Below are positions 1 to 64,000 of a DNA stretch of 64,000 nucleotides, one piece after another (the stretch's first letter is position 1; every line of letters begins with the position of its first letter). The stretch lies in assembly GCF_013409625.1 (NCBI RefSeq), contig NZ_JACCBF010000001.1:5459001-5523000 (forward strand), given 5' to 3'. Below the pieces are notes generated by a model. The model saw only the letters and a list, made by a program, of their open reading frames with translations. It had not been told where the DNA came from and ran no database searches. Position numbers and translations under genes: made by a program. The DNA comes from Nocardioides kongjuensis (GTDB taxonomy: Bacteria > Actinomycetota > Actinomycetes > Propionibacteriales > Nocardioidaceae).

Positions 1-1
1 G

Positions 2-205
2 GCCGCCGACATCGGTCAGGTCAGCCTCGACCAGATGCGGAAGTACGCCGCCGACGGCCACTTCGCCGGCGGCTCCATGGGCCCGAAGGTCGACGCGGTG
101 TGCCGCTTCGTCGCCAGCTCGGGTCGCCGCGGCGTCATCACCGACCTCGGCAGCATCCTCGCGGCCGCCGAGGGCCGCGCCGGAACCATCGTCACCCCCA
201 ACTGA
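2..205 (+). CDS. Carbamate kinase, C-terminal fragment (cut by window edge)
   Basis: Only the last 67 residues are present, in the frame that starts at base 2. The fragment carries the carbamate kinase C-terminal signature: [12 protein letters not shown], then a VITDL segment and a terminal AGTIVTPN. The family makes ATP and carbamate from carbamoyl phosphate and ADP in the cytoplasm. The gap to the ring-opening amidohydrolase gene is 23 bases, so they probably share an operon. That pairing points to nitrogen-heterocycle breakdown, where carbamoyl phosphate from a ureido product is used for ATP, more than to arginine deiminase metabolism. The family call is firm; the substrate route is inference because the upstream genes are outside the window. 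Confidence 0.85.
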
Positions 206-228
206 AGAACCCCGAAAGGAACCCGACC

Positions 229-1335
229 ATGCCTTCTGCCATCGAGGTCCGCAAGGTCCCGATCCACTCCGTCGCCGACGCGTCCGAGCTGGCCAAGCTC
301 ATCGACGACGGTGTCTTCAAGGCCGACCGCGTCATCGCGATCATCGGCAAGACCGAGGGCAACGGCGGGGTGAACGACTACACCCGGATCATCGCCGACC
401 GTGCCTTCCGCGAGGTGCTCGTCGACAAGGGCGCCCCGGTCGACCAGGTCAAGCAGGTCCCGATCGTGTGGTCCGGCGGCACCGACGGCGTGATCAGCCC
501 CCACGCCACCATCTTCGCCACCACCGACGTCGCCGAGGACGACCCGAGCCGCGAGGAGCAGCGCCTCACCGTCGGCTTCGCGATGAGCGAGCCGATCCTG
601 CCCGAGGAGATCGGGTACGTCGCGATGATCGAGAAGGTCGCCGCCGGCGTGAAGGTCGCCATGGAGCGCGCGGGCATCACCGACCCGGCCGACGTGCACT
701 ACGTGCAGACCAAGACCCCGCTGCTGACCATCCACACCATCCGCGACGCGCACAGCCGCGGCAAGCAGGTCTGGACCGAGCACACCCACGAGTCGATGGA
801 CCTCTCCAACGGCGTCACCGGCCTCGGTATCGCCGTCGCCCTCGGCGAGATCGAGATGCCGACCGACGCCGACGTCATGAACAACCGCGACCTGTACTCC
901 TCGGTCGCCTCCTGCTCCTCGGGCGTCGAGCTCGACCAGGCCCAGATCGTCGTCGTCGGCAACGCCAAGGGTGTCGGCGGGCGCTACCGGATCGGCCACT
1001 CGGTCATGAACGACGCCCTCGACCAGGACGGCATCTGGAACGCCATCAAGGACGCCGGCCTCGACCTGCCCGAGCGCCCGCACTCCTCCGACCTGCAGGG
1101 CCGCCTGGTCAACGTCTTCCTCAAGTGCGAGGCGTCCCAGAACGGCGAGGTCCGCGGTCGCCGCAACGCCATGCTCGACGACTCCGACGTGCACTGGCAC
1201 CGCCAGATCAAGTCGTGCGTCGGTGGCGTCACCGCTGCCGTGACCGGCGACCCGGCGGTCTTCGTCTCGGTCTCCGCCGCCCACCAGGGCCCGGAGGGCG
1301 GCGGCCCCGTCGCCGCCATCGTCGACCTGGGCTGA
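229..1335 (+). CDS. Ring-opening amidohydrolase (barbiturase / cyanuric acid amidohydrolase family)
   Basis: This 368-residue protein belongs to the AtzD/TrzD/barbiturase family, which hydrolyses cyclic ureides such as cyanuric acid or barbiturate. The family has three similar domains, each giving a Ser and Lys to the active site. The matching segments here are SGGTDGV (residues about 84-90), [11 protein letters not shown] in the middle, and the C-terminal [11 protein letters not shown] motif. Length matches the usual 360-370. The start is the ATG after a GAAAGGA ribosome site. It follows the carbamate kinase and lies near a molybdenum hydroxylase operon. Uracil-to-barbiturate oxidation followed by ring opening would explain this grouping, so barbiturase is my preferred reading; cyanuric acid hydrolase remains possible. 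Confidence 0.88.
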
Positions 1336-1357
1336 TCGCCGGGACCGACGTCCTCCC

Positions 1358-1395
1358 GGATCCCCGTCCCTGCCCACCGGCAGGGGCGGGGATCC
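1358..1395. terminator. Strong hairpin between convergent genes
   Basis: Two 17-base arms (1358-1374 and 1379-1395) pair with a single G-U and a four-base CACC loop. It lies 22 bases after the amidohydrolase stop and just before the end of the convergent VOC gene, so it can serve both strands. There is no U tract, as is usual in actinobacteria. Confidence 0.85.
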
Positions 1396-1412
1396 GTCAT
1401 GTCCGGGGAAGG

Positions 1413-1817
1413 TCAGCGCGCCGGCGGTGCGAAGACGCCGAACTGGTTGCCGGCCGGGTCCTTCAGGTAGGCGAACGTCGGCACGCCCGGGCCGACGTCC
1501 AGGTGCTGGCTCACGACGGTGCCGCCGAGCTGCTCGGCCGCCGCGCAGGTGGCCGCGACGTCGGCCACCAGGATGGAGAACACGGCGTGCCCGGGCATCT
1601 GCCCGGCGGTGCCGAAGACGCCCCCGGACGGCCCACCGCCCCCGGGGGCGGTGACCAGGCGGTAGTCGAGGCCGCCGGCCTCGGAGGCCTCGTCGGTGGC
1701 GAACGTCCAGTCGAACAGGCCGCCGTAGAACTTCTCGGCGGCGCCGGGGTCGTCGGTCGCGACCTCGAACCACGCGACGGTGCCGGGCGCGGGCGGGGCA
1801 AGGGGAGTGCTGGTCAT
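1413..1817 (-). CDS. VOC family (glyoxalase-like) protein
   Basis: This 134-residue protein has two VOC half-repeats. The first holds VAWFEVATDDPGAAEKFY (residues about 14-31) and the second AVFSILVADVAATCAAAEQLGG, followed by the closing KDPAGNQFGVF motif. VOC proteins are metal-binding enzymes (glyoxalases, extradiol dioxygenases) or antibiotic-binding proteins; nothing here identifies the substrate. The ATG follows a GAGGAG ribosome site. It lies 61 bases downstream of the WYL regulator on the same strand, so the two may be co-transcribed. The family is certain, the function unknown. Confidence 0.85.
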   Translation of the reverse strand: MTSTPLAPPAPGTVAWFEVATDDPGAAEKFYGGLFDWTFATDEASEAGGLDYRLVTAPGGGGPSGGVFGTAGQMPGHAVFSILVADVAATCAAAEQLGGTVVSQHLDVGPGVPTFAYLKDPAGNQFGVFAPPAR

Positions 1818-1878
1818 CGGAGCTCCTCGGTGAGTGGAAGGGGGAACACGACCACCGTCGCAAGGCTTCGCGACAGCC

Positions 1879-2625
1879 CTATGTCGGAGTTCCCGACGCG
1901 ATTCCGAGCAGCTCCTCCGGGCGCAGCGCCGACGCCGGCAGCGGCCCCAGCGCCTCCGCCAGGGCCGGGTCGCGCGGCCGCCGCGGGCCGCGGGCGAGCG
2001 CCGGCGTGCGCTCGGCCGACGTGATGCGGTCCATCCGGAAGACCCGGTCGTCCTCGCGCAGGCGGCACCAGGCGGTGAGGTACGACCCGCGCGGGCCCAT
2101 CACGACGTGCTGCGGCTCGACCTCGCGCTCCGACTCGACGTGGTCCACGTCGACGTAGCCGATCCGCAGGACGTGCCCCTCCCGGACCGCCCGCCAGATG
2201 GTCTCGGCGACCTCGGCGTCGGGTGTCGCGCCGAGGGGGACGACGAGCCGCACCTTCGCCGCCGCTGCCCGGGCCTCCGCGAGGGCAGGGCCGGGCATCG
2301 CCGCGACGATCTTCTGCAGCGCCGACCGGGCGTCGCGCGCGAACAGCACGTGGGTGCTGCTGCTCAGTGCCACCGCGACCGCCGTCGCCTCGCGCGGGGT
2401 GAAGTTGAGCGGCGGCAGCGTCATCGAGGGGTCCAGGCTGTAGCCGCCCGTGCGGCCCTGCCGCGTCGCGAGCGGTACGCCGGCCTGCCCGAGCGCGCTC
2501 AGGTCGCGCTCGATCGTGCGGACGCTGACCTCGAAGTGCGCGGCGAGCTGGCTCGCCGTGCGCCCGCGCGGACCCGCGGCGCGCAGCTCCTCGACGAGGG
2601 CGTAGAGGCGGTCCGTCCGGTTCAT
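1879..2625 (-). CDS. WYL-domain transcriptional regulator (YafY-like, HTH_11)
   Basis: This 248-residue regulator begins with a DeoR-like winged helix (LYALVEELRAAGPRGRTASQLAAHF, residues 8-32; recognition helix near VSVRTIERDLSAL). It continues with a WYL-type ligand domain, including the segment SYLTAWCRLREDDRVFRMDR near residues 182-201. WYL domains are known to sense nucleotides or other small ligands. The gene diverges from the molybdenum hydroxylase operon, whose promoter region holds an inverted repeat, so it is the natural local regulator. The start is supported by a leaderless-type promoter, TAGCCT six bases before ATG. Confidence 0.88.
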   Translation of the reverse strand: MNRTDRLYALVEELRAAGPRGRTASQLAAHFEVSVRTIERDLSALGQAGVPLATRQGRTGGYSLDPSMTLPPLNFTPREATAVAVALSSSTHVLFARDARSALQKIVAAMPGPALAEARAAAAKVRLVVPLGATPDAEVAETIWRAVREGHVLRIGYVDVDHVESEREVEPQHVVMGPRGSYLTAWCRLREDDRVFRMDRITSAERTPALARGPRRPRDPALAEALGPLPASALRPEELLGIASGTPT

Positions 2626-2631
2626 GTCGGC

Positions 2632-2637
2632 AGGCTA
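2632..2637 (-). promoter_or_regulatory. Leaderless -10 for the WYL regulator
   Basis: Read on the minus strand this is TAGCCT with six bases to the ATG at 2625. It fits the TANNNT-N6/7-start pattern that recurs in this window, so the mRNA probably starts at or next to the start codon. Confidence 0.55.
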
Positions 2638-2706
2638 GGCGCGAGCACGGACACCGCCCGAGGCACGCCGACCCTGCCACCAACCCGGCACCAACCACGC
2701 CTGCCT

Positions 2707-2737
2707 AGCGTGAGGCAGGTCACAGGTCCCTCACGCT
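2707..2737. promoter_or_regulatory. Inverted repeat in the divergent WYL/molybdenum-hydroxylase promoter region
   Basis: AGCGTGAGG (2707-2715) is matched by CCTCACGCT (2729-2737), perfect 9-base arms with a 13-base spacer. A second repeat, CCTGCC (2700-2705) and GGCAGG (2714-2719), overlaps the left arm. TAGCGT at 2706-2711 could be the -10 of the operon. The site lies 12 bases before the first gene, where a regulator, most simply the divergent WYL protein, could bind. Confidence 0.6.
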
Positions 2738-2749
2738 CAAGGGAGAGTC

Positions 2750-3225
<476 letters not shown>

Positions 3226-3229
<4 letters not shown>

Positions 3230-5679
3230 CCGCCACCCAGGAGCCCACCCGGGGCGAGATCGGCCGCGACCGCCGCCGCAAGGAGGACCAGCGCCTCATC
3301 ACCGGCCGCACCCGCTGGACCGACAACATCACGCTGCCGGGCATGCTGCACCTCGCGATGGTGCGCAGCCCGTTCCCGCACGCGCGGATCACCGGCATCA
3401 ACACCGCCGAGGCCAAGGCCAGCCCCAACGTGGTGGCGGTGTTCACCGGAGCGGACCTCGGGGAGGGCCAGGGTGCGTGCATCAACGCGTGGCCCGTCGT
3501 GCCCGACCAGGTCACCCCCGCCCACCTGCCGATGCCGACCGACCGGGTCGCCTTCGCCGGCGAGACGGTGGCGGTGGTGGTCGCCCGCAGCGCCGCCGAG
3601 GCCCGCGACGCCGCCGAGCTGGTCGAGGTCGACTACGAGGAGCTCCCGGCCGCGCTCGACCTCAAGGAGTCGGCCGAGGCCCACACCAACGGCGGCGCGC
3701 TCGCGCACCCCGACCTCGGCACCAACGTCAGCGCCGTGTGGCGCTTCGACTCGGCCGAGGCCGGCACCGGCGGCGACGTCGAGCAGGCGATCGCCGAGGC
3801 CCGCGAGAACGGCATCGTGATCGAGCGGGAGTACCGCCAGCAGCGGCTGATCCCCGCGTTCATGGAGCCGCGCAGCGTCGTCGTGGACCCGACCGGCGAG
3901 CAGATCACCGTCTGGTCGGCGACCCAGGTGCCCCACATCCTGCGCTTCGCGATCGCGGCCACGACCGGCGTACCCGAGTCGAAGATCCGGGTGATCGCGC
4001 CCGACGTCGGCGGTGGCTTCGGCGGCAAGCTGCAGCAGACGCCGGAGGAGATGATCGCCTTCGCGGTGGCCCGCAAGCTCGGCAAGCCGGTGAAGTTCAC
4101 CGAGACCCGCAGCGAGTCGCTGCTCACCGCCCACCACGGCCGCGACCAGTGGCAGCGGCTCACCCTCGCCGCGACCAAGGACGGTCACCTCACCGGCCTC
4201 AAGGTCGACCTGCTCGCCGACCTCGGGGCGTACGTCGCCATCGTCGGCGGCGGCGTGCCGGTGCTCGGGGCGTTCATGTTCAACGCGATCTACAAGTTCC
4301 CCGCCTACCAGTTCCAGACCACCAACGTCCTCACCAACAAGACCTGGACCGACGCCTACCGCGGCGCCGGCCGGCCCGAGGCGACGTTCGCGATCGAGCG
4401 GCTGATGGACGAGCTCGCGGCCGAGCTCGGCAAGGACCCGCTCGAGGTCCGCGAGATGAACTGGATCAAGCACGAGGAGTTCCCGTTCACCACGGTGGCC
4501 GGCCTCGAGTACGACTCCGGGAACTACGAGGCCGCCACCGCGCGCGCCAAGGAGATGTTCGGGTACGACGCGCTGCGCGCCGAGCAGGCCGAGCGCCGCG
4601 CCCGGGGCGACCGGGTCCAGCTCGGGCTCGGCGTGTCGACCTTCACCGAGATGTGCGGCCTCGCGCCGTCCCGGGTGCTCGGCAGCCTCAACTACGGCGC
4701 CGGCGGCTGGGAGCACGCCGAGGTCCGGATGCTCGCGACCGGCAAGGTCGAGGTCGTCACCGGGGCGTCCGCCCACGGTCAGGGCCACGAGACGGCGTTC
4801 AGCCAGATCGTGGCGGACCGGCTTGGCGTCCCGTTCGAGGACGTCGAGGTCCTGCACGGGGACACCCAGATCTCCCACAAGGGCCTGGACACCTACGGGT
4901 CCCGCAGCCTGGTCGTCGGCGGCGAGGCCCTGGTGCGGGCCGTCGACAAGGTGATCGAGAAGGCGCGGCCGGTCGCGGCCCACCTGCTCGAGGCCTCCGC
5001 CGACGACCTCGAGTTCAGCGACGGCCGGTTCACCGTCAGGGGAACCGACCAGGGGATGGCGATCACCGAGATCGCGACCGCCGTCTTCGCCGCGCACAAC
5101 CTCCCCGACGGTGTCGAGGCGTCGATCGACTCGGAGGCGACGTACGACCCCGTCAACTTCAACTACCCGCACGGCACCCACCTGTGCGCGGTCGAGGTCG
5201 ACACCGAGACCGGGCAGGTCCGGCTGCGCAAGTACGCCTGCTGCGACGACATCGGCAACGTCATCAACCCGCTCATCGTGTCGGGGCAGGTCCACGGCGG
5301 ACTGGTCCAGGGCATCGCCCAGGCGCTGTGGGAGGAGGCGGTCTACGACGACAACGGCACCCTCGTGACCGGGTCGTTCGTCGACTACCTGCTGCCCACC
5401 GCGGCCGACACGATCAGCTTCGAGCTCGACCACACCACCTCGCCGGCGACCACGAACTCGCTCGGCACCAAGGGCGTCGGCGAGGCCGGCACGATCGCGT
5501 CCACCCCCGCGGTGGTCAACGCGGTCGTCGACGCGCTGCGCCCCTACGGCGTCCACGACGTCGCGATGCCGTGCACGCCGGAACGGGTCTGGCGGGCCAT
5601 CAACAGCGGTGGGTCCGGGGGAGAGACGACCGAGGCCGCCGCACCCCACTTCGACGAGTCGGAAGGAGCAGCCCAGTGA
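3226..5679 (+). CDS. Molybdenum hydroxylase, Mo-binding large subunit (CoxL form II-like)
   Basis: The 817-residue large subunit carries the molybdopterin-cytosine-dinucleotide site. The active-site loop reads AYRGAGR (residues 377-383). That is the form II signature; genuine CO dehydrogenases have AYRCSFR. The C-terminal GVGEAG (750-755) supplies the catalytic glutamate, E753. The start is the ATG overlapping the stop of the 2Fe-2S gene. Form II enzymes hydroxylate assorted heterocycles or aldehydes, and most substrates are unknown. With a barbiturase-like gene 1.4 kb away, a purine or pyrimidine-type substrate such as uracil is a reasonable guess, but it is inference. Length and motifs are intact. 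Confidence 0.95.
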
Positions 5680-6533
5680 TCCCCGCAGCCTTCGAGTACG
5701 TCGCCCCGGCCACGGTCGAGGAGGCGCTCGCCGCGCTCGCCCAGCACGGCGACGACGCCAAGATCATCGCCGGCGGCCAGAGCCTGCTGCCGGTGCTCCG
5801 GATGCGCCTCAACGCGCCGGAGTGGGTGATCGACCTGGGCCGGATCGCGTCGCTGCGCGGCGTCCGCGACGGGGGAGACCACCTCGCGATCGGCGCGATG
5901 ACCACGCACCACGACGTCGGCCAGGACCCGCTCGTGCACGAGCACGCGCTGCTGGTCAGCAAGGCCATCACGCACCTCGCCGACGCGCAGGTGCGCCACC
6001 GCGGCACCTTCGGCGGTGCCCTCGCCCACGCCGACCCGGCCGGTGACCTCGGCGCACCGGCGCTCGCGCTCGGTGCGACCTTCGTGGTCCAGGGGCCGGG
6101 CGGGACGCGGGAGATCGCGGCCGACGACTTCTTCGTCGACCTCTTCGAGACCGCGATCTCCGACGACGAGATCCTGACCGAGGTCCGGGTCCCGAAGCAC
6201 GACGGCTGGGGGGCGGCGTACGAGAAGTTCGTCCGGATCGCCCACCAGTGGCCGATCGTCGCGGTCGCGGCGACCGTGCGGATGGAGGGCGACACCATCG
6301 CGGAGGCCCGGATCGGCCTGACCAACATGGGCTCGACGCCCGTGCGGGCCCGGGCCGCGGAGGCCGCGCTCGCCGGCGTACCGGCGACGGAGGAGGGGGT
6401 CGCCGCCGCGGCTGCCCTCGCCGCCGAGGGCACCAACCCGCCGAGCGACCTCAACGGCGACGCCGACTACCGCCGCCACCTCGCGACCGTGCTCACCCGA
6501 CGGGCCGTGCTCGCGGCCGCCGGGAGGGGCTGA
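5676..6533 (+). CDS. Molybdenum hydroxylase, FAD-binding medium subunit (CoxM-type)
   Basis: This 285-residue subunit has the vanillyl-alcohol-oxidase-type FAD fold. The two FAD motifs are visible: AGGQSLLP (residues 32-39) and GTFGGALAHADPAGD (110-124). It hands electrons from the iron-sulfur subunit to the acceptor. The start is a GTG overlapping the large-subunit stop (GTGA), preceded by a GAAGGAG ribosome site, so the three subunits are translationally coupled. Length is typical for the family. No accessory XdhC or MobA maturation gene is visible in the window. Confidence 0.95.
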   Translation: MIPAAFEYVAPATVEEALAALAQHGDDAKIIAGGQSLLPVLRMRLNAPEWVIDLGRIASLRGVRDGGDHLAIGAMTTHHDVGQDPLVHEHALLVSKAITHLADAQVRHRGTFGGALAHADPAGDLGAPALALGATFVVQGPGGTREIAADDFFVDLFETAISDDEILTEVRVPKHDGWGAAYEKFVRIAHQWPIVAVAATVRMEGDTIAEARIGLTNMGSTPVRARAAEAALAGVPATEEGVAAAAALAAEGTNPPSDLNGDADYRRHLATVLTRRAVLAAAGRG

Positions 6534-6535
6534 CC

Positions 6536-7276
6536 TTGGACCTCAGCCACTCCTTCACCGTCCCGACGTCGCTCGACGCGACCTGGGCGCACTTCCAGGA
6601 CATCGGCGCCCTCGCCGAGTGCTTCCCGGGGGCCCAGGTCACGGCGGTCGGCACCGACGACGACGGCGCCCCGACCTTCGAGGGCACCTGCAAGGTCAAG
6701 CTCGGCCCGATCGCGCTGGTCTACGCCGGCTCCGGCAAGTTCGTCGAGCGCGACGAGGCCGGCCACCGGTTCGTCGTGGACGCGAAGGGGCGGGACAAGC
6801 GCGGCAACGGTACGGCGGGCGCCACGGTCACCGTGACCATGGCGGCCGCCGACGCCGGCTCCACGCGGGTCGACGTCGTCACGGACCTGGCGATCACCGG
6901 CAAGCCCGCGCAGTTCGGGCGCGGTGTGATGCAGGACGTCTCCGACAAGCTGCTCGGACAGTTCGTGTCCTGCCTCGAGCAGCGCCTCGCCGCCGAGGCA
7001 GCGCCTGCTCCGGCCGCTGGGAGCGCCGCCGAGGAACCCACCGACACCGCGGCCGCCGGGAACCATCCCGAGCCGGCGGCCGCGGTACCCACGCCGCCTC
7101 CACGGCCCGCACCGGCAGCCGCTCCGCGGCCGGCCGCGGCCGAGGACGACGCCCTCGACCTCGGCTCCGCGGTGCTGCCGATCCTGGTCAAGACCTACGG
7201 CAAGCAGATCGGCGCGGTCCTCGCGGTGCTGGTCGCGATCGCGCTGCTGCGGCGTCGTCGGAGGCACCGGGGCTAG
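6536..7276 (+). CDS. SRPBCC family protein with C-terminal membrane anchor (CoxG-like)
   Basis: The first ~150 residues form an SRPBCC/CoxG domain (LSHSFTVPTSLDATWAHFQD at the start, then FEGTCKVKLGPI). A proline/alanine-rich linker follows (about residues 155-205), then a single membrane helix (IGAVLAVLVAIALL) and an Arg/His tail. CoxG is thought to recruit or anchor CO dehydrogenase at the membrane, so this protein may tether the hydroxylase. The start is a TTG two bases after the previous stop, with GGGAGGGG before it. It is 246 residues, longer than plain CoxG because of the linker and anchor. Confidence 0.85.
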   Translation: MDLSHSFTVPTSLDATWAHFQDIGALAECFPGAQVTAVGTDDDGAPTFEGTCKVKLGPIALVYAGSGKFVERDEAGHRFVVDAKGRDKRGNGTAGATVTVTMAAADAGSTRVDVVTDLAITGKPAQFGRGVMQDVSDKLLGQFVSCLEQRLAAEAAPAPAAGSAAEEPTDTAAAGNHPEPAAAVPTPPPRPAPAAAPRPAAAEDDALDLGSAVLPILVKTYGKQIGAVLAVLVAIALLRRRRRHRG

Positions 7277-7322
7277 CCCCGGTGGCGCCCACGGCGGCGA
7301 TCAACGTGGTGCAGCGGTGCGC

Positions 7323-8030
7323 CTACCACGCGTCCGGCCGGGTGTAGTCCTCGTCGTCGTAGAGGTCCTGGTCCTCGTGGCGCTGGTCGGCGCCGCGGTC
7401 GTTCTGCTCCTGCAGCCGGTCGCGGCGCGGGTCGGACTCGCCGGGGTCGCCGGGCTGCTGCGGCTGCTGGGGCGGCTGCTGGTCCTGGGGCTGCTGCGGC
7501 TGGTCCTGGTTCTGCTCGAGCTTCTCGCGCAGCCGCTCGTCGACCGCGCCGGCATCGGCGGTCTGCTCCTCGCCCCGCCCGGAGTCCTGCGGGCACCTGC
7601 CCGCGGCGAGCACGTCGATGCCGGCCTGGTACGCCGACCGCGCATCCTCGGTCGCCCCGGACTCGGCGGCGGCGTCACCCACCGCCTCGTGGGCGAGGGC
7701 CAGGTTGATCCGCACCGTGCACTCGTCGCGGTGCGGCACGTCCTCGAGGGCGTCGCGGTAGGCGGTGATCGCCTCGGCGTACCTGCCCTGGGCGTGCTCG
7801 GACGCACCCTCGTCGAAGGCCGCGACCCAGGACTCGAACCAGTTCAGCGTGCGGGTGCCGGCGAACTCGGCCGCCGCGCCGTCGAGGTCGCCGCGGTCGA
7901 AGGCGTCGCGACCGGAGGCGTTGGCCTGCAGCATCAGCGTCACCTTGAGTGCGTACGCCGCCACGAGCAGCACCGGCACCAGCCCGGCGAGGAGCAGCAC
8001 CACCCGGAGCCGCCGGCGGGGGTTCGTCAT
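7323..8030 (-). CDS. BatC-like membrane protein with TPR-type repeats
   Basis: The 235-residue protein starts with a basic tail and a membrane helix (VVLLLAGLVPVLLVAAYALKV). TPR-like helices follow (ASEHAQGRYAEAITAYRDAL and IRINLALAHEAVGDAA-type segments), and then a long Gln/Pro/Asp-rich tail. It is the last gene of the MoxR/DUF58/VWA operon, where BatC-type TPR proteins are usual. I chose the ATG at 8030 because it overlaps the stop of the VWA gene as ATGA; an in-frame start 45 bases upstream is less likely. The disordered, low-complexity tail is notable. Function in the Bat-like complex is inferred from position. Confidence 0.75.
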   Translation of the reverse strand: MTNPRRRLRVVLLLAGLVPVLLVAAYALKVTLMLQANASGRDAFDRGDLDGAAAEFAGTRTLNWFESWVAAFDEGASEHAQGRYAEAITAYRDALEDVPHRDECTVRINLALAHEAVGDAAAESGATEDARSAYQAGIDVLAAGRCPQDSGRGEEQTADAGAVDERLREKLEQNQDQPQQPQDQQPPQQPQQPGDPGESDPRRDRLQEQNDRGADQRHEDQDLYDDEDYTRPDAW

Positions 8031-8953
8031 CGGACCGCTCCCTTCCGCGGTGCCAGCACGTGCCGCGACGCCCACACCGCGCGCCAGCCGGCGTGCAGCT
8101 CCAGCAGCAGCAGGCCGAGCAGCAGGACGCCGAACAGCCAGGTCAGGTCGTGCTCGGCCGGGCGGTCGTGACCACCCGCGCCGTCGGAGTACGACGCCTC
8201 GAACGAGCGGGCGAGGTCGTCGAGACCGCCGGGCCGGGTGCGGTGCTCGAACCGGACGCCGAGCTGGTCGGCGATCTTCTGCAGCTCGTCGGTGTCGGCG
8301 TGGGACTGGGCGGTGTCACCGGTCGCGGGGTCCTGGACGAAACCGAGGTCACCGGTCAGGTCGTCGTCGGCCGGCATCGGGGCGCCCCGCTTCGTCCCGT
8401 AGCCGAGGACGGCTCCGCCCGCGACCTGGTCGGCCACCTGGTCGTAGGAGTCGACCCCGTCCTCGCTCGTGGTGTCCTCGCCGTCGCCGACGTAGACGAC
8501 GATCCGGCGCCGCTGGGGTGCCTGCTCCGCGGACCGTTCGAGCAGGTCCTTCAGCTCCGGCACGGGACGGGTGGCGCTCGAGCCGGTGCCGTCCTTGGGC
8601 TTCTCCAGGTAGAGCGTCTCGACGGCCGCCCCGAAGGCGGCGCTGTCGGAAGTGAGGGGGAGCACCACGCGCGCGTCGGCGCCGAACGCGAGCATCCCGA
8701 ACCGGGCTCCGGGCAGCGCCTCGGCGAGCGCGGTGAGGTCGGCCTTGGCCCCGGTGATGCGCGGCTGCTTGCCGTCGTAGTCGAGGGCCGCCATCGACCG
8801 GGTGCGGTCGACGACGACGATGACGTCGAGGTCGGAGAGCTGGGTGGGCACCTCGGCACGGCCGAAGCCGGGGCGCAGCACGATGACCACGAACAGCAGC
8901 ACGATGCCGATCCGGCGGGCCAGCACGAGGACGGTCGAGGTGGTGGTGCTCAT
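8027..8953 (-). CDS. VWA-domain membrane protein (BatB-like)
   Basis: The 308-residue protein has an N-terminal membrane helix, a von Willebrand A domain, and a C-terminal helix (LTWLFGVLLLGLLLLEL), the BatB/BatA layout. The metal-ion site normally reads DxSxS, but here it is DRTRS (near residue 48), with Thr for the first Ser. The Thr might still bind metal, or the site may be weak. The ATG at 8953 overlaps the stop of the upstream VWA gene (ATGA). Such proteins work with MoxR ATPases and DUF58 proteins at the membrane; their exact role in actinobacteria is not known. Confidence 0.88.
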   Translation of the reverse strand: MSTTTSTVLVLARRIGIVLLFVVIVLRPGFGRAEVPTQLSDLDVIVVVDRTRSMAALDYDGKQPRITGAKADLTALAEALPGARFGMLAFGADARVVLPLTSDSAAFGAAVETLYLEKPKDGTGSSATRPVPELKDLLERSAEQAPQRRRIVVYVGDGEDTTSEDGVDSYDQVADQVAGGAVLGYGTKRGAPMPADDDLTGDLGFVQDPATGDTAQSHADTDELQKIADQLGVRFEHRTRPGGLDDLARSFEASYSDGAGGHDRPAEHDLTWLFGVLLLGLLLLELHAGWRAVWASRHVLAPRKGAVR

Positions 8954-9993
8954 CGGCCCGCCCCGCTCCGGTCGCGCAGCACGAGCACGCCCTGCAGCAC
9001 CCACAGCAGCACGAGCCCGCCGAGGCCGACCCCGACGACGACGGTGCCGAGGTGGGGCCGGTCGAGCACCTGCACGAGCGGCGGCCGCTTGATCGGCTTG
9101 GCGTCGAGGCGGGCGATCGCGTCGATGACCGCCTTGGTGCTGCCGTCGGCGCCGAGCATGGAGAAGGTGCCGCCGGTGCTGGTGACCGCGCTGCGGAACT
9201 GCTCTGCCGCGTCGGGCCGTTCGGCCGTCGCCGGCGCGGCGATGCCGTGGACGACCACCTTCTTCTCGCGGGCGTACGCCGCCGCGTCGGGCACGCTGAA
9301 GATCCCCTTGCCGATCGGCTCGTTGTCGGAGGCCAGCACGATCGCGCGGCTGCGGTCCTCGTCGTTGCGGTCGAAGCGCTGCACGCACGAGGCCAGCCCG
9401 TCGCCCATCTGGGACTGGATGTCCCAGTCCAGCACGGTGCCGGCGGTGAAGACGGCGTACTCGTCGCTGTAGACGTCGCCCGACGCGAACGCCTTCTCCG
9501 CCGCGTTGAGCTGCTCGAGCACGTAGGTGTAGTCGTCGGTCAGCGGGAACACGGTGATCGCGGCGCCGCTCCAGATCGTCAGCCCGATCCGCTCACCGCG
9601 CAGGCCCGAGATGATCGCGCGGAACTCGCGCAGCACGTCGGCGTCGACCTCCGCCATCGAGCCGGACGCGTCCAGGCACAGCACGATGTCGCGGGTGCGG
9701 TCCTCCTGGGTCATCGTCTGCCGCTGCTGCAGCCGCCCGGCCAACACCACCGCCCCGGTGCAGGCCACCAGCGTGGCCAGGGTCAGGCAGGCGCCGAGCA
9801 CCACCTGGCGTCGCACGAGCGTGCGGTAGCGGGGGAGCGACTGCAGCCGTGCCGCGTGGGCGACGTACGACGCACCGGCGCGGCTCGGTCGCCGCCAGGG
9901 ACGCAGCCACACCACGAGCAGCAGGAGCACGAGCGCGCCGAGCAGCAGCGAGAGCCACGGCCACCGGAACCCGGTCGTGTCGGTGTCCCACAT
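8950..9993 (-). CDS. VWA-domain membrane protein (BatA-like)
   Basis: The 347-residue protein has two N-terminal membrane helices (residues about 10-30 and 65-87), a VWA domain with an intact metal-ion site DASGS, and a C-terminal helix before a basic end. The start at 9993 overlaps the upstream stop by one base (TGATG), which is why I prefer it to the ATG nine codons earlier. It has the classical metal site that its downstream neighbour lacks, so the pair may be functionally unequal. It sits in a MoxR/DUF58/DUF4381-like/VWA/VWA/TPR operon. Confidence 0.9.
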   Translation of the reverse strand: MWDTDTTGFRWPWLSLLLGALVLLLLVVWLRPWRRPSRAGASYVAHAARLQSLPRYRTLVRRQVVLGACLTLATLVACTGAVVLAGRLQQRQTMTQEDRTRDIVLCLDASGSMAEVDADVLREFRAIISGLRGERIGLTIWSGAAITVFPLTDDYTYVLEQLNAAEKAFASGDVYSDEYAVFTAGTVLDWDIQSQMGDGLASCVQRFDRNDEDRSRAIVLASDNEPIGKGIFSVPDAAAYAREKKVVVHGIAAPATAERPDAAEQFRSAVTSTGGTFSMLGADGSTKAVIDAIARLDAKPIKRPPLVQVLDRPHLGTVVVGVGLGGLVLLWVLQGVLVLRDRSGAGR

Positions 9994-10517
9994 CAGGCCG
10001 CGCTCCAGGCCGGGCTCCACGTGGCGACCAGGCCGCGCGCGCGATCGACGGCGGTGTCGAACAGGCCGTGGGCGAAGGTGCCGTCGGGGTCGTCGGGGGC
10101 GAACTCGGGCGGGTAGACCAGCTCAAGCACCTCGACCAGCGCGAACGGCGCCCGGTCGCGGAAGTCGGCCAGCGCCATGGTCCGCGCCGGAAGCGTGGTG
10201 ACCGCGGCGACGTAGTCGCGGACCACCTCGCTGAGCTGCTGGTGCCCGTCGCGGGCGCTGATCTCGCCCGCGCCGACCCGGGCCTCGATGTGGTCGATCC
10301 GGGCCAGGTGCTGCTGGCGCACGTCGGGCAGCGGGACGCCCGCACGCGCGAGGCCCACCGGTCGTGGCGGCCGGGTGAACCACCACGCGAGCAGGTAGTA
10401 GGCGACCAGCGCGACGGCGAGCCCGACGGCGATCCACAGCCAGCGGTCGGCGTACCCGACCGGTCCGGTGAACTCCTCGGGCAGGTCGACGGCCAGTGCC
10501 TCAACGCCGGCGCGCAT
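9993..10517 (-). CDS. Membrane protein at the DUF4381 position of the Bat-like operon
   Basis: This 174-residue protein has one strong membrane helix (WLWIAVGLAVALVAYYLLAWW, residues about 26-46) and a cytoplasmic part with helical segments (HLARIDHIEARVGAGEISARDG). That layout and its place between the DUF58 and VWA genes match the DUF4381-type protein of BatABCD-like operons. I read the start as the ATG at 10517, which lies inside the last codons of the DUF58 gene (17-base overlap). Sequence identity to DUF4381 cannot be checked here, so the call is mostly positional. Confidence 0.75.
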   Translation of the reverse strand: MRAGVEALAVDLPEEFTGPVGYADRWLWIAVGLAVALVAYYLLAWWFTRPPRPVGLARAGVPLPDVRQQHLARIDHIEARVGAGEISARDGHQQLSEVVRDYVAAVTTLPARTMALADFRDRAPFALVEVLELVYPPEFAPDDPDGTFAHGLFDTAVDRARGLVATWSPAWSAA

Positions 10518-11391
10518 GGCGGTGCCTCTCGAGGAGCCGGAAGACGGCGGTGATCGCGGAGTCGTGGTCGCGGACCAGCTCGTGGGCGATGCCCAGCTGG
10601 TCGAGGCGGCGGCGCATCCGCTGGCCCTCCTCGTCGACGAGGGCGGCGAACTCCGCACGCAGCCGGGCGTCGCGCCGCAGCCAGCCGGGCACCTCGGCGT
10701 CGGCGTCGACGTCGACGAGGCGTCGGTCGGCGACGCTGCGCTGGGTGGGGTCGAGGTCGCCGACGGTCAAGAAGAGCACCTCGTGCTGCGCGGTCAGCCG
10801 GCGCAGCAGCATCGTGGACTCGTCGGAGAGGGTCACGTCGTCGGTGACGACGACGAGGATGGTGCGCCGGCGGACGGTGCGCACGACGTGGCGCAGCAGG
10901 CCCGGCAGGTCGCCGTGGGGCCCGTCGGGGGTGATCGCGTCGTGGACGGTGCCGAGCAGCCGCTCGAGGTGCAGCTCGCCGGCGGCCGGGCGTTCGACGT
11001 GGTGGCGCTCCTCGTCGCCGTGGACCAGCGCGACCAGGTCGCCGTGCTGGACGGCGAGGTAGCCGATCACGCCGGCGACCAGCACGGTGAGCTCGCGCTT
11101 GGCGACCGCGGCGTCGTTGAGCGCGGCCATGCTGCGGCCGGTCGAGACGCACAGCAGCACGGTGTGCTTGCGCTCGGCGACGTACCTCTTGACCAGCAGC
11201 TGGCGGCTGCGCGCCGAGGCCTTCCAGTCGATGTCCTTCACGTCGTCCCCGCGGACGTACTCGCGCAGGTCGTTGAAGTCGATCCCGCGCCCGACGTGGA
11301 TCGCGGCGTACTCGCCCTCGAGCAGGCCCCACACCTTGCGGTGGGCGTGGATGGCCAGCCGTGACTTGATCCGCGTCAGGTGGGCCGTCAC
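10501..11391 (-). CDS. DUF58 domain-containing protein
   Basis: The 296-residue protein shows the DUF58 core: EGEYAAIHVGRGIDFNDLREY and GDDVKDIDWKASARS (residues about 26-63). A VWA-like region follows, with TGRSMAA where the metal-ion motif would be. DUF58 proteins are encoded next to MoxR ATPases almost everywhere. The start is a GTG seven bases after the MoxR stop, so the two are coupled. The family is secure. Its role, probably as a client or adaptor of MoxR in building membrane or secreted complexes, is family-level knowledge only. Confidence 0.92.
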   Translation of the reverse strand: MTAHLTRIKSRLAIHAHRKVWGLLEGEYAAIHVGRGIDFNDLREYVRGDDVKDIDWKASARSRQLLVKRYVAERKHTVLLCVSTGRSMAALNDAAVAKRELTVLVAGVIGYLAVQHGDLVALVHGDEERHHVERPAAGELHLERLLGTVHDAITPDGPHGDLPGLLRHVVRTVRRRTILVVVTDDVTLSDESTMLLRRLTAQHEVLFLTVGDLDPTQRSVADRRLVDVDADAEVPGWLRRDARLRAEFAALVDEEGQRMRRRLDQLGIAHELVRDHDSAITAVFRLLERHRHARRR

Positions 11392-11398
11392 CGCGGGC

Positions 11399-12457
11399 TC
11401 ACGGGGTCGGCACGGCCCGGAAGACGGCGTCGATGACCGTCTCCGGGCGGACGCGGTCGGCGAGCGCCTCGAAGCTGAGGTGGAGCCGGTGGCGCAGCAC
11501 GCTGTGCCGCAGCTCGCGGACGTCCTCGGGGATCACGTAGTGGCGGCCCTGGACGACCGCCATCGCCCGCGCTGCCTGGAAGAACGCGATCGACCCGCGC
11601 GGACTCGCGCCGATCTCGACGTAGTTGCCGAGCTCGGGCCCGAGGAGCCCGGTGACGTCGCGGGTCGCCCGCACCACGGCGGTGATGTAGCGGCGGATCG
11701 CCGGGTCGACGTACACCCTGCGCACCAGCTCCTGCAGCTCGGCGACCTCGTGGGGCGTGACGACGGCGGGTACGTCGGTCATGTGCTGGCCCAGCGTGCC
11801 GTCGTCGATCCGCTCGAGGACCACCAGCTCGTCGTCCTCGGTGGGGTAGTCGACGATCTCCTTGAGCAGGAACCGGTCCATCTGGGCGTGGGGGAGGACG
11901 TAGGTGCCCTCCTCCTCGATCGGGTTCTGGGTGGCCAGGACCATGAACGGGTCGGGCAGCGGGTGGATGGTGCCGGCGATCGACGTCTGCCGCTCCTGCA
12001 TCGCCTCCAGCAGTGCCGACTGGGTCTTCGCGCTCGCCCGGTTGATCTCGTCGAGCAGCACGAAGTTGGCGTGGACCGGCCCGAGCTGGGTCTCGAACTC
12101 GTGGCGGCGCGGGTCGTAGACCTGGGTGCCGATGATGTCGCTCGGCAGCAGGTCGGGCGTGCACTGGATCCGCGCGAACCGGGCGCTGACCGCTTGCGAC
12201 AGCGTCGACGCAGCGAGCGTCTTCGCCAGGCCGGGCACGCTCTCGAGCAGCACGTGGCCCTCGGCGAGCAGGGTGACCAGGAGCGCCGTACGGACCCGGT
12301 GCTGGCCGACGACCCGGCTGGAGAAGGCGTCGGAGACCTTGCTGATCGCCTCGGTCGCGCGGGCCAGCTCGTCGACCGAGAGCGGCGTGCTCGGGTCGGC
12401 GGGCGTACGCCGGGTGCGGCCGGTGGGAGCGGTCGGCGGCTCGTTGACCTGCGTCAT
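11399..12457 (-). CDS. MoxR-type AAA+ ATPase
   Basis: The 352-residue ATPase has a Walker A loop ESVPGLAKT (most MoxR proteins have EGVPGLAKT, so a Ser replaces the first Gly), Walker B FVLLDEINRAS, and a C-terminal lid with SPRGSIAFFQAARAMA. MoxR ATPases act as chaperones for assembly of metal or VWA-containing complexes. The start is taken as the ATG at 12457; a TTG nine bases earlier is possible. It leads the operon MoxR, DUF58, membrane protein, VWA, VWA, TPR, all on the minus strand with overlaps or short gaps. Confidence 0.93.
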   Translation of the reverse strand: MTQVNEPPTAPTGRTRRTPADPSTPLSVDELARATEAISKVSDAFSSRVVGQHRVRTALLVTLLAEGHVLLESVPGLAKTLAASTLSQAVSARFARIQCTPDLLPSDIIGTQVYDPRRHEFETQLGPVHANFVLLDEINRASAKTQSALLEAMQERQTSIAGTIHPLPDPFMVLATQNPIEEEGTYVLPHAQMDRFLLKEIVDYPTEDDELVVLERIDDGTLGQHMTDVPAVVTPHEVAELQELVRRVYVDPAIRRYITAVVRATRDVTGLLGPELGNYVEIGASPRGSIAFFQAARAMAVVQGRHYVIPEDVRELRHSVLRHRLHLSFEALADRVRPETVIDAVFRAVPTP

Positions 12458-12487
12458 GCCGCCCAACCTACCCAGCGGGCGGGTGGG

Positions 12488-13303
12488 TCACCCCTGCTTG
12501 GTCAGCAGCCGCTGGCGCAGCCGGTCGTCTCGCCGCAGCCGCTCGAGGTCGCGCTCGCGGCGCTCGGCCACCACGGCTATCAGCACCAGCTCCGGCGGCG
12601 CCCCGGGCGGCGGGGGCGGGGCGACGTACGGCGCCACGTCGCCCAGCAGCGCCCGTCCGACCCGGTCACGCGAGACCGGGTCGAGGGTGGGCAGGCGAGC
12701 CAGGAACTGGCGCACCGCGAGCGCGGTGCCCGTCGGCAGCGCCGCCAGGTCGGTCCGCCGCGCCCAGGCCGCGAGCTGGGGTGGCATCGGCGGCGGGGGA
12801 GGCAGCCGCAGCGGGACCCGCTCGCGCACGACGTACGTGCCCGCGGCGTAGTCGCCCAGCCGCTTGCCGCGGGTGCTGAGCATGATCGAGAAGAACGCCG
12901 GCGCCCCCGAGAACGCGTAGATCTCCACGAACCCGATCAGCGCCCGCACCAGCGCGTGCTGGAAGCTGATCGGCCCGCCGTCGTCGCGGACCGTGCGCAG
13001 CCCGAGCGCCAGCTTGCCGAGCGAGCGGCCGCGGGTCAGCGTCTCCAGCGCGGTCGGGACGACCAGGAACGTGATGACCGACGTGAGCACGATGCCTGCC
13101 CCGAGCAGCGCCTCGTCGTGGGCGACCGACGCGCCGACCAGCAGCAGGATGTAGAGCACGACCAGGGTCACCACCGTGACCACGACGTCGATCAGCCCGC
13201 TCGCCATCCGCAGCCCGAGCGAGGCGGCCGGCAGGTCGAGCGCCACGCCCTCGCCGGTGACGAGGTCGTCGGCGGTGACGGTGGCGAAGTCGGAGGTGGG
13301 CAT
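12488..13303 (-). CDS. RDD family membrane protein
   Basis: The 271-residue protein carries the RDD domain. The membrane helices are VVVTVVTLVVLYILLLVGASV and GAGIVLTSVITFLVVPTAL, followed by the TRGRSLGKLALGLRTVRDDG motif and SFQHALVRALIGFVE. The C-terminal ~100 residues are cytoplasmic and Pro/Arg-rich. The ATG at 13303 was chosen because upstream in-frame codons run into the promoter of the divergent SpoIIM gene. RDD and SpoIIM proteins next to MoxR/DUF58 genes form a common actinobacterial grouping, so it probably belongs to the same membrane system. Confidence 0.88.
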   Translation of the reverse strand: MPTSDFATVTADDLVTGEGVALDLPAASLGLRMASGLIDVVVTVVTLVVLYILLLVGASVAHDEALLGAGIVLTSVITFLVVPTALETLTRGRSLGKLALGLRTVRDDGGPISFQHALVRALIGFVEIYAFSGAPAFFSIMLSTRGKRLGDYAAGTYVVRERVPLRLPPPPPMPPQLAAWARRTDLAALPTGTALAVRQFLARLPTLDPVSRDRVGRALLGDVAPYVAPPPPPGAPPELVLIAVVAERRERDLERLRRDDRLRQRLLTKQG

Positions 13304-13346
13304 CGGGGGCAGCCTACGGCGACGGCGGGTTGGCGCGGGGGACGGA

Positions 13347-13352
13347 TAGATT
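13347..13352 (+). promoter_or_regulatory. Leaderless -10 for the SpoIIM gene
   Basis: TAGATT, followed by six bases and the GTG at 13359. It supports that GTG over other starts. Confidence 0.5.
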
Positions 13353-13358
13353 GACCGT

Positions 13359-14363
13359 GTGCCCCGCATCGACCTCGACGCGTACGTCGCCACCCACGCG
13401 GGGTCCTGGGCGCGCCTGGACCAGCTGGTGCGCCAGCGGCACCGCAGCGGTGCGGAGGCCGACGAGCTGGTCGACCGCTACCAGCAGGTCGCGACCCACC
13501 TGTCCGTCGTACGCACCTCGGCGCCCGACGGTGAGCTGGTGGCCCACCTGTCCTCGCTGCTGGGGCGGGCACGGATCGCGATGCTGGCCTCGCGGGTGCC
13601 GAGCTGGCGCGGGTTCGCGGGGTTCTTCACCGAGCGGTTCCCGGCGGCGCTCTACAACCTGCGCTGGTGGTGGCTGGGCTGCCTGGCCGGGAACGTGGTG
13701 GTCACCGCGGTGATGATGCTCTGGCTCGGCCAGCACCCGCAGGTCGAGCAGAGCCTGCTCTCGCCGCAGGAGGTCGACCAGCTGGTCAACAGCGACTTCG
13801 AGAGCTACTACAGCGAGAACGCCGCCGGCGCCTTCGCCACCCACGTGTGGGTCAACAACGCCTGGGTGAGCGCCCTGTGCATCGCGCTCGGGATCCTCGG
13901 GCTGCCGGTGCTCTACCTGCTGTTCCAGAACGTCGCGAACCTCGCGATCGTCGGCTCGATCATGATGCGCCACGACCGCGGCGAGCTGTTCTGGGGGCTG
14001 ATCATCCCGCACGGCCTGCTCGAGCTGACGTGCGTGTTCGTCGCCGGCGGCGTGGGCCTGCGGCTGTTCTGGTCGTGGGTCGAGCCCGGGCAGCTCTCCC
14101 GGGCGGCGTCCCTCGCCAGGGCCGGACGTACGTCGGTCACCGTCGCTCTCGGACTGGCGGTGTGCCTGTTCGTGAGCGGCATCATCGAGGGCTTCGTGAC
14201 GCCCTCGCCGCTGCCCACGTGGGCGCGGATCGCGATCGGCGTGCTCGCCGAGCTCGGCTTCCTCGCCTACGTCTTCGTGGTCGGCCGTGCCGCCGCCTCG
14301 CGCGGCGTCACCGGTGACGTCGCCGCGTCCTTGCTGGAGGACCGGGTCGCCACCCAGGCCTGA
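13359..14363 (+). CDS. SpoIIM (DUF95) family membrane protein
   Basis: The 334-residue protein has a soluble N-terminal helical region (1-100), then about six membrane helices. These include WWWLGCLAGNVVVTAVMMLWL and ALCIALGILGLPVLYLLF, with the conserved IIPHGLLELT motif near residue 218. SpoIIM acts in engulfment in sporulating Bacillus, but its homologues are widespread in non-sporulating actinobacteria next to RDD, MoxR and DUF58 genes, where the role is unknown. The GTG start is set by a leaderless-type promoter. It diverges from the RDD gene. Confidence 0.88.
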   Translation: MPRIDLDAYVATHAGSWARLDQLVRQRHRSGAEADELVDRYQQVATHLSVVRTSAPDGELVAHLSSLLGRARIAMLASRVPSWRGFAGFFTERFPAALYNLRWWWLGCLAGNVVVTAVMMLWLGQHPQVEQSLLSPQEVDQLVNSDFESYYSENAAGAFATHVWVNNAWVSALCIALGILGLPVLYLLFQNVANLAIVGSIMMRHDRGELFWGLIIPHGLLELTCVFVAGGVGLRLFWSWVEPGQLSRAASLARAGRTSVTVALGLAVCLFVSGIIEGFVTPSPLPTWARIAIGVLAELGFLAYVFVVGRAAASRGVTGDVAASLLEDRVATQA

Positions 14364-14374
14364 CCGGTTGTCTC

Positions 14375-14380
14375 TAGGCT
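14375..14380 (+). promoter_or_regulatory. Leaderless -10 for hemY
   Basis: TAGGCT lies six bases before the ATG at 14387, with no ribosome site between, so the transcript probably begins at the start codon. Confidence 0.6.
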
Positions 14381-14386
14381 GGCCCC

Positions 14387-15730
14387 ATGAGCCGGGCGGT
14401 CGTGGTGGGAGCGGGGATCGCCGGTCTGGGTGCCGCCCGCGCCCTCACGGAGGCGGGCAGCGACGTCCTCGTGCTCGAGGCGACCGACCGCCCCGGCGGC
14501 AAGCTGCGGGCCGGCGAGGTCGCCGGGGTCACGGTCGACGTCGGCGCCGAGGCGATGCTCCACCGGCGCCCCGAGGGCACCGCGCTCGCGGCGGCCCTCG
14601 GCCTGCCGATCACCCACCCGACGACGGCGACCTCACGGGTCTGGACCCGCGACGCGCTGCGCCGGCTGCCCCGCACCCTGATGGGCGCCCCGCTCGACCT
14701 CGACGACCTCGCCGGCACGGGCATCCTGTCGGCCGACGGCCTCGACCGCGCGCGCCACCAGGTCGTGCCGCACCCCGACGGCGACGTCTCGGTGGGCGAC
14801 CTCGTCGGCCGGCGCTACGGCGACGAGGTGGTCGACCGGCTGGTCGAGCCCCTCCTCGGCGGCGTGTACGCCGGCCAGGCCCGCCGCATCTCCGCCCGCT
14901 CCGCCGCGCCGCAGCTGCTCGACCTGCTCACCCGTGACGAGGTCAGCGTGCCCGGGCCGCCCGCCGACGCACCGCCCGTGTTCGCCGCCGTCGACGGCGG
15001 CATGTGGCGCCTGCCCGCCGCCCTCGAGGCCGACCTCCGCGACCGTCCCGGTGTCGAGGTCCGCCACGAGACCCCGGTCACCGCGGTGCGCCGTACCCCC
15101 ACCGGCTTCGTGGTCACCACCCCCGCGGGGGAGGAGCACGCCGACCACCTCGTGCTCGCCACGCCCGCCGCGCCGACCGCCCGGCTGCTCGCCGACCTCG
15201 CCCCGCAGGCAGCCCGCGAGCTGGCAGGGATCGCCTACGCCTCGGTCGCCCTGGTCACCTTCGCGTTCCGCAGCGACGACCCGGGCGTCGCCGAGGCGCT
15301 CGACACCGGCGCCTCCGGCTTCCTGGTCCCGCCCGTCGACGGCCGCCGGGTCAAGGCGTCGACCTTCTCCTTCGCCAAGTGGGACTGGGTGCGCGACGCA
15401 GGGGAGGGCCTGCTGGTGCTGCGCACCTCGCTCGGCCGGTTCGGCGAGGAGGACACCCTCCAGGTCCCCGACGAGGGGCTGGTCAGCGCCTCGCTCGCCG
15501 ACCTCGAGCTGGCCACCGGCCTGACCGCGTCCCCGGTCGACGCGGTCGTCCAGCGCTGGGGCGGCGGGCTGCCGCAGTACTGGGTCGGCCACGCCGACCG
15601 GGTCGCCCGCATCCGCACCGCGGTCGCCGAGGTCCCCGGCCTCGCGCTGTGCGGGGCGGCGTACGACGGCGTCGGCATCCCCGCCACCATCGGCTCGGCC
15701 CGGGACGCGGTCGACGGCCTGCTCGCCTGA
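14387..15730 (+). CDS. hemY: Coproporphyrinogen III / protoporphyrinogen oxidase HemY (CgoX)
   Basis: This 447-residue FAD enzyme has the N-terminal dinucleotide motif VVVGAGIAGLGAARAL (residues 5-20), the EATDRPGGKL motif, and the C-terminal FAD closing motif LCGAAYDGVGIPATIGSA. It oxidises the porphyrinogen ring with oxygen. In actinobacteria the substrate is coproporphyrinogen III, leading to coproporphyrin, iron insertion and HemQ decarboxylation. hemQ lies 3.6 kb downstream on the same strand, which supports this route. A membrane protein and a two-component system sit between the two haem genes. Confidence 0.9.
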   Translation: MSRAVVVGAGIAGLGAARALTEAGSDVLVLEATDRPGGKLRAGEVAGVTVDVGAEAMLHRRPEGTALAAALGLPITHPTTATSRVWTRDALRRLPRTLMGAPLDLDDLAGTGILSADGLDRARHQVVPHPDGDVSVGDLVGRRYGDEVVDRLVEPLLGGVYAGQARRISARSAAPQLLDLLTRDEVSVPGPPADAPPVFAAVDGGMWRLPAALEADLRDRPGVEVRHETPVTAVRRTPTGFVVTTPAGEEHADHLVLATPAAPTARLLADLAPQAARELAGIAYASVALVTFAFRSDDPGVAEALDTGASGFLVPPVDGRRVKASTFSFAKWDWVRDAGEGLLVLRTSLGRFGEEDTLQVPDEGLVSASLADLELATGLTASPVDAVVQRWGGGLPQYWVGHADRVARIRTAVAEVPGLALCGAAYDGVGIPATIGSARDAVDGLLA

Positions 15731-15793
15731 GGCGCCCGAACCTTGCCCCGTTGTCCCTGTCCCGCGGGACACCGGGCCCGGGATGCTCCTGTC

Positions 15794-16507
15794 ATGACAG
15801 CTCAGACCCACGTCCCCCCGACCGCCCTCGACCACACCGCGCCGCACGACGAGCCGGTCGTCTACCCCCCGACCCGCTGGGCGTTGGCCGGTCTCGGCGC
15901 CGGCCTCGCCGGCGTCGGGGCGATCGTCTCGTCCTCGATGGTCAGCGCCGTCTACGACGACAAGTACGCCGGTGACGCCGACGCCATCTCCGAGGCACTC
16001 GGCGACATGGTGCCGCAGATGCTGGCCTTCCACCTGAGCGCGATGGTCGCCGCGGTGCTGCTGGTCCCGTTCGGCGCAGGCCTGTACCGCCGGCTCAAGG
16101 CGAGCACCCCCGCCGACAGCGCGCTCCCGCTCGTCGCCTTCTCGGGCGTGCTGGTCACGGCGGTCGTCCTGGTCCTGGGCGCGGGCCTCGACACCGAGTT
16201 CATCTTCTCCGCCGGCGACAGCGACATCCTGGTCTCCTCGAACGCCGCCATGTACAACCACTGGATCGGCACCGTCCCGTGGTGCTGGGGCCTGCTCGGC
16301 CTGTCCGGCATCACCCTCTTCGGCGCGGCCCGCCACGGCGGCGTCCCGAGGTGGATGGGCCTGGTCGGCCTCCTCGGCGGCGGCCTGACCCTGCTGCTCG
16401 GCATCTCTCCGCTGCAGTACATGGCCGGCATGACCGGCCCGATCGGCCTGCTCGTGATCGCGCTCGGCTTCCTCGCCGGGGACAAGGCGTTCCGCGGCCG
16501 CTCGTGA
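15794..16507 (+). CDS. Hypothetical multi-pass membrane protein
   Basis: The 237-residue protein has a short polar N-terminus and about six membrane helices (for example WALAGLGAGLAGVGAIVSS, MLAFHLSAMVAAVLLVPFG and ALPLVAFSGVLVTAVVLVLG). I do not recognise the family. The start is the ATG at 15794; an in-frame ATG 17 codons upstream exists but lies close to the hemY stop. It ends at a GTGA that could couple it to the sensor kinase, but a perfect hairpin follows directly. It may be a partner of the kinase or unrelated. Confidence 0.7.
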   Translation: MTAQTHVPPTALDHTAPHDEPVVYPPTRWALAGLGAGLAGVGAIVSSSMVSAVYDDKYAGDADAISEALGDMVPQMLAFHLSAMVAAVLLVPFGAGLYRRLKASTPADSALPLVAFSGVLVTAVVLVLGAGLDTEFIFSAGDSDILVSSNAAMYNHWIGTVPWCWGLLGLSGITLFGAARHGGVPRWMGLVGLLGGGLTLLLGISPLQYMAGMTGPIGLLVIALGFLAGDKAFRGRS

Positions 16508-16522
16508 ACGAACCCATCAAAA

Positions 16523-16557
16523 CAGCCGGTCCGCACCGTGGGGGTGCGGACCGGCTG
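16523..16557 (+). terminator. Perfect 15-bp hairpin at the kinase gene start
   Basis: Arms 16523-16537 and 16543-16557 (CAGCCGGTCCGCACC and its complement) pair perfectly around a five-base loop. It starts 16 bases after the stop of the membrane-protein gene and just before the likely kinase start. It is probably a terminator or attenuator separating the two genes. If the kinase began at the GTG overlapping the previous stop, the hairpin would lie in coding sequence. Confidence 0.7.
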
Positions 16558-16569
16558 CAGAATGTGCCG

Positions 16570-18633
16570 GTGACCGTGCCGGTGCCGCAGCAGGCCGACA
16601 CCCGCCCGCGCGGCCTGAGGGCCGTCGCGGTCCTCGTCGTACCCGCCCTCTGCGTTGCCCTGGTCCCGCTCGGCGCGTGGCTCGACATGGGGGCTCCCGA
16701 GACCGGCCCGGGACCCGAGATCGCCGGCGGTCCCGGCTGGCCGTGGCAGAGCCTGGGCGCGGCTCTCGGCGTGCTCGCCGGCATCGTCCTGCTCCACGAC
16801 CGGAGGCAGAAGTTCGGCTGGCTGCTGGCCTTCTCCGGGCTGTTCTGGGCGCTCGACGGGCTCTCGCAGAGCTACGTCCAGGCCGGGCTCGGCGCGAGCT
16901 CGGCCTGGCCGGGGATGACCTTCGCGCTCTGGTTCCTGCTCCGGTTCACCTCCTACCTCACCTCGGTGACCGCGGTCGTGCTGCTCGTCTTCCCGACCGG
17001 CCGGTTCCTGCCGGGCCGGTGGACGCCGGCGTCGTGGACCGCTGTCGCCGCGATGGCGCTCAGCGGCGTCGCCTTCATCGTCGTGCCGGCCGAGGGCGAC
17101 CACGCCCTCGCCGACCTGCCGACCGGCGTCGACGCCGACCCGACCACGCTCGGCTTCCTCACCGGCCACGAGCCGTTGGTCTCCTCGCTCGGCGTCGCGC
17201 TCGGCGCCGCCGGGTTCGTCTTCTCCCTGCTCACCGTGGTCGTGCGCTACCGGCGCTCACACGGCCTCGAGCGCGACCGGATGCGCTGGCTGCTGTGGAG
17301 CGTCGTGGTCATCGTGGCCGTCGTCGTGGTGACCCTCGCGGTCGACGTCCCGGGAGGCAGCTTCCTCGGTGCGGTCTCCGCCGCCGTCGTGCCCCCGGCT
17401 GCGATGACCGTCGCCATCGTCCGGCCCACCCTGGTCCCGATCCAGGACCTGCTCAGCCGCACGGTCGTGCTCGCCGCGATCCTCGTCGTGCTGGTCGCCA
17501 CCGACGCTGCCGTGCTCGGCATGCTCACCCTCGTCCTCGACGACGAGCTGACCCAGGCCCAGGTCGTCGCGGTCGTGCTGGTCGTCTCGGTCGTGCTCTA
17601 CGGCCCGCTGCGCCAGCGGCTCTCCGCCGGCATCCGTCGGGTGATGCTCGGCGAGCGCGGCAACAGGTACGACGCCGTGGCCGGCCTCGCCTCGACGCTG
17701 GAGAACACCGACGACACCGTCGAGCAGCTCGCCGCCGTCGCCCGCGCCGTGGCCTCCGCGTTCGCCGTCCCGTTCGTCAGCGTCGAGGTCGACCGCGGCC
17801 ACGGCGAGCGGCTCGTGACGACCTTCGGTGACCGGCCGGCCGAGGTCCGCACGCTGCCGATCACCTGGCGCGACACCACCATCGGGCGTCTGGTCCTCCC
17901 GGCCAGGGGCCTGCGCAGCCGGCTCTCCGTGCGCGACGAGGAGCTGCTCGGCGACCTGGTGCGCCAGGCCGCCACCGCCGCCCGCACCAGCCAGCTCGCC
18001 GAGGAGGTCCAGCGCAGCCGCGAGCGGCTGGTCACCGCCCGCGAGGAGGAGCGGCGCCGGATCCGGCGCGACCTGCACGACGGCTTCGGTCCCGCGCTGA
18101 GCGGCATCGTCTTCCAGCTCGAGGCGGCCCGGATGACCGTCGACCGGGACCCGGCCCGGGCCCGCGGCCAGCTCGAGACGATCAGCTCGCAGGTGCAGGA
18201 GGTCGTCGCCGACGTACGACGCCTCGTGCACGACCTGCGTCCGCCGGCCCTCGACGACCGCGGCCTGGTCGGTGCCCTCCGGCAGCAGGCCGAGCACCTC
18301 GCCGTACCTCTCGACGTGACGGCCCCCGACGACCTCCGGCTCCCGGCGGCGGTCGAGGTCGCGGCGTACCGGATCGCGGGGGAGGCGCTCACCAACGTCG
18401 CCCGGCACGCCGACGCGAACGGTGTCCGACTGCTGGTCGAGACCGCCGACGACACCCTGGTGCTCGAGGTCGCCGACGACGGCCGCGGCATCCCCGCCGA
18501 CCGGGCCGCCGGCGTCGGGCTCGCCAGCCTGCGCGAGCGGGCCGCCGAGCTCGGCGGCACCACCACCATCTCCAGCCCCCCGGGCGGCGGCACCGTCGTC
18601 CGGGCCCGACTTCCCCTGAGGAGCCCTGCATGA
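16570..18633 (+). CDS. Membrane sensor histidine kinase (NarL-type, HisKA_3)
   Basis: About ten N-terminal membrane helices fill residues 15-370, then a GAF-like linker (about 380-480), a HisKA_3 dimerisation domain with the phospho-accepting H503 in RRDLHDGFG, and an HATPase_c domain (GEALTNVARHADA, VADDGRGI, GVGLASLRERAAELGG). It phosphorylates the response regulator whose ATG overlaps its stop. The start is uncertain: in-frame GTGs lie at 16504, 16564, 16570 and 16576. I chose 16570 because CAGAAT lies six bases before it and the hairpin is left outside the gene. The stimulus is unknown. Confidence 0.87.
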   Translation: MTVPVPQQADTRPRGLRAVAVLVVPALCVALVPLGAWLDMGAPETGPGPEIAGGPGWPWQSLGAALGVLAGIVLLHDRRQKFGWLLAFSGLFWALDGLSQSYVQAGLGASSAWPGMTFALWFLLRFTSYLTSVTAVVLLVFPTGRFLPGRWTPASWTAVAAMALSGVAFIVVPAEGDHALADLPTGVDADPTTLGFLTGHEPLVSSLGVALGAAGFVFSLLTVVVRYRRSHGLERDRMRWLLWSVVVIVAVVVVTLAVDVPGGSFLGAVSAAVVPPAAMTVAIVRPTLVPIQDLLSRTVVLAAILVVLVATDAAVLGMLTLVLDDELTQAQVVAVVLVVSVVLYGPLRQRLSAGIRRVMLGERGNRYDAVAGLASTLENTDDTVEQLAAVARAVASAFAVPFVSVEVDRGHGERLVTTFGDRPAEVRTLPITWRDTTIGRLVLPARGLRSRLSVRDEELLGDLVRQAATAARTSQLAEEVQRSRERLVTAREEERRRIRRDLHDGFGPALSGIVFQLEAARMTVDRDPARARGQLETISSQVQEVVADVRRLVHDLRPPALDDRGLVGALRQQAEHLAVPLDVTAPDDLRLPAAVEVAAYRIAGEALTNVARHADANGVRLLVETADDTLVLEVADDGRGIPADRAAGVGLASLRERAAELGGTTTISSPPGGGTVVRARLPLRSPA

Positions 18634-19289
18634 GCACCCCGATCCGCGTGGTCGTCGTCGACGACCACCAGATCGTCCGCGACGGACTCACCTCGCTGCT
18701 CGGCGCGCTCGACGGCATCGAGGTCGTCGGCTCCGCCTCCGACGGTCGCGAGGCGCTGCACGTCGTCGAGGACACCGCGCCCGACCTGGTGGTCATGGAC
18801 ATCCAGATGCCGCACCTCGACGGCATCGAGGCGACCCGGTTCCTCACCGGCCGCAACCCCGCGCTGCGGGTGGTCATGCTGACCATGAACGAGGACGACG
18901 ACACGGTGCTCAGCGCGATCCGCGCCGGGGCGTGCGGCTACCTGCTCAAGGGCGCCGGCGCCGACGAGGTGCAGCACGCGATCCGCTCGGCCGCCGCCGG
19001 CGGGATGGTGTTCGGCGCCAGCCTCGCCGCCAAGGTCGCCGGCTTCTTCGCCGGTGCCCTCCCGACCCAGCGCGCCGACGACGACCCCTTCCCCGAGCTC
19101 AGCGAGCGCGAGCGGGACGTGCTCCAGCGCATCGCCGCGGGCCGGTCCAACGACGAGATCGCGGCCGCCCTCTACGTCTCCAACAAGACCGTGCGCAACA
19201 CGGTCTCGGCCATCTACGCCAAGCTGCACGCCACCGGCCGTGCCGACGCCATCGTCAAGGCCCGGGAGGCGGGCTACGGTCGCGACTGA
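18630..19289 (+). CDS. NarL/LuxR-family response regulator
   Basis: The 219-residue regulator has a receiver domain with acidic pocket D11/D12, phosphorylation site D57 (VVMDIQMP) and a conserved Lys in YLLKGAGADE. A LuxR-type helix-turn-helix follows (LSERERDVLQRIAAGRSNDEIA, then TVRNTVSAIYAKL). The ATG overlaps the kinase stop (ATGA), so the two form one operon. Targets are unknown; the adjacent membrane gene and hemQ are candidates by position only. Confidence 0.93.
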   Translation: MSTPIRVVVVDDHQIVRDGLTSLLGALDGIEVVGSASDGREALHVVEDTAPDLVVMDIQMPHLDGIEATRFLTGRNPALRVVMLTMNEDDDTVLSAIRAGACGYLLKGAGADEVQHAIRSAAAGGMVFGASLAAKVAGFFAGALPTQRADDDPFPELSERERDVLQRIAAGRSNDEIAAALYVSNKTVRNTVSAIYAKLHATGRADAIVKAREAGYGRD

Positions 19290-19297
19290 GGTGTCGG

Positions 19298-19303
19298 CAC
19301 AAT
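19298..19303 (+). promoter_or_regulatory. Possible leaderless -10 for hemQ
   Basis: CACAAT lies seven bases before the ATG at 19311. It favours that start over the ATG at 19302, which would overlap the -10 element. Confidence 0.45.
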
Positions 19304-19310
19304 GGGAGGC

Positions 19311-20036
19311 ATGTCGGACCCCCAGGCGCACATCCAGAGCAACGCGGCGAAGATCAACGAGCTCAACGACACCATCCGCTTCACCATGTGGTCGGTGTTC
19401 CGGCTCGAGCAGACGCTCGGTCCCGACGAGGTCGTTCGCAAGGACGAGACCGCCGAGCTGGAGGCCTTCCTCGCCGAGCTGGCCGCCGAGGACGTCGTCG
19501 TCCGTGGCCTGTACGACGTCGCGGGGCTGCGCGCCGACGCCGACCTGATGGTCTGGTGGCACGCCGCCGACAGCGACCAGCTGCAGGGCGCCTACCACCG
19601 GCTGCGCCGTACCGCCTTCGGGTCGCGGCTCGCCCCGGTCTGGTCGCAGATGGCACTGCACCGCCCCGCGGAGTTCAACCGCAGCCACCTGCCGGCGTTC
19701 CTCGCCGACGAGCGTGCCCACGCGTACGCCGCGGTCTACCCCTTCGTCCGCTCCTACGAGTGGTACCTCCTCGAGGACGCCGAGCGCCGCCGCCTGCTCG
19801 CCGAGCACGGCCAGATGGCCCGCGGCTACCCCGACGTGCGCGCCAACACCGTCCCCAGCTTCGCGCTCGGCGACTACGAGTGGATCCTCGCCTTCGAGGC
19901 CGACGACCTCACCCGGATCGTCGACCTGATGCGTCACCTGCGCGGCTCGGAGACTCGCCGCCACGTGCGCGAGGAGGTGCCGTTCTACACCGGTCGCCGC
20001 GTCGAGGTCGCCGAGCTGCTGACCCGGCTGCCCTGA
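19311..20036 (+). CDS. hemQ: Coproheme decarboxylase HemQ (ChdC), chlorite dismutase-like
   Basis: The 241-residue protein matches actinobacterial HemQ. Characteristic stretches are [50 protein letters not shown], and [20 protein letters not shown] followed by [10 protein letters not shown]. HemQ uses peroxide to remove two propionate carboxyl groups from coprohaem III, the last step of the coproporphyrin route. That fits hemY upstream. The start at 19311 is preferred because of the promoter spacing. The 3' 128 bases are overlapped on the other strand by the end of the DUF998 gene. Confidence 0.93.
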
Positions 20037-20685
20037 GCACCAGCCAGCTCGGCGCCGCGGCCAGCCACACGGCGGTGAGGCTCACGCCGAGCCGCTGGAC
20101 CAGGCCGAGGTAGGCCGCGCTGCCGTTGAGCAGCAGGGTCGCGGTCAGCACGGCGTCGATCGCGCCGCACAGCGCGGCGCCGACTCCCACGGCCAGCAGG
20201 ACGAGCCGGCGCCGGTCCGCACCGTGGCGGCGCAGCGCGAGGCTGCAGGTCACCAGCACCACCAGGAAGGCGAGCGTCTCCAGGAAGCTGGACACGCCGT
20301 GCGGCTCGCTCACCTTGGCCCACCACGCCCCGGTGCCGGGGTCGGGGAGCGCCGCGCCGAAGGTGTACGACGTCGACAGCGGCACCGCCGCCTCGAAGAC
20401 CGCGCACACCGAGAGCACGACGAGCGGGGCCCAGACCGCGGCACAGCGCCGGGTCAGGACCCACGACAACGCCGCCCCGGCCCCCAGAGCGACGCCGGCG
20501 ACGACGTCGGCGATCCGGAACACGCGGTGGTGGGGCTGGCCGAGCGCGGACAGCTCGCTGATGAAGCTGGTGCGCAGGTCGGCGTCGACCGGGAGGACGA
20601 GCTGGAGCACCCAGTCGGCGTACCCGAGGCCGCCGACCACCAGGAGCGTGATCGCCAGCCACTGAAGGCGGCTGGGCGGCGTCAC
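19909..20685 (-). CDS. DUF998 family membrane protein
   Basis: The 258-residue protein has about six membrane helices ([55 protein letters not shown] and others) and the [18 protein letters not shown] motif typical of DUF998. Its GTG start overlaps the lysX stop (GTGA), so it is translationally coupled to lysX and may help in membrane lipid modification; that link is inference. The last ~40 residues are Arg/Gly-rich and antisense to the end of hemQ, so the true C-terminus may have drifted through loss of an earlier stop. Confidence 0.75.
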
Positions 20686-23600
20686 CACGCGGTCTCCTCG
20701 GCGTCGGGGCGCACCAGCGGGAAGGTCACCGTCGAGCGGATCGGGTCGCCCGACAGCAGCATGAGCAGCCGGTCGACGCCCATGCCGAGGCCGCCCGTCG
20801 GTGGCATGCCGACCTCCAGCGACTGGAGGAACAGCTCGTCGGTGACCATCGCCTCGGGATCGCCGCCGGCGGCGAGCAGGGACTGCGCCTCGAGGCGCCG
20901 GCGCTGCTCGACCGGGTCGGTCAGCTCGCTGTACGCCGTGGCGAGCTCCATCCCGAGCACGACCAGGTCCCAGCGTTCCGCGAGCGCGGGGTTGTCGTCG
21001 CGCGAGCGCGTCAGCGGGCACACCGAGGTCGGGAAGTCGGTGTAGAAGGTCGGCGCCACCGTCGTCGGCTCGACGAGCGCCTCGTAGAGCTCGAGCACGA
21101 CCTGGTCGGCGCTCAGCCCGGCTCCCGCGATGCCGTGGGCAGCGGCCAGCTCGCGCAGGTCCTCGACCGGCGTCGCCCCGTCGACGCGGACGCCGAGCGC
21201 CGCCGACACCGCGTCGTGCACGGTCCGCACCGTCCAGGTGCCGTCGATCGGCAGCTCGTGCTCCTGGCCGTCCGCGTCGCGGTGCACCAGGACGGGCCGG
21301 CCGTGCACCGCGGTGGCCGCGGTGGTCACCAGCTCCTGGCACAGGTGCCGCATCGTCGTGTAGTCGCCGTGGGCGTCGTACGCCTCGAGCGCGGTGAACT
21401 CCGGGTTGTGGGTGCGGTCGGCGCCCTCGTTGCGGAAGACCCGGCCCATCTCGTAGACCCGCTCGACGCCGCCGACGCACAGCCGCTTGAGGTAGAGCTC
21501 GGGGGCGATCCGCAAGGAGAGCGGCAGGTCGTAGGCGTTGCTGTAGGTGGCGAACGGGCGGGCGTTGGCGCCGCCGTGGACCGTGTGCAGGACCGGCGTC
21601 TCGACCTCGAGGTAGTCCTGCCCGTGGAGGGTCTCGCGGATCGCGCGCAGCACCTCGGCCCGGCGCCGGAGGTGCTCGCGGGCGCTGTCGTTCATGGCGA
21701 GGTCGAGGTGGCGCTGGCGGACGCGGAGCTCGGGTGCCATCGGGCCGTTCACGTGCCCCGGCAGCGGGTGGAGGCACTTCGCGAGCATCCGCCAGGAGGT
21801 GGCGAGCACCGACCGCTCGCCGCTGCGGCTGGTGCCGACGGTGCCGTGCAGCTCGACGAGGTCGCCGAGGTCGCAGTCCCCGACGAAGACCTCGAGGGCC
21901 GGCGCGAGGTCGTCGGCCTCCAGGACGCATTGCACGCAGCCGTGCCAGTCGCGAAGCTCCACGAACACGACCCCGCCGTGGTCGCGGATCGCCACCAGCC
22001 GGCCGGCCACGGTCACCGCCGTCCCGTCCTCGGCCGCGAGGGCCGCGGCGGTCGAGGTCGGCCGCTCCCCGGCCGCCGGGTACGGCGCCCGCCCGGCCTG
22101 GGCCATCGACGACATCCGGTCCAGGCGGATCCGCACCTGCTCGGGCCGGCGCCGGCCTCGGGCGCGCAGCTCCTGGTGTGCCTCGACGGCCGCCACGATC
22201 TCGTCGGCCCGCTCCGGGGAGAGGTGCTCGGGCTCCAGCGGCCGCCGGGTCCGGATCCGCTCCGGGACGTCGATGAAGCCCTCGGCGATGCCGGCCGCGA
22301 CGCCGACGCGGGGGATCATCCGCGCGTCGTCGTAGCACAGGAACCGGGGGAACCAGGCGGGCTCGTACTTCACGTTCGAGCGGTAGAGGGCCTCGAGCTG
22401 CCACCAGCGCGACAGCACGAGGAGCACCCGCCGCCAGCCCCGGAGCAGCGGGCCCGCGCCGATCCGCCCGCCCTCCTCGAAGACGGAGCGCAGGACCGCG
22501 AAGTTCAGCGAGATCCGGGCGATCCGGTGCTCGGAGCCGTGCTCGGCGATCGTGCTCACGAGGAACTCGATCACGCCGTTGGGGCCGTCGGGATCGCGCC
22601 GCATCAGGTCGAGCGAGATGCCGGACGTGCCCCACGGCACGAACGACAGCAGCGCGAGCACCGAGCCGTCGGGCGCCAGCGCCTCGGCGAGCAGGCACTC
22701 GCCGTCGGCCGGGTCGCCGAGACGACCCAGTGCCATCGAGAAGCCGCGCTCCGGCTCGTCGCCGCGCCACGCGTCGGCGAGCCGTCGCACCTGCTCCATC
22801 TCCTCGGGTGAGACCTGGTGGTGACGGCGGATCCGGACGGTCAGCCCGTGGCGCCGGGCCCGTCGTACGGCGCGCTGGATGGCCGGCAGCCGTGGCCGGC
22901 GCTGGTTGAAGTCGGCGACCTCGATGATCGCCTCGTCGCCGAGCTGCAGGGCGGTCAGCCCCGCCCGCTCGTAGTGGTGGGCGGCGCGCTCGCTCGCCCC
23001 GAGCACGGCGGGGGACCAGCCGTGGTCGCGCGCGAGCTGCTGCCAGCGGGCGATCGCGTCGGGCCACGACCCGACGTCGCCGATCGGGTCACCGCTGGCC
23101 AGGCACACGCCGACCTCGACCCGGTGCAGGACGACGGCCCGGCCGTCCTCGGAGAACACGGCGGCCTTGTCGCGGCGGGTCGCGAAGTAGCCGAGCGAGT
23201 CGTGGCGCCCGTACTCGTCGAGCAGCGCGCGCACCGCGCGCTCCTCGGGGGCCGTCAGCTTCGCGCGCATCGCCTGGGACTGGAACACGACGGCGAACGC
23301 GCCGAGCAGCGAGACGCCGCCGAGGAACCCGATCAGGTCGCTCACCCAGTCGTCCGGCCGGCCGTCGAACGCACGCGGGCCGATCACGCCACCGGTGGCG
23401 CGGTTGAGCGACCAGAGCAGCCGCTGGTCGCCCGGCAGGGTGCCGTGGAAGAGCTGGAGGAGGAGGAAGCCCAGGCCGATGCTCAGCAGCAGGCACGGCA
23501 CGAGGACGGCGACCGCCTTGAGCACCGATCGCGACCGGACGCGGGTGTTGAACCCGTTGCGCGCGAGCAGCACCACGACGAGCAGCAGGGTGGCGACCGC

Positions 23601-23951
23601 GACCGCGACGTTGCTGCGGGGGCGGGCGGTGAACTCGCCCAGGGCGTCGGCCAGGTTGATGACCAGGACCCCGACCAGGATCCGCCAGCCCGCGCGCTTC
23701 CCGGTGCTCAGGGCGGCGGCGAGCAGCGCCAGGAAGGTGGCGTAGGCGAGGTTCGGCAGGATCAGCAGGACGTTCTCGCTGACGACGGTCAACGGCTCGC
23801 GCAACCCGTGGCGCAGCGAGGGGACCAGGCCGGCGACCGCGCAGACACCGGCCCACACGGCGACCAGGGTCGCGCTCGTCGACGGCACCGTGCGGACCAG
23901 GAGCTCGCGGAAGCCGGTCAGCCGGGCGGGAGCGACTGCTGGTCGAGACAC
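20682..23951 (-). CDS. lysX: LysX: lysylphosphatidylglycerol synthase fused to lysyl-tRNA synthetase
   Basis: This 1089-residue fusion has a multi-helix membrane region (residues about 20-230), a DUF2156-type aminoacyl-PG transferase domain (240-560), an OB fold (about 640-740) and a class II LysRS catalytic domain (760-1089; FRNEGADRTHNPEF motif and C-terminal GLGMGVDRLLML). It charges lysine and transfers it to phosphatidylglycerol, lowering the negative charge of the membrane; in mycobacteria this gives resistance to cationic peptides. The GTG start is set by TAGGGT six bases upstream. It leads an operon with the DUF998 gene. Confidence 0.95.
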   Translation of the reverse strand: MSRPAVAPARLTGFRELLVRTVPSTSATLVAVWAGVCAVAGLVPSLRHGLREPLTVVSENVLLILPNLAYATFLALLAAALSTGKRAGWRILVGVLVINLADALGEFTARPRSNVAVAVATLLLVVVLLARNGFNTRVRSRSVLKAVAVLVPCLLLSIGLGFLLLQLFHGTLPGDQRLLWSLNRATGGVIGPRAFDGRPDDWVSDLIGFLGGVSLLGAFAVVFQSQAMRAKLTAPEERAVRALLDEYGRHDSLGYFATRRDKAAVFSEDGRAVVLHRVEVGVCLASGDPIGDVGSWPDAIARWQQLARDHGWSPAVLGASERAAHHYERAGLTALQLGDEAIIEVADFNQRRPRLPAIQRAVRRARRHGLTVRIRRHHQVSPEEMEQVRRLADAWRGDEPERGFSMALGRLGDPADGECLLAEALAPDGSVLALLSFVPWGTSGISLDLMRRDPDGPNGVIEFLVSTIAEHGSEHRIARISLNFAVLRSVFEEGGRIGAGPLLRGWRRVLLVLSRWWQLEALYRSNVKYEPAWFPRFLCYDDARMIPRVGVAAGIAEGFIDVPERIRTRRPLEPEHLSPERADEIVAAVEAHQELRARGRRRPEQVRIRLDRMSSMAQAGRAPYPAAGERPTSTAAALAAEDGTAVTVAGRLVAIRDHGGVVFVELRDWHGCVQCVLEADDLAPALEVFVGDCDLGDLVELHGTVGTSRSGERSVLATSWRMLAKCLHPLPGHVNGPMAPELRVRQRHLDLAMNDSAREHLRRRAEVLRAIRETLHGQDYLEVETPVLHTVHGGANARPFATYSNAYDLPLSLRIAPELYLKRLCVGGVERVYEMGRVFRNEGADRTHNPEFTALEAYDAHGDYTTMRHLCQELVTTAATAVHGRPVLVHRDADGQEHELPIDGTWTVRTVHDAVSAALGVRVDGATPVEDLRELAAAHGIAGAGLSADQVVLELYEALVEPTTVAPTFYTDFPTSVCPLTRSRDDNPALAERWDLVVLGMELATAYSELTDPVEQRRRLEAQSLLAAGGDPEAMVTDELFLQSLEVGMPPTGGLGMGVDRLLMLLSGDPIRSTVTFPLVRPDAEETAW

Positions 23952-23957
23952 CCGGGA

Positions 23958-23963
23958 ACCCTA
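23958..23963 (-). promoter_or_regulatory. Leaderless -10 for lysX
   Basis: On the minus strand TAGGGT is followed by six bases and the GTG at 23951. Confidence 0.6.
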
Positions 23964-23988
23964 CGACTCCGACCCCGGCTCGTCTCGT

Positions 23989-24017
23989 TTGCAAAGTCTA
24001 TTGACTTAGTGCACTAT
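23989..24017 (+). promoter_or_regulatory. Promoter and palindromes upstream of the cysteine leader peptide
   Basis: TTGCAA (23989-23994) and CACTAT (24012-24017) are 17 bases apart, and CACTAT is six bases before the leader ATG at 24024. Two small repeats lie in the spacer: AAGTC-N4-GACTT (23994-24007) and the perfect palindrome TAGTGCACTA (24007-24016), which touches the -10. A repressor site here is likely. The A+T content is higher than in the flanks. Confidence 0.55.
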
Positions 24018-24023
24018 GGATCC

Positions 24024-24092
24024 ATGACCACCTCCCTCCCAGTCCTGCGTGGCACCCTCCGGGCGTCCGGGCTGTGTTGTCGCTGCTGTTGA
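24024..24092 (+). CDS. Cysteine-rich leader peptide upstream of cysteine dioxygenase
   Basis: This 22-residue open reading frame begins with MTTSLPVLRG and ends CCRCC followed by TGA. Four of its last five codons are Cys, three of them TGT, which is rare in this genome. Short leader peptides are known before sulfur genes in actinobacteria, and poly-Cys leaders mediate cysteine-dependent attenuation in mycobacteria. It ends 44 bases before the cysteine dioxygenase ATG. Ribosome pausing at the Cys codons could couple downstream expression to cysteine supply. It probably acts through translation itself, not as a peptide. Confidence 0.75.
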   Translation: MTTSLPVLRGTLRASGLCCRCC

Positions 24093-24136
24093 TCCGCCCC
24101 ACCCGATCCAGCACCCACAACCCCCGGAGGACCCCC

Positions 24137-24586
24137 ATGACCCAGCTCGCCGTCCTGCCCCTGCTCGAGGTCGTTCGCAACCACGCGGCCGACCCCGACC
24201 TGCTCCACCTGCTCGACCACGACCCGCACGAGCGCTCGTGGATCCGCCTGCTCACCACCGAGGACTACGAGCTCTGGCTGATCTCGTGGCCCGCCGGCGC
24301 CGCCACCGACTGGCACGACCACGGCTCGTCGTCCGGTGCCTTCACCGTCCTGGAGGGCCAGCTCACCGAGCACACCTTCGACGGCGGGCTCCAGCTGATC
24401 GACCTGGGTCCCGGCGACGGCAAGGCGTTCGGCGCGGGCTACGCGCACGACGTCCGCAATGCGACGGACCGCCCCGCCCTCTCGCTGCACGCGTACTCGC
24501 CGCGGCTGCACACCATGACCCGGTTCAAGTTCCACGGCGACCGGCTCGAGGTGCTCGGCGTCGAGCGCGCGGGGGAGGAGTGGTGA
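24137..24586 (+). CDS. Cysteine dioxygenase family protein (cupin)
   Basis: The 149-residue cupin has the iron-binding pattern of thiol dioxygenases: H60 and H62 in WHDHGSS, and H104 in GYAHDVRN. These enzymes oxidise cysteine (or a similar thiol) to the sulfinic acid. The ATG follows a strong CGGAGGA ribosome site. It lies after a cysteine-rich leader peptide, its stop overlaps the next gene's GTG, and that gene encodes a rhodanese. Together they make a small cysteine/sulfur catabolism operon. The best substrate guess is cysteine, but 3-mercaptopropionate cannot be excluded. Confidence 0.9.
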   Translation: MTQLAVLPLLEVVRNHAADPDLLHLLDHDPHERSWIRLLTTEDYELWLISWPAGAATDWHDHGSSSGAFTVLEGQLTEHTFDGGLQLIDLGPGDGKAFGAGYAHDVRNATDRPALSLHAYSPRLHTMTRFKFHGDRLEVLGVERAGEEW

Positions 24587-25032
24587 GCGCCCTGACCGCG
24601 GTGCCCGCGCCTGCGCCCGTCGCCTCCCCTGTCCGGTACGACGGCGTCGACGCCCTCCTCGCCGACGCCCGGTCCCGGCTCGACCGGATCAGCGCCCGGG
24701 CCGCCTTCCAGGAGCTGGTCGCCCTCGGTGCCCTGCTCGTCGACATCCGGCCCGCAGCCCAGCGGGCCCGCGAGGGCGAGGTCGCCCGCTGGCTGCCCGC
24801 CCTCGTCGTCGAGCGCAACGTGCTCGAGTGGCGCTTCGACCCGCGCAGTGACGCCCGGCTGCCCGAGGCGTCGTACGACCGACGGGTGATCGTGCTGTGC
24901 CAGGAGGGCTACACCTCCTCGCTCGCCGCCGACGCGCTGCGCAGCATCGGCATCGAGCGGGCCACCGACGTGATCGGCGGGTTCGCGGCCTGGCGCGAGG
25001 CCGGGATGCCGGTCTCCGGCGTCGCCGCCTGA
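24583..25032 (+). CDS. Rhodanese-like sulfurtransferase
   Basis: The 149-residue protein has one rhodanese domain. The usual N-terminal LLVDIRP motif and the C-terminal GGFAAWREAG motif are present. The active loop is CQEGYTSS with catalytic C106. It moves sulfane sulfur between thiols. The GTG start overlaps the cysteine dioxygenase stop (GTGA), so the two are coupled. The first ~35 residues are an Ala/Pro-rich extension before the domain. Confidence 0.9.
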   Translation: MSALTAVPAPAPVASPVRYDGVDALLADARSRLDRISARAAFQELVALGALLVDIRPAAQRAREGEVARWLPALVVERNVLEWRFDPRSDARLPEASYDRRVIVLCQEGYTSSLAADALRSIGIERATDVIGGFAAWREAGMPVSGVAA

Positions 25033-25055
25033 GCGTCGTCGCGAGGGCTGCTGAG

Positions 25056-25061
25056 TACGCT
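25056..25061 (+). promoter_or_regulatory. Leaderless -10 for msrB
   Basis: TACGCT is followed by seven bases and the msrB ATG at 25069. Confidence 0.6.
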
Positions 25062-25068
25062 GAAGGAC

Positions 25069-25482
25069 ATGGCATACGAGGTCGAGAAGACGGACGAGGA
25101 GTGGCGCGCCGAGCTGACTCCCGAGGAGTACCAGGTGCTCCGCAAGGCCGGCACCGAGCGGGCCTTCACCGGTGAGTACACCGACACCGAGACCAAGGGC
25201 GTCTACCGCTGCAAGGCCTGCCAGGCCAAGCTGTTCGAGTCCGACACGAAGTTCCACTCCGGGTGTGGCTGGCCGAGCTTCTACCAGCCGATCAGCGACA
25301 CCATCGAGTACATCGAGGACAACTCGCACGGCATGAAGCGGGTCGAGGTGCGCTGCGCCAACTGCGGCTCGCACCTCGGCCACGTCTTCCCCGACGGCTA
25401 CGGCACGCCCACGGGAGACCGGTACTGCATCAACTCGATCAGCCTCAGCCTCGAGCCGGCCGACGAGGTCGACCGGGGCTGA
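25069..25482 (+). CDS. msrB: Peptide-methionine (R)-S-oxide reductase MsrB
   Basis: The 137-residue enzyme has the structural zinc cysteines C48, C51, C96 and C99, the catalytic C120 in RYCINS, and the resolving-type C66 in HSGCGWPSF. It reduces methionine-R-sulfoxide in proteins using thioredoxin. It has its own leaderless-type promoter after the cysteine dioxygenase/rhodanese operon. Its last 38 bases overlap the end of the convergent TetR gene. All key residues are intact. Confidence 0.95.
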
Positions 25483-26194
25483 CCGCCTGGCGGACCAGGC
25501 CGAGGACCAGCAGGTCCAGGCCGGCGGCGAACTGGGCGAGGTCGTCGTGCCGGCGGAACTGGTCCGCCATCGAGCGGATCCACGGGAGGTCGTCGTACGC
25601 CTCGCCCTGCCAGCGCTCGACGATGCGGTCGAGCTGCTCCTCCTGCGACAGCGTGGGGTCGACCGCGTCGTCCTGCGCCGACATCTCGGCGGCGACGCCG
25701 ACGACGTAGCCCGTGATCGCGGTGCTGCCGTGGAACTGCTGGCGCGGGGAGAGGCCCATGGCCGCCAGGGCCCGGCCGACCTGCTCCCACACCCGCAGGG
25801 CGTTGGGACGGTCCGCGCCGCCCAGCCGTGACTGCGCCGCGAGCCACGGGTGCTCGTCCATCTGTGCGAACAGCGCCAGCGAGATCCGGCGCACCGTCGC
25901 CGCCGCCTCGAGCACCACCGCGTCGTCGGTGTCGAGCTCGACCTCCATCGGCGGCATGGGTGCGTCGTCCGCGGTCAGCGCGCGCCCGATCAGGGTGTCG
26001 CAGGCCAGGTCCAGCAGCTCGGCCTTGCCGGCGACGTACCAGTAGATGCTGCCCAGGCCGCCGCCCAGCTCGGCGGCCAGGCCGCGCAGGGTGAGGCCGC
26101 TGGTGCCGTCGCGGTCGAGCATCGCGATCGCGGTGTCGACGATCTGGTCGAGCGAGTGGGTCGCGCGGCGGGTCGTCCGAGGGCGTCCTGGCAT
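25445..26194 (-). CDS. TetR-family repressor of the adjacent MFS pump
   Basis: The 249-residue regulator has an N-terminal TetR helix-turn-helix ([26 protein letters not shown] with [15 protein letters not shown], residues 18-60) and a TetR C-terminal ligand domain of the type that follows a 'GGLGSIYWY' motif. It diverges from an MFS exporter gene, and three near-identical palindromes lie between them. This is the standard layout of a drug-efflux repressor that also represses itself. Its ATG lies six bases after TAGGCT (leaderless type). The inducer is unknown. Confidence 0.9.
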
Positions 26195-26200
26195 GCCCTC

Positions 26201-26206
26201 AGCCTA
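26201..26206 (-). promoter_or_regulatory. Leaderless -10 for the TetR gene
   Basis: On the minus strand TAGGCT precedes the ATG at 26194 by six bases. Confidence 0.55.
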
Positions 26207-26213
26207 GGGCGAG

Positions 26214-26270
26214 TTGACATTCTCGAACAACGTTCTATTCTCGAACAGGGTTCGAATCGAACGTCGTTCG
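26214..26270 (+). promoter_or_regulatory. MFS promoter covered by three TetR operator copies
   Basis: A near-consensus promoter reads TTGACA (26214-26219), 16 bases, TATTCT (26236-26241). Three copies of CGAAC-N3-GTTCG overlap or follow it: 26224-26236 (last base changed to T), 26242-26254 and 26258-26270, the last two perfect. The first touches the -10. Binding of the divergent TetR protein would block the MFS promoter. Confidence 0.85.
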
Positions 26271-26298
26271 AGAATCCTCGTCCTGAAGGGAGGCCGCC

Positions 26299-27765
26299 AT
26301 GACCGCCACCACCGCGTCTCCGACGCCCACCACGCCGCGCGCCGCGAAGCCCACCACGCTCCGCGCCGCCGCGCCGGCGATCCTCGCCCTGTGCCTGACC
26401 ATGCTCGTGGAGATGGTCGACAACTCCGTGCTGTCTGTCGCGCTGCCGACGATCGGCCGCGACCTCCCCGTCGGACCCACCGGCCTGCAGTGGATCGTCG
26501 GCGCCTACTCGCTCACCTTCGGCGGACTGTTGATGGTCGGCGGCACGCTCGGCGACAGGCTGGGGCGCCGCCGCACGCTGCTCGTCGGCATCGCCGGCTT
26601 CGGGCTGGCGTCCTCGCTCGTCGTGCTCGCGACCGAGTCGTGGCAGCTGATCGGCGTGCGTGCTCTGTGCGGCGTGTTCGCCGCCCTCATCGCACCCGGC
26701 ACCATGTCCCTCGTCTTCCGGCTCTTCGACGACGACGAGCTGCGCCGGCGCGCGATCGGGCTGATCGTCAGTGTCGCGATGGTGGGCGTGATGGTCGGGC
26801 CGGTCCTGGGCGGCCTCGCCGTCAGCCACCTGCCGTGGCAGGCGCTGCTCGTGGTCAACGCCCCGGTCGCCGCCATTGCCTTCTGGGGGGTCGCCCGCGG
26901 CATCCCTGTCGACGACCCGGCCGAGCGTCGTACCGGTGGCGCGGACGTGCCCGGAGCCGTGCTCTCGGTCGCGATGCTCGGCCTGATCCTGTTCACCTTC
27001 ACGCTCGGCGTCGACGCCGGCTGGACCGCGCCGGTCACTGTCGTCACGGCGAGCGCCGCGCTGGCGGCGGGCGTCGGCTTCGTGCTGCGCGAGCGCGCCG
27101 CGGCCGATCCGATGCTCGACCTGCGCCTGCTCGGCCGTCGCACCGTGCGCGGCAGCGCGATCCTGCAGACCGGCGTGATGGTCGCGATGGTCGGCGTCAT
27201 GTTCGCCGCGACCCAGCTGTTCCAGTTCGCCTGGGGCTGGACGCCGCTGCAGGCCGGCCTGGGCACGCTGCCGATGGTCGCCGGCATGTTCGTCTCCGGG
27301 CCGGTCACCGATGCGCTCGTCGCCCGCCTCGGCCACCGGGCCACCGCCCTGGCCGGCAGCACGTCGCTGCTGGTCTCCCTGGCCGTCGAGTACGTCGCCC
27401 TCGGCGCCGGCTACCCGGTCTTCGCCGCCGGCATGGTGCTGCTCGCGGTGGCGGCGCGGATGGTGATGACGACGTCGGCGGTCGCGCTGATCGAGGCGCT
27501 CCCTGAGGACCACACCGGCATCGGCTCGGCCCTCAACGACACGGCCCAGGAGATCGGCAACGTCTTCGGTGTCGCCGTGGTCGGCACCGTCACCGCGGCC
27601 GTCATGGGCACCATGCTGCCGAGCGGGCGCTGGAGTGCCGCGGTGGTCGAGGAGTTCCTGCGCAGCCAGCGGATCGGGTTCGCGATCCTGGCCGGCCTGG
27701 TCGCCGTGATCACCGTGGTGGGCGGGCGCACCCTGACCGCCTCGAGGTCGACCGACGAGCACTGA
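26299..27765 (+). CDS. MFS drug exporter, 14-helix DHA2 type
   Basis: The 488-residue transporter has 14 predicted membrane helices. Motifs include the loop GGTLGDRLGRRRTLLVGI (motif A, residues about 80-97) and the helix-5 stretch MVGVMVGPVLGGLAV (motif C-like, antiporters). DHA2 pumps export toxic compounds using the proton gradient. The ATG follows AAGGGAGG. It is controlled by the divergent TetR through three operators. The substrate cannot be read from sequence. Confidence 0.92.
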   Translation: MTATTASPTPTTPRAAKPTTLRAAAPAILALCLTMLVEMVDNSVLSVALPTIGRDLPVGPTGLQWIVGAYSLTFGGLLMVGGTLGDRLGRRRTLLVGIAGFGLASSLVVLATESWQLIGVRALCGVFAALIAPGTMSLVFRLFDDDELRRRAIGLIVSVAMVGVMVGPVLGGLAVSHLPWQALLVVNAPVAAIAFWGVARGIPVDDPAERRTGGADVPGAVLSVAMLGLILFTFTLGVDAGWTAPVTVVTASAALAAGVGFVLRERAAADPMLDLRLLGRRTVRGSAILQTGVMVAMVGVMFAATQLFQFAWGWTPLQAGLGTLPMVAGMFVSGPVTDALVARLGHRATALAGSTSLLVSLAVEYVALGAGYPVFAAGMVLLAVAARMVMTTSAVALIEALPEDHTGIGSALNDTAQEIGNVFGVAVVGTVTAAVMGTMLPSGRWSAAVVEEFLRSQRIGFAILAGLVAVITVVGGRTLTASRSTDEH

Positions 27766-27768
27766 GAC

Positions 27769-27807
27769 TTGACCTGTTCCTGAATTGCATATGAGAATCA
27801 TTCTCAT
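27769..27807 (+). promoter_or_regulatory. Zur-type box overlapping the aztD promoter and start codon
   Basis: ATGAGAAT-C-ATTCTCAT (27791-27807) is a perfect 8-1-8 palindrome resembling actinobacterial Zur boxes (TGAAAATCATTTTCA type). TTGACC (27769-27774) and GAGAAT (27793-27798) are 18 bases apart, and the ATG at 27806 is seven bases further. The box covers the -10 and the transcript start, so a zinc-loaded repressor would block initiation. Confidence 0.8.
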
Positions 27808-29032
27808 GTTGATCCGATCCGGTGTCCCCGTCGTCCTCGGTGCCCTCGTCCTCGCCGCGTGCGGAGCCGAGCAGTCCACCCGCCCGTCGTCCTCCCCGTC
27901 ACCGTCCGCCGGTGCGTCCGCGGCGGCGACGGAGGTGGACGGTCCGCGGCCCCGTCTCGCGATGACGTACGACGGCGGGGTGCTCGTCCTCGACGCCCGG
28001 ACGGGGGAGGTGCTGCTCGACGAGGAGCGGGAGGGCTTCCTCCGCCTCAACCCCGCGGGGGACGGGCGCCACGTGCTCGTGTCCGGCGCCGGTGGGCTCA
28101 CGGCACTCGACACGGGGGCCTGGACCGACGAGCACGGCGACCACGGCCACTCGTGGACGGGCGAGCCCCGGGTGACGGGCTTCAGGATCGAGGCCGAGGA
28201 GCCCGGGCACGTCGTGGCGCACCACGGCCGGACCACGGTCTTCGACGACGGCACCGGTGCGATCACGGCCTTCGACCCCGCCGACCTGGCGGACGGCACG
28301 CCGGAGGTCGAGACCTTCCGCGCCGCCGAGGCGCACCACGGCGTCGCCGTGCAGGACGGGCACGGCAACCCGATGATGACCGTGGGCGACGAGGAGTCGC
28401 GCTCCGGGATCCGCGTGGTCACGGCGGCCGGCAACGAGCTGGCCTCGTCCGACGAGTGCCCGGGCGTGCACGGCGAGGCGTTCGCCGGCGACGTCGCCCT
28501 GTTCGGCTGCGAGGACGGCGTGCTGCTCGTCGACGGACGCGAGGTCACCAAGATCGCCTCCCCCGACCCGTACGGCCGCATCGGCAACCAGGCCGGGCAC
28601 GACACGTCGCCGTACGTGCTCGGCGACTACAAGGTCGACGCCGACGCCGAGCTCGAGCGACCGACCCGGGTCTCGCTCATCGACACCCGCGACGCCTCGC
28701 TGCGGCTGCTCGACCTGCCGGCCAGCTACAGCTTCCGCTCCCTGGGGCGCACGCCCGACGGCGACGCGCTGGTGCTCGGCACCGACGGGGCCCTGCACGT
28801 CATCGACGTCGCGGCTGCCCGGCTCAGCGCCTCCGTCCCCGTCGTCGCGGCCTGGCGGGAGCCGAAGGACTGGCAGCAGCCGCGACCGCTGCTCGAGGTG
28901 GTCGGGAGCACGGCATACGTCACCGAGCCCGCCACCCGGCAGGTCCACGTCGTCGACCTCGCCAGCCACCGCGTCGTCGACAGCATCGAGCTCCCGCAGG
29001 TCCCGGTCGAGCTCCGCGGCGTCAGCGGCTGA
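27806..29032 (+). CDS. aztD: AztD-like zinc metallochaperone lipoprotein
   Basis: The 408-residue lipoprotein has a signal peptide with lipobox LAAC (lipidated C19) and a beta-propeller-like body. A His-rich loop (DEHGDHGHSW, residues about 105-114) and motifs EEPGHVVAHHGRTTVFDDGTG and AEAHHGVAVQDGHGN match AztD as I know it. AztD is a secreted zinc chaperone that hands Zn to the AztC binding protein of the AztABC importer. No aztABC genes are adjacent, so this is an orphan locus. The start at 27806 is set by the leaderless promoter under the Zur-type box. Confidence 0.82.
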   Translation: MLIRSGVPVVLGALVLAACGAEQSTRPSSSPSPSAGASAAATEVDGPRPRLAMTYDGGVLVLDARTGEVLLDEEREGFLRLNPAGDGRHVLVSGAGGLTALDTGAWTDEHGDHGHSWTGEPRVTGFRIEAEEPGHVVAHHGRTTVFDDGTGAITAFDPADLADGTPEVETFRAAEAHHGVAVQDGHGNPMMTVGDEESRSGIRVVTAAGNELASSDECPGVHGEAFAGDVALFGCEDGVLLVDGREVTKIASPDPYGRIGNQAGHDTSPYVLGDYKVDADAELERPTRVSLIDTRDASLRLLDLPASYSFRSLGRTPDGDALVLGTDGALHVIDVAAARLSASVPVVAAWREPKDWQQPRPLLEVVGSTAYVTEPATRQVHVVDLASHRVVDSIELPQVPVELRGVSG

Positions 29033-29048
29033 GCGCGAGGGCGTGTCC

Positions 29049-29054
29049 TAGGCT
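29049..29054 (+). promoter_or_regulatory. Leaderless -10 for the LigD-type polymerase gene
   Basis: TAGGCT precedes the ATG at 29061 by six bases. Confidence 0.6.
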
Positions 29055-29060
29055 CGCCGC

Positions 29061-30152
29061 ATGGCGAAGACCGCGGCGGCGATGGTCCAGGCAGGCGACC
29101 GCGAGGTCCGGGTGTCGAGCCCGGACCGGGTGATCTACGAGGCGACCGAGCGCACGCCCGAGGTCACCAAGCTGATGGTCGCCGAGTACTTCGTCGCGGT
29201 CGAGGACGGCCTGATGCGTGCCCTGCGCGACCGGCCGACCGCGCTCGAGCGCTGGCCCGACGGCTACCGCGAGGGCTTCCGGCTCTCCACCGGGTACGGC
29301 GACGACGGCGAGGGCTTCTACCAAAAGCGCGTCCCCAAGGGGGCTCCCGACTTCCTCGAGCCGGTGCGGATCACCTTCCCGTCCGGCCGCACCGCCGAGG
29401 AGATCTGCCCGACCGAGATCGCCGTACCCGTCTGGTGCGCCCAGATGGGCACCCTCACCTTCCACCCGTGGCCGGTACGACGCGCCGACGTCGACCACCC
29501 CGACGAGCTGCGCATCGACTTCGACCCCCAGCCCGGCACGACGTTCGGCGACGCCGTCCGCGTCGCCGGGGTCGCGCGCGAGCTCCTCGAGGAGCTCGGC
29601 CTGCAGGGCTACCCGAAGACCTCCGGCAACCGCGGCGTCCACGTCTACGTCCGGATCGAGCCGCGCTGGGAGTTCACCGACGTGCGGCACGCCGCGATCG
29701 CCTTCGGCCGCGAGCTGGCCAAGCGCGACCAGCAGGTCACCACGGCGTGGTGGAAGGAGGAGCGCGGCGAGCGGATCTTCATCGACTTCAACCAGAACAA
29801 CCGCGACCGGACCATCGCGTCGGCGTACTCGCTGCGACCCAAGCCCGGCGCTCCGGTGTCGACCCCGATGACCTGGTCGGAGCTCGCGGCGGCGACCGAC
29901 CCCGGTGCGTACAACCTGTTCACCGTTCCCGAGCGGGTGGCCGACGGCGACCCGTGGGCGGGGATCGACGACACGTCGTACTCCCTTGAGCCCCTGCTCG
30001 ACCTGTGGGACCAGCAGGTCGCCGACGGCGAGGGCGAGCTGAACTTCCCGCCGGACTACCCGAAGATGCCGGGGGAGCCACCGCGCGTGCAGCCGAGCAA
30101 GAAGGTCGCCGAGCACTGGGACGCGGACGGCAACCGGGTCGAGGGGTCCTAG
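29061..30152 (+). CDS. LigD-type DNA polymerase/primase domain protein
   Basis: The 363-residue protein is a stand-alone LigD polymerase domain (archaeo-eukaryotic primase fold). The catalytic acidic motif is RIDFDP (residues about 150-155) and the SGNRGVHVYV motif is near residue 193. Such proteins add nucleotides during non-homologous end joining. A LigC-like ligase lies 1 kb away on the opposite strand, but no Ku gene is in the window. Mycobacterial Pol domains without a ligase (PolD1/PolD2) also act in gap repair without Ku. The 3' end overlaps a small convergent gene by four bases. Confidence 0.9.
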   Translation: MAKTAAAMVQAGDREVRVSSPDRVIYEATERTPEVTKLMVAEYFVAVEDGLMRALRDRPTALERWPDGYREGFRLSTGYGDDGEGFYQKRVPKGAPDFLEPVRITFPSGRTAEEICPTEIAVPVWCAQMGTLTFHPWPVRRADVDHPDELRIDFDPQPGTTFGDAVRVAGVARELLEELGLQGYPKTSGNRGVHVYVRIEPRWEFTDVRHAAIAFGRELAKRDQQVTTAWWKEERGERIFIDFNQNNRDRTIASAYSLRPKPGAPVSTPMTWSELAAATDPGAYNLFTVPERVADGDPWAGIDDTSYSLEPLLDLWDQQVADGEGELNFPPDYPKMPGEPPRVQPSKKVAEHWDADGNRVEGS

Positions 30153-30409
30153 AGCCCCCGCACGACCTCCACCTCGCACAACCGGGCGAGGTCACCGCGC
30201 ACCTGCCGGTCGAGGTGCGGGGTCTCCTCCGCGAGCATCAGGAGCACGACCTCGCGCACCGCGCGGCCGGGGTGCGCGATCGCCAGCGAGCGGACCGCGT
30301 CGACCGCACCGTCGCACACGTCGAGGGCGCCGTCCCGGTCGGCCGGCGCGAGGTGCGCGCCCGCGAGCGCCTCCAGGAGGCGGACGTCCAGGGTGTGCAG
30401 GACCGACAT
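30149..30409 (-). CDS. Small hypothetical protein
   Basis: This 86-residue reading frame (MSVLHTLDVRLLEALAGAHL at the start) is predicted largely helical and has good actinobacterial third-position GC use. It is convergent with the polymerase gene and overlaps it by four bases. I do not recognise a family. A GGGAGG lies too far from the ATG to be a standard ribosome site, so expression is uncertain. Confidence 0.45.
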   Translation of the reverse strand: MSVLHTLDVRLLEALAGAHLAPADRDGALDVCDGAVDAVRSLAIAHPGRAVREVVLLMLAEETPHLDRQVRGDLARLCEVEVVRGL

Positions 30410-30522
30410 GACCGGACAACGACCTCCCTGGTGGGCGCGTTACGACGCTCCTCCAGCATCGTCTCGTCGACCGGGGGCGGCAACCTCGCAATTCGGTATC
30501 TGCTCGGCACCTGCGCCGCGGG

Positions 30523-31050
30523 TCAGGCCTGCTCGTGCTCCAGCAGGTGCAGGACGGGTACGCCGAGCTTGCGGCGCGCGCGTGAGGTCCAGTCGACGTG
30601 GAAGAACTCGGCGACCAGGTGGGGGCGGGTCAGGATGATCGACTCCCGGCCGTCGACCTCCTTCACCTTGCTGATCAGGGCGTCGACCGGCGGCTCGGTG
30701 ACGATGGAGACGGAGCCGATGACCGCGCCCGCGGCGACCAGCGCCTCACGGGTCGTGGCGAGGTCGCGCTCGGCCTGGTCGCGGTACTCCCCGCGCAGCC
30801 GCTCGATCTCGTCGGGCGAGGGCGTGATGGGCGGGGCGATCAGGTCGGCGCCACCGATGACGCCGAGCGAGGCCTCGACGGCGGCCGCTGCGTCCGCCAT
30901 CGGCAGCAGCACGTGGTACTGGACCTCGATCGTCGGGTCGTCGTCGAGCTCCTGGTGCAGGCCGCGGACCTGGGCGGCGTCGGCAGCGGTGAGCGCCTGC
31001 TCGATGAGCAGGACGACGGCGTACGGTTCCTCGCGGGGAGCGGTGCTCAT
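30523..31050 (-). CDS. Hypothetical protein, possibly UspA-like fold
   Basis: The 175-residue protein starts PREEPYAVVLLIEQALTAAD. A beta strand, a helix and alternating strands follow (IEVQYHVLLPMADAAAAVEA; ALVAAGAVIGSVSIVTEP; ESIILTRPHLVAEFFHVDW). The pattern fits a Rossmann-like universal-stress-type fold, but I see no ATP-binding GxxGxxxxG. It is a conserved-looking actinobacterial hypothetical. It lies between two DNA-repair genes on the same strand as the ligase, though nothing links it to repair. Confidence 0.65.
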   Translation of the reverse strand: MSTAPREEPYAVVLLIEQALTAADAAQVRGLHQELDDDPTIEVQYHVLLPMADAAAAVEASLGVIGGADLIAPPITPSPDEIERLRGEYRDQAERDLATTREALVAAGAVIGSVSIVTEPPVDALISKVKEVDGRESIILTRPHLVAEFFHVDWTSRARRKLGVPVLHLLEHEQA

Positions 31051-31092
31051 GACACCATCCTGCCGTTCCCGTGGTCGCGCGTCAGCCCCCGG

Positions 31093-32205
31093 TCAGCCCC
31101 CGAGGACGTCCGCGAGGTCGTAGCGCACCGGCTGCTCGAGCTGGTCGTAGCCGCACGACTCCGGGTCACGGTCCTCGCGCCACCGCTTGAAGTGCGCGGT
31201 GTGGCGGAAGCGCCGGCCCTCCATGGCGTCGTACTTCACCTCGATCACGCGCTCGGGCCGCAGGGGCGTGAACGAGAGGTCCTTGCCCTGGCTCCACCGG
31301 CTCTGCGTGCCGGGCTGGCGGCCGGGGTTGGCGACCAGGAACTCCTGCCAGCGCCCCCACGGGTGGTCCTCGATCGGCACGACCAGCGGCTGCAGCTCGT
31401 GCCACAGCTCGGCCCGGCGCGCGGCGGTGAAGCTCGCGCTGACGCCGATGTGCTGCAGCTCGCCGCCGTCGTACAGGCCCAGCAGCAGGCTGCCGATCAG
31501 CGGGTTCCCGGGCGTGCTCGTCTTGTGCTCGCGGTAGCCGGCGAGGACCACGTCGGCGGTGCGCTCGTGCTTGATCTTCAGCATGGTCCGGGCGTTCGGT
31601 GCGTACGGCGCGCTCAGCGGCTTGGCCACCACGCCGTCGAGCCCGGCTCCCTCGAACTGGTGGAACCACTCCTCGGCGACCGCCGGGTCGGTGCTGGTGC
31701 GGGTGAGGTGGCAGCGGCCCTCGTCGGCGGACAGGTGGACGAGCGCCTCCTCGAGGGCCGCGCGCCGCTGCGCGAACGGCCGCTCCAAGTAGCTCTCGTC
31801 GCCCAGGGCCAGCAGGTCGAAGGCCACGAAGTCCGCCGGCGTCTGCTCGGCCAGCAGGTTGATCCGCGACGCAGCCGGGTGGATCCGCTCCTGCAGCACC
31901 TCGAACTGCAGGCGCCCCTTCCCGTCGTCGCCGTCGAGCGCCACGAAGATCTCCCCGTCGAGCACGCACCGCTCGGGCAGCTCGGCCCTCATCGCCTCCA
32001 CCAGCTCGGGGAAGTAGCGCGTCAGCGGCTTGGTGTTGCGACTCGCCAGCTCCACCTCGTCGCCGTCGCGGAACACGATGCACCGGAACCCGTCCCACTT
32101 GGGCTCGAAGCTGAGCCCGAGGGGGTCGTGCTTCGCCGGGTCCGGTACGCCGGACACGGCCTTCGCGAGCATGGGCAGGACGGGCGGCATCACGGGCAGG
32201 TCCAC
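31093..32205 (-). CDS. ATP-dependent DNA ligase, LigC type
   Basis: The 370-residue ligase has the nucleotidyltransferase motifs: motif I EPKWDGFR (the lysine is the AMP attachment site), motif III FVAFDLLALG, motif IV GLDGVVAKPL, motif V MLKIKHERTADVVL. An OB-fold domain follows. Size and layout fit mycobacterial LigC, a back-up end-joining or repair ligase. The start is taken as the GTG at 32205, seven bases after TAGTCT on the minus strand; it gives an N-terminus (VDLPVMPPVLPMLAKAV) like LigC. It pairs by location with the LigD-type polymerase. Confidence 0.9.
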   Translation of the reverse strand: MDLPVMPPVLPMLAKAVSGVPDPAKHDPLGLSFEPKWDGFRCIVFRDGDEVELASRNTKPLTRYFPELVEAMRAELPERCVLDGEIFVALDGDDGKGRLQFEVLQERIHPAASRINLLAEQTPADFVAFDLLALGDESYLERPFAQRRAALEEALVHLSADEGRCHLTRTSTDPAVAEEWFHQFEGAGLDGVVAKPLSAPYAPNARTMLKIKHERTADVVLAGYREHKTSTPGNPLIGSLLLGLYDGGELQHIGVSASFTAARRAELWHELQPLVVPIEDHPWGRWQEFLVANPGRQPGTQSRWSQGKDLSFTPLRPERVIEVKYDAMEGRRFRHTAHFKRWREDRDPESCGYDQLEQPVRYDLADVLGG

Positions 32206-32212
32206 GGTGGTG

Positions 32213-32218
32213 AGACTA
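32213..32218 (-). promoter_or_regulatory. Leaderless -10 for the DNA ligase
   Basis: TAGTCT on the minus strand lies seven bases before the GTG at 32205. Confidence 0.5.
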
Positions 32219-32247
32219 GTCAGGATGCCGACACTCATCGCTGGGGA

Positions 32248-32652
32248 TCAGTACGACTGGCCGTTGGCGTATCGCTCCCGCCGGAAGTGCCGGCCCTTGC
32301 CCCGGTTGCGGTTCTTGAACGTCGGGAGCTGGGAGTCGCAGTTGGGGCAGACCATGCGCAGGTTGTCGCGGTGGTTGTTGGTGGCATCGCCGTCGATGTG
32401 GTCGAGCACGAAGACCAGGGGGCGGTCGTTCCACTCCTCCGCGATGCCGCAGATCTCGCAGCAGCCGTGCTGGGCGTCGAGGAGGTAGCGCCGGATGTAG
32501 TGGCCCTTCTCGCCGGCAATGGATCCGATGCCTGTGCGCAGCCAAGCTGCGGTCTTGGCTGTGCGTTCGGCGGAACGTTGGCAGCGGTTGCTGCAGAACA
32601 CCTTCTGGCTGGGCTTGGTGAGCGGGCTGCCGCACCCGAGACAGTTCGACAT
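32248..32652 (-). CDS. HNH endonuclease next to tRNA-Thr
   Basis: The 134-residue protein has an N-terminal zinc ribbon (CLGCGSPLT and VFCSNRC, residues 4-31), a middle HGCCEICG pair, and an HNH core reading LDHIDGDATNNHRDNLRMVC followed by PNCDSQ. These are phage- or intron-type HNH nucleases. It begins 48 bases downstream of a tRNA gene on the same strand. tRNA genes are common integration sites, so this may be a remnant or a small mobile gene. No integrase is visible. Base composition is slightly lower in GC than the neighbours. Confidence 0.85.
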   Translation of the reverse strand: MSNCLGCGSPLTKPSQKVFCSNRCQRSAERTAKTAAWLRTGIGSIAGEKGHYIRRYLLDAQHGCCEICGIAEEWNDRPLVFVLDHIDGDATNNHRDNLRMVCPNCDSQLPTFKNRNRGKGRHFRRERYANGQSY

Positions 32653-32699
32653 GGGCGGACCGTACTGAGTGGATCCGACAGAACCTGTCGGACCGGTGG

Positions 32700-32772
32700 A
32701 GCCGCGTGTCGGAATCGAACCGACGACATTCGCTTTACAAGAGCGACACTCTGCCAACTGAGTTAACGCGGC
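32700..32772 (-). tRNA. tRNA-Thr (anticodon TGT)
   Basis: Read on the minus strand, a seven-base acceptor stem (GCCGCGT pairs ACGCGGC), D arm, a five-base anticodon stem with loop CTTGTAA (anticodon TGT), variable loop ATGTC and T arm with TTCGATT form a full cloverleaf of 73 bases. CCA is not encoded. TGT reads ACA, a rare codon here. Confidence 0.95.
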
Positions 32773-32809
32773 GTGCGCCCGAGTCCCACGGGCGCGAGGG
32801 CCATCGTAG

Positions 32810-33682
32810 TCAGCGCAGCTGCGTGACCTCGAACCGCTCGTCCGGTACGGCGATCGCGTCCTGCGCCGCGATCAGCCGCAGCTCCCGCTCGCCCGACTCC
32901 AGCGTCGCCGCGAGCACGTCGTACACCGACGCCACGGTCCGGCCCAGGGCGACGGCGGCGGAGCCGGTGCTGTGCAGGTGGGCGGTGAACAGGGCGGCGG
33001 TGATGTCGCCGGAGCCGTTGGCCTTCATGGGCAGGCGGGGCGTCTGCACGATCCAGGCGCCGTCACCGGTGACCGCGATCATCTCGATCACGTCGTCGGG
33101 AGCGCCGAGCCGCTCGACCGAGGTGACCAGCACGGTCGAGGGGCCCATCGACCTGACCTCGTCGGCGGCCTCCAGCACGGCGTCGAGGGAGGACGGGCCG
33201 GACAGCTCGTCGCGCCCGGTGATGAAGCCCAGCTCGAACTGGTTGGGCGTGAGGATGTCCGCGACCGGGACCACCGAGGAGCGGATGATCGGCGGGATCT
33301 CCGGGTTCACGAAGCAGCCCGACTTCGCGTTGCCCATCACCGGGTCGCAGGTGTACGTCGCGGCGGGGTTCGCCGCCTTCACCTTCTGCACGGCCTCGAC
33401 GATCACCGCCGCCACGGCGGGGGAGCCCTGGTAGCCGGACAGCACCGCGTCGCACGTCGCGAGCACGCCACGGTCCTCGATGCCGGTGATCACCTCGGCC
33501 ACGTCGGAGGGCGCGAGCAGCGGGCCGCGCCAGGCGCCGTACCCGGTGTGGTTGGAGAAGTGCACCGTGAACACCGGCCACACCTCGTGGCCCAGGCGCT
33601 GCAGCGGGAAGACCGCCGCGGAGTTGCCGACGTGGCCGTAGGCGACCGAGGACTGGATGGACAGGATCCGCACGGACGTCAT
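32810..33682 (-). CDS. pdxY: Pyridoxal kinase PdxY
   Basis: The 290-residue kinase opens with VRILSIQSSVAYGHVGNSAA, typical of PdxY, and continues with the PVFTVHFSNHTGYG substrate motif, the CDPVMGNAKSG ATP/Mg motif, and the C-terminal GSGDITAALF motif with the catalytic Asp. It phosphorylates pyridoxal to pyridoxal 5'-phosphate. It diverges from the GMC oxidoreductase operon. PLP-dependent enzymes are nearby, but no regulatory link is visible. Confidence 0.93.
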   Translation of the reverse strand: MTSVRILSIQSSVAYGHVGNSAAVFPLQRLGHEVWPVFTVHFSNHTGYGAWRGPLLAPSDVAEVITGIEDRGVLATCDAVLSGYQGSPAVAAVIVEAVQKVKAANPAATYTCDPVMGNAKSGCFVNPEIPPIIRSSVVPVADILTPNQFELGFITGRDELSGPSSLDAVLEAADEVRSMGPSTVLVTSVERLGAPDDVIEMIAVTGDGAWIVQTPRLPMKANGSGDITAALFTAHLHSTGSAAVALGRTVASVYDVLAATLESGERELRLIAAQDAIAVPDERFEVTQLR

Positions 33683-33712
33683 CCTCCCAGCCGCCCCTCG
33701 TCAAGACGAGAA

Positions 33713-33752
33713 CACGAAACACTTTCGTGAAGAAACTAGAACGCGTTACAGT
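33713..33752 (+). promoter_or_regulatory. Operator-like palindrome over the GMC/aldehyde dehydrogenase promoter
   Basis: CACGAAA-N3-TTTCGTG (33713-33729) is a perfect 7-3-7 inverted repeat. It covers the putative -35 TTCGTG (33724-33729). A -10 TACAGT (33747-33752) lies 17 bases further. A repressor at this site would control the operon; no regulator gene adjoins it. Confidence 0.7.
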
Positions 33753-33807
33753 GAGCCGGCCGGGCCCCCGAATGACCCCGGTCACACGAGCGAAGGATGG
33801 GAAGCGG

Positions 33808-35463
33808 ATGGCGAAGCGCGCGGCGTACGGCAACGAGGCTGACTACGTGGTGGTCGGATCGGGCAGCTCCGGGTCGATCGTCGCCGGACGGCTGGCCCAG
33901 TCCGGTGCGAGCGTGATCCTGCTCGAGGCCGGCAAGTCCGACGACAAGGGCATGCACGGCTACTTCACGAAGAAGCCCGGCATGATCGGCCCGATGCACT
34001 CCGAGCCGCGGCTCGAGAGGCTCTTCGACTGGGGATACCGCTCGGTCCCGCAGCCCGGCCTCGACGGCCGCCGGATGCCTGCCCCGCGCGGCAAGGTCGG
34101 CGGCGGCTCGAGCTCGGTCAACGGCATGGTCTACGTACGCGGCAACCGCGCCAACTACGACTCGTGGGCGGCCGAGGGCAACGCCGGCTGGGACGCCGAC
34201 AGCGTCAACGAGGCGTTCAAGCGCTACGAGGACTTCGAGGACGGCGAGAACGCCTACCGGGGCGCCGGCGGTCCGATCAAGATCACCCGCAACAAGACGC
34301 CGCAGGAGGCCAGCCTCCAGTTCATCCAGGCCACCGCCGACACCCTCGGCGTGAAGGTCCTCGACGACTACAACGCCGCCGAGCAGGAGGGCATCGCCCG
34401 GATGCAGCAGAACGCTGCCGACGGCCTGCGCTACTCCTCGACCCGCGGCTACGTCCACAACCTCGCGCCGCGCACGCTCGAGTTCCAGACCGAGGTCCAC
34501 GTGACCAAGGTCGTCATCGAGAACGGCCGCGCCACCGGCGTCGAGGTCATCGACCAGGGCAAGGGTGGCGGCACCCGCCGGTTCATCAGGGCGGGCAAGG
34601 AGGTCATCGTCTCGGCCGGCTTCGCCAACAGCCCGCAGCTGCTGATGCTCTCCGGCATCGGCCACGCCGACCACCTCGCCAGCGTCGGCATCGACTGCAT
34701 CGCGGACCTTCCCGTCGGCGACAACCTGCACGACCACCTGTTCCACCCGATGTCGTTCCACGTGCCGAGCGTCACGTACCGCGGCAACGCCTGGACCTTC
34801 TTCAAGGGCATGGCACGCGACCTGACCCGGGGCGGCTCGTTCCTCGACAACTCGGTCTTCGAGTCCGTCGGCTTCGTGCGTACGTCGGCCGCCACCGACA
34901 TCCCGGACCTCCAGCTGCACATGCTGCCCTGGGCCTACCCGAGCCCCAACCAGGACGAGCCGATCCGCCACATCCCCGACGGCCGCCCGTCGCTGACCGT
35001 CTTCTCGACGCTGATCTACCCGAAGAGCCGCGGCACCCTGCGCCTCGCGTCGTCCGACCCGACGGCCGCCCCGCTCATCGACTACGGCTTCTTCCAGGAC
35101 CCCGCCGACGTCGAGGTGCTCGCCGAGGGCACCGAGATGATCCGCGAGATCATGGCCTCGGCCGCGTTCGGTGGCGCGGTCAAGGAGGAGATCCACCCCG
35201 GACCGTCGATCCCCAACGGCAAGGAGCTGCGGGTCGCGCTCAAGAACCGGTCGACCTCCGTCTACCACGGCGTCGGCACCTGCCGGATGGGCGTCGACGA
35301 GCGCGCCGTGGTCGGCCCGGACCTCAAGGTGCGCGGCGTCGAGGGCCTGCGCGTCGCGGACGCCTCGATCATGCCGAGCATCACCGGCGGCAACACCAAC
35401 GCCCCGTGCTACATGATCGGCGAGAAGGCCGCCGAGATCATCCTGGGCGGAGCCGACTGGTGA
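33808..35463 (+). CDS. GMC-family oxidoreductase (choline dehydrogenase-like)
   Basis: The 551-residue flavoenzyme has the FAD motif VVVGSGSSGSIVAGRLAQSG (residues about 14-33), the GMC signature RGKVGGGSSSVNGMVYVRGN, and the C-terminal catalytic His/Asn region (STSVYHGVGTCRMG; GGNTNAPCYMIGE). GMC enzymes oxidise alcohols to aldehydes. The next gene is an aldehyde dehydrogenase whose GTG overlaps this stop, so the pair probably turns an alcohol into an acid. The start is the ATG after GAAGGATGGGAAG. The substrate is unknown; choline is only one possibility. Confidence 0.9.
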   Translation: MAKRAAYGNEADYVVVGSGSSGSIVAGRLAQSGASVILLEAGKSDDKGMHGYFTKKPGMIGPMHSEPRLERLFDWGYRSVPQPGLDGRRMPAPRGKVGGGSSSVNGMVYVRGNRANYDSWAAEGNAGWDADSVNEAFKRYEDFEDGENAYRGAGGPIKITRNKTPQEASLQFIQATADTLGVKVLDDYNAAEQEGIARMQQNAADGLRYSSTRGYVHNLAPRTLEFQTEVHVTKVVIENGRATGVEVIDQGKGGGTRRFIRAGKEVIVSAGFANSPQLLMLSGIGHADHLASVGIDCIADLPVGDNLHDHLFHPMSFHVPSVTYRGNAWTFFKGMARDLTRGGSFLDNSVFESVGFVRTSAATDIPDLQLHMLPWAYPSPNQDEPIRHIPDGRPSLTVFSTLIYPKSRGTLRLASSDPTAAPLIDYGFFQDPADVEVLAEGTEMIREIMASAAFGGAVKEEIHPGPSIPNGKELRVALKNRSTSVYHGVGTCRMGVDERAVVGPDLKVRGVEGLRVADASIMPSITGGNTNAPCYMIGEKAAEIILGGADW

Positions 35464-37022
35464 GCGCGGCGAAGCGCCCCGCCTCGGTCACCGACGAGCT
35501 CCTCGAGCGGCTGGTCGCCCGGGTCCCCGGCCGCAGCGGCGCGACCTGGAAGCTCACCGAGGTCTACACCGGCGAGGTGCTCGTCGAGCTCCCGCAGTCG
35601 ACCCCCGAGGACATCGAGGACGCCTTCGCGAAGGCCCGCGCCGCCCAGGAGCTGTGGGCCCAGTGGCCGGTCGCCAAGCGGCTCGAGGTCTTCGACCGCG
35701 CGCACACGCTGCTCGTCGACAACGCCCACACCACCGCCGACCTGATCCAGGTCGAGAGCGGCAAGAACCGGCGGATGGCGATCGAGGAGACCTGCGACCC
35801 GCCGATGGTGATGTCGTACTACCTCAAGCGCGCCAAGAAGCTGCTCGCCCCGAAGAAGCACGGCGGCCCGGTGCCGATCGTGTCCGGCTCGACCGAGGTC
35901 CGCGTGCCCAAGGGCGTCGTCGGCATCATCGCGCCGTGGAACTTCCCGTTCGCGACAGGTCTCTCCGACGCGATCCCGGCGCTCATCGCCGGCAACGCCG
36001 TCGTGGTCAAGCCCGACAACAAGACGGCGCTCTCGCCGCTCTACGGCATCTCGCTGCTCGAGGAGGCGGGCCTGCCCAAGGGCCTGTTCCAGGTCGTGTG
36101 CGGTGAGGGCCCCGACGTGGGCCCGACCCTGATCGACAACGCCGACTACGTCATGTTCACCGGCTCGACCGCGACCGGCCGGGTGATCGGCGAGCGCGCG
36201 GGCCGCAACCTGATCGGCTGCTGCCTCGAGCTCGGCGGCAAGAACCCGATGATCGTGCTCGACGACGTGAACGTCGAGGAGTGGGTCGAGGGCACCACCT
36301 TCGGCGTCTTCGGCAACACGGGCCAGATCTGCATGCACATCGAGCGGATCTACCTGCCCGAGAGTCGGTACGACGAGCTCAAGTCGGCCTTCGTCACCCG
36401 GGCCGCCAACCTCGAGATCGGGGCGGCGTACGACTTCGGGCCGGAGATCGGCTCCCTGGTCAGCCCCGACCACCGCGACCGCGTCGCCTCGCACGTCGAG
36501 GACGCCGTCGCCAAGGGGGCGACCGTGCTCACCGGCGGGCGCGCGCGGCCCGACATCGGCCCGGCGTTCTTCGAGCCCACGGTGCTCGAGGGCGTCACCA
36601 AGGACATGCTGGCCGGCCACACCGAGACCTTCGGGCCGGTCGTCTCGCTGTACTCCTACCGCACCGTCGACGAGGCCATCCACCTCGCCAACGACACCGA
36701 CTACGGCCTCAACGCCTCGGTGTGGAGCGGCGACCTGGCCCGCGCCGAGGCCGTGGCCGCGCGGATCGAGTCCGGCAACGTCAACATCAACGACGCGCTG
36801 GCGACGGCGTACGCCTCGAAGGGCTCGCCGTCGGGCGGCGTGAAGAAGTCCGGCGTCGGCGCGCGCCACGGCGACCAGGGCCTGCTCAAGTACACCGACG
36901 CCAAGAACGTCGCCGTGCTCAAGAAGCAGGTCATGGGACCCCGCCCGGGCCAGGCCTACGACGCGTACGTCAAGCAGATGCTGAGCTCGCTCAAGCTGAT
37001 GCGGAGGCTCCGCGTCCGCTGA
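35460..37022 (+). CDS. Aldehyde dehydrogenase, GabD2/succinic-semialdehyde-dehydrogenase-like
   Basis: The 520-residue enzyme has the NAD(P) fold motif GIIAPWNFPFATG, GSTATGRVIGERAG, the general-base glutamate in LELGGKNP, and the catalytic cysteine in GNTGQICMHIE. It resembles the actinobacterial GabD2 type. Start and stop codons overlap with the GMC gene (GTGA), so it most likely oxidises that enzyme's aldehyde product. A terminator-like hairpin begins in its last codons. Specificity for succinic semialdehyde is an annotation habit, not shown here. Confidence 0.9.
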   Translation: MSAAKRPASVTDELLERLVARVPGRSGATWKLTEVYTGEVLVELPQSTPEDIEDAFAKARAAQELWAQWPVAKRLEVFDRAHTLLVDNAHTTADLIQVESGKNRRMAIEETCDPPMVMSYYLKRAKKLLAPKKHGGPVPIVSGSTEVRVPKGVVGIIAPWNFPFATGLSDAIPALIAGNAVVVKPDNKTALSPLYGISLLEEAGLPKGLFQVVCGEGPDVGPTLIDNADYVMFTGSTATGRVIGERAGRNLIGCCLELGGKNPMIVLDDVNVEEWVEGTTFGVFGNTGQICMHIERIYLPESRYDELKSAFVTRAANLEIGAAYDFGPEIGSLVSPDHRDRVASHVEDAVAKGATVLTGGRARPDIGPAFFEPTVLEGVTKDMLAGHTETFGPVVSLYSYRTVDEAIHLANDTDYGLNASVWSGDLARAEAVAARIESGNVNINDALATAYASKGSPSGGVKKSGVGARHGDQGLLKYTDAKNVAVLKKQVMGPRPGQAYDAYVKQMLSSLKLMRRLRVR

Positions 37023-37044
37023 GCGTGTCGGCGGACGCGGAGCC
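37006..37044. terminator. Hairpin spanning the aldehyde dehydrogenase stop
   Basis: GGCTCCGCGTCCGC (37006-37019) pairs perfectly with 37031-37044 around an 11-base loop containing the stop codon. It lies between convergent genes, so it can end transcription from both sides. Confidence 0.75.
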
Positions 37045-37052
37045 CCTGCGGG

Positions 37053-37496
37053 TCAGGCCTCGATCGCCTCGTGGTCGGCCGCGGGGGAGGTGCCGGCGAT
37101 CTCGATCTTGCGTGGCTTGGCCTTCTCCGCGACGGGGATGACCAGGCGCAGCACGCCGTCGGCGTAGGCCGCCTCGATCCGCTCCAGGTCGAGGTTGTCG
37201 CCGAGGACCAGCTGACGCGAGAACTGGCCGTGGGTCCGCTCGGACGCCAGGCGCTGCCAGTCGCCGTTGCCGGCGACCCGCTCGGCCTTGATGGTCAGCA
37301 CGTTGCGCTCGACGTCGATGTCGATGCTCTCCTTGCTGATGCCGGGCAGGTCGAACTCGAGCACGAACTGCTCGCCCTGGCGCCAGGCGTCCATCGGCAT
37401 CACGGCCGGCCGGTTCGTCGTACCAAGCCCGGCGCCCAGGAGCTGGCCGGCGAGCCGGTCGAAGTCACGGAACGGGTCGGTGGTACGCAGCAACAT
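37053..37496 (-). CDS. Hsp20/alpha-crystallin small heat shock protein
   Basis: The 147-residue protein contains the alpha-crystallin domain (residues about 38-135). [19 protein letters not shown] leads it and the A-x-x-x-(N/D)-G-V-L signature appears as [14 protein letters not shown]. It holds unfolded proteins to prevent aggregation. The ATG follows AAGGGAGA. A MerR-type regulator related to HspR is divergent with 77 bases between, the usual layout for heat-shock control of hsp20. Confidence 0.93.
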
Positions 37497-37573
37497 GACA
37501 TGTCTCCCTTCGGGTTCACCGGCGTTCGGCCGGTCACTGGATCTGCAATGACCGTTATAGATAATCTGCCGTC

Positions 37574-37861
37574 ATGAATCAAGGCACCGGGGAGTGGAAC
37601 CGCGGGGTCTACGCGATCTCGGTCGCGGCGGACATGACCTCGCTGCAGATCCAGAACATCCGCGTCTACGAGCGCCGCGGCCTGGTGGAGCCCGCACGGA
37701 GCGCGGGCGGCACCAGGCTCTACAGCCGCGCCGACATCGAGACGTTGCACCGGATCCGCGACCTGCTCGCAGACGGGCTCAACCTGGCCGGGATCGCCAA
37801 GGTGCTCGAGCTCGAGGCCGAGGTGGCCCGGCTGCGGCGGCGACTGGCTCAGGCCACCTGA
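37574..37861 (+). CDS. hspR: MerR-family regulator, HspR-like
   Basis: The 95-residue protein has the HspR start (GVYAISVAADMTSLQIQNIRVYERRGLVEPARS) with the MerR helix-turn-helix, and the closing LEAEVARLRRRL coiled coil. HspR normally represses dnaK, clpB or hsp20. I do not see the classical CTTGAGT-N7-ACTCAAG box in the 77-base gap to hsp20, so the operator may differ. Its last 13 bases overlap the convergent dioxygenase gene. Confidence 0.85.
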   Translation: MNQGTGEWNRGVYAISVAADMTSLQIQNIRVYERRGLVEPARSAGGTRLYSRADIETLHRIRDLLADGLNLAGIAKVLELEAEVARLRRRLAQAT

Positions 37862-38634
37862 AGGCTGCGCTTCGACAGGCCCATCCAGAACCCGTCGATC
37901 ACCTGGTCGCCGGGCTCGGTGGGGTCGGTCGCTGCGCCGAGGGTGACGAACAGCGGGGTGTAGTGCTCGACCGTCGGGTGGGCGAACGGCATGCCCGGCG
38001 CCTTGTCGCGGTACGACGCCAGCTCGTCGACGTCGCCGCGGGCCATCGCCTCGCCGGCCCAGGCGTCGAAGTCCGAGGACCATCCGGGGGCGGCGGCGTC
38101 GAGCTGCCACGAGGTCAGGAACGGCAGTCCGTGGGTGAGGAAGCCGGAGCCGATGATGAGCACGCCCTCGTCGCGCAGCGGCTTGAGCCGGCGGCCGATC
38201 TCCATCAGCCGCCCCGGGTCGTGGGTGGGCATCGACATCTGCAGGACCGGGATGTCGGCCTCGGGGTACATGATCTTCAGCGGCACCCACGCGCCGTGGT
38301 CGAGGCCGCGCGAGGAGTGCTGGTGGATCGGCTCGGTGCGCGGCATCATCGCGGCCACCTGCTTCGCGAACGCCGTGGCGTCGGGCGTCTCGTAGGTCAT
38401 CTGGTAGTACTTCGGCGCGAACCCGCCGAAGTCGTAGACCAGCGGCACGCCGCTCGCGGTGAGCGAGAGGGGAGCCGACTCCCAGTGAGCGCTGACGATC
38501 AGGATCGCCTTGGGACGCGGCAGGTCGCCTGCCCAGGCGGCGAGCTGGCTCGACCACAGCGCATCGTCGAGGAGCGGGGGCGCGCCGTGCCCGATGTAGA
38601 GGGCCGGCATCCGGTTGCTGGTGTCCGTCGTCAT
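37849..38634 (-). CDS. Class III extradiol ring-cleavage dioxygenase family (DODA/YgiD-like)
   Basis: The 261-residue protein has the LigB-type iron motifs: LYIGHGAPP (first His), VSAHWES (second), the SRGLDHGAWVPLKIMYP loop, and the late IIGSGFLTH. The family includes 4,5-DOPA dioxygenase; the bacterial members' substrates are mostly unknown. The start at 38634 follows TGGAG and is preferred to one 18 codons upstream, which would include the operator palindrome. A perfect inverted repeat lies just upstream. Confidence 0.9.
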   Translation of the reverse strand: MTTDTSNRMPALYIGHGAPPLLDDALWSSQLAAWAGDLPRPKAILIVSAHWESAPLSLTASGVPLVYDFGGFAPKYYQMTYETPDATAFAKQVAAMMPRTEPIHQHSSRGLDHGAWVPLKIMYPEADIPVLQMSMPTHDPGRLMEIGRRLKPLRDEGVLIIGSGFLTHGLPFLTSWQLDAAAPGWSSDFDAWAGEAMARGDVDELASYRDKAPGMPFAHPTVEHYTPLFVTLGAATDPTEPGDQVIDGFWMGLSKRSLQVA

Positions 38635-38644
38635 GTCCACTCCA

Positions 38645-38664
38645 ATAGTTGAGACTTCAACTAT
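38645..38664. promoter_or_regulatory. Operator-like palindrome upstream of the dioxygenase
   Basis: ATAGTTGA-N4-TCAACTAT (8-4-8, perfect) ends 11 bases before the dioxygenase start. On the minus strand its edge reads TATAGT, a good -10. MarR-type regulators bind TTGA/TCAA repeats of this kind before such genes. No MarR gene is adjacent. Confidence 0.7.
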
Positions 38665-38703
38665 ATTCCCCGACGTCGCTCGGGACAAGGGCGCCAGACG
38701 ACG

Positions 38704-39402
38704 TCAGGCCGGCAGCGCCCAGTCGACCGGCCGCCCGCCGCGCTCCGTCAGCAGGGCGTTGACCCGGCTGAACGGCCGCGAGCCGAAGAACCCGCGCGAG
38801 GCCGACAGCGGTGAGGGGTGCGGCGACTCGACCGACGGGATCGGGCCCAGGTGCGGCTTGAGCGTCTGCGCGTCGCGTCCCCACAAGACGGCGGCCATCG
38901 GCGCGCCCGCCTCGGCCCGCCGGACGACGGCCTGGATCGCGCACGCCGTGACGTGCTCCCAGCCCTGGTTGCGGTGCGATCCCGGCTCGCCGGGCCGCAC
39001 GGTCAGCACCCGGTTGAGCAGCATGACGCCCTGGTCGGCCCAGCCGGTGAGGTCGCCGTGGCCGGGCGGGACGAAGCCGACGTCGTTGGCCAGCTCCTGG
39101 TAGATGTTCGCGAGGCTGCGGGGGATCGGGCGTACGCCGCGGTCGACGGCGAAGCTGAGGCCGATGGGGTGCCCGGGCGTCGGGTACGGGTCCTGCCCCA
39201 CGATCAGCACCCGGACGTCGGCGAGCGGGCGCCGGAACGCGCGGAAGACGTGCTCGCCGGCCGGGAGGTACGTGCGGCCCGCGGCGATCTCGGCGCGCAG
39301 GAACTGCCCGAGCGAGGTGACCCGGTCCTCGACCGGTGCGAGGGCCTCGGCCCAGTCAGCGGCCATCAGGCCCTGGTCGACGAGTCCCTGGAGAGCACCC
39401 AC
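38704..39402 (-). CDS. ung: Uracil-DNA glycosylase Ung
   Basis: The 232-residue enzyme has the catalytic [16 protein letters not shown] motif (with the water-activating Asp; residues about 69-84), [16 protein letters not shown] and the C-terminal [18 protein letters not shown] loop. It removes uracil from DNA. The GTG start follows TAGGGT by six bases. All key residues are present. Upstream, GACACC-N3-GGTGTC adjoins the -10. Confidence 0.95.
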
Positions 39403-39408
39403 GGCCGA

Positions 39409-39430
39409 ACCCTAGGACACCAAAGGTGTC
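39409..39430 (-). promoter_or_regulatory. ung promoter with adjacent inverted repeat
   Basis: TAGGGT on the minus strand (39409-39414) is six bases from the GTG at 39402. GACACC-AAA-GGTGTC (39416-39430) abuts it upstream and could bind a regulator. Confidence 0.5.
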
Positions 39431-39703
39431 GCGGTCCCCCCAGACCCCACCCCTCCAGAGGATCCGGCCGTGGTTGCTGCTCCCTGTCGCCGCGTGGCCG
39501 GCGCGCGCCCCTCTCCCTCCCAGGGGCGCACGGCCGGCGTACGGCGTAGCTCCGACGCGGATCTCGAGCCCTGCTGGTCCTCCGGGGGCACTCCCGGCAA
39601 TGGGGTGCCGGATCCCGGTGGGGCTCCCTCCAGCGGGCCTGAGGTCCGCGTCGGTAGTGAGAAATCTACGGAGCGGGGAGGGGTGCGGGCATCGGGAAGG
39701 CGG
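39431..39703. other. Non-coding stretch rich in short hairpins
   Basis: No convincing gene lies between ung and the PLP decarboxylase. Short inverted repeats are frequent, for example GCGCCCCT-N9-AGGGGCGC (39505-39529) and CCGGG/CCCGG near 39582-39597. Codon-position GC does not point to coding. It could be a long 3' untranslated region of the decarboxylase transcript, a decayed gene, or contain a small RNA; I cannot decide. Confidence 0.35.
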
Positions 39704-39738
39704 CCGGGACCCGTTAGTCCTTTGGGACTATGTCCCGG
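39704..39738 (-). terminator. Nested hairpin at the end of the PLP decarboxylase gene
   Basis: CCGGGAC (39704-39710) pairs with GTCCCGG (39732-39738), and inside it TAGTCC (39715-39720) pairs with GGACTA (39725-39730). The stop codon of the gene lies in the inner arm. Confidence 0.6.
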
Positions 39739-41179
39739 ACGCGAACGACCCGGTGACCGGCTCGGGGACAGGTCTGGCCAGCCGGTCGAGGAAGGCCACC
39801 AGCACGGCCTCCCGCAGCGCCGGCGGCGCGACGTCGAGCAGCGCGTTGACCGGAGCCATCCGCTCGGGCAGCCCGAGCGCACCGTCGTCACCGGCCAGGC
39901 CGCCCGCCGCCAGCAGCAGGTCGAGCTCGGCGTCGCCGAGGCTCGCCGGGTCGAGGGTGCGCAGCAGCTCGGCCACCCCCGCGTCGACCGGCACCGGTCC
40001 GGCGGCCCGCGCGGCCTCCACGGAGGAGCCGAGCGCGGCCAGGAAGGCCGTCGCGTCGGTGGCCGCGCTGATCGCGACGTGCAGGGACGGCGCCCGGTCG
40101 CCGTAGGACAGCTGGGGCTGGACGAACCACCCGCGCGCCGCCATCTCGTCGCACACGGTGAACACGTCGAGGTCCGCGTCGGCGGTCGCGGCGACCAGCG
40201 TCGACTCGGGAGTGGCCACCAGCGAGAGGCCCGGCAGGGCGGCGATCCCCGCCGCGATGGCGTCCGTGGCGCACAGCGCCTGCTCGGCCAGCCGGAGGTA
40301 CCCGTCGTCGCCGATCGCCCGCACCGTCGCCCACGCCCCGGCCGTCGGGCCGCCCGAGCGCGTGGACTGCAAGGTGGCGTTGAGCATCGTGTAGCCCGGC
40401 CAGCCCGCGTGGGCGAAGTACTGCGGCCGGCGCAGCGCGGGGTCGCGGTGCAGCAGGAGCGAGGCGCCCTTGGGTGCGTAGGCGTACTTGTGCAGGTCGG
40501 TCGAGATCGAGGTGACGCCCTCGACGGCGAACGTCCAGGGCGTGACCGGCCGGCCCAGCCGGGCGGCGTACGGCAGCACCCAGCCGCCGATGCACGCGTC
40601 GACGTGGCAGCGCACGCCCCGGGCCGCAGCGGCCGCGGCGATCTCGGGGACCGGGTCGACCACCCCGTCGGCGTACGACGGCGCGCTCGCCACCACCAGC
40701 ACCGTGCTGTCGTCGATGGCGGCCGCCACGGCCGCCGGGTCCGCGCGGTGGTCGGGGCCGGTCGGCACCACGACCACCCGGACGCCGAAGTAGTGCCCGG
40801 CCTTGTGGAAGGCGGCGTGCACCGTGTCGGGTACGACGATCGACGGGTCGCGGACGTCGGGTCGCGAGTCCCGCGCACCCTGCACCGCGAGCAGGCAGGA
40901 CTCCGTGCCGCCGGAGGTCAGCGTGCCGACCATCGTCGCGGGGCCGTCGACCAGCGAGCGGGCGAAGGCCACCAGGTCGTTCTCCATCGCCAGCAGGCTC
41001 GGGAACGCCGTCGGGTCCAGGCCGTTGCTGCCGGCAAACGCGGCCACCGCCTCGCGGGCCAGGGCGTCGACCTCGGCCAGCCCGGCGTCGTAGACGTAGG
41101 CGAGGGTGCGCCCGCCGTGCACCGGCAGGTCGTCCTCCTGCAGTGCGGCCAGCCGGGCGCGGATGTCCTCAGGCGTCAA
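39728..41179 (-). CDS. Group II PLP-dependent decarboxylase / sphingosine-1-phosphate-lyase-like
   Basis: The 483-residue enzyme has the fold-type I PLP motifs: GTLTSGGTESCLLAVQGAR (phosphate loop), HVDACIGGWVLP (Asp on the ring nitrogen) and STDLHKYAYAPKGAS with the PLP lysine. It resembles glutamate decarboxylase and S1P lyase relatives. The start is taken as a TTG at 41179, eight bases after AGGGAGG and overlapping the transporter stop by 11 bases; a GTG 12 codons upstream is possible. The coupled MFS gene suggests the substrate or product is transported. Confidence 0.85.
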   Translation of the reverse strand: MTPEDIRARLAALQEDDLPVHGGRTLAYVYDAGLAEVDALAREAVAAFAGSNGLDPTAFPSLLAMENDLVAFARSLVDGPATMVGTLTSGGTESCLLAVQGARDSRPDVRDPSIVVPDTVHAAFHKAGHYFGVRVVVVPTGPDHRADPAAVAAAIDDSTVLVVASAPSYADGVVDPVPEIAAAAAARGVRCHVDACIGGWVLPYAARLGRPVTPWTFAVEGVTSISTDLHKYAYAPKGASLLLHRDPALRRPQYFAHAGWPGYTMLNATLQSTRSGGPTAGAWATVRAIGDDGYLRLAEQALCATDAIAAGIAALPGLSLVATPESTLVAATADADLDVFTVCDEMAARGWFVQPQLSYGDRAPSLHVAISAATDATAFLAALGSSVEAARAAGPVPVDAGVAELLRTLDPASLGDAELDLLLAAGGLAGDDGALGLPERMAPVNALLDVAPPALREAVLVAFLDRLARPVPEPVTGSFASGT

Positions 41180-42476
41180 CGAGATCGACCTCCCTCTCGT
41201 CGAGAGCGTAGCCACGGAGCCACCACAGGCTCGCCAGCACCAGCACCGCCGGCAGCACCGAGAAGCCGAGCGTGATCGCGGTGACCGCGGAGTCGGGCTG
41301 CACCACGTCGCCGCTGTCGCTCGACCGGTAGGACCCGAGCGCCAGCACCACCGCGAACAGGCCGGGTCCCAGCGCCAGGCCGAGGGTCTCGCCCGCGGTC
41401 CACACGCCGGTGTAGACGCCGACCCGCGACGACCCGGTGCGACGCGCGTCGACCGCCGCCGCGTCCGGGAGCATCGCCATCGGGAACACCTGCACGCCGG
41501 CGTACCCGACGCCGACCAGGCCGACCGCGGCGAACACCACGGCCGACGGTGCGTGCCCGGCGAGCACGGCCAGCGCGGCTCCGGTGGCGAGCACGAGCGA
41601 GGAGGCGAGGTAGCCCCGCTTCTTGCCGATCCGCTGTCCGAGCGCCGCCCACGCAGGCGTCAGCAGCAGCGCCGGGCCGACGAAGCACACGAAGAGGATG
41701 GTCGAGGCACCGTCGCGCTCGAGCACGTCACCCGCGAGGTAGTCGACGCCGGCGAGCATGCAGCCGGTGGCCAGCGCCTGCACGACGAAGGTGACGAGCA
41801 GCAGCCGGAAGTCCCGCGCCGCGGCGACGAGGCGGAGCTGGTCGCGCAGGCTGCCCGGGCCCGGCGCGACCTCGCCGATCCGCGCGCCGCGGGTGCCGCG
41901 GTAGGCGAGCAGCGCGCCGGTGACGATGATGGCGGCCATCACGAGGCCCATCACGCGGTAGCCGTCGCGCCCGCCGACCGCGTCCCGGATCGCCGGTGCG
42001 CTGGCGCCTGCGAGCAGGATCGTGAACGCGAGGATCGCCACCCGCCAGGTCATCAGCCGGGTGCGCTCGGCGTAGGAGTCGGTGATCTCCGCGGGCATGG
42101 CGACGTACGGCACCTGGAAGAACGCGTACGCCGTCGCGCAGGCCAGGAAGGCGACCAGCACCCACGCCGCGTCGAAGGCGCGCGAGCCGAGGTCGGGCCC
42201 GGCGAAGAGCACGGCGAAGCACACGCCCAGCGCCAGCCCGGCCCGCAGCAGCCACGGCCGCCGCGGTCCGCGCGGGTCGACCGTGCGGTCGCTGATCCGT
42301 CCCGCGACCGGGTTGAGGACGACGTCCCACGCCTTCGGCAGCAGCACGATCGCGCCCGCCAGCAGCGCGGGCACGGCGAGCGTGTCGGTCAGGTAGGGGA
42401 GCAGCATCAGGCCGGGGACGGTGCCGAACGCGCCCGTGGCGACCGAGCCGGCGCCGTACCCGATCCGGAGGCTCAC
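41169..42476 (-). CDS. MFS transporter, GPH (MelB-like) type
   Basis: The 435-residue transporter has 12 membrane helices and the MelB-family N-terminus (LRIGYGAGSVATGAFGTVPGLMLLPYLTD) with VLNPVAGRISDRT in the loop of helix 2-3. GPH carriers import sugars or other solutes with cations. The GTG start overlaps the stop of the alpha/beta hydrolase gene (GTGA), and its own 3' end overlaps the PLP decarboxylase start. The three genes therefore form one coupled operon. The solute is unknown. Confidence 0.88.
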   Translation of the reverse strand: MSLRIGYGAGSVATGAFGTVPGLMLLPYLTDTLAVPALLAGAIVLLPKAWDVVLNPVAGRISDRTVDPRGPRRPWLLRAGLALGVCFAVLFAGPDLGSRAFDAAWVLVAFLACATAYAFFQVPYVAMPAEITDSYAERTRLMTWRVAILAFTILLAGASAPAIRDAVGGRDGYRVMGLVMAAIIVTGALLAYRGTRGARIGEVAPGPGSLRDQLRLVAAARDFRLLLVTFVVQALATGCMLAGVDYLAGDVLERDGASTILFVCFVGPALLLTPAWAALGQRIGKKRGYLASSLVLATGAALAVLAGHAPSAVVFAAVGLVGVGYAGVQVFPMAMLPDAAAVDARRTGSSRVGVYTGVWTAGETLGLALGPGLFAVVLALGSYRSSDSGDVVQPDSAVTAITLGFSVLPAVLVLASLWWLRGYALDEREVDLVDA

Positions 42477-43657
42477 TTGCCGAGCGCTCGTGACGCTGCC
42501 GAGGAGTGCCGCCGCTTGCGGTTGGTGCCGATGGGCGTGGCTGGGCGGTTGTCGGTCGACCACTCGGTGATCCACTCGTCCATCGCCAGCCAGGTGGTGG
42601 TCCGCGCGGCGCGGCCGGTCAGCATCCCGAGGTGCCCGCCGGGCACGACCTCGAAGCGGACCTCCGGCGACTTCGTCAGCAGCGGTACGACGGCCCGCAC
42701 CGCCGGGACCGGCGCGATCCCGTCGGTGGACCCGCCGAACACCAGCACCGGGACGGTGATCTCGCCCAGGTCGATGGTCCGGTCGTCGAGCTCGAAGGTG
42801 CCGCTGGCGAGCTGGTTGCCCTTCGCGAAGCGGTGGTAGAGCTGTCCGAACGTGCGGCCCGGGTAGGCGATCATGTTCGAGGTGAAGTGGTCGACCGCCT
42901 CGACCTGCGCGAGGAACTCGCGGTCGTCGACGTGGGTCGCCAGTGCGATCGGCTTGGTCACCAGCTTCTGGAAGGCGGTGAGCTGGAAGGCCCACTTCAC
43001 CAGCGGCTTCGGCGCCCCGCCGAGCATCTGGTAGCCCTTGGTGATCGGGCCCTTGCCGTTGAACAGGTTGAGCAGCGGCCGGAACGGCGCCAGCAGCGGC
43101 ACCAGCGAGATGTCGATCGGCGAGCCGACGACCGTCAGGGACGCGACGGGCAGCTCCCCGGAGCGTTCGTCGGCCAGGGTGAGCAGCGAGAAGATGCCGC
43201 CCAGCGACCAGCCGATCACGTGCACCGGACGGCCGCCGGCGTGCTCGGACACGGCACGGATCGCGCTCGGCACGACCTCGTCCACCCAGTGCTCCATGCC
43301 GAGGTTGCGGTCGCGGAAGGACACCTCGCCGTACTCGACGAGGTACGTCGGGCGGCCCTCGGTCACGAAGTGCTCGACCAGCGAGCAGCCGCGGCGCAGG
43401 TCGTAGCAGCTCGACGGCGCGGCCAGGGGGGTGACCAGCAGCACCGGGTCGCCGTGCTCCTGGACGTGGCCGGACGGGCGGTAGTGGTACACCTCCCGCA
43501 GCGTGCCGTCGTCGATCAGCGTGCGCGGCATGGGACGCAGGTCGGCCACGCCGCCGTAGAGCAGCTTGTGGGCGACGTTGCTCGCGGCAGCGACGACCTG
43601 GTCCGGGGCGGGGAGCAGGCCGGCGCCCGGGACGGAGCGCAGGGGCACCAGATCCAT
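42473..43657 (-). CDS. Alpha/beta hydrolase, PHA-synthase-like
   Basis: The 394-residue protein has an alpha/beta hydrolase fold with nucleophile elbow GWSLGG near residue 150. PHA synthases have GxCxG, so this has Ser in place of Cys and is probably an esterase, lipase or depolymerase. An FGGSTDG acidic segment and PGGHLGML catalytic His follow. The ATG is six bases after TAGTTT, a leaderless start. It leads the operon with the MFS carrier and PLP decarboxylase. The C-terminus is basic. Confidence 0.82.
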   Translation of the reverse strand: MDLVPLRSVPGAGLLPAPDQVVAAASNVAHKLLYGGVADLRPMPRTLIDDGTLREVYHYRPSGHVQEHGDPVLLVTPLAAPSSCYDLRRGCSLVEHFVTEGRPTYLVEYGEVSFRDRNLGMEHWVDEVVPSAIRAVSEHAGGRPVHVIGWSLGGIFSLLTLADERSGELPVASLTVVGSPIDISLVPLLAPFRPLLNLFNGKGPITKGYQMLGGAPKPLVKWAFQLTAFQKLVTKPIALATHVDDREFLAQVEAVDHFTSNMIAYPGRTFGQLYHRFAKGNQLASGTFELDDRTIDLGEITVPVLVFGGSTDGIAPVPAVRAVVPLLTKSPEVRFEVVPGGHLGMLTGRAARTTTWLAMDEWITEWSTDNRPATPIGTNRKRRHSSAASRALGK

Positions 43658-43663
43658 GAGCGA

Positions 43664-43669
43664 AAACTA
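43664..43669 (-). promoter_or_regulatory. Leaderless -10 for the alpha/beta hydrolase operon
   Basis: TAGTTT on the minus strand is six bases from the ATG at 43657. Confidence 0.5.
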
Positions 43670-43727
43670 CCGCGTGGTAGCCACTCGTGAGGCCGTCGTC
43701 CGGGGACCGGTGACCCGCCTCCCGGTC

Positions 43728-45152
43728 TCAGGAGAGGGTCGCCGGCCGCACCGACTTGGTGTGGCTGTGGCTGTCGTCCTCGAGCTCGGTCATGAAGCTG
43801 TCGGCCCAGGCCTTCACGTCGTGCTGCGCGATCTGGCGCCGCATCGCCTTCATCCGCCGGGTCAGCTCCTTGGGCTCGGCCTCGTAGGCCTCCAGCAGCG
43901 CCGCCTTCATGCCGTTCATGTCGTAGGGGTTGACCAGCCAGGCCTGGCGCAGCTCGTCGGCCGCACCCGCGAACTCCGAGAGCACCAGGGCGCCGTCGTC
44001 GTCGACCCGGCAGGCGACGTACTCCTTGGCGACCAGGTTCATGCCGTCGCGGTAGGGCGTGACGACCATGATGTCGGCGGCGCGGTAGAGCGCGGCCATC
44101 TCCTCGCGGGGGTACGACGTGTGCAGGTAGCTCACCGCCGGGCGGCCGATCCGGCCGAGGTCGCCGTTGATCCGGCCGACCAGGAGCTCGATGTCGTCGC
44201 GCAGGTTGCGGTAGTGCTCGACCCGCTCGCGTGAGGGGACGGCGACCTGGACGAAGACGGCGTCGTCCACGGTGAGCGCGCCGTCGCGGATCAGCTCGCC
44301 GAAGGCGCGCAGCCGGGCGTGGATGCCCTTGGTGTAGTCGAGCCGGTCGATGCCGAGGAAGATCTTGCGCGGGTTGCCGAGGGCGTCGCGGATCGCCTCC
44401 GCGCGCTCGGCGACCGCCTCGGAGCGGGCCAGCTCCTCGAAGCCGGCGGCGTCGATCGAGATCGGGAAGGCGGCGGCGCGCACGGTGCGGCCGTCGGGCA
44501 GGTAGACGAGGTCGCGGTGCGTCTTGTGGCCGACGCGCTGGCGGACCAGGCGGATGAAGTTCTGCGCGGCACCGGGCAGCTGGAAGCCGACCAGGTCGGC
44601 GCCGAGCAGGCCCTCGAGGATCTGGCGGCGCCACGGCAGCTGCTGGAACAGCTCGGCCGGCGGGAACGGGATGTGCAGGTAGAAGCCGATCCTCAGGTCC
44701 GGGCGCAGCTCGCGCAGCATCTGCGGCACCAGCTGCAGCTGGTAGTCGTGGACCCACACGGTCGCGCCGTCGTTGGCCAGCTCGGCGGTGCGCTCGGCGA
44801 AGCGACGGTTGACCTTCACGTAGGTGTCCCACCACTCGCGGTGGAACTCCGGCTTCGCGACGACGTCGTGGTACAGCGGCCACAGGGTGCCGTTGGAGAA
44901 GCCCTCGTAGTGCTCCTCGATCTCCTCGGCCGACATCGCGAGGGGCACCAGGTCGAGGCCGTCGACCTTGAACGGCTTGAACGCCTTCGTGCCTCCCGGC
45001 CAGCCGATCCAGACCCCGTCGTGGGCCCGCATCACGGGCTCGATGGCCGAGACCAGGCCGCCGGGTGACCGGCGCCAGTGGGCCTTCCCGTTGCGGTCGG
45101 TGACACGGTCGACGGGAAGGCGGTTGGCGACGATCACGAGGTCATGGCCCAC
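43728..45152 (-). CDS. otsA: Trehalose-6-phosphate synthase OtsA
   Basis: The 474-residue GT20 enzyme shows [11 protein letters not shown] at the start, [44 protein letters not shown] and the C-terminal [18 protein letters not shown] with the sugar-nucleotide Glu. It joins a nucleotide-glucose and glucose-6-phosphate to make trehalose-6-phosphate. OtsB lies 4 kb away on the other strand. The GTG start is set by TAGGGT six bases upstream. Trehalose is a stress protectant in these bacteria. Confidence 0.95.
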
Positions 45153-45158
45153 GTGGTC

Positions 45159-45164
45159 ACCCTA
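45159..45164 (-). promoter_or_regulatory. Leaderless -10 for otsA
   Basis: TAGGGT on the minus strand precedes the GTG at 45152 by six bases. Confidence 0.6.
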
Positions 45165-45252
45165 GTGGGAACGCGGTTGTCGGGCTGGCCCGACAGCAGG
45201 GTGTCGTGCTGGCAGGATTCAGCCGACGACCTCCACCGACCACGCTGGACCC

Positions 45253-46533
45253 ATGACCGAGAACCCGGTGCTGCCCCCGCCCGCCCACCCGCCGACCCGG
45301 CGGTGGCTGCGGGACACCGGCTACGCCTTCGCGGCGCTGCCGCTCGCCCTCGTCGCGCTGGTGGTGGTGATCGCCTTCGTGTCCGCCGGGCTCGGCCTGG
45401 CCGTGGTGGTCGGTGGCGTGTTCGTCCTCGTCGTGGGGGTGTACGCCGCCCGCGGGTTCGCCCACGTCGAGCGCCGCCGCCTCGCGGTGCTCGTCGGGCG
45501 GCCGGTCCCGGAGCCGGCGTACCTGCGGGCGCGCCGCGAGGACGGCTTCTGGCGCCGGTCGCTGACGCCGCTGCGCGACCCGCAGTCGTGGCTGGACGTG
45601 GTGTGGTCGCTGGTCGGGTGGATCACCGCGACGGTGGCGTTCTGCGTGGCGATGGCCTGGTGGGCCTCGGTGCTCGGCGGGCTGTCCTACTGGTTCTGGG
45701 AGCGGTTCGTCCCGCGCGACGACAGCGATGCGCAGAGCCTGGCCGACCTGGTCGGGCTCGGCGACAGCCGGGCCGCCGACGTGGGTCTGGTGACCGGGAT
45801 CGGCGTCCTCGCGCTGGTGACGCTGCCGTTCGCGATGAGGTTCGCGGCCGTCGTGCACGCGAGCCTGGCGTCGGTGCTGCTGACCAGCCGTGCCGAGCTG
45901 CAGGGCCGGGTGGCGCACGTCGAGGAGAGTCGGGAGTCCGCACACCGGGCCGAGGCCGAGTCGCTGCGCAGGCTCGAGCGCGACATCCACGACGGCCCGC
46001 AGCAGCGGCTGATCCGCCTCGGCATGGACCTCGGCCGGGCCCGGGTGCAGCTGGCCGAGGACCCCGCGACCGCCGCCCGCACCCTCGACGCCGCCGTGGC
46101 CCAGACCCGCGAGGCGGTCGAGGAGCTCCGTGCGCTGTCGCGGGGGATCGCCCCGCCGCTGCTGGTCGACCGCGGCCTGGCCGCCGCCGTCGCCGAGATG
46201 GCGGACGGCCAGCCGATCCCGGTCCGGGTCACCGCCGACCTGCCGCCGAGGCTTCCGCTCGCCGTCGAGACCGCCGCCTACTTCGTGGCGGCCGAGGCGC
46301 TGACCAACGTGGTCAAGCACAGCGGTGCCGACCGCGCCGACCTCGCACTCGCGCTCGTCGACGGGCACCTGGAGGTGACCGTCGACGACAACGGCTGCGG
46401 CGGGGCGACCGACGTGCCCGGGCACGGTCTCGCCGGCCTGCGCGAGCGTCTCGCCGGCGTCGACGGCACCCTGGTCGTCGCCTCGCCCGAAGGCGGCCCG
46501 ACCCGGCTGCGTGCGCAGGTGCCGCTGCGGTGA
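45253..46533 (+). CDS. Membrane sensor histidine kinase (NarL-type)
   Basis: The 426-residue kinase has two paired membrane segments (FAALPLALVALVVVIAFVSAG and LGLAVVVGGVFVLVVGVYAARG; then near residues 117-140 and 180-210), a HisKA_3 helix with H246 in ERDIHDGPQQR, and an HATPase domain (EALTNVVKHSGAD, VDDNGCGG, GHGLAGLRERLAG). It has no evident extracellular sensor domain, so it probably senses the membrane. Its response regulator starts 11 bases after its stop. The signal is unknown. Confidence 0.92.
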   Translation: MTENPVLPPPAHPPTRRWLRDTGYAFAALPLALVALVVVIAFVSAGLGLAVVVGGVFVLVVGVYAARGFAHVERRRLAVLVGRPVPEPAYLRARREDGFWRRSLTPLRDPQSWLDVVWSLVGWITATVAFCVAMAWWASVLGGLSYWFWERFVPRDDSDAQSLADLVGLGDSRAADVGLVTGIGVLALVTLPFAMRFAAVVHASLASVLLTSRAELQGRVAHVEESRESAHRAEAESLRRLERDIHDGPQQRLIRLGMDLGRARVQLAEDPATAARTLDAAVAQTREAVEELRALSRGIAPPLLVDRGLAAAVAEMADGQPIPVRVTADLPPRLPLAVETAAYFVAAEALTNVVKHSGADRADLALALVDGHLEVTVDDNGCGGATDVPGHGLAGLRERLAGVDGTLVVASPEGGPTRLRAQVPLR

Positions 46534-46543
46534 GGATGGCGCC

Positions 46544-47206
46544 GTGAGGATCGTGGTCGCCGACGACTCCGTGCTGCTGCGCGAGGGACTCCAGCTCCTG
46601 CTCGCCGAGGCCGGGCACGAGGTCGTGGCAGCGGTGGGCGACGGGCCGGCCCTGGTCGACGCGGTGCTCGAGCAGCGACCGGACCTGGCGATCGTCGACG
46701 TACGGATGCCGCCCAGCCACACCGACGAGGGCCTGCGCGCTGCCGTGGCGTGCCGGAAGGCGTGGCCGCAGGCGCGGGTGCTGGTCCTGTCGCAGTACGT
46801 CGTCGCGTCCTACGCCGACGAGCTGCTCGCCACGGGGGAGGGCGGCGTCGGCTACCTGCTCAAGGACCGGGTCAGCGAGGTCCGGGAGTTCCTCGACGCG
46901 CTGGTCACGGTCGCCGACGGCGGCGCCGTGCTGGACCCGGTCGTGGTCAAGCACCTGATGGGCCGGCAGCGCGACCCGCTCGCCGCGCTGACGCCACGCG
47001 AGCGCGAGGTGCTCGCGCTGATGGCCGAGGGCCGCTCCAACGCTGCCGTCGCCGAGGCGCTCGTCGTGTCGCTGGCCGCGGTCGAGAAGCACACGCAGCG
47101 GATCTTCGCGAAGCTCGGGCTCAGCCCCGACGACGACCAGTCGCACCGTCGGGTGGTGGCCGTGGTGCGCTTCCTGCGCGCGGACCAGGCTCAGTCGCCG
47201 GGGTAG
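46544..47206 (+). CDS. LuxR-family response regulator
   Basis: The 220-residue regulator has a receiver domain (acidic D7/D8, phospho-site D52 in IVDVRMPP, Lys in YLLKDR) and a C-terminal LuxR helix-turn-helix (LTPREREVLALMAEGRSNAAVA). It pairs with the kinase directly upstream. The GTG start was chosen because the receiver begins immediately (RIVVADDSV). Its last 16 bases overlap the convergent oxidoreductase gene. Confidence 0.92.
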   Translation: MRIVVADDSVLLREGLQLLLAEAGHEVVAAVGDGPALVDAVLEQRPDLAIVDVRMPPSHTDEGLRAAVACRKAWPQARVLVLSQYVVASYADELLATGEGGVGYLLKDRVSEVREFLDALVTVADGGAVLDPVVVKHLMGRQRDPLAALTPREREVLALMAEGRSNAAVAEALVVSLAAVEKHTQRIFAKLGLSPDDDQSHRRVVAVVRFLRADQAQSPG

Positions 47207-48201
47207 CGGATGCCCAGGTCGGCCCGCAGCGCGTCCATCTGGCGCAGGATCGTGAGCGTCTGCGCGTGCGGGACCAGCGGGCTCTCGCGGAGCCCGGCCC
47301 GGAGGCAGCGGTCCACCTCGGCCGCCTCGTTGCCGTAGCCGCGGCCGACCACCGGCTCGTCCCCGGTCAGCACGACCTGCTGCTCGGGACGGCCGACCGG
47401 CGTGAAGACCGCTGCGCGCGGGTGGTGGAAGTCGCCCTGCAGCTCGATCCGGCCCAGGTCGGTGGCGATCGACGCGGACCGGCTCGACCACGACGTCATC
47501 GATGCGTGCATCGTGGCGACGGCGCCGCCCGGGTAGCGCCCGGCGATCGCGACGTCGAGGTCGACACCACTCGGGCTGAGCGTGCCGACGCCGCGCAGCT
47601 CCTCGGCCTCGCCGAGCACCAGGTGGGCGAAGGTCAGCGGGTAGATCCCCATGTCGAGCAGCGCGCCGCCGCCGAGGTCCGGCGCGAGCAGGCGGTCCGT
47701 CGGGGGAGCGTCGACCCGGAAGCCCAGCTCGGCCGCCAGGTGGTACGGCGTGCCGAACCGGCCGCTCGCCAGCTCACGACGCAGCTCCCGGACGACCGGG
47801 TGGCACGCCGTCCACATCGCCTCCATGAGGAACCGGTCGTGCTCGGATGCGAGCCGCACCATCTCCTCGGCGTCGGAGGTGCGCAGGGTCAGCGGCTTCT
47901 CGCACAGCACGTGCTTGCCGGCCCGGAACGCCGCCCGGGCGCCGGCGAGGTGGAGGGAGTGCGGCGTCGCGATGTAGACCACGTCCACCGCGGGGTCGGC
48001 CACCAGCGCCTCGTAGCTGCCGTGGACGCGGGTGCCGCTGTCGCCGTACCCGCTCGCGAAGGCCTGCGCGGACTCCTCGCTCCTCGAGCCCACCGCCGCG
48101 AGCCGCGCGCCCGGGACCAGGGCCAGGTCGGCCGCGAACGACCGGGCGATCTTGCCGGTGGCGAGGATGCCCCAGCCGAGGGGGTCCGGGTTGCCCGTCA
48201 T
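47191..48201 (-). CDS. Gfo/Idh/MocA family NAD(P)-dependent oxidoreductase
   Basis: The 336-residue protein has a Rossmann N-terminus (WGILATGKIARSFAADL), the EKPLT motif with the catalytic-site lysine (HVLCEKPLTL), and a substrate-binding C-terminal domain (LGGGALLDMGIYPL). The family oxidises sugars, dihydrodiols or cyclitols with NAD(P). It is monocistronic with TAGGCT seven bases before the ATG. The substrate is not readable. Confidence 0.9.
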   Translation of the reverse strand: MTGNPDPLGWGILATGKIARSFAADLALVPGARLAAVGSRSEESAQAFASGYGDSGTRVHGSYEALVADPAVDVVYIATPHSLHLAGARAAFRAGKHVLCEKPLTLRTSDAEEMVRLASEHDRFLMEAMWTACHPVVRELRRELASGRFGTPYHLAAELGFRVDAPPTDRLLAPDLGGGALLDMGIYPLTFAHLVLGEAEELRGVGTLSPSGVDLDVAIAGRYPGGAVATMHASMTSWSSRSASIATDLGRIELQGDFHHPRAAVFTPVGRPEQQVVLTGDEPVVGRGYGNEAAEVDRCLRAGLRESPLVPHAQTLTILRQMDALRADLGIRYPGD

Positions 48202-48208
48202 GCGCGTG

Positions 48209-48214
48209 AGCCTA
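48209..48214 (-). promoter_or_regulatory. Leaderless -10 for the Gfo/Idh/MocA gene
   Basis: TAGGCT on the minus strand lies seven bases before the ATG at 48201. Confidence 0.6.
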
Positions 48215-48321
48215 GGGTGAGGGCGGCCGGCGCGGCCGAATGACATCGTTGTGATTCGCGGGTTACAGTACTGATCAGAAGACCTGTCGACCTTCCCCAC
48301 CTGATGCGTCGAGGAGACCCC

Positions 48322-48624
48322 ATGACCGCCGAGCGCAAGACCCAGGAGAACGCCGCCGACGCGGCCGCTCCCGGCGGCCTCAGCGACCGCGATCGCGCCA
48401 TCCTCGAGTTCGAACGGCAGTGGTGGAAGTACGCCGGGGCCAAGGAGAGCGCCGTGCGTGAGCAGTTCGACATGAGCGCCACCCGCTACTACCAGGTGCT
48501 CAACGCGCTGATCGACCGCCCGGAGGCCCTCGAGGCCGACCCGCTGCTCGTGCGCCGCCTGCGGCGACTGCGCTCGCAGCGTCAGCGGCAGCGGTCCGCG
48601 CGGCGCCTGGGCTTCGAGATCTGA
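48322..48624 (+). CDS. DUF3263 protein (small actinobacterial regulator-like)
   Basis: The 100-residue protein contains the DUF3263 core: LSDRDRAILEFERQWWKYAG, then VREQFDMSATRYYQVLNALI and the basic tail LRRLRSQRQRQRSARRLGF. The segment looks like a helix-turn-helix. It is found across actinobacteria, commonly near otsB and LytR_C genes, as here. The ATG follows GGAGA; an earlier in-frame ATG at 48304 is possible. The function is unknown. Confidence 0.85.
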   Translation: MTAERKTQENAADAAAPGGLSDRDRAILEFERQWWKYAGAKESAVREQFDMSATRYYQVLNALIDRPEALEADPLLVRRLRRLRSQRQRQRSARRLGFEI

Positions 48625-48627
48625 CCC

Positions 48628-49161
48628 ATGGCCACCGACACTCGCACCCGAGCCGAGCGCGGCGCCGTCCTGCCCTCGCCCGTGGTGCTGCTCAGCATCG
48701 TCGCGGTGGCCCTCGCGGCCATCGCCTTCGTCGCCACCCGTGGCGACGGTCCCGCCGAGCGCGACATCTCCGCCACCAAGGCGGCGGCCACCCCGACCGC
48801 CACCGCCGACGCGAGCGACGCGGCCACCGACCCGGCCACGACGCCGACCGAGGAGGAGAAGCCCGCGCCTCCGCCGGTCGTGCGCGGCGACCACACGGTC
48901 GTCGTCTTCAACAACACCGCGATCCGCGGCCTCGCCGGCCGGGTCTCGGAGAAGGTGGAGGCCGCCGGCTGGAAGGTCGGTGCCACCGACAACTGGTACG
49001 GCACCGTCCCCGCGACCACCGTCTACTTCCCCAAGGGCAAGAAGGCCGTCGCCCAGCAGCTCGCCCTGGACCTCGGCATCGCCCGGGTCCTGCCGGCCGA
49101 CACCGACAGCGACATGAGCGACACGAACCTCACCGTCATCCTCACCGGCGAGCTGGACTGA
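48628..49161 (+). CDS. LytR_C-domain envelope protein
   Basis: The 177-residue protein has a cytoplasmic basic start, one membrane helix (VVLLSIVAVALAAIAFVATRG, residues about 18-38), a Thr/Ala/Asp-rich linker, and a LytR_C domain (VVVFNNTAIRGLAGRVSEKV through YFPKGKKAVAQQLA). The domain lies outside the membrane and occurs in wall-polymer ligases and stand-alone proteins. It starts three bases after the DUF3263 stop, so they form an operon. The role is probably in the cell envelope. Confidence 0.88.
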   Translation: MATDTRTRAERGAVLPSPVVLLSIVAVALAAIAFVATRGDGPAERDISATKAAATPTATADASDAATDPATTPTEEEKPAPPPVVRGDHTVVVFNNTAIRGLAGRVSEKVEAAGWKVGATDNWYGTVPATTVYFPKGKKAVAQQLALDLGIARVLPADTDSDMSDTNLTVILTGELD

Positions 49162-49203
49162 TCGCTCTGATCGGGCCGAGCATTCACCGACCCGTCATCC
49201 ACT

Positions 49204-49215
49204 GTCACCGGTGAC
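49204..49215. repeat. 12-bp palindrome upstream of otsB
   Basis: GTCACCGGTGAC is a perfect palindrome ending eight bases before the otsB ATG. It may be an operator. Confidence 0.35.
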
Positions 49216-49223
49216 GTGATGGG

Positions 49224-50084
49224 ATGGGGTGCGTGAGGTTCACGTCCGTCTCCGGTGAGCAGCGCTACGACGCGCTGGTTCGCGTCGCGTCGCGCACCGT
49301 CGTCGGCCTGGACTTCGACGGCACCCTGTCGCCGATCGTCGACGACCCGGCGCGCGCGCACATCCACCCGGACGCACCCGAGGTCTTGATGGCGCTGGCC
49401 GAGGAGGTCGCCGCGATCGCGGTGATCACCGGCCGCCCGGCACGTCAGGCGCTCGACCTCGGGGGACTCGAGGAGGTCGGCGACGCGCTCGAGGCGGCCG
49501 GCAAGGAGCTGTTCGTCTTCGGCCAGTACGGCAACGAGCGCTGGAGCTCCACCCACCGCCGGATCATGGGGGCCCGGCCCCCGCGCGGGCTGGCGACGTT
49601 CGAGCGGGACCTGCCCCGCGCGCTGCGCACGGCCGGTGCCAGCGACGCGTACGTCGAGGACAAGGGCCTCGCGGTCGCCGTCCACACCCGGCGGCTGGCC
49701 GACCCCGAGGGCGCCTTCGACCGGCTGCTGCCCCCACTGCGCGAGCTCGCCAGCCGGCACGGCCTGGTCCTGGAGCCCGGCAAGTCGGTGATCGAGGTCC
49801 GCTCGGCCGGCTCCCACAAGGGCATGGTCGTGCACCGGCTCGCTGCCGTGCTCGACGCCGACGGCTTCCTGTTCGCCGGCGACGACCTCGGCGACGTCGA
49901 GGCGTTCGAGGCCGTCGAGGAGCTCGGCCAGCGTGGCCTGGCCACGTTGCGGGTGTGCTCGGCGTCCGACGAGCAGAGCGCCCTCGTCGCGCTCTCCGAC
50001 GTCGTGGTGCACGGGCCCACCGGCGTGCTGGACCTGCTCCGGCAGCTCACGAGCGACGCGCGCGCGGCCCGTCGTACGTCCTGA
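49224..50084 (+). CDS. otsB: Trehalose-6-phosphate phosphatase OtsB
   Basis: The 286-residue HAD phosphatase has the nucleophile motif DFDGTLSP (residues about 30-37), VITGRPA, the motif EPGKSVIEVR, and GDDLGDVEAFEAV with the metal-binding aspartates. It dephosphorylates trehalose-6-phosphate, completing the OtsA-OtsB route; otsA is 4 kb away on the opposite strand. The start may be this ATG or the GTG three codons later. A 12-base palindrome lies immediately upstream. Confidence 0.93.
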   Translation: MGCVRFTSVSGEQRYDALVRVASRTVVGLDFDGTLSPIVDDPARAHIHPDAPEVLMALAEEVAAIAVITGRPARQALDLGGLEEVGDALEAAGKELFVFGQYGNERWSSTHRRIMGARPPRGLATFERDLPRALRTAGASDAYVEDKGLAVAVHTRRLADPEGAFDRLLPPLRELASRHGLVLEPGKSVIEVRSAGSHKGMVVHRLAAVLDADGFLFAGDDLGDVEAFEAVEELGQRGLATLRVCSASDEQSALVALSDVVVHGPTGVLDLLRQLTSDARAARRTS

Positions 50085-50126
50085 GTCTCATATTCCGGAC
50101 GACAGTCTCGACATCCGGGACCCCGA

Positions 50127-50157
50127 TTGGGTGTCCGCGGTGGATCGCCCCTAGGCT
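50127..50157 (+). promoter_or_regulatory. Promoter upstream of the SAM riboswitch
   Basis: TTGGGT (50127-50132) and TAGGCT (50152-50157) are 19 bases apart, and the riboswitch begins eight bases after the -10, where transcription should start. Confidence 0.5.
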
Positions 50158-50164
50158 GAGCGTG

Positions 50165-50305
50165 CTCATCCAGAGGGACTGAGGGAACGGCCCTGAGAAG
50201 TCCCGGCAACCGCCGCGAACTCCCGTCTGACACCTGCTCGCAGGGGTCGGCGTCGCGGAAACGGTGCCAAATCCGACCCGCGCGAGAGTCGCCGGGACAG
50301 ATGAG
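50165..50305 (+). ncRNA. S-box (SAM-I clan) riboswitch
   Basis: P1 pairs CTCATC (50165-50170) with GATGAG (50300-50305). The core motifs are CAGAGGGACTGAGGGAACGG, then CCCGGCAACC, a long P3 stem, CGGTGCCAAATCC, and GGGACAGATGAG, which are the diagnostic S-box parts. SAM binding usually shuts off sulfur and methionine genes. The threonine synthase ribosome site (AAGGAGG) begins one base after P1, so control may be at translation. I see no separate terminator before the gene. Confidence 0.9.
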
Positions 50306-50317
50306 AAGGAGGAATCC

Positions 50318-51604
50318 ATGAGCGCCGTTGTGACCGAGTCGCCCGAGACGACCGAGACCACCAAGCCGGGACTGCGCGAGGGTGCGTTCGGCAACGCGAC
50401 CGCCCTGTCCTGTCGCGAGTGCGGCCACCAGGTCGACCTGGGCCCGTTCTACGCCTGTCCGGAGTGCTTCGGCCCGCTGGAGATCGCCTACGACTTCCCG
50501 AAGGTCACCCGCGAGGAGATCGAGGCCGGCCCGCGCAACATCTGGCGCTACAAGGCGCTGCTGCCGGTCCCGAGCGACATCGAGACCAGCCCCAACACCG
50601 AGCCCGGGTTCACCCGGCTGCTCAAGGCCGACAACCTCGGTCGTGAGCTCGGCATCGCCAACCTGTGGGTGAAGGACGACACCACCAACCCCACCAACTC
50701 CTTCAAGGACCGCGTCGTCGCCTGCGCCCTCAGCGCCGCCCGCGAGCTCGGCGCCAAGGTCTTCGCCTGCCCCTCGACCGGCAACCTCGCCAACGCCGTT
50801 GCCGCGGCCGGCGCCCGCGCCGGGATCAAGACGGTCGTGTTCATCCCGAGCAACCTCGAGCACGCCAAGCAGGTCAACTCCGCGATCTTCACCGACGGCC
50901 TGGTCGCCGTCGACGGCAACTACGACGACGTCAACAAGCTCGCCTCCGAGATCGCCGGCGAGGAGGAGGGCTGGGCCTTCGTCAACGTCAACGTGCGGCC
51001 CTACTACGCCGAGGGCTCGAAGACGATCGGCTACGAGATCGCCGAGCAGCTCGGCTGGCGCCTGCCCGACCAGGTCGTCATCCCGGTCGCGTCCGGCTCC
51101 CAGCTGACCAAGGTCGACAAGGCCTTCCAGGAGCTGATCAAGCTCGGCCTGGTCGAGGACAAGCCCTACCGGATCTTCGGCGCCCAGGCCACCGGGTGCG
51201 GCCCGGTCGCCACCGCCTACAAGGCCGGCACCGACGCGATCCGCCCGGTCAAGCCCGACACCATCGCCAAGAGCCTGGCCATCGGCAACCCGGCCGACGG
51301 CATCTACGTCCTCGACATCGCCCGCCGCACCGGCGGTGCCGTCGAGGAGGTCACCGACGACGAGATCCGCGCCGGCATCGTGCTCCTGGCCCGCACCGAG
51401 GGCATCTTCGCCGAGACCGCCGGTGGCACGACGACCGCGGTCACCAAGAAGCTCGTCGAGACCGGCCAGCTCGACCCGAACCTCGAGACCGTCGTCGTCA
51501 ACACCGGCCACGGCCTCAAGACCCTCGACGCGATCGCCGACCAGGTCGGCGCCGCGGCGACCATCGCGCCGAGCTACAAGGCCTTCAAGGCCACCGGCAT
51601 CTGA
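50318..51604 (+). CDS. thrC: Threonine synthase-like PLP enzyme under SAM control
   Basis: The 428-residue fold-type II PLP enzyme has an N-terminal zinc ribbon (CRECGHQVDLGPFYACPECFG), the PLP lysine in NPTNSFKDRV, and the phosphate loop region SGSQLTKV. Threonine synthases convert O-phosphohomoserine to threonine. An S-box riboswitch and a downstream MoaD/ThiS-like sulfur carrier are unusual for a plain ThrC and suggest use of O-phosphohomoserine with a thiocarboxylate to make homocysteine. That is inference. The start follows AAGGAGG next to riboswitch P1. Confidence 0.9.
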   Translation: MSAVVTESPETTETTKPGLREGAFGNATALSCRECGHQVDLGPFYACPECFGPLEIAYDFPKVTREEIEAGPRNIWRYKALLPVPSDIETSPNTEPGFTRLLKADNLGRELGIANLWVKDDTTNPTNSFKDRVVACALSAARELGAKVFACPSTGNLANAVAAAGARAGIKTVVFIPSNLEHAKQVNSAIFTDGLVAVDGNYDDVNKLASEIAGEEEGWAFVNVNVRPYYAEGSKTIGYEIAEQLGWRLPDQVVIPVASGSQLTKVDKAFQELIKLGLVEDKPYRIFGAQATGCGPVATAYKAGTDAIRPVKPDTIAKSLAIGNPADGIYVLDIARRTGGAVEEVTDDEIRAGIVLLARTEGIFAETAGGTTTAVTKKLVETGQLDPNLETVVVNTGHGLKTLDAIADQVGAAATIAPSYKAFKATGI

Positions 51605-51635
51605 GCACACCCCCACCAGCAGAAGAGAGCGCACC

Positions 51636-51914
51636 ATGGCAGTCAGCGTCCGGATCCCCACCATCCTCCGCACCTACACGGGCGGTGAGTCCGAGGTCAG
51701 CGCCACCGGCGCCAACCTGGCGGAGATCCTCGACGACCTCGACGCCAACTACGCCGGCATCAAGGGCCGGATCCTCGACGAGGACGGCAAGCTGCGCCGC
51801 TTCGTCAACGTCTACGTCAACAACGACGACGTGCGCTTCGAGCAGGAGCTCAGCACCCCGACGCCCGACGGCGCCGAGGTCTCGGTGATCCCCGCGGTCG
51901 CCGGCGGCTGCTGA
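51636..51914 (+). CDS. MoaD/ThiS/CysO-family sulfur carrier ending in GGC
   Basis: The 92-residue ubiquitin-like protein begins SVRIPTILRTYTGGE, continues with FVNVYVNNDDVRF, and ends EVSVIPAVAGGC. Functional carriers end in GG, which is adenylated and thiocarboxylated; here a cysteine follows. Length and sequence match CysO-type carriers. It lies 31 bases after the threonine synthase under the same SAM riboswitch, and should donate sulfur. The extra Cys would need removal by a protease before activation, or serve as a modified end. Confidence 0.88.
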   Translation: MAVSVRIPTILRTYTGGESEVSATGANLAEILDDLDANYAGIKGRILDEDGKLRRFVNVYVNNDDVRFEQELSTPTPDGAEVSVIPAVAGGC

Positions 51915-51923
51915 CTCACTCCG

Positions 51924-51964
51924 ACGACGAAGGCCTCCACCGCAGCGGTGGAGGCCTTCGTCGT
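51924..51964. terminator. Strong 18-bp hairpin between convergent genes
   Basis: Arms 51924-51941 and 51947-51964 (ACGACGAAGGCCTCCACC and its complement) pair perfectly around five bases. It ends the thrC/sulfur carrier operon and the convergent acyl-CoA ligase. Confidence 0.85.
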
Positions 51965-51977
51965 ACCCGCGGAGGTC

Positions 51978-53579
51978 TCAGCCCAGGAGCTGAGCCGCCA
52001 GGGCTGCGCTGGCCGGGTAGTCGACCTTGCTGACGGGGGTGCGCGGCACCTCGTCGATGAACAGGATCGTCTTGGGCACCTTGTAGTTGGAGATCAGCGC
52101 CCGGCAGTGGTCGCGCACGTCGTCCTCGGTCAGCGTCGATCCCTCCCGCCGCTGGACCAGTGCGGTGACCTGCTGGCCCCAGCGCTCGTGCGGGGTGCCG
52201 ACGACGACCGCGTCGAAGATGTCGTCGTGGCGCAGCAGCACCGCCTCGACCTCCTCGGGGTGGACCTTCTCGCCACCGGTGTTGATGCACACCGAGCCGC
52301 GGCCGAGCACCGTCACCGACCCGTCCTCCTCGCGGCGTGCGAAGTCGCCGGGGATCGCCCAGCGCACGCCGTCGATCTCCTTGAACGTCGCGGCCGTCTT
52401 GACCGGGTCCTTGTAGTAGCCGAGCGGAACCGGGCCGGAGCGGCCGAGCATCCCGTCGACACCCACCGGGCAGGGCTTGAAGTCGGCGTCGAAGACCTCG
52501 ACCTGGTCGGTGACGGTGAACCGCGGCGCGCTCTGGCCGCCGTCGGTGCCGTCGTCCATCCGGGAGCCCGCGGCGCCGGACTCCGAGGAGCCGTAGGAGT
52601 CGAGGATGAACCGGCCGGGCAGGGCGCGGCGGATCTCCTCGCGCACGCCGTCGGAGAGGGGAGCGGCGCCGTTGGACACCGCGGCCAGGCTGGACAGGTC
52701 CCAGCGGTCGGGCTCGGCGAGGATCGCCTCGGCGACCGGGCGGCCCATCGCGTCGCCGAGGAAGGTCAGCGAGACGACCTTCGCCTTCTCGACGAGGTCC
52801 AGGATCTTGGCGGCGTCGAAGTGCGGCTCGGTGTAGAGCGCGACGGTCTGGCCGGCGACGTGCGCGTTGCCGAGGATCCACTGGCTGCCGCCGTGCATCA
52901 TCGGGCCGCAGGCCAGCAGCACCATCGGGTTCTCGGTGGCGCTCGCCTCGGCGACCAGCTGCTCGACGGAGTCCAGCGGGGCGCCGTACCGCGCTGCGTT
53001 GAGGGCGGCGCGGATCAGGTCCTCGTTGCGCCACACCACGCCCTTCGGGTGCCCCGTCGTGCCACCGGTGTAGAGGACGTAGTGGTCGTCGGCGCTGCGG
53101 CCGGTGACCTTCCGCTCGGGGGAGGAGGCGGCGAGCGCGGCGTCGTACTCCTCACCGAGGACGATCGTGTGCCGCAGGGTCGGCAGGTCGAGCTCGGCCA
53201 CCGCGGCGACGTGCTCGGGCGCGACGATGGTCGCGACGCAGTCGGCGTTGCCGTAGAGGTAGGCCAGCTCGTCGTGGAGGTACTTGTAGTTGATGTTGAT
53301 CGGCACCGCGCGCGCCTTGAGGCAGCCGTAGAGCGCGTCGACCCACTCGATCCGGTTGGTCGAGTGGACGGCGACGTGCTCGCCGGGCTGGATCCCGAGC
53401 TCCACGAGGTGGTTGGCCAGGCGCGTGGCGCGCTCGTCGATCTCCGCGAAGGTCCACACCCGGTGGCCGGTGTGCACGGCCGCCCGGTCGGGCAGGGCGT
53501 CGGCCATGGCCTCGAGCACGTCGGCGAGGTTGATCGGGCGCGCAGCGGTGCCGGTGGTGGCGTCTGTGGTGGGGGTCAC
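51978..53579 (-). CDS. Acyl-CoA ligase, FadD19-like
   Basis: The 533-residue AMP-forming ligase has YTGGTTGHPKGV (ATP loop), the DSYGSSESG motif, a late GYYKDPVKTAATF, GDFAR and the catalytic lysine region (ISNYKVPKTILFID..SKVDY). It resembles mycobacterial FadD19, which activates sterol side chains. A KstR-like box lies just upstream. The start is taken as the GTG at 53579, near the promoter TAGTTT at 53594-53599. The real substrate may be another branched or ring-bearing acid. Confidence 0.88.
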   Translation of the reverse strand: MTPTTDATTGTAARPINLADVLEAMADALPDRAAVHTGHRVWTFAEIDERATRLANHLVELGIQPGEHVAVHSTNRIEWVDALYGCLKARAVPININYKYLHDELAYLYGNADCVATIVAPEHVAAVAELDLPTLRHTIVLGEEYDAALAASSPERKVTGRSADDHYVLYTGGTTGHPKGVVWRNEDLIRAALNAARYGAPLDSVEQLVAEASATENPMVLLACGPMMHGGSQWILGNAHVAGQTVALYTEPHFDAAKILDLVEKAKVVSLTFLGDAMGRPVAEAILAEPDRWDLSSLAAVSNGAAPLSDGVREEIRRALPGRFILDSYGSSESGAAGSRMDDGTDGGQSAPRFTVTDQVEVFDADFKPCPVGVDGMLGRSGPVPLGYYKDPVKTAATFKEIDGVRWAIPGDFARREEDGSVTVLGRGSVCINTGGEKVHPEEVEAVLLRHDDIFDAVVVGTPHERWGQQVTALVQRREGSTLTEDDVRDHCRALISNYKVPKTILFIDEVPRTPVSKVDYPASAALAAQLLG

Positions 53580-53593
53580 AGGAGAAGAGTGCC

Positions 53594-53611
53594 AAACTAG
53601 AACAAGTTCCT
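53594..53611 (-). promoter_or_regulatory. Acyl-CoA ligase promoter with KstR-like box
   Basis: TAGTTT (minus strand of 53594-53599) is the likely -10. It overlaps TAGAACAAGTTCCT (53598-53611), which fits TNNAACNNGTTNNA, the KstR consensus as I recall it, at all but the last fixed base. A TetR-type repressor could bind here. Confidence 0.5.
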
Positions 53612-53655
53612 GCCAGTGGACGTCCCACTCCGTGCACCCTGTCCGTGCCGGTGGG

Positions 53656-53661
53656 GACAAT
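53656..53661 (+). promoter_or_regulatory. Possible leaderless -10 for the OsmC gene
   Basis: GACAAT lies six bases before the GTG at 53668. Confidence 0.4.
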
Positions 53662-53667
53662 GGCCCG

Positions 53668-54135
53668 GTGACCGACCACCACTACGCGCTCGACCTGGTC
53701 TGGCAGGGCAACCGCGGCACGGGCACCTCCGGCTACCGCGACTACGACCGCACCGTCCTGCTGACCGCGGCCGGCAAGCCCGACCTGCTCGGCTCCGCCG
53801 ACCCCACCTTCCGGGGCGACGCCTCGCGGTGGAACCCCGAGGAGCTGCTGCTCGCCGCGCTCGCCCAGTGCCACCTGCTCTCGTACCTCCACTCCGCCGT
53901 CAACCACGGCGTCGTCGTGGTCGCGTACGACGACAGCCCGGTCGGCACCATGGAGCAGGTCGGCCAGGGCGGCCGGTTCACCTCGGTGACGCTGCGCCCG
54001 AGGGTGAGCGTGGCCGACGCGTCGATGGCCGAGGTCGCGCAGCGGATCCACGGCGAGGCCAGCGCCAACTGCTTCATCGCGGCGTCGGTGAGCTTCCCCG
54101 TCGGCCACGAGCCGACGGTGCTCGTCGCGGACTGA
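53668..54135 (+). CDS. OsmC-family protein
   Basis: The 155-residue protein has the two OsmC redox cysteines, C68 (LAQCHLLSY) and C135 (ANCFIAAS), in the usual context. The N-terminal half reads FRGDASRWNPEELLLAALAQ. The family reduces organic hydroperoxides using thiols. The start is the GTG six bases after GACAAT. It diverges from the acyl-CoA ligase gene and is convergent with a lipoprotein gene. Confidence 0.88.
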   Translation: MTDHHYALDLVWQGNRGTGTSGYRDYDRTVLLTAAGKPDLLGSADPTFRGDASRWNPEELLLAALAQCHLLSYLHSAVNHGVVVVAYDDSPVGTMEQVGQGGRFTSVTLRPRVSVADASMAEVAQRIHGEASANCFIAASVSFPVGHEPTVLVAD

Positions 54136-54138
54136 CGC

Positions 54139-54807
54139 TCAGGCCCGGCGGATGGTCGGCAGCAGGTCGGCCAGCCGGGAGCTCGTCTCCGACGGATCGG
54201 CGGTGGTGATGGTCAGGTTCGCCACCCGACCGCCGGTGAGGATCATCAGCGAGGCGCCGTGCTGCGTGAGACTGCCGGCGGTGATCGAGTAGTGGATGAC
54301 CCGGCCCGGGCCGGCGGCGGTGTCGACGTCCTCGACCCGGTCGATGGACGAGGTGACCGTCGCGTACTGCGAGCGCATCTCGGCCTCGGACGGCAGCGAG
54401 GTGCCGGCCGTGGAGACGTTGAGGTTCCCGGACAGGCCGACGAGGAACACGTCGAAGTCGTCGAGCGAGCTGGCGAACTGCTCGCGGGTCAGTCCCATCC
54501 GGTCCAGCAGCTCCTGGAGCTCGGTGCTGCGGGCCGTGCCCTGCAGGTCCTTCGCCGTCCACGGCGCCCAGCCCGCCGGAGCGGTGAACCGGATGCCGGC
54601 GCGCGCGGCGACGACGACGTTCGCCTTCCTCTGCTTCTTCTCCTTCGGCCTCGCCTGCGCCGACGGGGCGCTCTTCCCGCCGTCCGACGGACCGAGCGGT
54701 GAGGACGTCGACGGGATCAGGATCTTGTCCTCCTCGGCGACCGGTTCCCCGCCGCACCCGGCGAGCAGGACGGCGCAGACGAGCACGACCGAGAGACGCG
54801 AGAGCAT
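54139..54807 (-). CDS. Predicted lipoprotein
   Basis: The 222-residue protein has a signal peptide with lipobox LLAGC (lipidated Cys near residue 18), then a low-complexity Ser/Lys-rich linker (residues about 25-62) and a folded body (IRFTAPAGWAPW and further). The family is unknown to me. TACGAT six bases before the ATG supports the start. It is monocistronic and ends four bases after the convergent OsmC stop. Confidence 0.72.
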   Translation of the reverse strand: MLSRLSVVLVCAVLLAGCGGEPVAEEDKILIPSTSSPLGPSDGGKSAPSAQARPKEKKQRKANVVVAARAGIRFTAPAGWAPWTAKDLQGTARSTELQELLDRMGLTREQFASSLDDFDVFLVGLSGNLNVSTAGTSLPSEAEMRSQYATVTSSIDRVEDVDTAAGPGRVIHYSITAGSLTQHGASLMILTGGRVANLTITTADPSETSSRLADLLPTIRRA

Positions 54808-54813
54808 GCCCGG

Positions 54814-54819
54814 ATCGTA
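54814..54819 (-). promoter_or_regulatory. Leaderless -10 for the lipoprotein gene
   Basis: TACGAT on the minus strand precedes the ATG at 54807 by six bases. Confidence 0.5.
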
Positions 54820-54894
54820 GGCGGGAGGTGCCCGACACCGGGGAGAAACCCCGATGCCACGGTCCGTTCAGGCCGGTCTGGTTCAAAGGCAGCC

Positions 54895-55731
54895 ATGAGC
54901 CGCACCCGCACCTTCCTCGTCGCCGCCGGTGTCGCCCTCGCCGGGATCGGCGTGACGACCGGTGGTGGCCGCGAGCTGCTGCGCCGCCAGGCCGCGATCG
55001 CCCGCGCCCGGATCGGGAAGCCGCTGGGCGAGCAGGCGATCCCGGCCGACAAGGTCTGGAAGAAGAAGTCGTACGACGGCCCGCCGCTGCACCTGCTCGT
55101 CCTCGGCGACTCGATCGCCGCCGGGCTGGGTGCCGAGCGCGCCAAGGACACCCTCGGCGCGCGGATCGCGCGCGGCCTCGCCGGGGAGGTACGCCGACCG
55201 GTCGCGCTGCGGACCGCGGCGGTCGTCGGCTCCGAGAGCTCGGCGCTGGCCGGGCAGCTCGACGGGCTGCCGGCCGGGTACCGCGCCGACGTCGCGGTGA
55301 TCGTGATCGGCGGCAACGACGTCACCCACCGGGTCCCGGTGGCGACCTCGGCAGCACAGCTGGAGGAGGCGGTCGCGCGGCTGCGGGCCGCCGGGACCGA
55401 GGTCGTGGTCGGCACCTGCCCCGACCTGGGCGCGCTGCGGCCGGTCCCGCAACCGCTGCGCTCGCTCGGCTCACGGATGTCGCGCCAGCTCGCGGCCGCG
55501 CAGGCCGAGGTCGCCGTACGCAACGGGGCGCACGCCGTCTCGCTCGCCCACGTCGTCGGCCCCTTCTTCATCACCAACCCCGACGAGATGTTCAGCCTGG
55601 ACCGGTTCCACCCCAGCGCGCTGGGCTACAAGCGCACGGCCAAGGCGCTGCTGCCGTCGGTGCTGCTGGCGCTGGGGCACGCGGAGCGGGTGCCGTTCGG
55701 GCACCTGGCGCCACCTAGCGTGGGGGCATGA
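54895..55731 (+). CDS. SGNH/GDSL hydrolase, exported or membrane-bound
   Basis: The 278-residue enzyme has an N-terminal hydrophobic stretch (TFLVAAGVALAGIGVTTGGG) and the SGNH blocks: GDSIAAG (Ser), a late Gly, GGND (Asn) and DRFHPSALGY (Asp, His). It hydrolyses esters, for instance of lipids or wall polymers. The next gene starts inside its last codons (ATG at 55728), with its own leaderless promoter in this gene's 3' end. Confidence 0.9.
   Translation: MSRTRTFLVAAGVALAGIGVTTGGGRELLRRQAAIARARIGKPLGEQAIPADKVWKKKSYDGPPLHLLVLGDSIAAGLGAERAKDTLGARIARGLAGEVRRPVALRTAAVVGSESSALAGQLDGLPAGYRADVAVIVIGGNDVTHRVPVATSAAQLEEAVARLRAAGTEVVVGTCPDLGALRPVPQPLRSLGSRMSRQLAAAQAEVAVRNGAHAVSLAHVVGPFFITNPDEMFSLDRFHPSALGYKRTAKALLPSVLLALGHAERVPFGHLAPPSVGA
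55716..55721 (+). promoter_or_regulatory. Leaderless -10 inside the SGNH gene
   Basis: TAGCGT is six bases from the ATG at 55728 and lies in the last codons of the upstream gene. Confidence 0.5.
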
Positions 55732-56585
55732 CCACCGTCCTCCTCGTGACCTTCGACCTGATGCCCGACGGCGAGCCGGGCGGGGCCGCGCTGGCACCCG
55801 CGCTGGCGGCGCACGGCATCGACGCCCGCTGGGTGCGCTGGGACGACCCCGCCGTCGACTGGGCGGGTGCCGACCTGGTCGCGGTCCGCTCGACCTGGGA
55901 CTACCACCGCCGGCTGCCCGCCTTCCTCGCCTGGGCACGGGAGGTGGAGGTGGTGACGCCCCTGCTCAACGGGGCCGAGGTGTTCGCCTGGAACGCGGAC
56001 AAGGCCTACCTGCTCGAGCTCGCGGACGACGTCCCCACGGTCCCGACGATGCTCCTCGACGACACCGACTGCGCCGGCGGGATCGCGAAGGCCCTGGCCC
56101 GGTGGGGGAGCGTGGTCGTGAAGCCGCGCACCGGCGCGGGCGGCGTCGGCGTCGTGGTCGTCGAGAGCATCGACGACGCCCGGCTCGAGGGCCTGGTCGC
56201 CGGACCGTGGATCGCGCAGCCGCTCGTCGCGTCGGTGCGGACGACGGGGGAGTCGTCGGTCTACGTCCTCGACGGGGTCGCGGTCGCGCAGGTCGACAAG
56301 GTCGCGGCGGCCGGCGAGGTGCGCGTGCACGAGCTGTACGGCGGCACGAGCCGGCCCGTCGTGCTGGACCCGGAGCGGGCGGCTGTCGCCGAGGGCGTCG
56401 TACGGGCGGCGGCGAACCGGCGGGGTGCGGACCTGGCCTACGCGCGCGTCGACCTGATGGCCTGGGAGGGGGCCTGGTCGGTGAGCGAGCTCGAGCTGAT
56501 CGAGCCCGGCCTCTACCTCGACGTCGACCCGGACAACGCGGAGCGGTTCGCGACCCTCGTCGCGGGCCGCCTGGCCCGCTCCTGA
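55728..56585 (+). CDS. ATP-grasp domain protein (RimK/DcsG-like)
   Basis: The 285-residue protein looks like the RimK/DcsG-type ATP-grasp group. VVVKPRTGAGGVGV (residues about 126-139) is the ATP-grasp lysine/glycine loop, and SELELIEPGLYLDVDPDNAERF carries the metal-binding acidic residues. ATP-grasp enzymes form amide or thioester bonds with ATP. It begins at the ATG overlapping the SGNH stop, with its own leaderless-type -10. Product unknown; a ligase of amino acids or glutathione-like compounds is possible. Confidence 0.78.
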   Translation: MTTVLLVTFDLMPDGEPGGAALAPALAAHGIDARWVRWDDPAVDWAGADLVAVRSTWDYHRRLPAFLAWAREVEVVTPLLNGAEVFAWNADKAYLLELADDVPTVPTMLLDDTDCAGGIAKALARWGSVVVKPRTGAGGVGVVVVESIDDARLEGLVAGPWIAQPLVASVRTTGESSVYVLDGVAVAQVDKVAAAGEVRVHELYGGTSRPVVLDPERAAVAEGVVRAAANRRGADLAYARVDLMAWEGAWSVSELELIEPGLYLDVDPDNAERFATLVAGRLARS

Positions 56586-56597
56586 GACCCCCTTCTC

Positions 56598-56624
56598 CTT
56601 GCACTCGCCATGGTCGAGTGCTAA
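56598..56624. promoter_or_regulatory. CIRCE element 1 (HrcA site) before groEL
   Basis: CTTGCACTC-N9-GAGTGCTAA matches CIRCE (TTAGCACTC-N9-GAGTGCTAA) with the whole right arm and seven of nine bases on the left. Confidence 0.9.
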
Positions 56625-56630
56625 ACATGA

Positions 56631-58316
<1,686 letters not shown>

Positions 58317-58341
58317 GTCCCTCCGCTTCACCTGTTTCACA

Positions 58342-58375
58342 CCACAGGGCCCTCGCTTCGGCGGGGGCCCTGTGG
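58342..58375 (+). terminator. groEL terminator with UUCG tetraloop
   Basis: An 11-base perfect outer stem (CCACAGGGCCC with GGGCCCTGTGG) continues inward with three more pairs and one wobble around a C-TTCG-G tetraloop. It starts 25 bases after the groEL stop. Confidence 0.85.
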
Positions 58376-58417
58376 CATTAGTTCGACAGCGCCGACCGGC
58401 CGTCCCATGATGGAGAC

Positions 58418-58615
58418 ATGGTCGTGCCGGACTGGATCGGTCGCGCCCTCGGACGCCGACAACAGCGCGCGAGGCTCGCGGCGAGGAAGGTCGCCCGGGA
58501 ACGGGCGGCGGTGCAGGGCGCCGAGCGCTGGGCACAGGAGTCGCACGGTGAGCTGCCGGTCGTGCCGAGCCAGGGGGACCTGATCTGCTTCAACGCGGCG
58601 ATACATCCCTGCTGA
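58418..58615 (+). CDS. Small basic hypothetical protein (doubtful)
   Basis: A 65-residue frame (MVVPDWIGRALGRRQQRARL at the start) follows the groEL terminator. CATGAT lies six bases before its ATG and TTCGAC 18 bases further up, a leaderless-type promoter. The product is Arg/Ala-rich and helical, and I know no family. It could be real or chance in GC-rich sequence. Confidence 0.35.
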   Translation: MVVPDWIGRALGRRQQRARLAARKVARERAAVQGAERWAQESHGELPVVPSQGDLICFNAAIHPC

Positions 58616-58779
58616 TCGCCAGCGAAGGCGGGTCAGCCGGCCAGAGAGTCCACGACTCGACCTCGCTGACGGACCGCCAAGTCGTGGCTGCGCGTCGGGT
58701 GCGAAGCGGCTGCTGCACAGGCGCCGTGTGCGGGCCGGCAACTAGCCGTATCGCGGCGAAAGGACACGGGCGCACGACG

Positions 58780-58794
58780 AGATCACGAGTGATC
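58780..58794 (+). repeat. Left copy of an imperfect direct repeat flanking the low-GC module
   Basis: AGATCACGAGTGATC here and AGATCGCGGGTGATC at 61208-61222 match at 13 of 15 bases and flank the three-gene module on both sides. They may be attachment-site remnants; chance is also possible. Confidence 0.35.
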
Positions 58795-58803
58795 GCGGGC
58801 AGG

Positions 58804-59286
58804 TCAACGACCGCTGGAGTCGAAGCCAGGAACGAAGGAGAGATCCTGGCCAGGTAGAGACAGGAGGAGTTCGTCGTCGAGGTCGATCTTGAACTCGGCT
58901 GCAAGCGCGACGATCTCTTCGCCGACCGAAGTTCGTAGCGCCTCGAGACAGGCCGCAAAGAATGCGAAGTCCTGCTGGAACTTTGACGAGTGCGCACCAG
59001 CTGCGGTCACAAAATCTCGCGCGGCCTTCCGCATCCGCTTGAAGGATGCTTCAAGGGTGCCGCCATGCTTGACGTTCGGAATTTCGAGGTTGAGAAGGTC
59101 GCGCATCTTCTCCGCTGACAGCCTGCAGAACTCGGGGTCTTCGCGTCGATGGCCATCCGTCAGCAGGCGCATGTCCTCGAATCGGGTGAGCACTCGGCGC
59201 ACAACGTCCTTGTTCGACTGGACGTACTCAACGTCAAGCGACACTCCCAGCAGTCCGATGCCAGTCAACCGAATCGGGATGCCCAT
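58804..59286 (-). CDS. Hypothetical protein, third gene of the low-GC module (DUF6650-like)
   Basis: The 160-residue protein starts with a Gly-rich strand (IRLTGIGLLGVSLDVEY), then helices with LTRFEDMRLL and RMRKAARDFVTAAG, and ends LRTSVGEEIVALAAEFKIDL with DDELLLSLPG. The order of these blocks resembles the small DUF6650-type hypotheticals as I remember them; this needs a profile search. It lies directly after the PIN gene, with TGA and ATG touching (TGAATG), so it is translated together. A role as an antitoxin or third component is inference. GC is lower than in neighbours. Confidence 0.72.
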   Translation of the reverse strand: MGIPIRLTGIGLLGVSLDVEYVQSNKDVVRRVLTRFEDMRLLTDGHRREDPEFCRLSAEKMRDLLNLEIPNVKHGGTLEASFKRMRKAARDFVTAAGAHSSKFQQDFAFFAACLEALRTSVGEEIVALAAEFKIDLDDELLLSLPGQDLSFVPGFDSSGR

Positions 59287-59781
59287 TCAAATCTCCTGTC
59301 GAGCGGAATCTGTATCGGAAGGTACTTGTGTTCGGCCGGCGGCGTGGGAGAGTTGCTCTGCGAGGTCCGCCGCACTCAACCACGCGACCTGATGGCGCTC
59401 GCAGGCTTCGCGGACTGGGATGTCAGCGGTGACGACTGTGTAGACCTCGCCGATGAGAGACTCGCTAAGCCGTTGGGCGCCGTCGAGGGCGCATGCGATA
59501 AGGAGCGGGTCGGCGCAGCCTTCGCCGGCGTACAGGTCGATGAGTTCGAAGTCGTCTGCCGGCACCCGGCCCATCACCTCCTTGAGGTGTTCGAGAACCG
59601 AGGGCGTCGTCTTGTACTCAAGCGGGGTCAAGTCGTAACGGTCTGCGTAGATGCCGGCTTCGTGGATGACTTCCGACGGGAACCGGGCCACCTCGCGGAG
59701 AAGCGTGGACGTCCGGACGTCTTGCGGCATTTGGAATAGCGCGTTGTTGTCCACGAGGTAGCGATCGAAGTCGATGCTCAT
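59287..59781 (-). CDS. PIN-like nuclease, second gene of the low-GC module
   Basis: The 164-residue protein shows the PIN-domain pattern of acidic residues: D11 in YLVDNNALF, E41 in VIHEAG, D91 in CADPLLIACALD, and D120 in VVTADIPVREACE. PIN domains are Mg-dependent RNases and form the toxins of many toxin-antitoxin pairs. It overlaps the stop of the ImmA/IrrE-like gene by ATGA and touches the next gene, so the three are coupled. It is not a standard VapC and is longer. It could be the effector of the module. Confidence 0.82.
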   Translation of the reverse strand: MSIDFDRYLVDNNALFQMPQDVRTSTLLREVARFPSEVIHEAGIYADRYDLTPLEYKTTPSVLEHLKEVMGRVPADDFELIDLYAGEGCADPLLIACALDGAQRLSESLIGEVYTVVTADIPVREACERHQVAWLSAADLAEQLSHAAGRTQVPSDTDSARQEI

Positions 59782-60980
59782 GCCGTGGCCGCCAAGTCCC
59801 GGACCTCTGAGGTGCTCAGATGGTTGAGGCAGACGCTGCGGCGAAACTCGCCGACATCCAGTCGTCCCGAGCCAAGTTGGATGACCATCCGGCTGAAATA
59901 TTCAGGGCCGCAATACCGCATGACCGCGTTGATCGGTTTGGCTTTCTGTGCCGGCTTCTTCTCCCGTTGCAGATATACGCGCTCAAGTTCGGCAAGCCAA
60001 GCATCGGTGGTCTCGCGGTCAATTAGGTCGAGTTTCCATGCTCGCATCACGAAGGCCGACGGCGTGACTTTGTAGGCCGTTGCGTGCTGCCGCGCGGCGT
60101 CGAGGCTAGGTACGGAGACCTTCTTCAGTTCGGCTCGTGGCATGAGAACTTCGCCCGCGACTTCGTACTCGCGCTTGATGGCGCCGTTGCCGGTCTTGTC
60201 CTCGAACGTAACGGGGGCGAATGTGCCGTAGCCGACGAGGGCCGCGAGCAGCACCATGGTGAAGATCTTGCGTCCAGCCGGTTCGAAGTCTCCTTCATCA
60301 CCAGAAGCGAGGAACAGGTACGGAATCTTGTTGTCCTTCACCGCGAGCCCCGAGAACTTGATGCCTTGCGGGACACGCTGCAGCATGTAGCCGGGCTGGT
60401 TACGGGACACGAACAACTGGTGGGCTTCGAAGCAGTTGATCAGGAACTCGAATGCCCGCTCTTTCGTGCCGTTCGCGTGCAACTCATCGAGAGTGAACCC
60501 AAGCGCTGAGCGCAGGATGTTCGCATCCTCCACCGGGGTCCGTTTGGTCTTGGCAGGCTTGCCCAAGCATCCGACGACCTGGTTCTTCGCCATGTTCGGT
60601 TCGAGGCGCTTGAGGTGTTCCTGTTTGCGGAGGAGGTCCTTGACGATCAACTCGACGTCGGCAAGCTGCACCTCGTGTCGTGAGTTCATCGAGAACGCTT
60701 GCTTGGACGTGCCTTTGAGCAGCAGATTGGTCTTCCGTTGAACCTGGGATCGGATGTTCTCGACGGGGGCGAAGAACAGGGTCCACGGGATGTCAGCTGC
60801 GCGGGCGTGGGCGACGAGGTCGGCCCAATTGATGAATCCGTCCTCGCGGGCGTGTCGAATATCGGCATACCCGCGACGGTGGGAGTTGTCGAAAAGCAGG
60901 TCGAATCCAGTCCTAGAAATGGGGACGGTTTGACCGTTGAGCTTGACGAGCAGTTCGTCGCTGGCGTCGGGGTGGGACAT
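59778..60980 (-). CDS. ImmA/IrrE-like protein with a lost metal site, first gene of the low-GC module
   Basis: The 400-residue protein has an N-terminal region like XRE/IrrE partners (GYADIRHAREDGFINWADLV, residues 38-56), and residues 209-285 follow the ImmA/IrrE metalloprotease pattern: SGLAVKDNKIPYLFLAS, FTMVLLAALVGYG where FTLaHELgH is expected, and VLMPRAEL. The HExxH is replaced by LLAAL (244-248), so no zinc site is visible. It may be a regulator or substrate-binding pseudoprotease. It is the first gene of an operon with a PIN nuclease. The start at 60980 follows neither a clear ribosome site nor a TANNNT element. Confidence 0.8.
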   Translation of the reverse strand: MSHPDASDELLVKLNGQTVPISRTGFDLLFDNSHRRGYADIRHAREDGFINWADLVAHARAADIPWTLFFAPVENIRSQVQRKTNLLLKGTSKQAFSMNSRHEVQLADVELIVKDLLRKQEHLKRLEPNMAKNQVVGCLGKPAKTKRTPVEDANILRSALGFTLDELHANGTKERAFEFLINCFEAHQLFVSRNQPGYMLQRVPQGIKFSGLAVKDNKIPYLFLASGDEGDFEPAGRKIFTMVLLAALVGYGTFAPVTFEDKTGNGAIKREYEVAGEVLMPRAELKKVSVPSLDAARQHATAYKVTPSAFVMRAWKLDLIDRETTDAWLAELERVYLQREKKPAQKAKPINAVMRYCGPEYFSRMVIQLGSGRLDVGEFRRSVCLNHLSTSEVRDLAATA

Positions 60981-61424
60981 CGCTGGGCCTGTTGTAGGTG
61001 ACGGTGTTCGCCGATCCTCGCGAACAAGTCCCCGCGAGGGTCTGTCCGCGTTCCGGCTCAAACATGTAATCACTGCTCCCTGCCATCTGTGTCAGGTTTC
61101 TTCAAATGGGTGCGTGAACCGCGGACGGGACGCTTCGGCCAGGGCTCGCGCCAGCTCAGGCGCCGGCATCGGTCCGGCTGGGGGGCGGAGGGTGCTGCGC
61201 GGCGTAGAGATCGCGGGTGATCAAGGATTCTGAAGAACTACTTGGCACCGCGAGCCACTGGCCACGGACCGGTCAATACGTGTCTGGCGGCCCTCGATTC
61301 AAGACGCGTCGCACGTTCCGGTCCGGGTCCTTCTGGGCAGAATGACCGAGGAGGCCCAGCCCACCAAGTCACCGGTTCGCTGTCCGGCCGACTCATCCCG
61401 GGCGCGCCAGAGCCCCGGCGTCGC
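60981..61424. other. Non-coding stretch upstream of the ImmA/IrrE-like gene
   Basis: No convincing gene is visible. It holds CTCGCG-N10-CGCGAG (61017-61022 with 61033-61038), a possible operator about 40 bases before the module's first gene; a weak promoter-like CTGACA/TTACAT pair on the minus strand; and the right copy of the imperfect direct repeat (61208-61222). GC rises back to the local norm in the right half, so the acquired segment probably ends here. Confidence 0.4.
61208..61222 (+). repeat. Right copy of the imperfect direct repeat
   Basis: AGATCGCGGGTGATC, partner of 58780-58794, in the same orientation. Confidence 0.35.
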
Positions 61425-62903
61425 TCAGGCTGAGACGGGAGCGGCGTGGACCAGGTCGACGGGTGGGTCGGGGTAGCACTCGCCGAGCACCGTGCCGTCG
61501 CGGGCTCGAAGCAGCTCGACGCGGATCGTGCCGCGTGGGGTGACGATGCGGGCGAGGCCGTGGGGCGTGATCCAGCGGTAGGCGGTAAGGCCGAGCTGGC
61601 GCACCTGGTAGCCGCCTCCGCCGTCGGGGAGGTGGCCGTGGGTCTTGATCCGATGGTGTCTTCGGGTCAGGGGAGCGGCGTTGTGGTCGCCGGTCTGGTC
61701 GGGTGGGCCGCCGCGCACGGGAGGGACGTAGGGAGTGGGGTGGTCGAGGTCGAAGTGCCCGCCGACGCCGGGCGCGTTGGTGGAGTGGGGGAACACGTCA
61801 CCGCACATCCGCTGGAGGGCGCGCTCACGGACGATGGTGGGGTGCTCGTAGGCGTTCACGCTCGTGACACCGGCGAGGTCCAGCACGGGTTGCACGGTGA
61901 CGTCGTGGCGGCCGAGGAGCTCGGCGAGCTGCTCGCGCAGGAACGGGCCGAGCCCTTCGACCCGGGCGACGCCGGGAAGGACGCCGGTGAGCGCCAGAGC
62001 CGAGACGTGTACGTGGATGACTGCCTTGCGGCGTCGGGCGGGCTTCTTCCTGGGCGGCTCGGGTGAGGGGCTGTCGTCGGCCCCGCCGTCGAGGCCGTCG
62101 AGGAACCGTGCGGCGGCGTGCGGGTCGGAGAGGAGCGCGAGCGCCTGGGCACGCAGCTGGGCCCGCGTCGGGGGCTCCTCGTCCGAGGCGCGGTCGTGGT
62201 GCGCCTCGAGGGCATCGGCGAGGTCGTCGATGACGGAATCCAGCTGGACCGCGGCACCGGCGGGCAGCTTCGCGGCGAACCGGCGGGTGGCGGCCTCGCC
62301 GCCGCCGAGGCGGTCGATGATGTCGCCGGGACGCGGCTTGGAGAGCCAGCACCCGGTCTTCTGGGCGTCCGCGGCGACCCGGGCCTGGTGGGCCGCCAGG
62401 TCGGCCTCGATCACCTTCGCCTCGGCGATCCGCAGGATCCGGCCCGGGGACTCCTGCACCGCGGCAGCGACGGCGGCATCGACCAGGCGCACCGCGTCGC
62501 GGTCGAGCTCCCGGGACAGCACGGCGACCTTGCGCGCGAGCCAGACCGGCATCCGCAGGTCGAGCACCAGGCTCCACACCGCCGGCAACCGGTGGCGCAG
62601 GTCCAGCGCGGCCGCGGCGAGGTTGTGCGTGCTGACGTAGCCGGACTGGAAGGCGATGGCCAGCTCACCGAGGCACAGCTCGGCGACCAGCGGTGTGCCG
62701 TCGCCGCCGAGCCGGACCAATCGGTCCCCGCCCCGCGACACCGGTGCGGCGCCGGGGGCGGACTGGGGGTCGTTGCCGTTGCGGTCGCACCACGCCAGCG
62801 CCAGCAGGAGCTGGTCGACCTCGGCCTGGCGCCGCTCACGCACGTTGGCCTCGGCGCGCGCCAGCAGCTCTGCCGCTGCCAGCTCGCCCAGGTCCAGGTC
62901 CAT
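61425..62903 (-). CDS. DUF222/HNH endonuclease family protein (13E12-type)
   Basis: The 492-residue protein has an N-terminal DUF222 region (helical; RMPVWLARKVAVLSREL) and a C-terminal HNH motif (HFDLDHPTPYVPP, then HNAAPLTRRHHRIKTHG). These 13E12-type proteins are multicopy in actinobacteria and may be mobile or toxin-like; the role is unknown. The ATG at 62903 is preferred to a GTG two codons earlier. It is monocistronic and lies next to the acquired three-gene module. Confidence 0.85.
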   Translation of the reverse strand: MDLDLGELAAAELLARAEANVRERRQAEVDQLLLALAWCDRNGNDPQSAPGAAPVSRGGDRLVRLGGDGTPLVAELCLGELAIAFQSGYVSTHNLAAAALDLRHRLPAVWSLVLDLRMPVWLARKVAVLSRELDRDAVRLVDAAVAAAVQESPGRILRIAEAKVIEADLAAHQARVAADAQKTGCWLSKPRPGDIIDRLGGGEAATRRFAAKLPAGAAVQLDSVIDDLADALEAHHDRASDEEPPTRAQLRAQALALLSDPHAAARFLDGLDGGADDSPSPEPPRKKPARRRKAVIHVHVSALALTGVLPGVARVEGLGPFLREQLAELLGRHDVTVQPVLDLAGVTSVNAYEHPTIVRERALQRMCGDVFPHSTNAPGVGGHFDLDHPTPYVPPVRGGPPDQTGDHNAAPLTRRHHRIKTHGHLPDGGGGYQVRQLGLTAYRWITPHGLARIVTPRGTIRVELLRARDGTVLGECYPDPPVDLVHAAPVSA

Positions 62904-63076
62904 GCCCACAGTCGATCACGCACCCCCGACACAAACCGGCTCATCCCCATCAAGGGTGTAGGTGGGCGCCCGCGGGCCCATGCGCAGGGGGCGTGGTCCA
63001 TCGCCGGCCGCGGCATCGCCGACCTGCAGTACCGACGGACAGCCTGACCGACCCGGCGCATCGCGGATCGGGTAGG

Positions 63077-63488
63077 TCAGCTGCCCCCAGCGATGTTGAC
63101 CAGCCACGAGGTCCCGAACCGGTCGACGCACATCCCGAACTCGTCGCCCCACGGCTGGGTGGCCATCTCGACCGTCACGGTCCCTCCGTCCGACAGCGCC
63201 TGCCAGTAGCCGCGCATTTCCTCGGTGTCGTCCCCGCCGAGGCTGACCGCGAAGTTGTTTCCCGGGCCGCAACGTCTCGCCCGGCAGCATGTCGGCGGCC
63301 ATCAGCGTGAGGCCAGACGCTGTTTCCAGCTGGCCGTGCATGACCTGGTCGCCTATGCCGTGGTCGTCGGTGCCGAAGTCGCCGAAGTGGTTGATCGTGA
63401 GATCGCCGCCGAAGACGTCCTGGTAGAACGCCAGCGCGGCCGAGGCATCACCCGCGAAGCTGAGGTAGGGGTTCAGTCGAGTGGTCAT
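63077..63488 (-). pseudogene. PhnB-like VOC gene with a frameshift
   Basis: The first 76 residues read as a PhnB-like VOC protein (MTTRLNPYLSFAGDASAALA, MHGQLETASGLTLMAAD). After GPG in GGG-AAA-CAA the frame changes, and the expected rest (NNFAVSLGGDD, then WGDEFGMCVDRFGTSWLVN and a stop at 63077) lies one base off. Removing one A of the GGGAAA run (63258-63260) restores a 136-residue protein of normal length. It is either a recent inactivation or a sequencing error in a homopolymer. Confidence 0.8.
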
Positions 63489-63810
63489 GGACCGACGATA
63501 GAGGGCTCATTTCAATCGAGCGTGTCGGAGTTGGGGTCTGAAGCCGCCGGTCTCGAGCAGCGATCTGGCGGTGTGGTTGGTCAGGTTGCGAAACCGAGCG
63601 GCGGGTTGGCGTCGGGCGCGTCGGGGTCTTCCGGATGGCGAGCGTGTGAACCTCCATCTTCGGGAGGTCTCGACTCCTACCCGCTCAACGACAGCGCCAC
63701 CGAACCCACAGCGCTGCATCCTCATCTGGAGAGCCCACAAGCCCGGCCGATGCGGTAGGCATGAGGTGCGGCTCGATCCGCCGTGAAGCGATGTCCGGGA
63801 GGAGCACGTC
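63489..63810. other. Unexplained stretch before the cupin gene
   Basis: No gene is convincing here. The minus strand is open from about 63893 to 63507 and ends in a conserved-looking tail (RNLTNHTARSLLETGGF and on); it might be the end of a decayed mobile element or a repeated sequence, which I cannot confirm. The first ~40 bases and the middle are lower in GC than flanking genes. Confidence 0.3.
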
Positions 63811-64000
63811 ATGGAGTCGACGAACCTGACCGCGCTGGCGGACAGCCAGCTCGAGGCCGCCCGGGCCGCGAGCAGCGGACGTGCCTCCGTCACCGTGTAC
63901 GGCGGCCGCGAGCACCGGCTGCGGCAGACCTTGATCGCGCTGCGGGCGGGGGAGCGCCTGGGTGAGCACGATGCTCCCGAGGAGGCGACGCTGCAGGTGG
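63811..64000 (+). CDS. Cupin-domain protein, N-terminal fragment (cut by window edge)
   Basis: The first 63 residues are present. They start MESTNLTALADSQLEAARAA and include YGGREHRLRQTLIALRAGERLGEH, followed by the EATLQV strand of a cupin barrel. The ATG follows GGGAGGAG. Similar small cupins of actinobacteria are uncharacterised; metal ligands would lie further on, outside the window. Confidence 0.7.
   Translation, partial: MESTNLTALADSQLEAARAASSGRASVTVYGGREHRLRQTLIALRAGERLGEHDAPEEATLQV

What the first reader, a model, noticed from the sequence alone, without database searches (positions are those of the whole stretch)
58780..61222. Acquired three-gene module: pseudo-ImmA/IrrE, PIN nuclease and a small hypothetical
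Three genes on the minus strand are joined as tightly as possible: ATGA between the first two, TGAATG between the next two. The first looks like an ImmA/IrrE metalloprotease whose HExxH is LLAAL; the second has PIN-type acidic residues; the third is a small conserved-looking protein (DUF6650-like, from memory). The GC is lower: bases 60601-60660 contain 35 G+C of 60 (58 percent), against 48 of 60 at 40621-40680. Imperfect direct repeats flank it. Toxin plus regulator operons of this kind often serve in defence or addiction, and I know no described system with this exact set.
Basis: partly seen in the sequence, partly recalled or inferred. Interest (0 to 1): 0.8.

Follow-up and report, generated by a model that had tools for sequence, protein, structure and literature searches.

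The report
Toxin–antitoxin pair with inactive protease
A soil actinobacterium carries what looks like an acquired toxin–antitoxin pair, a PIN-type RNA-cutting enzyme beside an antitoxin descended from a protease that has lost its cutting site, joined here to a third small gene whose relatives often sit beside other bacterial defence genes.

Summary
The three genes and both tight junctions are real. Gene 1 (59778-60980) is an ImmA/IrrE relative without HExxH; the loss is family-wide (0 of 176 readable rows have it), not private decay. Gene 2 (59287-59781) is a PIN protein with its acidic quartet intact. Genes 1+2 are a conserved unit, mainly in Actinomycetota: 54 of 57 gene-1 loci have the PIN gene next door, 47 of 54 with an ATGA-type overlap. 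The closest studied relative is VapBC52, whose IrrE-type antitoxin cuts itself when ssDNA binds. This clade lacks the zinc motif and largely lacks the FR motif near the cut site, so toxin release should work another way. Gene 3 (58804-59286, DUF6650-like) is not part of the unit: no DUF6650 gene was found in those 57 loci, and only 1 of 215 genus genomes has genes 1 and 3. Elsewhere DUF6650 adjoins or is fused to DarT1–NADAR, TIR/SEFIR, SIR2, NYN, HNH or AAA genes in 6 of 13 loci, and it was recently implicated in phage defence. The trio looks like a recent joining of two acquired defence-type parts in a variable spot after groEL. Flanking repeats are chance. Toxicity, neutralisation and defence are inferred.

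The parts
59778..60980 (-). gA: pseudo-ImmA/IrrE antitoxin candidate, 400 aa
   Evidence: 10 of 20 aligned family members match PF06114 at E<=0.1, best 1.8e-5; gA itself does not. Profile-profile match to 25 HExxH-bearing M78 proteins, prob 98.6, 287 columns
60237..60251 (-). LLAAL (gA residues 244-248) in the place of HExxH
   Evidence: 178 family rows, 176 with letters here: no H or E at any of residues 243-249. HELGH falls on this stretch in the profile alignment, with a one-residue gap
59287..59781 (-). gB: PIN-domain toxin candidate, 164 aa; acidic residues D11, E41, D91, D120
59778..59781 (-). ATGA overlap of gA stop and gB start
   Evidence: sequence; an in-frame gB start 3 bases before gA's end also in 47 of 54 relatives
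59290..59331 (-). gB C-terminal extension (residues 151-164) running up to gC
   Evidence: gB 164 aa against 147-150 aa in its six closest aligned relatives, though 2 of all 26 are longer (166, 183 aa); pLDDT about 60-65 there
59284..59289 (-). TGAATG junction of gB and gC
   Evidence: sequence
58804..59286 (-). gC: DUF6650-like protein, 160 aa, predicted helical
   Evidence: PF20355 24.1 bits, E 3.7e-5, cut-off 27; AlphaFold2 pLDDT 72.2, helices only
58317..64000 (.). variable spot after groEL that holds the module; it runs on to about 64146, just past the window's end, where a block conserved in relatives begins
   Evidence: module not found after groEL in 9 of 9 relatives examined; the downstream block recovered in 8 of 9, with gaps of about 0.7-5.9 kb

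Best explanation
gA-gB is a toxin–antitoxin pair of the IrrE/ImmA–PIN kind, the kind of VapBC52 and of ImmA-based RosmerTA. gB is a PIN ribonuclease toxin, probably aimed at tRNA. gA is a pseudo-protease antitoxin that holds gB by direct binding and is translated first from the same message, with gB coupled to it. In VapBC52 the IrrE domain is activated by ssDNA and the antitoxin cuts itself, which is thought to free the toxin. gA has no zinc motif and no FR motif at the corresponding junction, so it should be a non-cleaving inhibitor whose release depends on turnover by host proteases, on a phage protein or on another partner; infection would then unleash gB and stop growth (abortive infection). 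gC, a DUF6650 protein, is an independently moving defence-type part joined behind the pair in this lineage, either an added sensor/adaptor or a second defence gene using the pair's promoter. Shown by sequence: families, motif losses, conservation of the pair, lack of gC elsewhere, foreign composition. Inferred: toxicity, neutralisation, target, trigger, phage defence and the role of gC.
For: Pair conserved: 54 of 57 loci, 47 of 54 with ATGA-type overlap. No H or E at the motif in 176 of 176 readable rows, although the profile matches HExxH-bearing M78 proteins. FR at residues 60-110 in 1 of 178 gA rows; FR in one alignment column in 13 of 25 HExxH proteins. PIN fold and intact quartet. VapBC52: zinc-motif mutant antitoxin still binds the toxin, ssDNA-triggered self-cleavage, tRNA cleavage, phage resistance. 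NetFlax: ImmA antitoxin node associated with PIN-like domains; a RosmerTA shown antiphage. DUF6650 implicated in defence; a neighbour or fusion matching a defence model at E<=1e-8 in 6 of 13 other DUF6650 loci, against 1 of 60 background ORFs. Low GC and variable spot.
Against: No functional data. gB and gC match no PADLOC model and gA only RmrA at E 3.5e-4. Queries gA and gC found nothing in phages or plasmids and alignments of gA, gB, gC nothing in viral contigs; other DUF6650 branches do occur on plasmids (9 records; 10 records). A tyrosine recombinase lies within 6 kb in only 6 of 42 fully flanked gA-gB loci. gA itself has no Pfam M78 hit and no sequence match to a solved ImmA/IrrE structure. 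The FR comparison is only suggestive: 10 of 25 HExxH proteins lack FR in the 60-160 aa before their motif, and over a wider stretch (60-185 aa before LLAxL) 14 of 178 gA rows do have FR.
Confidence: 0.6

Rival explanations
1. The pair is a selfish addiction or stress-response toxin–antitoxin module without a defence role; gC is an unrelated gene that landed behind it.
For: Patchy presence: 16 of 215 genus genomes match gA, nine of them above 500 bits (three of these nine with a stop inside the match), the rest split, partial or weak. Module not found in the spot in 9 of 9 relatives. No PADLOC match of gB or gC. No DUF6650 in the 57 pair loci.
Against: Studied relatives give phage resistance; DUF6650 is tied to defence.
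Confidence: 0.25
2. All three genes act as one tripartite system in this lineage, gC being the trigger or a second neutraliser in place of the lost ssDNA-activated self-cleavage of gA.
For: TGAATG junction; all three genes share low GC (59.8, 62.2, 59.2%). DUF6650 also lies behind other toxin operons, e.g. DarT1-NADAR with an 8-base gap, and overlaps SIR2 and AAA genes.
Against: Pairs occur without a detectable DUF6650 gene in all 57 other loci; gB has a 14-residue tail suggesting a recent joint; the five closest gC relatives, 66-77% identical, share no longest-contig length with a listed gA or gB relative (120 of 207 gA relatives were listed).
Confidence: 0.15
3. gA is a transcription regulator only, and gB acts alone as an RNA-processing enzyme rather than a toxin.
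For: ImmA/IrrE proteins are often regulators or antirepressors (PMC2701414, passages read). PIN proteins also do housekeeping work: Foldseek hits include RNase P and exosome PIN domains.
Against: Pair overlap in 47 of 54 loci, patchy distribution and VapC toxins among the top fold matches.
Confidence: 0.08

Closest known systems
VapBC52 (Rv2514c-Rv2515c) of Mycobacterium tuberculosis, PMC13273310 (abstract and passages read)
   Same: PIN toxin paired with a large IrrE-type antitoxin (residues numbered to 415; gA has 400); a zinc-motif mutant of the antitoxin still binds the toxin
   Different: VapB52 has a zinc-bound HEXXH and a conserved FR motif at the N-terminal junction and cuts itself with ssDNA; gA has neither motif. 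No DUF6650 gene is mentioned in the passages read. No direct sequence comparison with VapB52 was made here
RosmerTA (RmrA/RmrT), PMC10440598 (abstract and passages read)
   Same: ImmA-domain antitoxin next to varied toxins; the ImmA node is also associated with PIN-like domains; a RosmerTA was shown antiphage
   Different: PADLOC RmrA matches gA only at E 3.5e-4 over residues 272-369; the validated Kita phage toxin depolarises membranes
COG2856-PIN operons predicted by Makarova et al. 2009, PMC2701414 (passages read)
   Same: COG2856 protein in a predicted operon with a PIN toxin (60 cases listed under COG2856 in their table)
   Different: They describe COG2856 as carrying a conserved HEXXH; this clade lacks it
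DUF6650 (PF20355), named among validated systems in DefensePredictor, PMC13092281 (sections 5 and 7 and passages read)
   Same: gC is a divergent DUF6650 protein
   Different: The gene content of the validated E. coli system is not in the text read; supplementary files could not be opened

Membership tests
IrrE/ImmA-PIN toxin–antitoxin pairs (COG2856-PIN) | Tight two-gene operon of an ImmA/IrrE-type gene and a PIN gene | tested here: met
   54 of 57 loci; start-stop overlap in 47 of 54
IrrE/ImmA-PIN toxin–antitoxin pairs (COG2856-PIN) | ImmA/IrrE homology of the antitoxin | tested here: met
   hhalign prob 98.6, 287 columns; PF06114 in 10 of 20 members at E<=0.1, gA itself none
IrrE/ImmA-PIN toxin–antitoxin pairs (COG2856-PIN) | HExxH zinc motif | tested here: not met
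   no H or E at residues 243-249 in 176 of 176 rows with letters
IrrE/ImmA-PIN toxin–antitoxin pairs (COG2856-PIN) | Toxin neutralised by the antitoxin | not testable with these tools
   needs expression in a laboratory host
PIN-domain nucleases (VapC-like) | PIN fold with the acidic quartet | tested here: met
DUF4411 (PF14367) | Match to the Pfam model | tested here: inconclusive
   5 of 27 members at E<=1, best E 6.8e-4, gB itself none; PIN_4 in 11 of 27
VapBC52-like | FR motif between N-terminal and peptidase domains | tested here: not met
   FR at residues 60-110 in 1 of 178 rows
VapBC52-like | ssDNA-activated self-cleavage of the antitoxin | not testable with these tools
   expected absent from the motif losses
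RosmerTA | RmrA and RmrT models matched | tested here: inconclusive
   gA to RmrA E 3.5e-4; gB no match
DUF6650 (PF20355) | Match over the curated cut-off | tested here: inconclusive
   24.1 bits against 27; precomputed PF20355.5 for this protein and P0153-P0157; aligns over its length with canonical members

The most novel reading that the evidence does not exclude
A whole actinobacterial clade of IrrE-type antitoxins has given up ssDNA-triggered self-cleavage, losing protease site and cleavage motif together, and waits for a separate trigger; in this genome that trigger is supplied by a DUF6650 protein, a general plug-in partner that bacteria attach to many different defence effectors (PIN, DarT1, TIR, SIR2, NYN, HNH, AAA).
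Probability: 0.15. Interest if true: 0.75.

Novelty: new variant of a known kind. Interest (0 to 1): 0.5.

Why it matters
VapBC52 gave a clear model of how an IrrE-type antitoxin senses trouble: ssDNA switches on its protease and it cuts itself. A clade of similar layout without the protease motif suggests that neutralisation and triggering can be separated, and offers a natural case to ask what the trigger is then. Separately, DUF6650 emerges as a recurrent small neighbour of very different toxin and defence genes; its role is unknown, and the short list of neighbours makes it testable.

Tried and rejected
Flanking repeats as insertion marks: rejected, 180 of 1000 shuffles reach the score. 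tRNA-linked insertion: the only tRNA gene found in the window is at 32697-32772. Carriage by phages or plasmids: queries gA and gC found nothing in phages or plasmids, alignments A1, A2, A3 nothing in viral contigs, two single DUF6650 proteins nothing in viral contigs and a canonical one nothing in phages; canonical DUF6650 does occur on plasmids. gA as a private pseudogene: rejected, the loss is family-wide. A distant DUF6650 gene behind the other pairs: none with the broader A4 model. Fold of gC: no PDB match at E<=0.001, best 0.33 (cytochrome c'-type bundle), so no fold is claimed. The BamE hit of gA (E 0.015, below cut-off) is judged chance. E. coli genomes with a Mesorhizobium DUF6650 gene as query: no match. 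Papers on an inactive ImmA/IrrE antitoxin: none recognised in the listings; this is no proof of absence (in one search the term also hit unrelated words, and 20 of 62 papers were listed).

Rows dropped before counting DUF6650 neighbours: G829 (fragment on a 3.7-kb contig), G785 (broken in two frames), G788 and G489 (weak matches, judged false), three further Sinorhizobium medicae plasmids with the same match, one partial Novosphingobium match. Fourteen loci were kept, the window included; the G013 copy (L086) and the G879 copy (L146) were flagged with a stop inside. Not all neighbours were put to PADLOC: none of L132 and L084, one of two for L187, one of two for L086. Background set: 60 of 69 ORFs; the nine left out are groEL copies.
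Full report
What is in the sequence. Three minus-strand genes lie at 59778-60980 (gA, 400 aa), 59287-59781 (gB, 164 aa) and 58804-59286 (gC, 160 aa), joined by ATGA and TGAATG. The segment 58804-60981 has 60.3% GC against a mean of 72.6% (sd 1.7, minimum 68.4%) in 116 other windows of the same length. In 200-base steps the change is sharp at the low end (0.69 to 0.59 at 58801) and more gradual at the high end (0.64-0.67 over 61001-61400, then 0.74). GC3 of the three genes is 0.71-0.76, against 0.95 in groEL and 0.92 in the flanking gene at 61425-62909.

Where it sits. The host's genus is inferred as Nocardioides: same-genus genomes include contigs whose lengths equal those of named Nocardioides records (N. 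kribbensis 436100 bases; JS614 plasmid 307814 bases). From the 20 genomes, the stretch after groEL was taken for 9 relatives. The module was not found there in 9 of 9. In 8 of 9 the block that starts at about window position 64147 follows groEL at a distance of about 0.7 to 5.9 kb; in the ninth (G042) it was not found within the stretch taken. The module therefore lies in a variable spot.

gA. Pfam gives no M78 hit for gA itself, but 10 of 20 aligned family members match PF06114 at E<=0.1, best 1.8e-5. From a search of 57 genomes of the order, 25 of 30 fetched loci gave an ORF with HExxH, and these were picked for that motif. Their profile aligns with the gA profile over 287 columns at probability 98.6, HELGH falling, with a one-residue gap, on the stretch that reads LLAAL in gA. 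In an alignment of 178 rows (the window, 120 of the 207 database proteins, and 57 loci) 176 have letters there and none has H or E at residues 243-249. The rows include duplicates and related sequences, so this is not 176 independent events; the loss is a clade character, not decay of one gene.

The pair is a unit. A scan of genome contigs with the gA alignment gave 57 loci; by record title 55 are Actinomycetota, one a Candidatus Taylorbacteria MAG and one an uncultured bacterium. A gB model hits in 54 of 57, a few of them visibly broken (L005, L049). The three misses are a frame-broken gA (L052), a contig end (L057) and a truncated gA (L058). In 47 of 54 an in-frame gB start codon lies 3 bases before the end of gA, the overlap seen in the window. 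In the genus 16 of 215 genomes match gA: nine above 500 bits, three of these with a stop inside the match, the others split, partial or weak.

gC is a different matter. It matches DUF6650 just under the cut-off. Its close model hits none of the 57 gA loci, nor does a broader DUF6650 model, within the stretches held. In the genus 4 of 215 genomes match gC and 16 of 215 match gA; only the window's genome is in both lists. Five close gC relatives, 66-77% identical, are in the protein database; the longest-contig lengths given for them do not recur among the 120 listed gA relatives (of 207) or the 30 other gB relatives. This is a weak test, as one contig length is given per cluster. gB in the window is 14-17 residues longer than its six closest aligned relatives and the tail runs to the gC start (low pLDDT), although 2 of all 26 relatives are longer still. 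I read this as a recent joint.

DUF6650 elsewhere. Fourteen loci were inspected, the window included; rows dropped are listed under Tried and rejected. On the same strand and fused, overlapping or within 100 bases, the following were recognised: PIN (window); DarT1 and NADAR (L135, 8-base gap); a TIR gene of PDC-S35 type upstream and a SEFIR gene downstream (L134, where the DUF6650 match is in two pieces); NYN (L137, 68 bases); an HNH-type nuclease region fused in front of DUF6650 (L138; no Pfam hit, PADLOC E 4.3e-21); an AAA_23 ATPase overlapping its likely start (L147); and a SIR2 protein overlapping by 4 bases (L186). That is 7 of 14. Of the rest, L132 overlaps an integrase, L146 has a ResIII helicase on the other strand, L187 has a Gp49/HTH pair on the other strand, and L084, L086, L133 and L136 have no recognised neighbour among those scanned. 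At PADLOC E<=1e-8, 6 of 13 loci other than the window have such a neighbour or fusion, against 1 of 60 background ORFs from groEL neighbourhoods. The control is rough: different genomes, different selection, and not every DUF6650 neighbour was scanned. DefensePredictor names DUF6650 among five DUFs newly implicated in defence within 42 validated E. coli systems; the partner genes are not in the text that I could read.

How it most likely works. VapBC52 is the guide (abstract and passages read). There a PIN toxin, which cleaves tRNA and gives phage resistance in M. smegmatis, is held by an antitoxin with N-terminal, IrrE-peptidase and C-terminal domains; ssDNA activates self-cleavage that releases the N-terminal domain, a conserved FR motif being the probable cut site, while a zinc-motif mutant still binds the toxin. 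gA has a similar length. FR falls in one alignment column in 13 of 25 HExxH proteins and occurs at gA residues 60-110 in 1 of 178 rows. Against that, 10 of the 25 HExxH proteins lack FR in the 60-160 aa before their motif, and 14 of 178 gA rows have an FR somewhere in the wider stretch 60-185 aa before LLAxL, so the co-loss is suggestive only. The inference is that gA neutralises gB by binding, cannot free it by cutting itself, and needs another trigger. gC may or may not be part of that trigger here.

Against this reading: no functional data; weak or no matches to named defence models; tyrosine recombinases near only 6 of 42 fully flanked gA-gB loci; nothing found for gA or gC in phages or plasmids or for any of the three in viral contigs.

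Verdict. A new variant of a known kind (IrrE/ImmA–PIN toxin–antitoxin), with two points of interest: a clade-wide loss of the protease motif in the antitoxin, and a third gene from a family that turns up beside many unlike defence effectors. Within the collections searched, the exact trio was found in this genome only.

Noticed in passing
window 62916-63488 (-): ORF starts like a PhnB/VOC-type protein (recalled, not scanned) but its second half looks out of frame: possible pseudogene or sequence error.
   Followed up: no
window 61425-62909 (-): 494-aa protein that looks like a DUF222/HNH '13E12 repeat' gene (recalled; no NCBIfam match; not scanned with Pfam) directly beside the module.
   Followed up: no
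L002 1858-11821: In Nocardioides kribbensis the gA-gB pair lies between two tyrosine-recombinase genes, with a CBS-plus-HEPN-looking gene (3751-4800) and a nucleotidyltransferase-looking gene (9731-10795), both recognised by eye: perhaps a defence island.
   Followed up: partly
G099:C1:4238111-4240809 (L128): gA copy split into two pieces about 1.5 kb apart, as by an insertion.
   Followed up: no
L127 3260-9160: A relative has 5.9 kb of other sequence, including a 967-aa ORF, in the same spot after groEL: the spot seems to collect accessory genes.
   Followed up: no
L138 3542-6042: HNH-like/DUF6650 fusion followed by an HNH-like/AAA protein on a Rhizobium hidalgonense plasmid: perhaps an undescribed nuclease/ATPase pair.
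   Followed up: partly
L186 2665-5493: SIR2 and DUF6650 genes overlapping by 4 bases next to a phage integrase gene: candidate two-gene NADase defence system.
   Followed up: partly
L056: A relative of the gA-gB pair in a Candidatus Taylorbacteria MAG, gA 30% identical, also without HExxH.
   Followed up: partly
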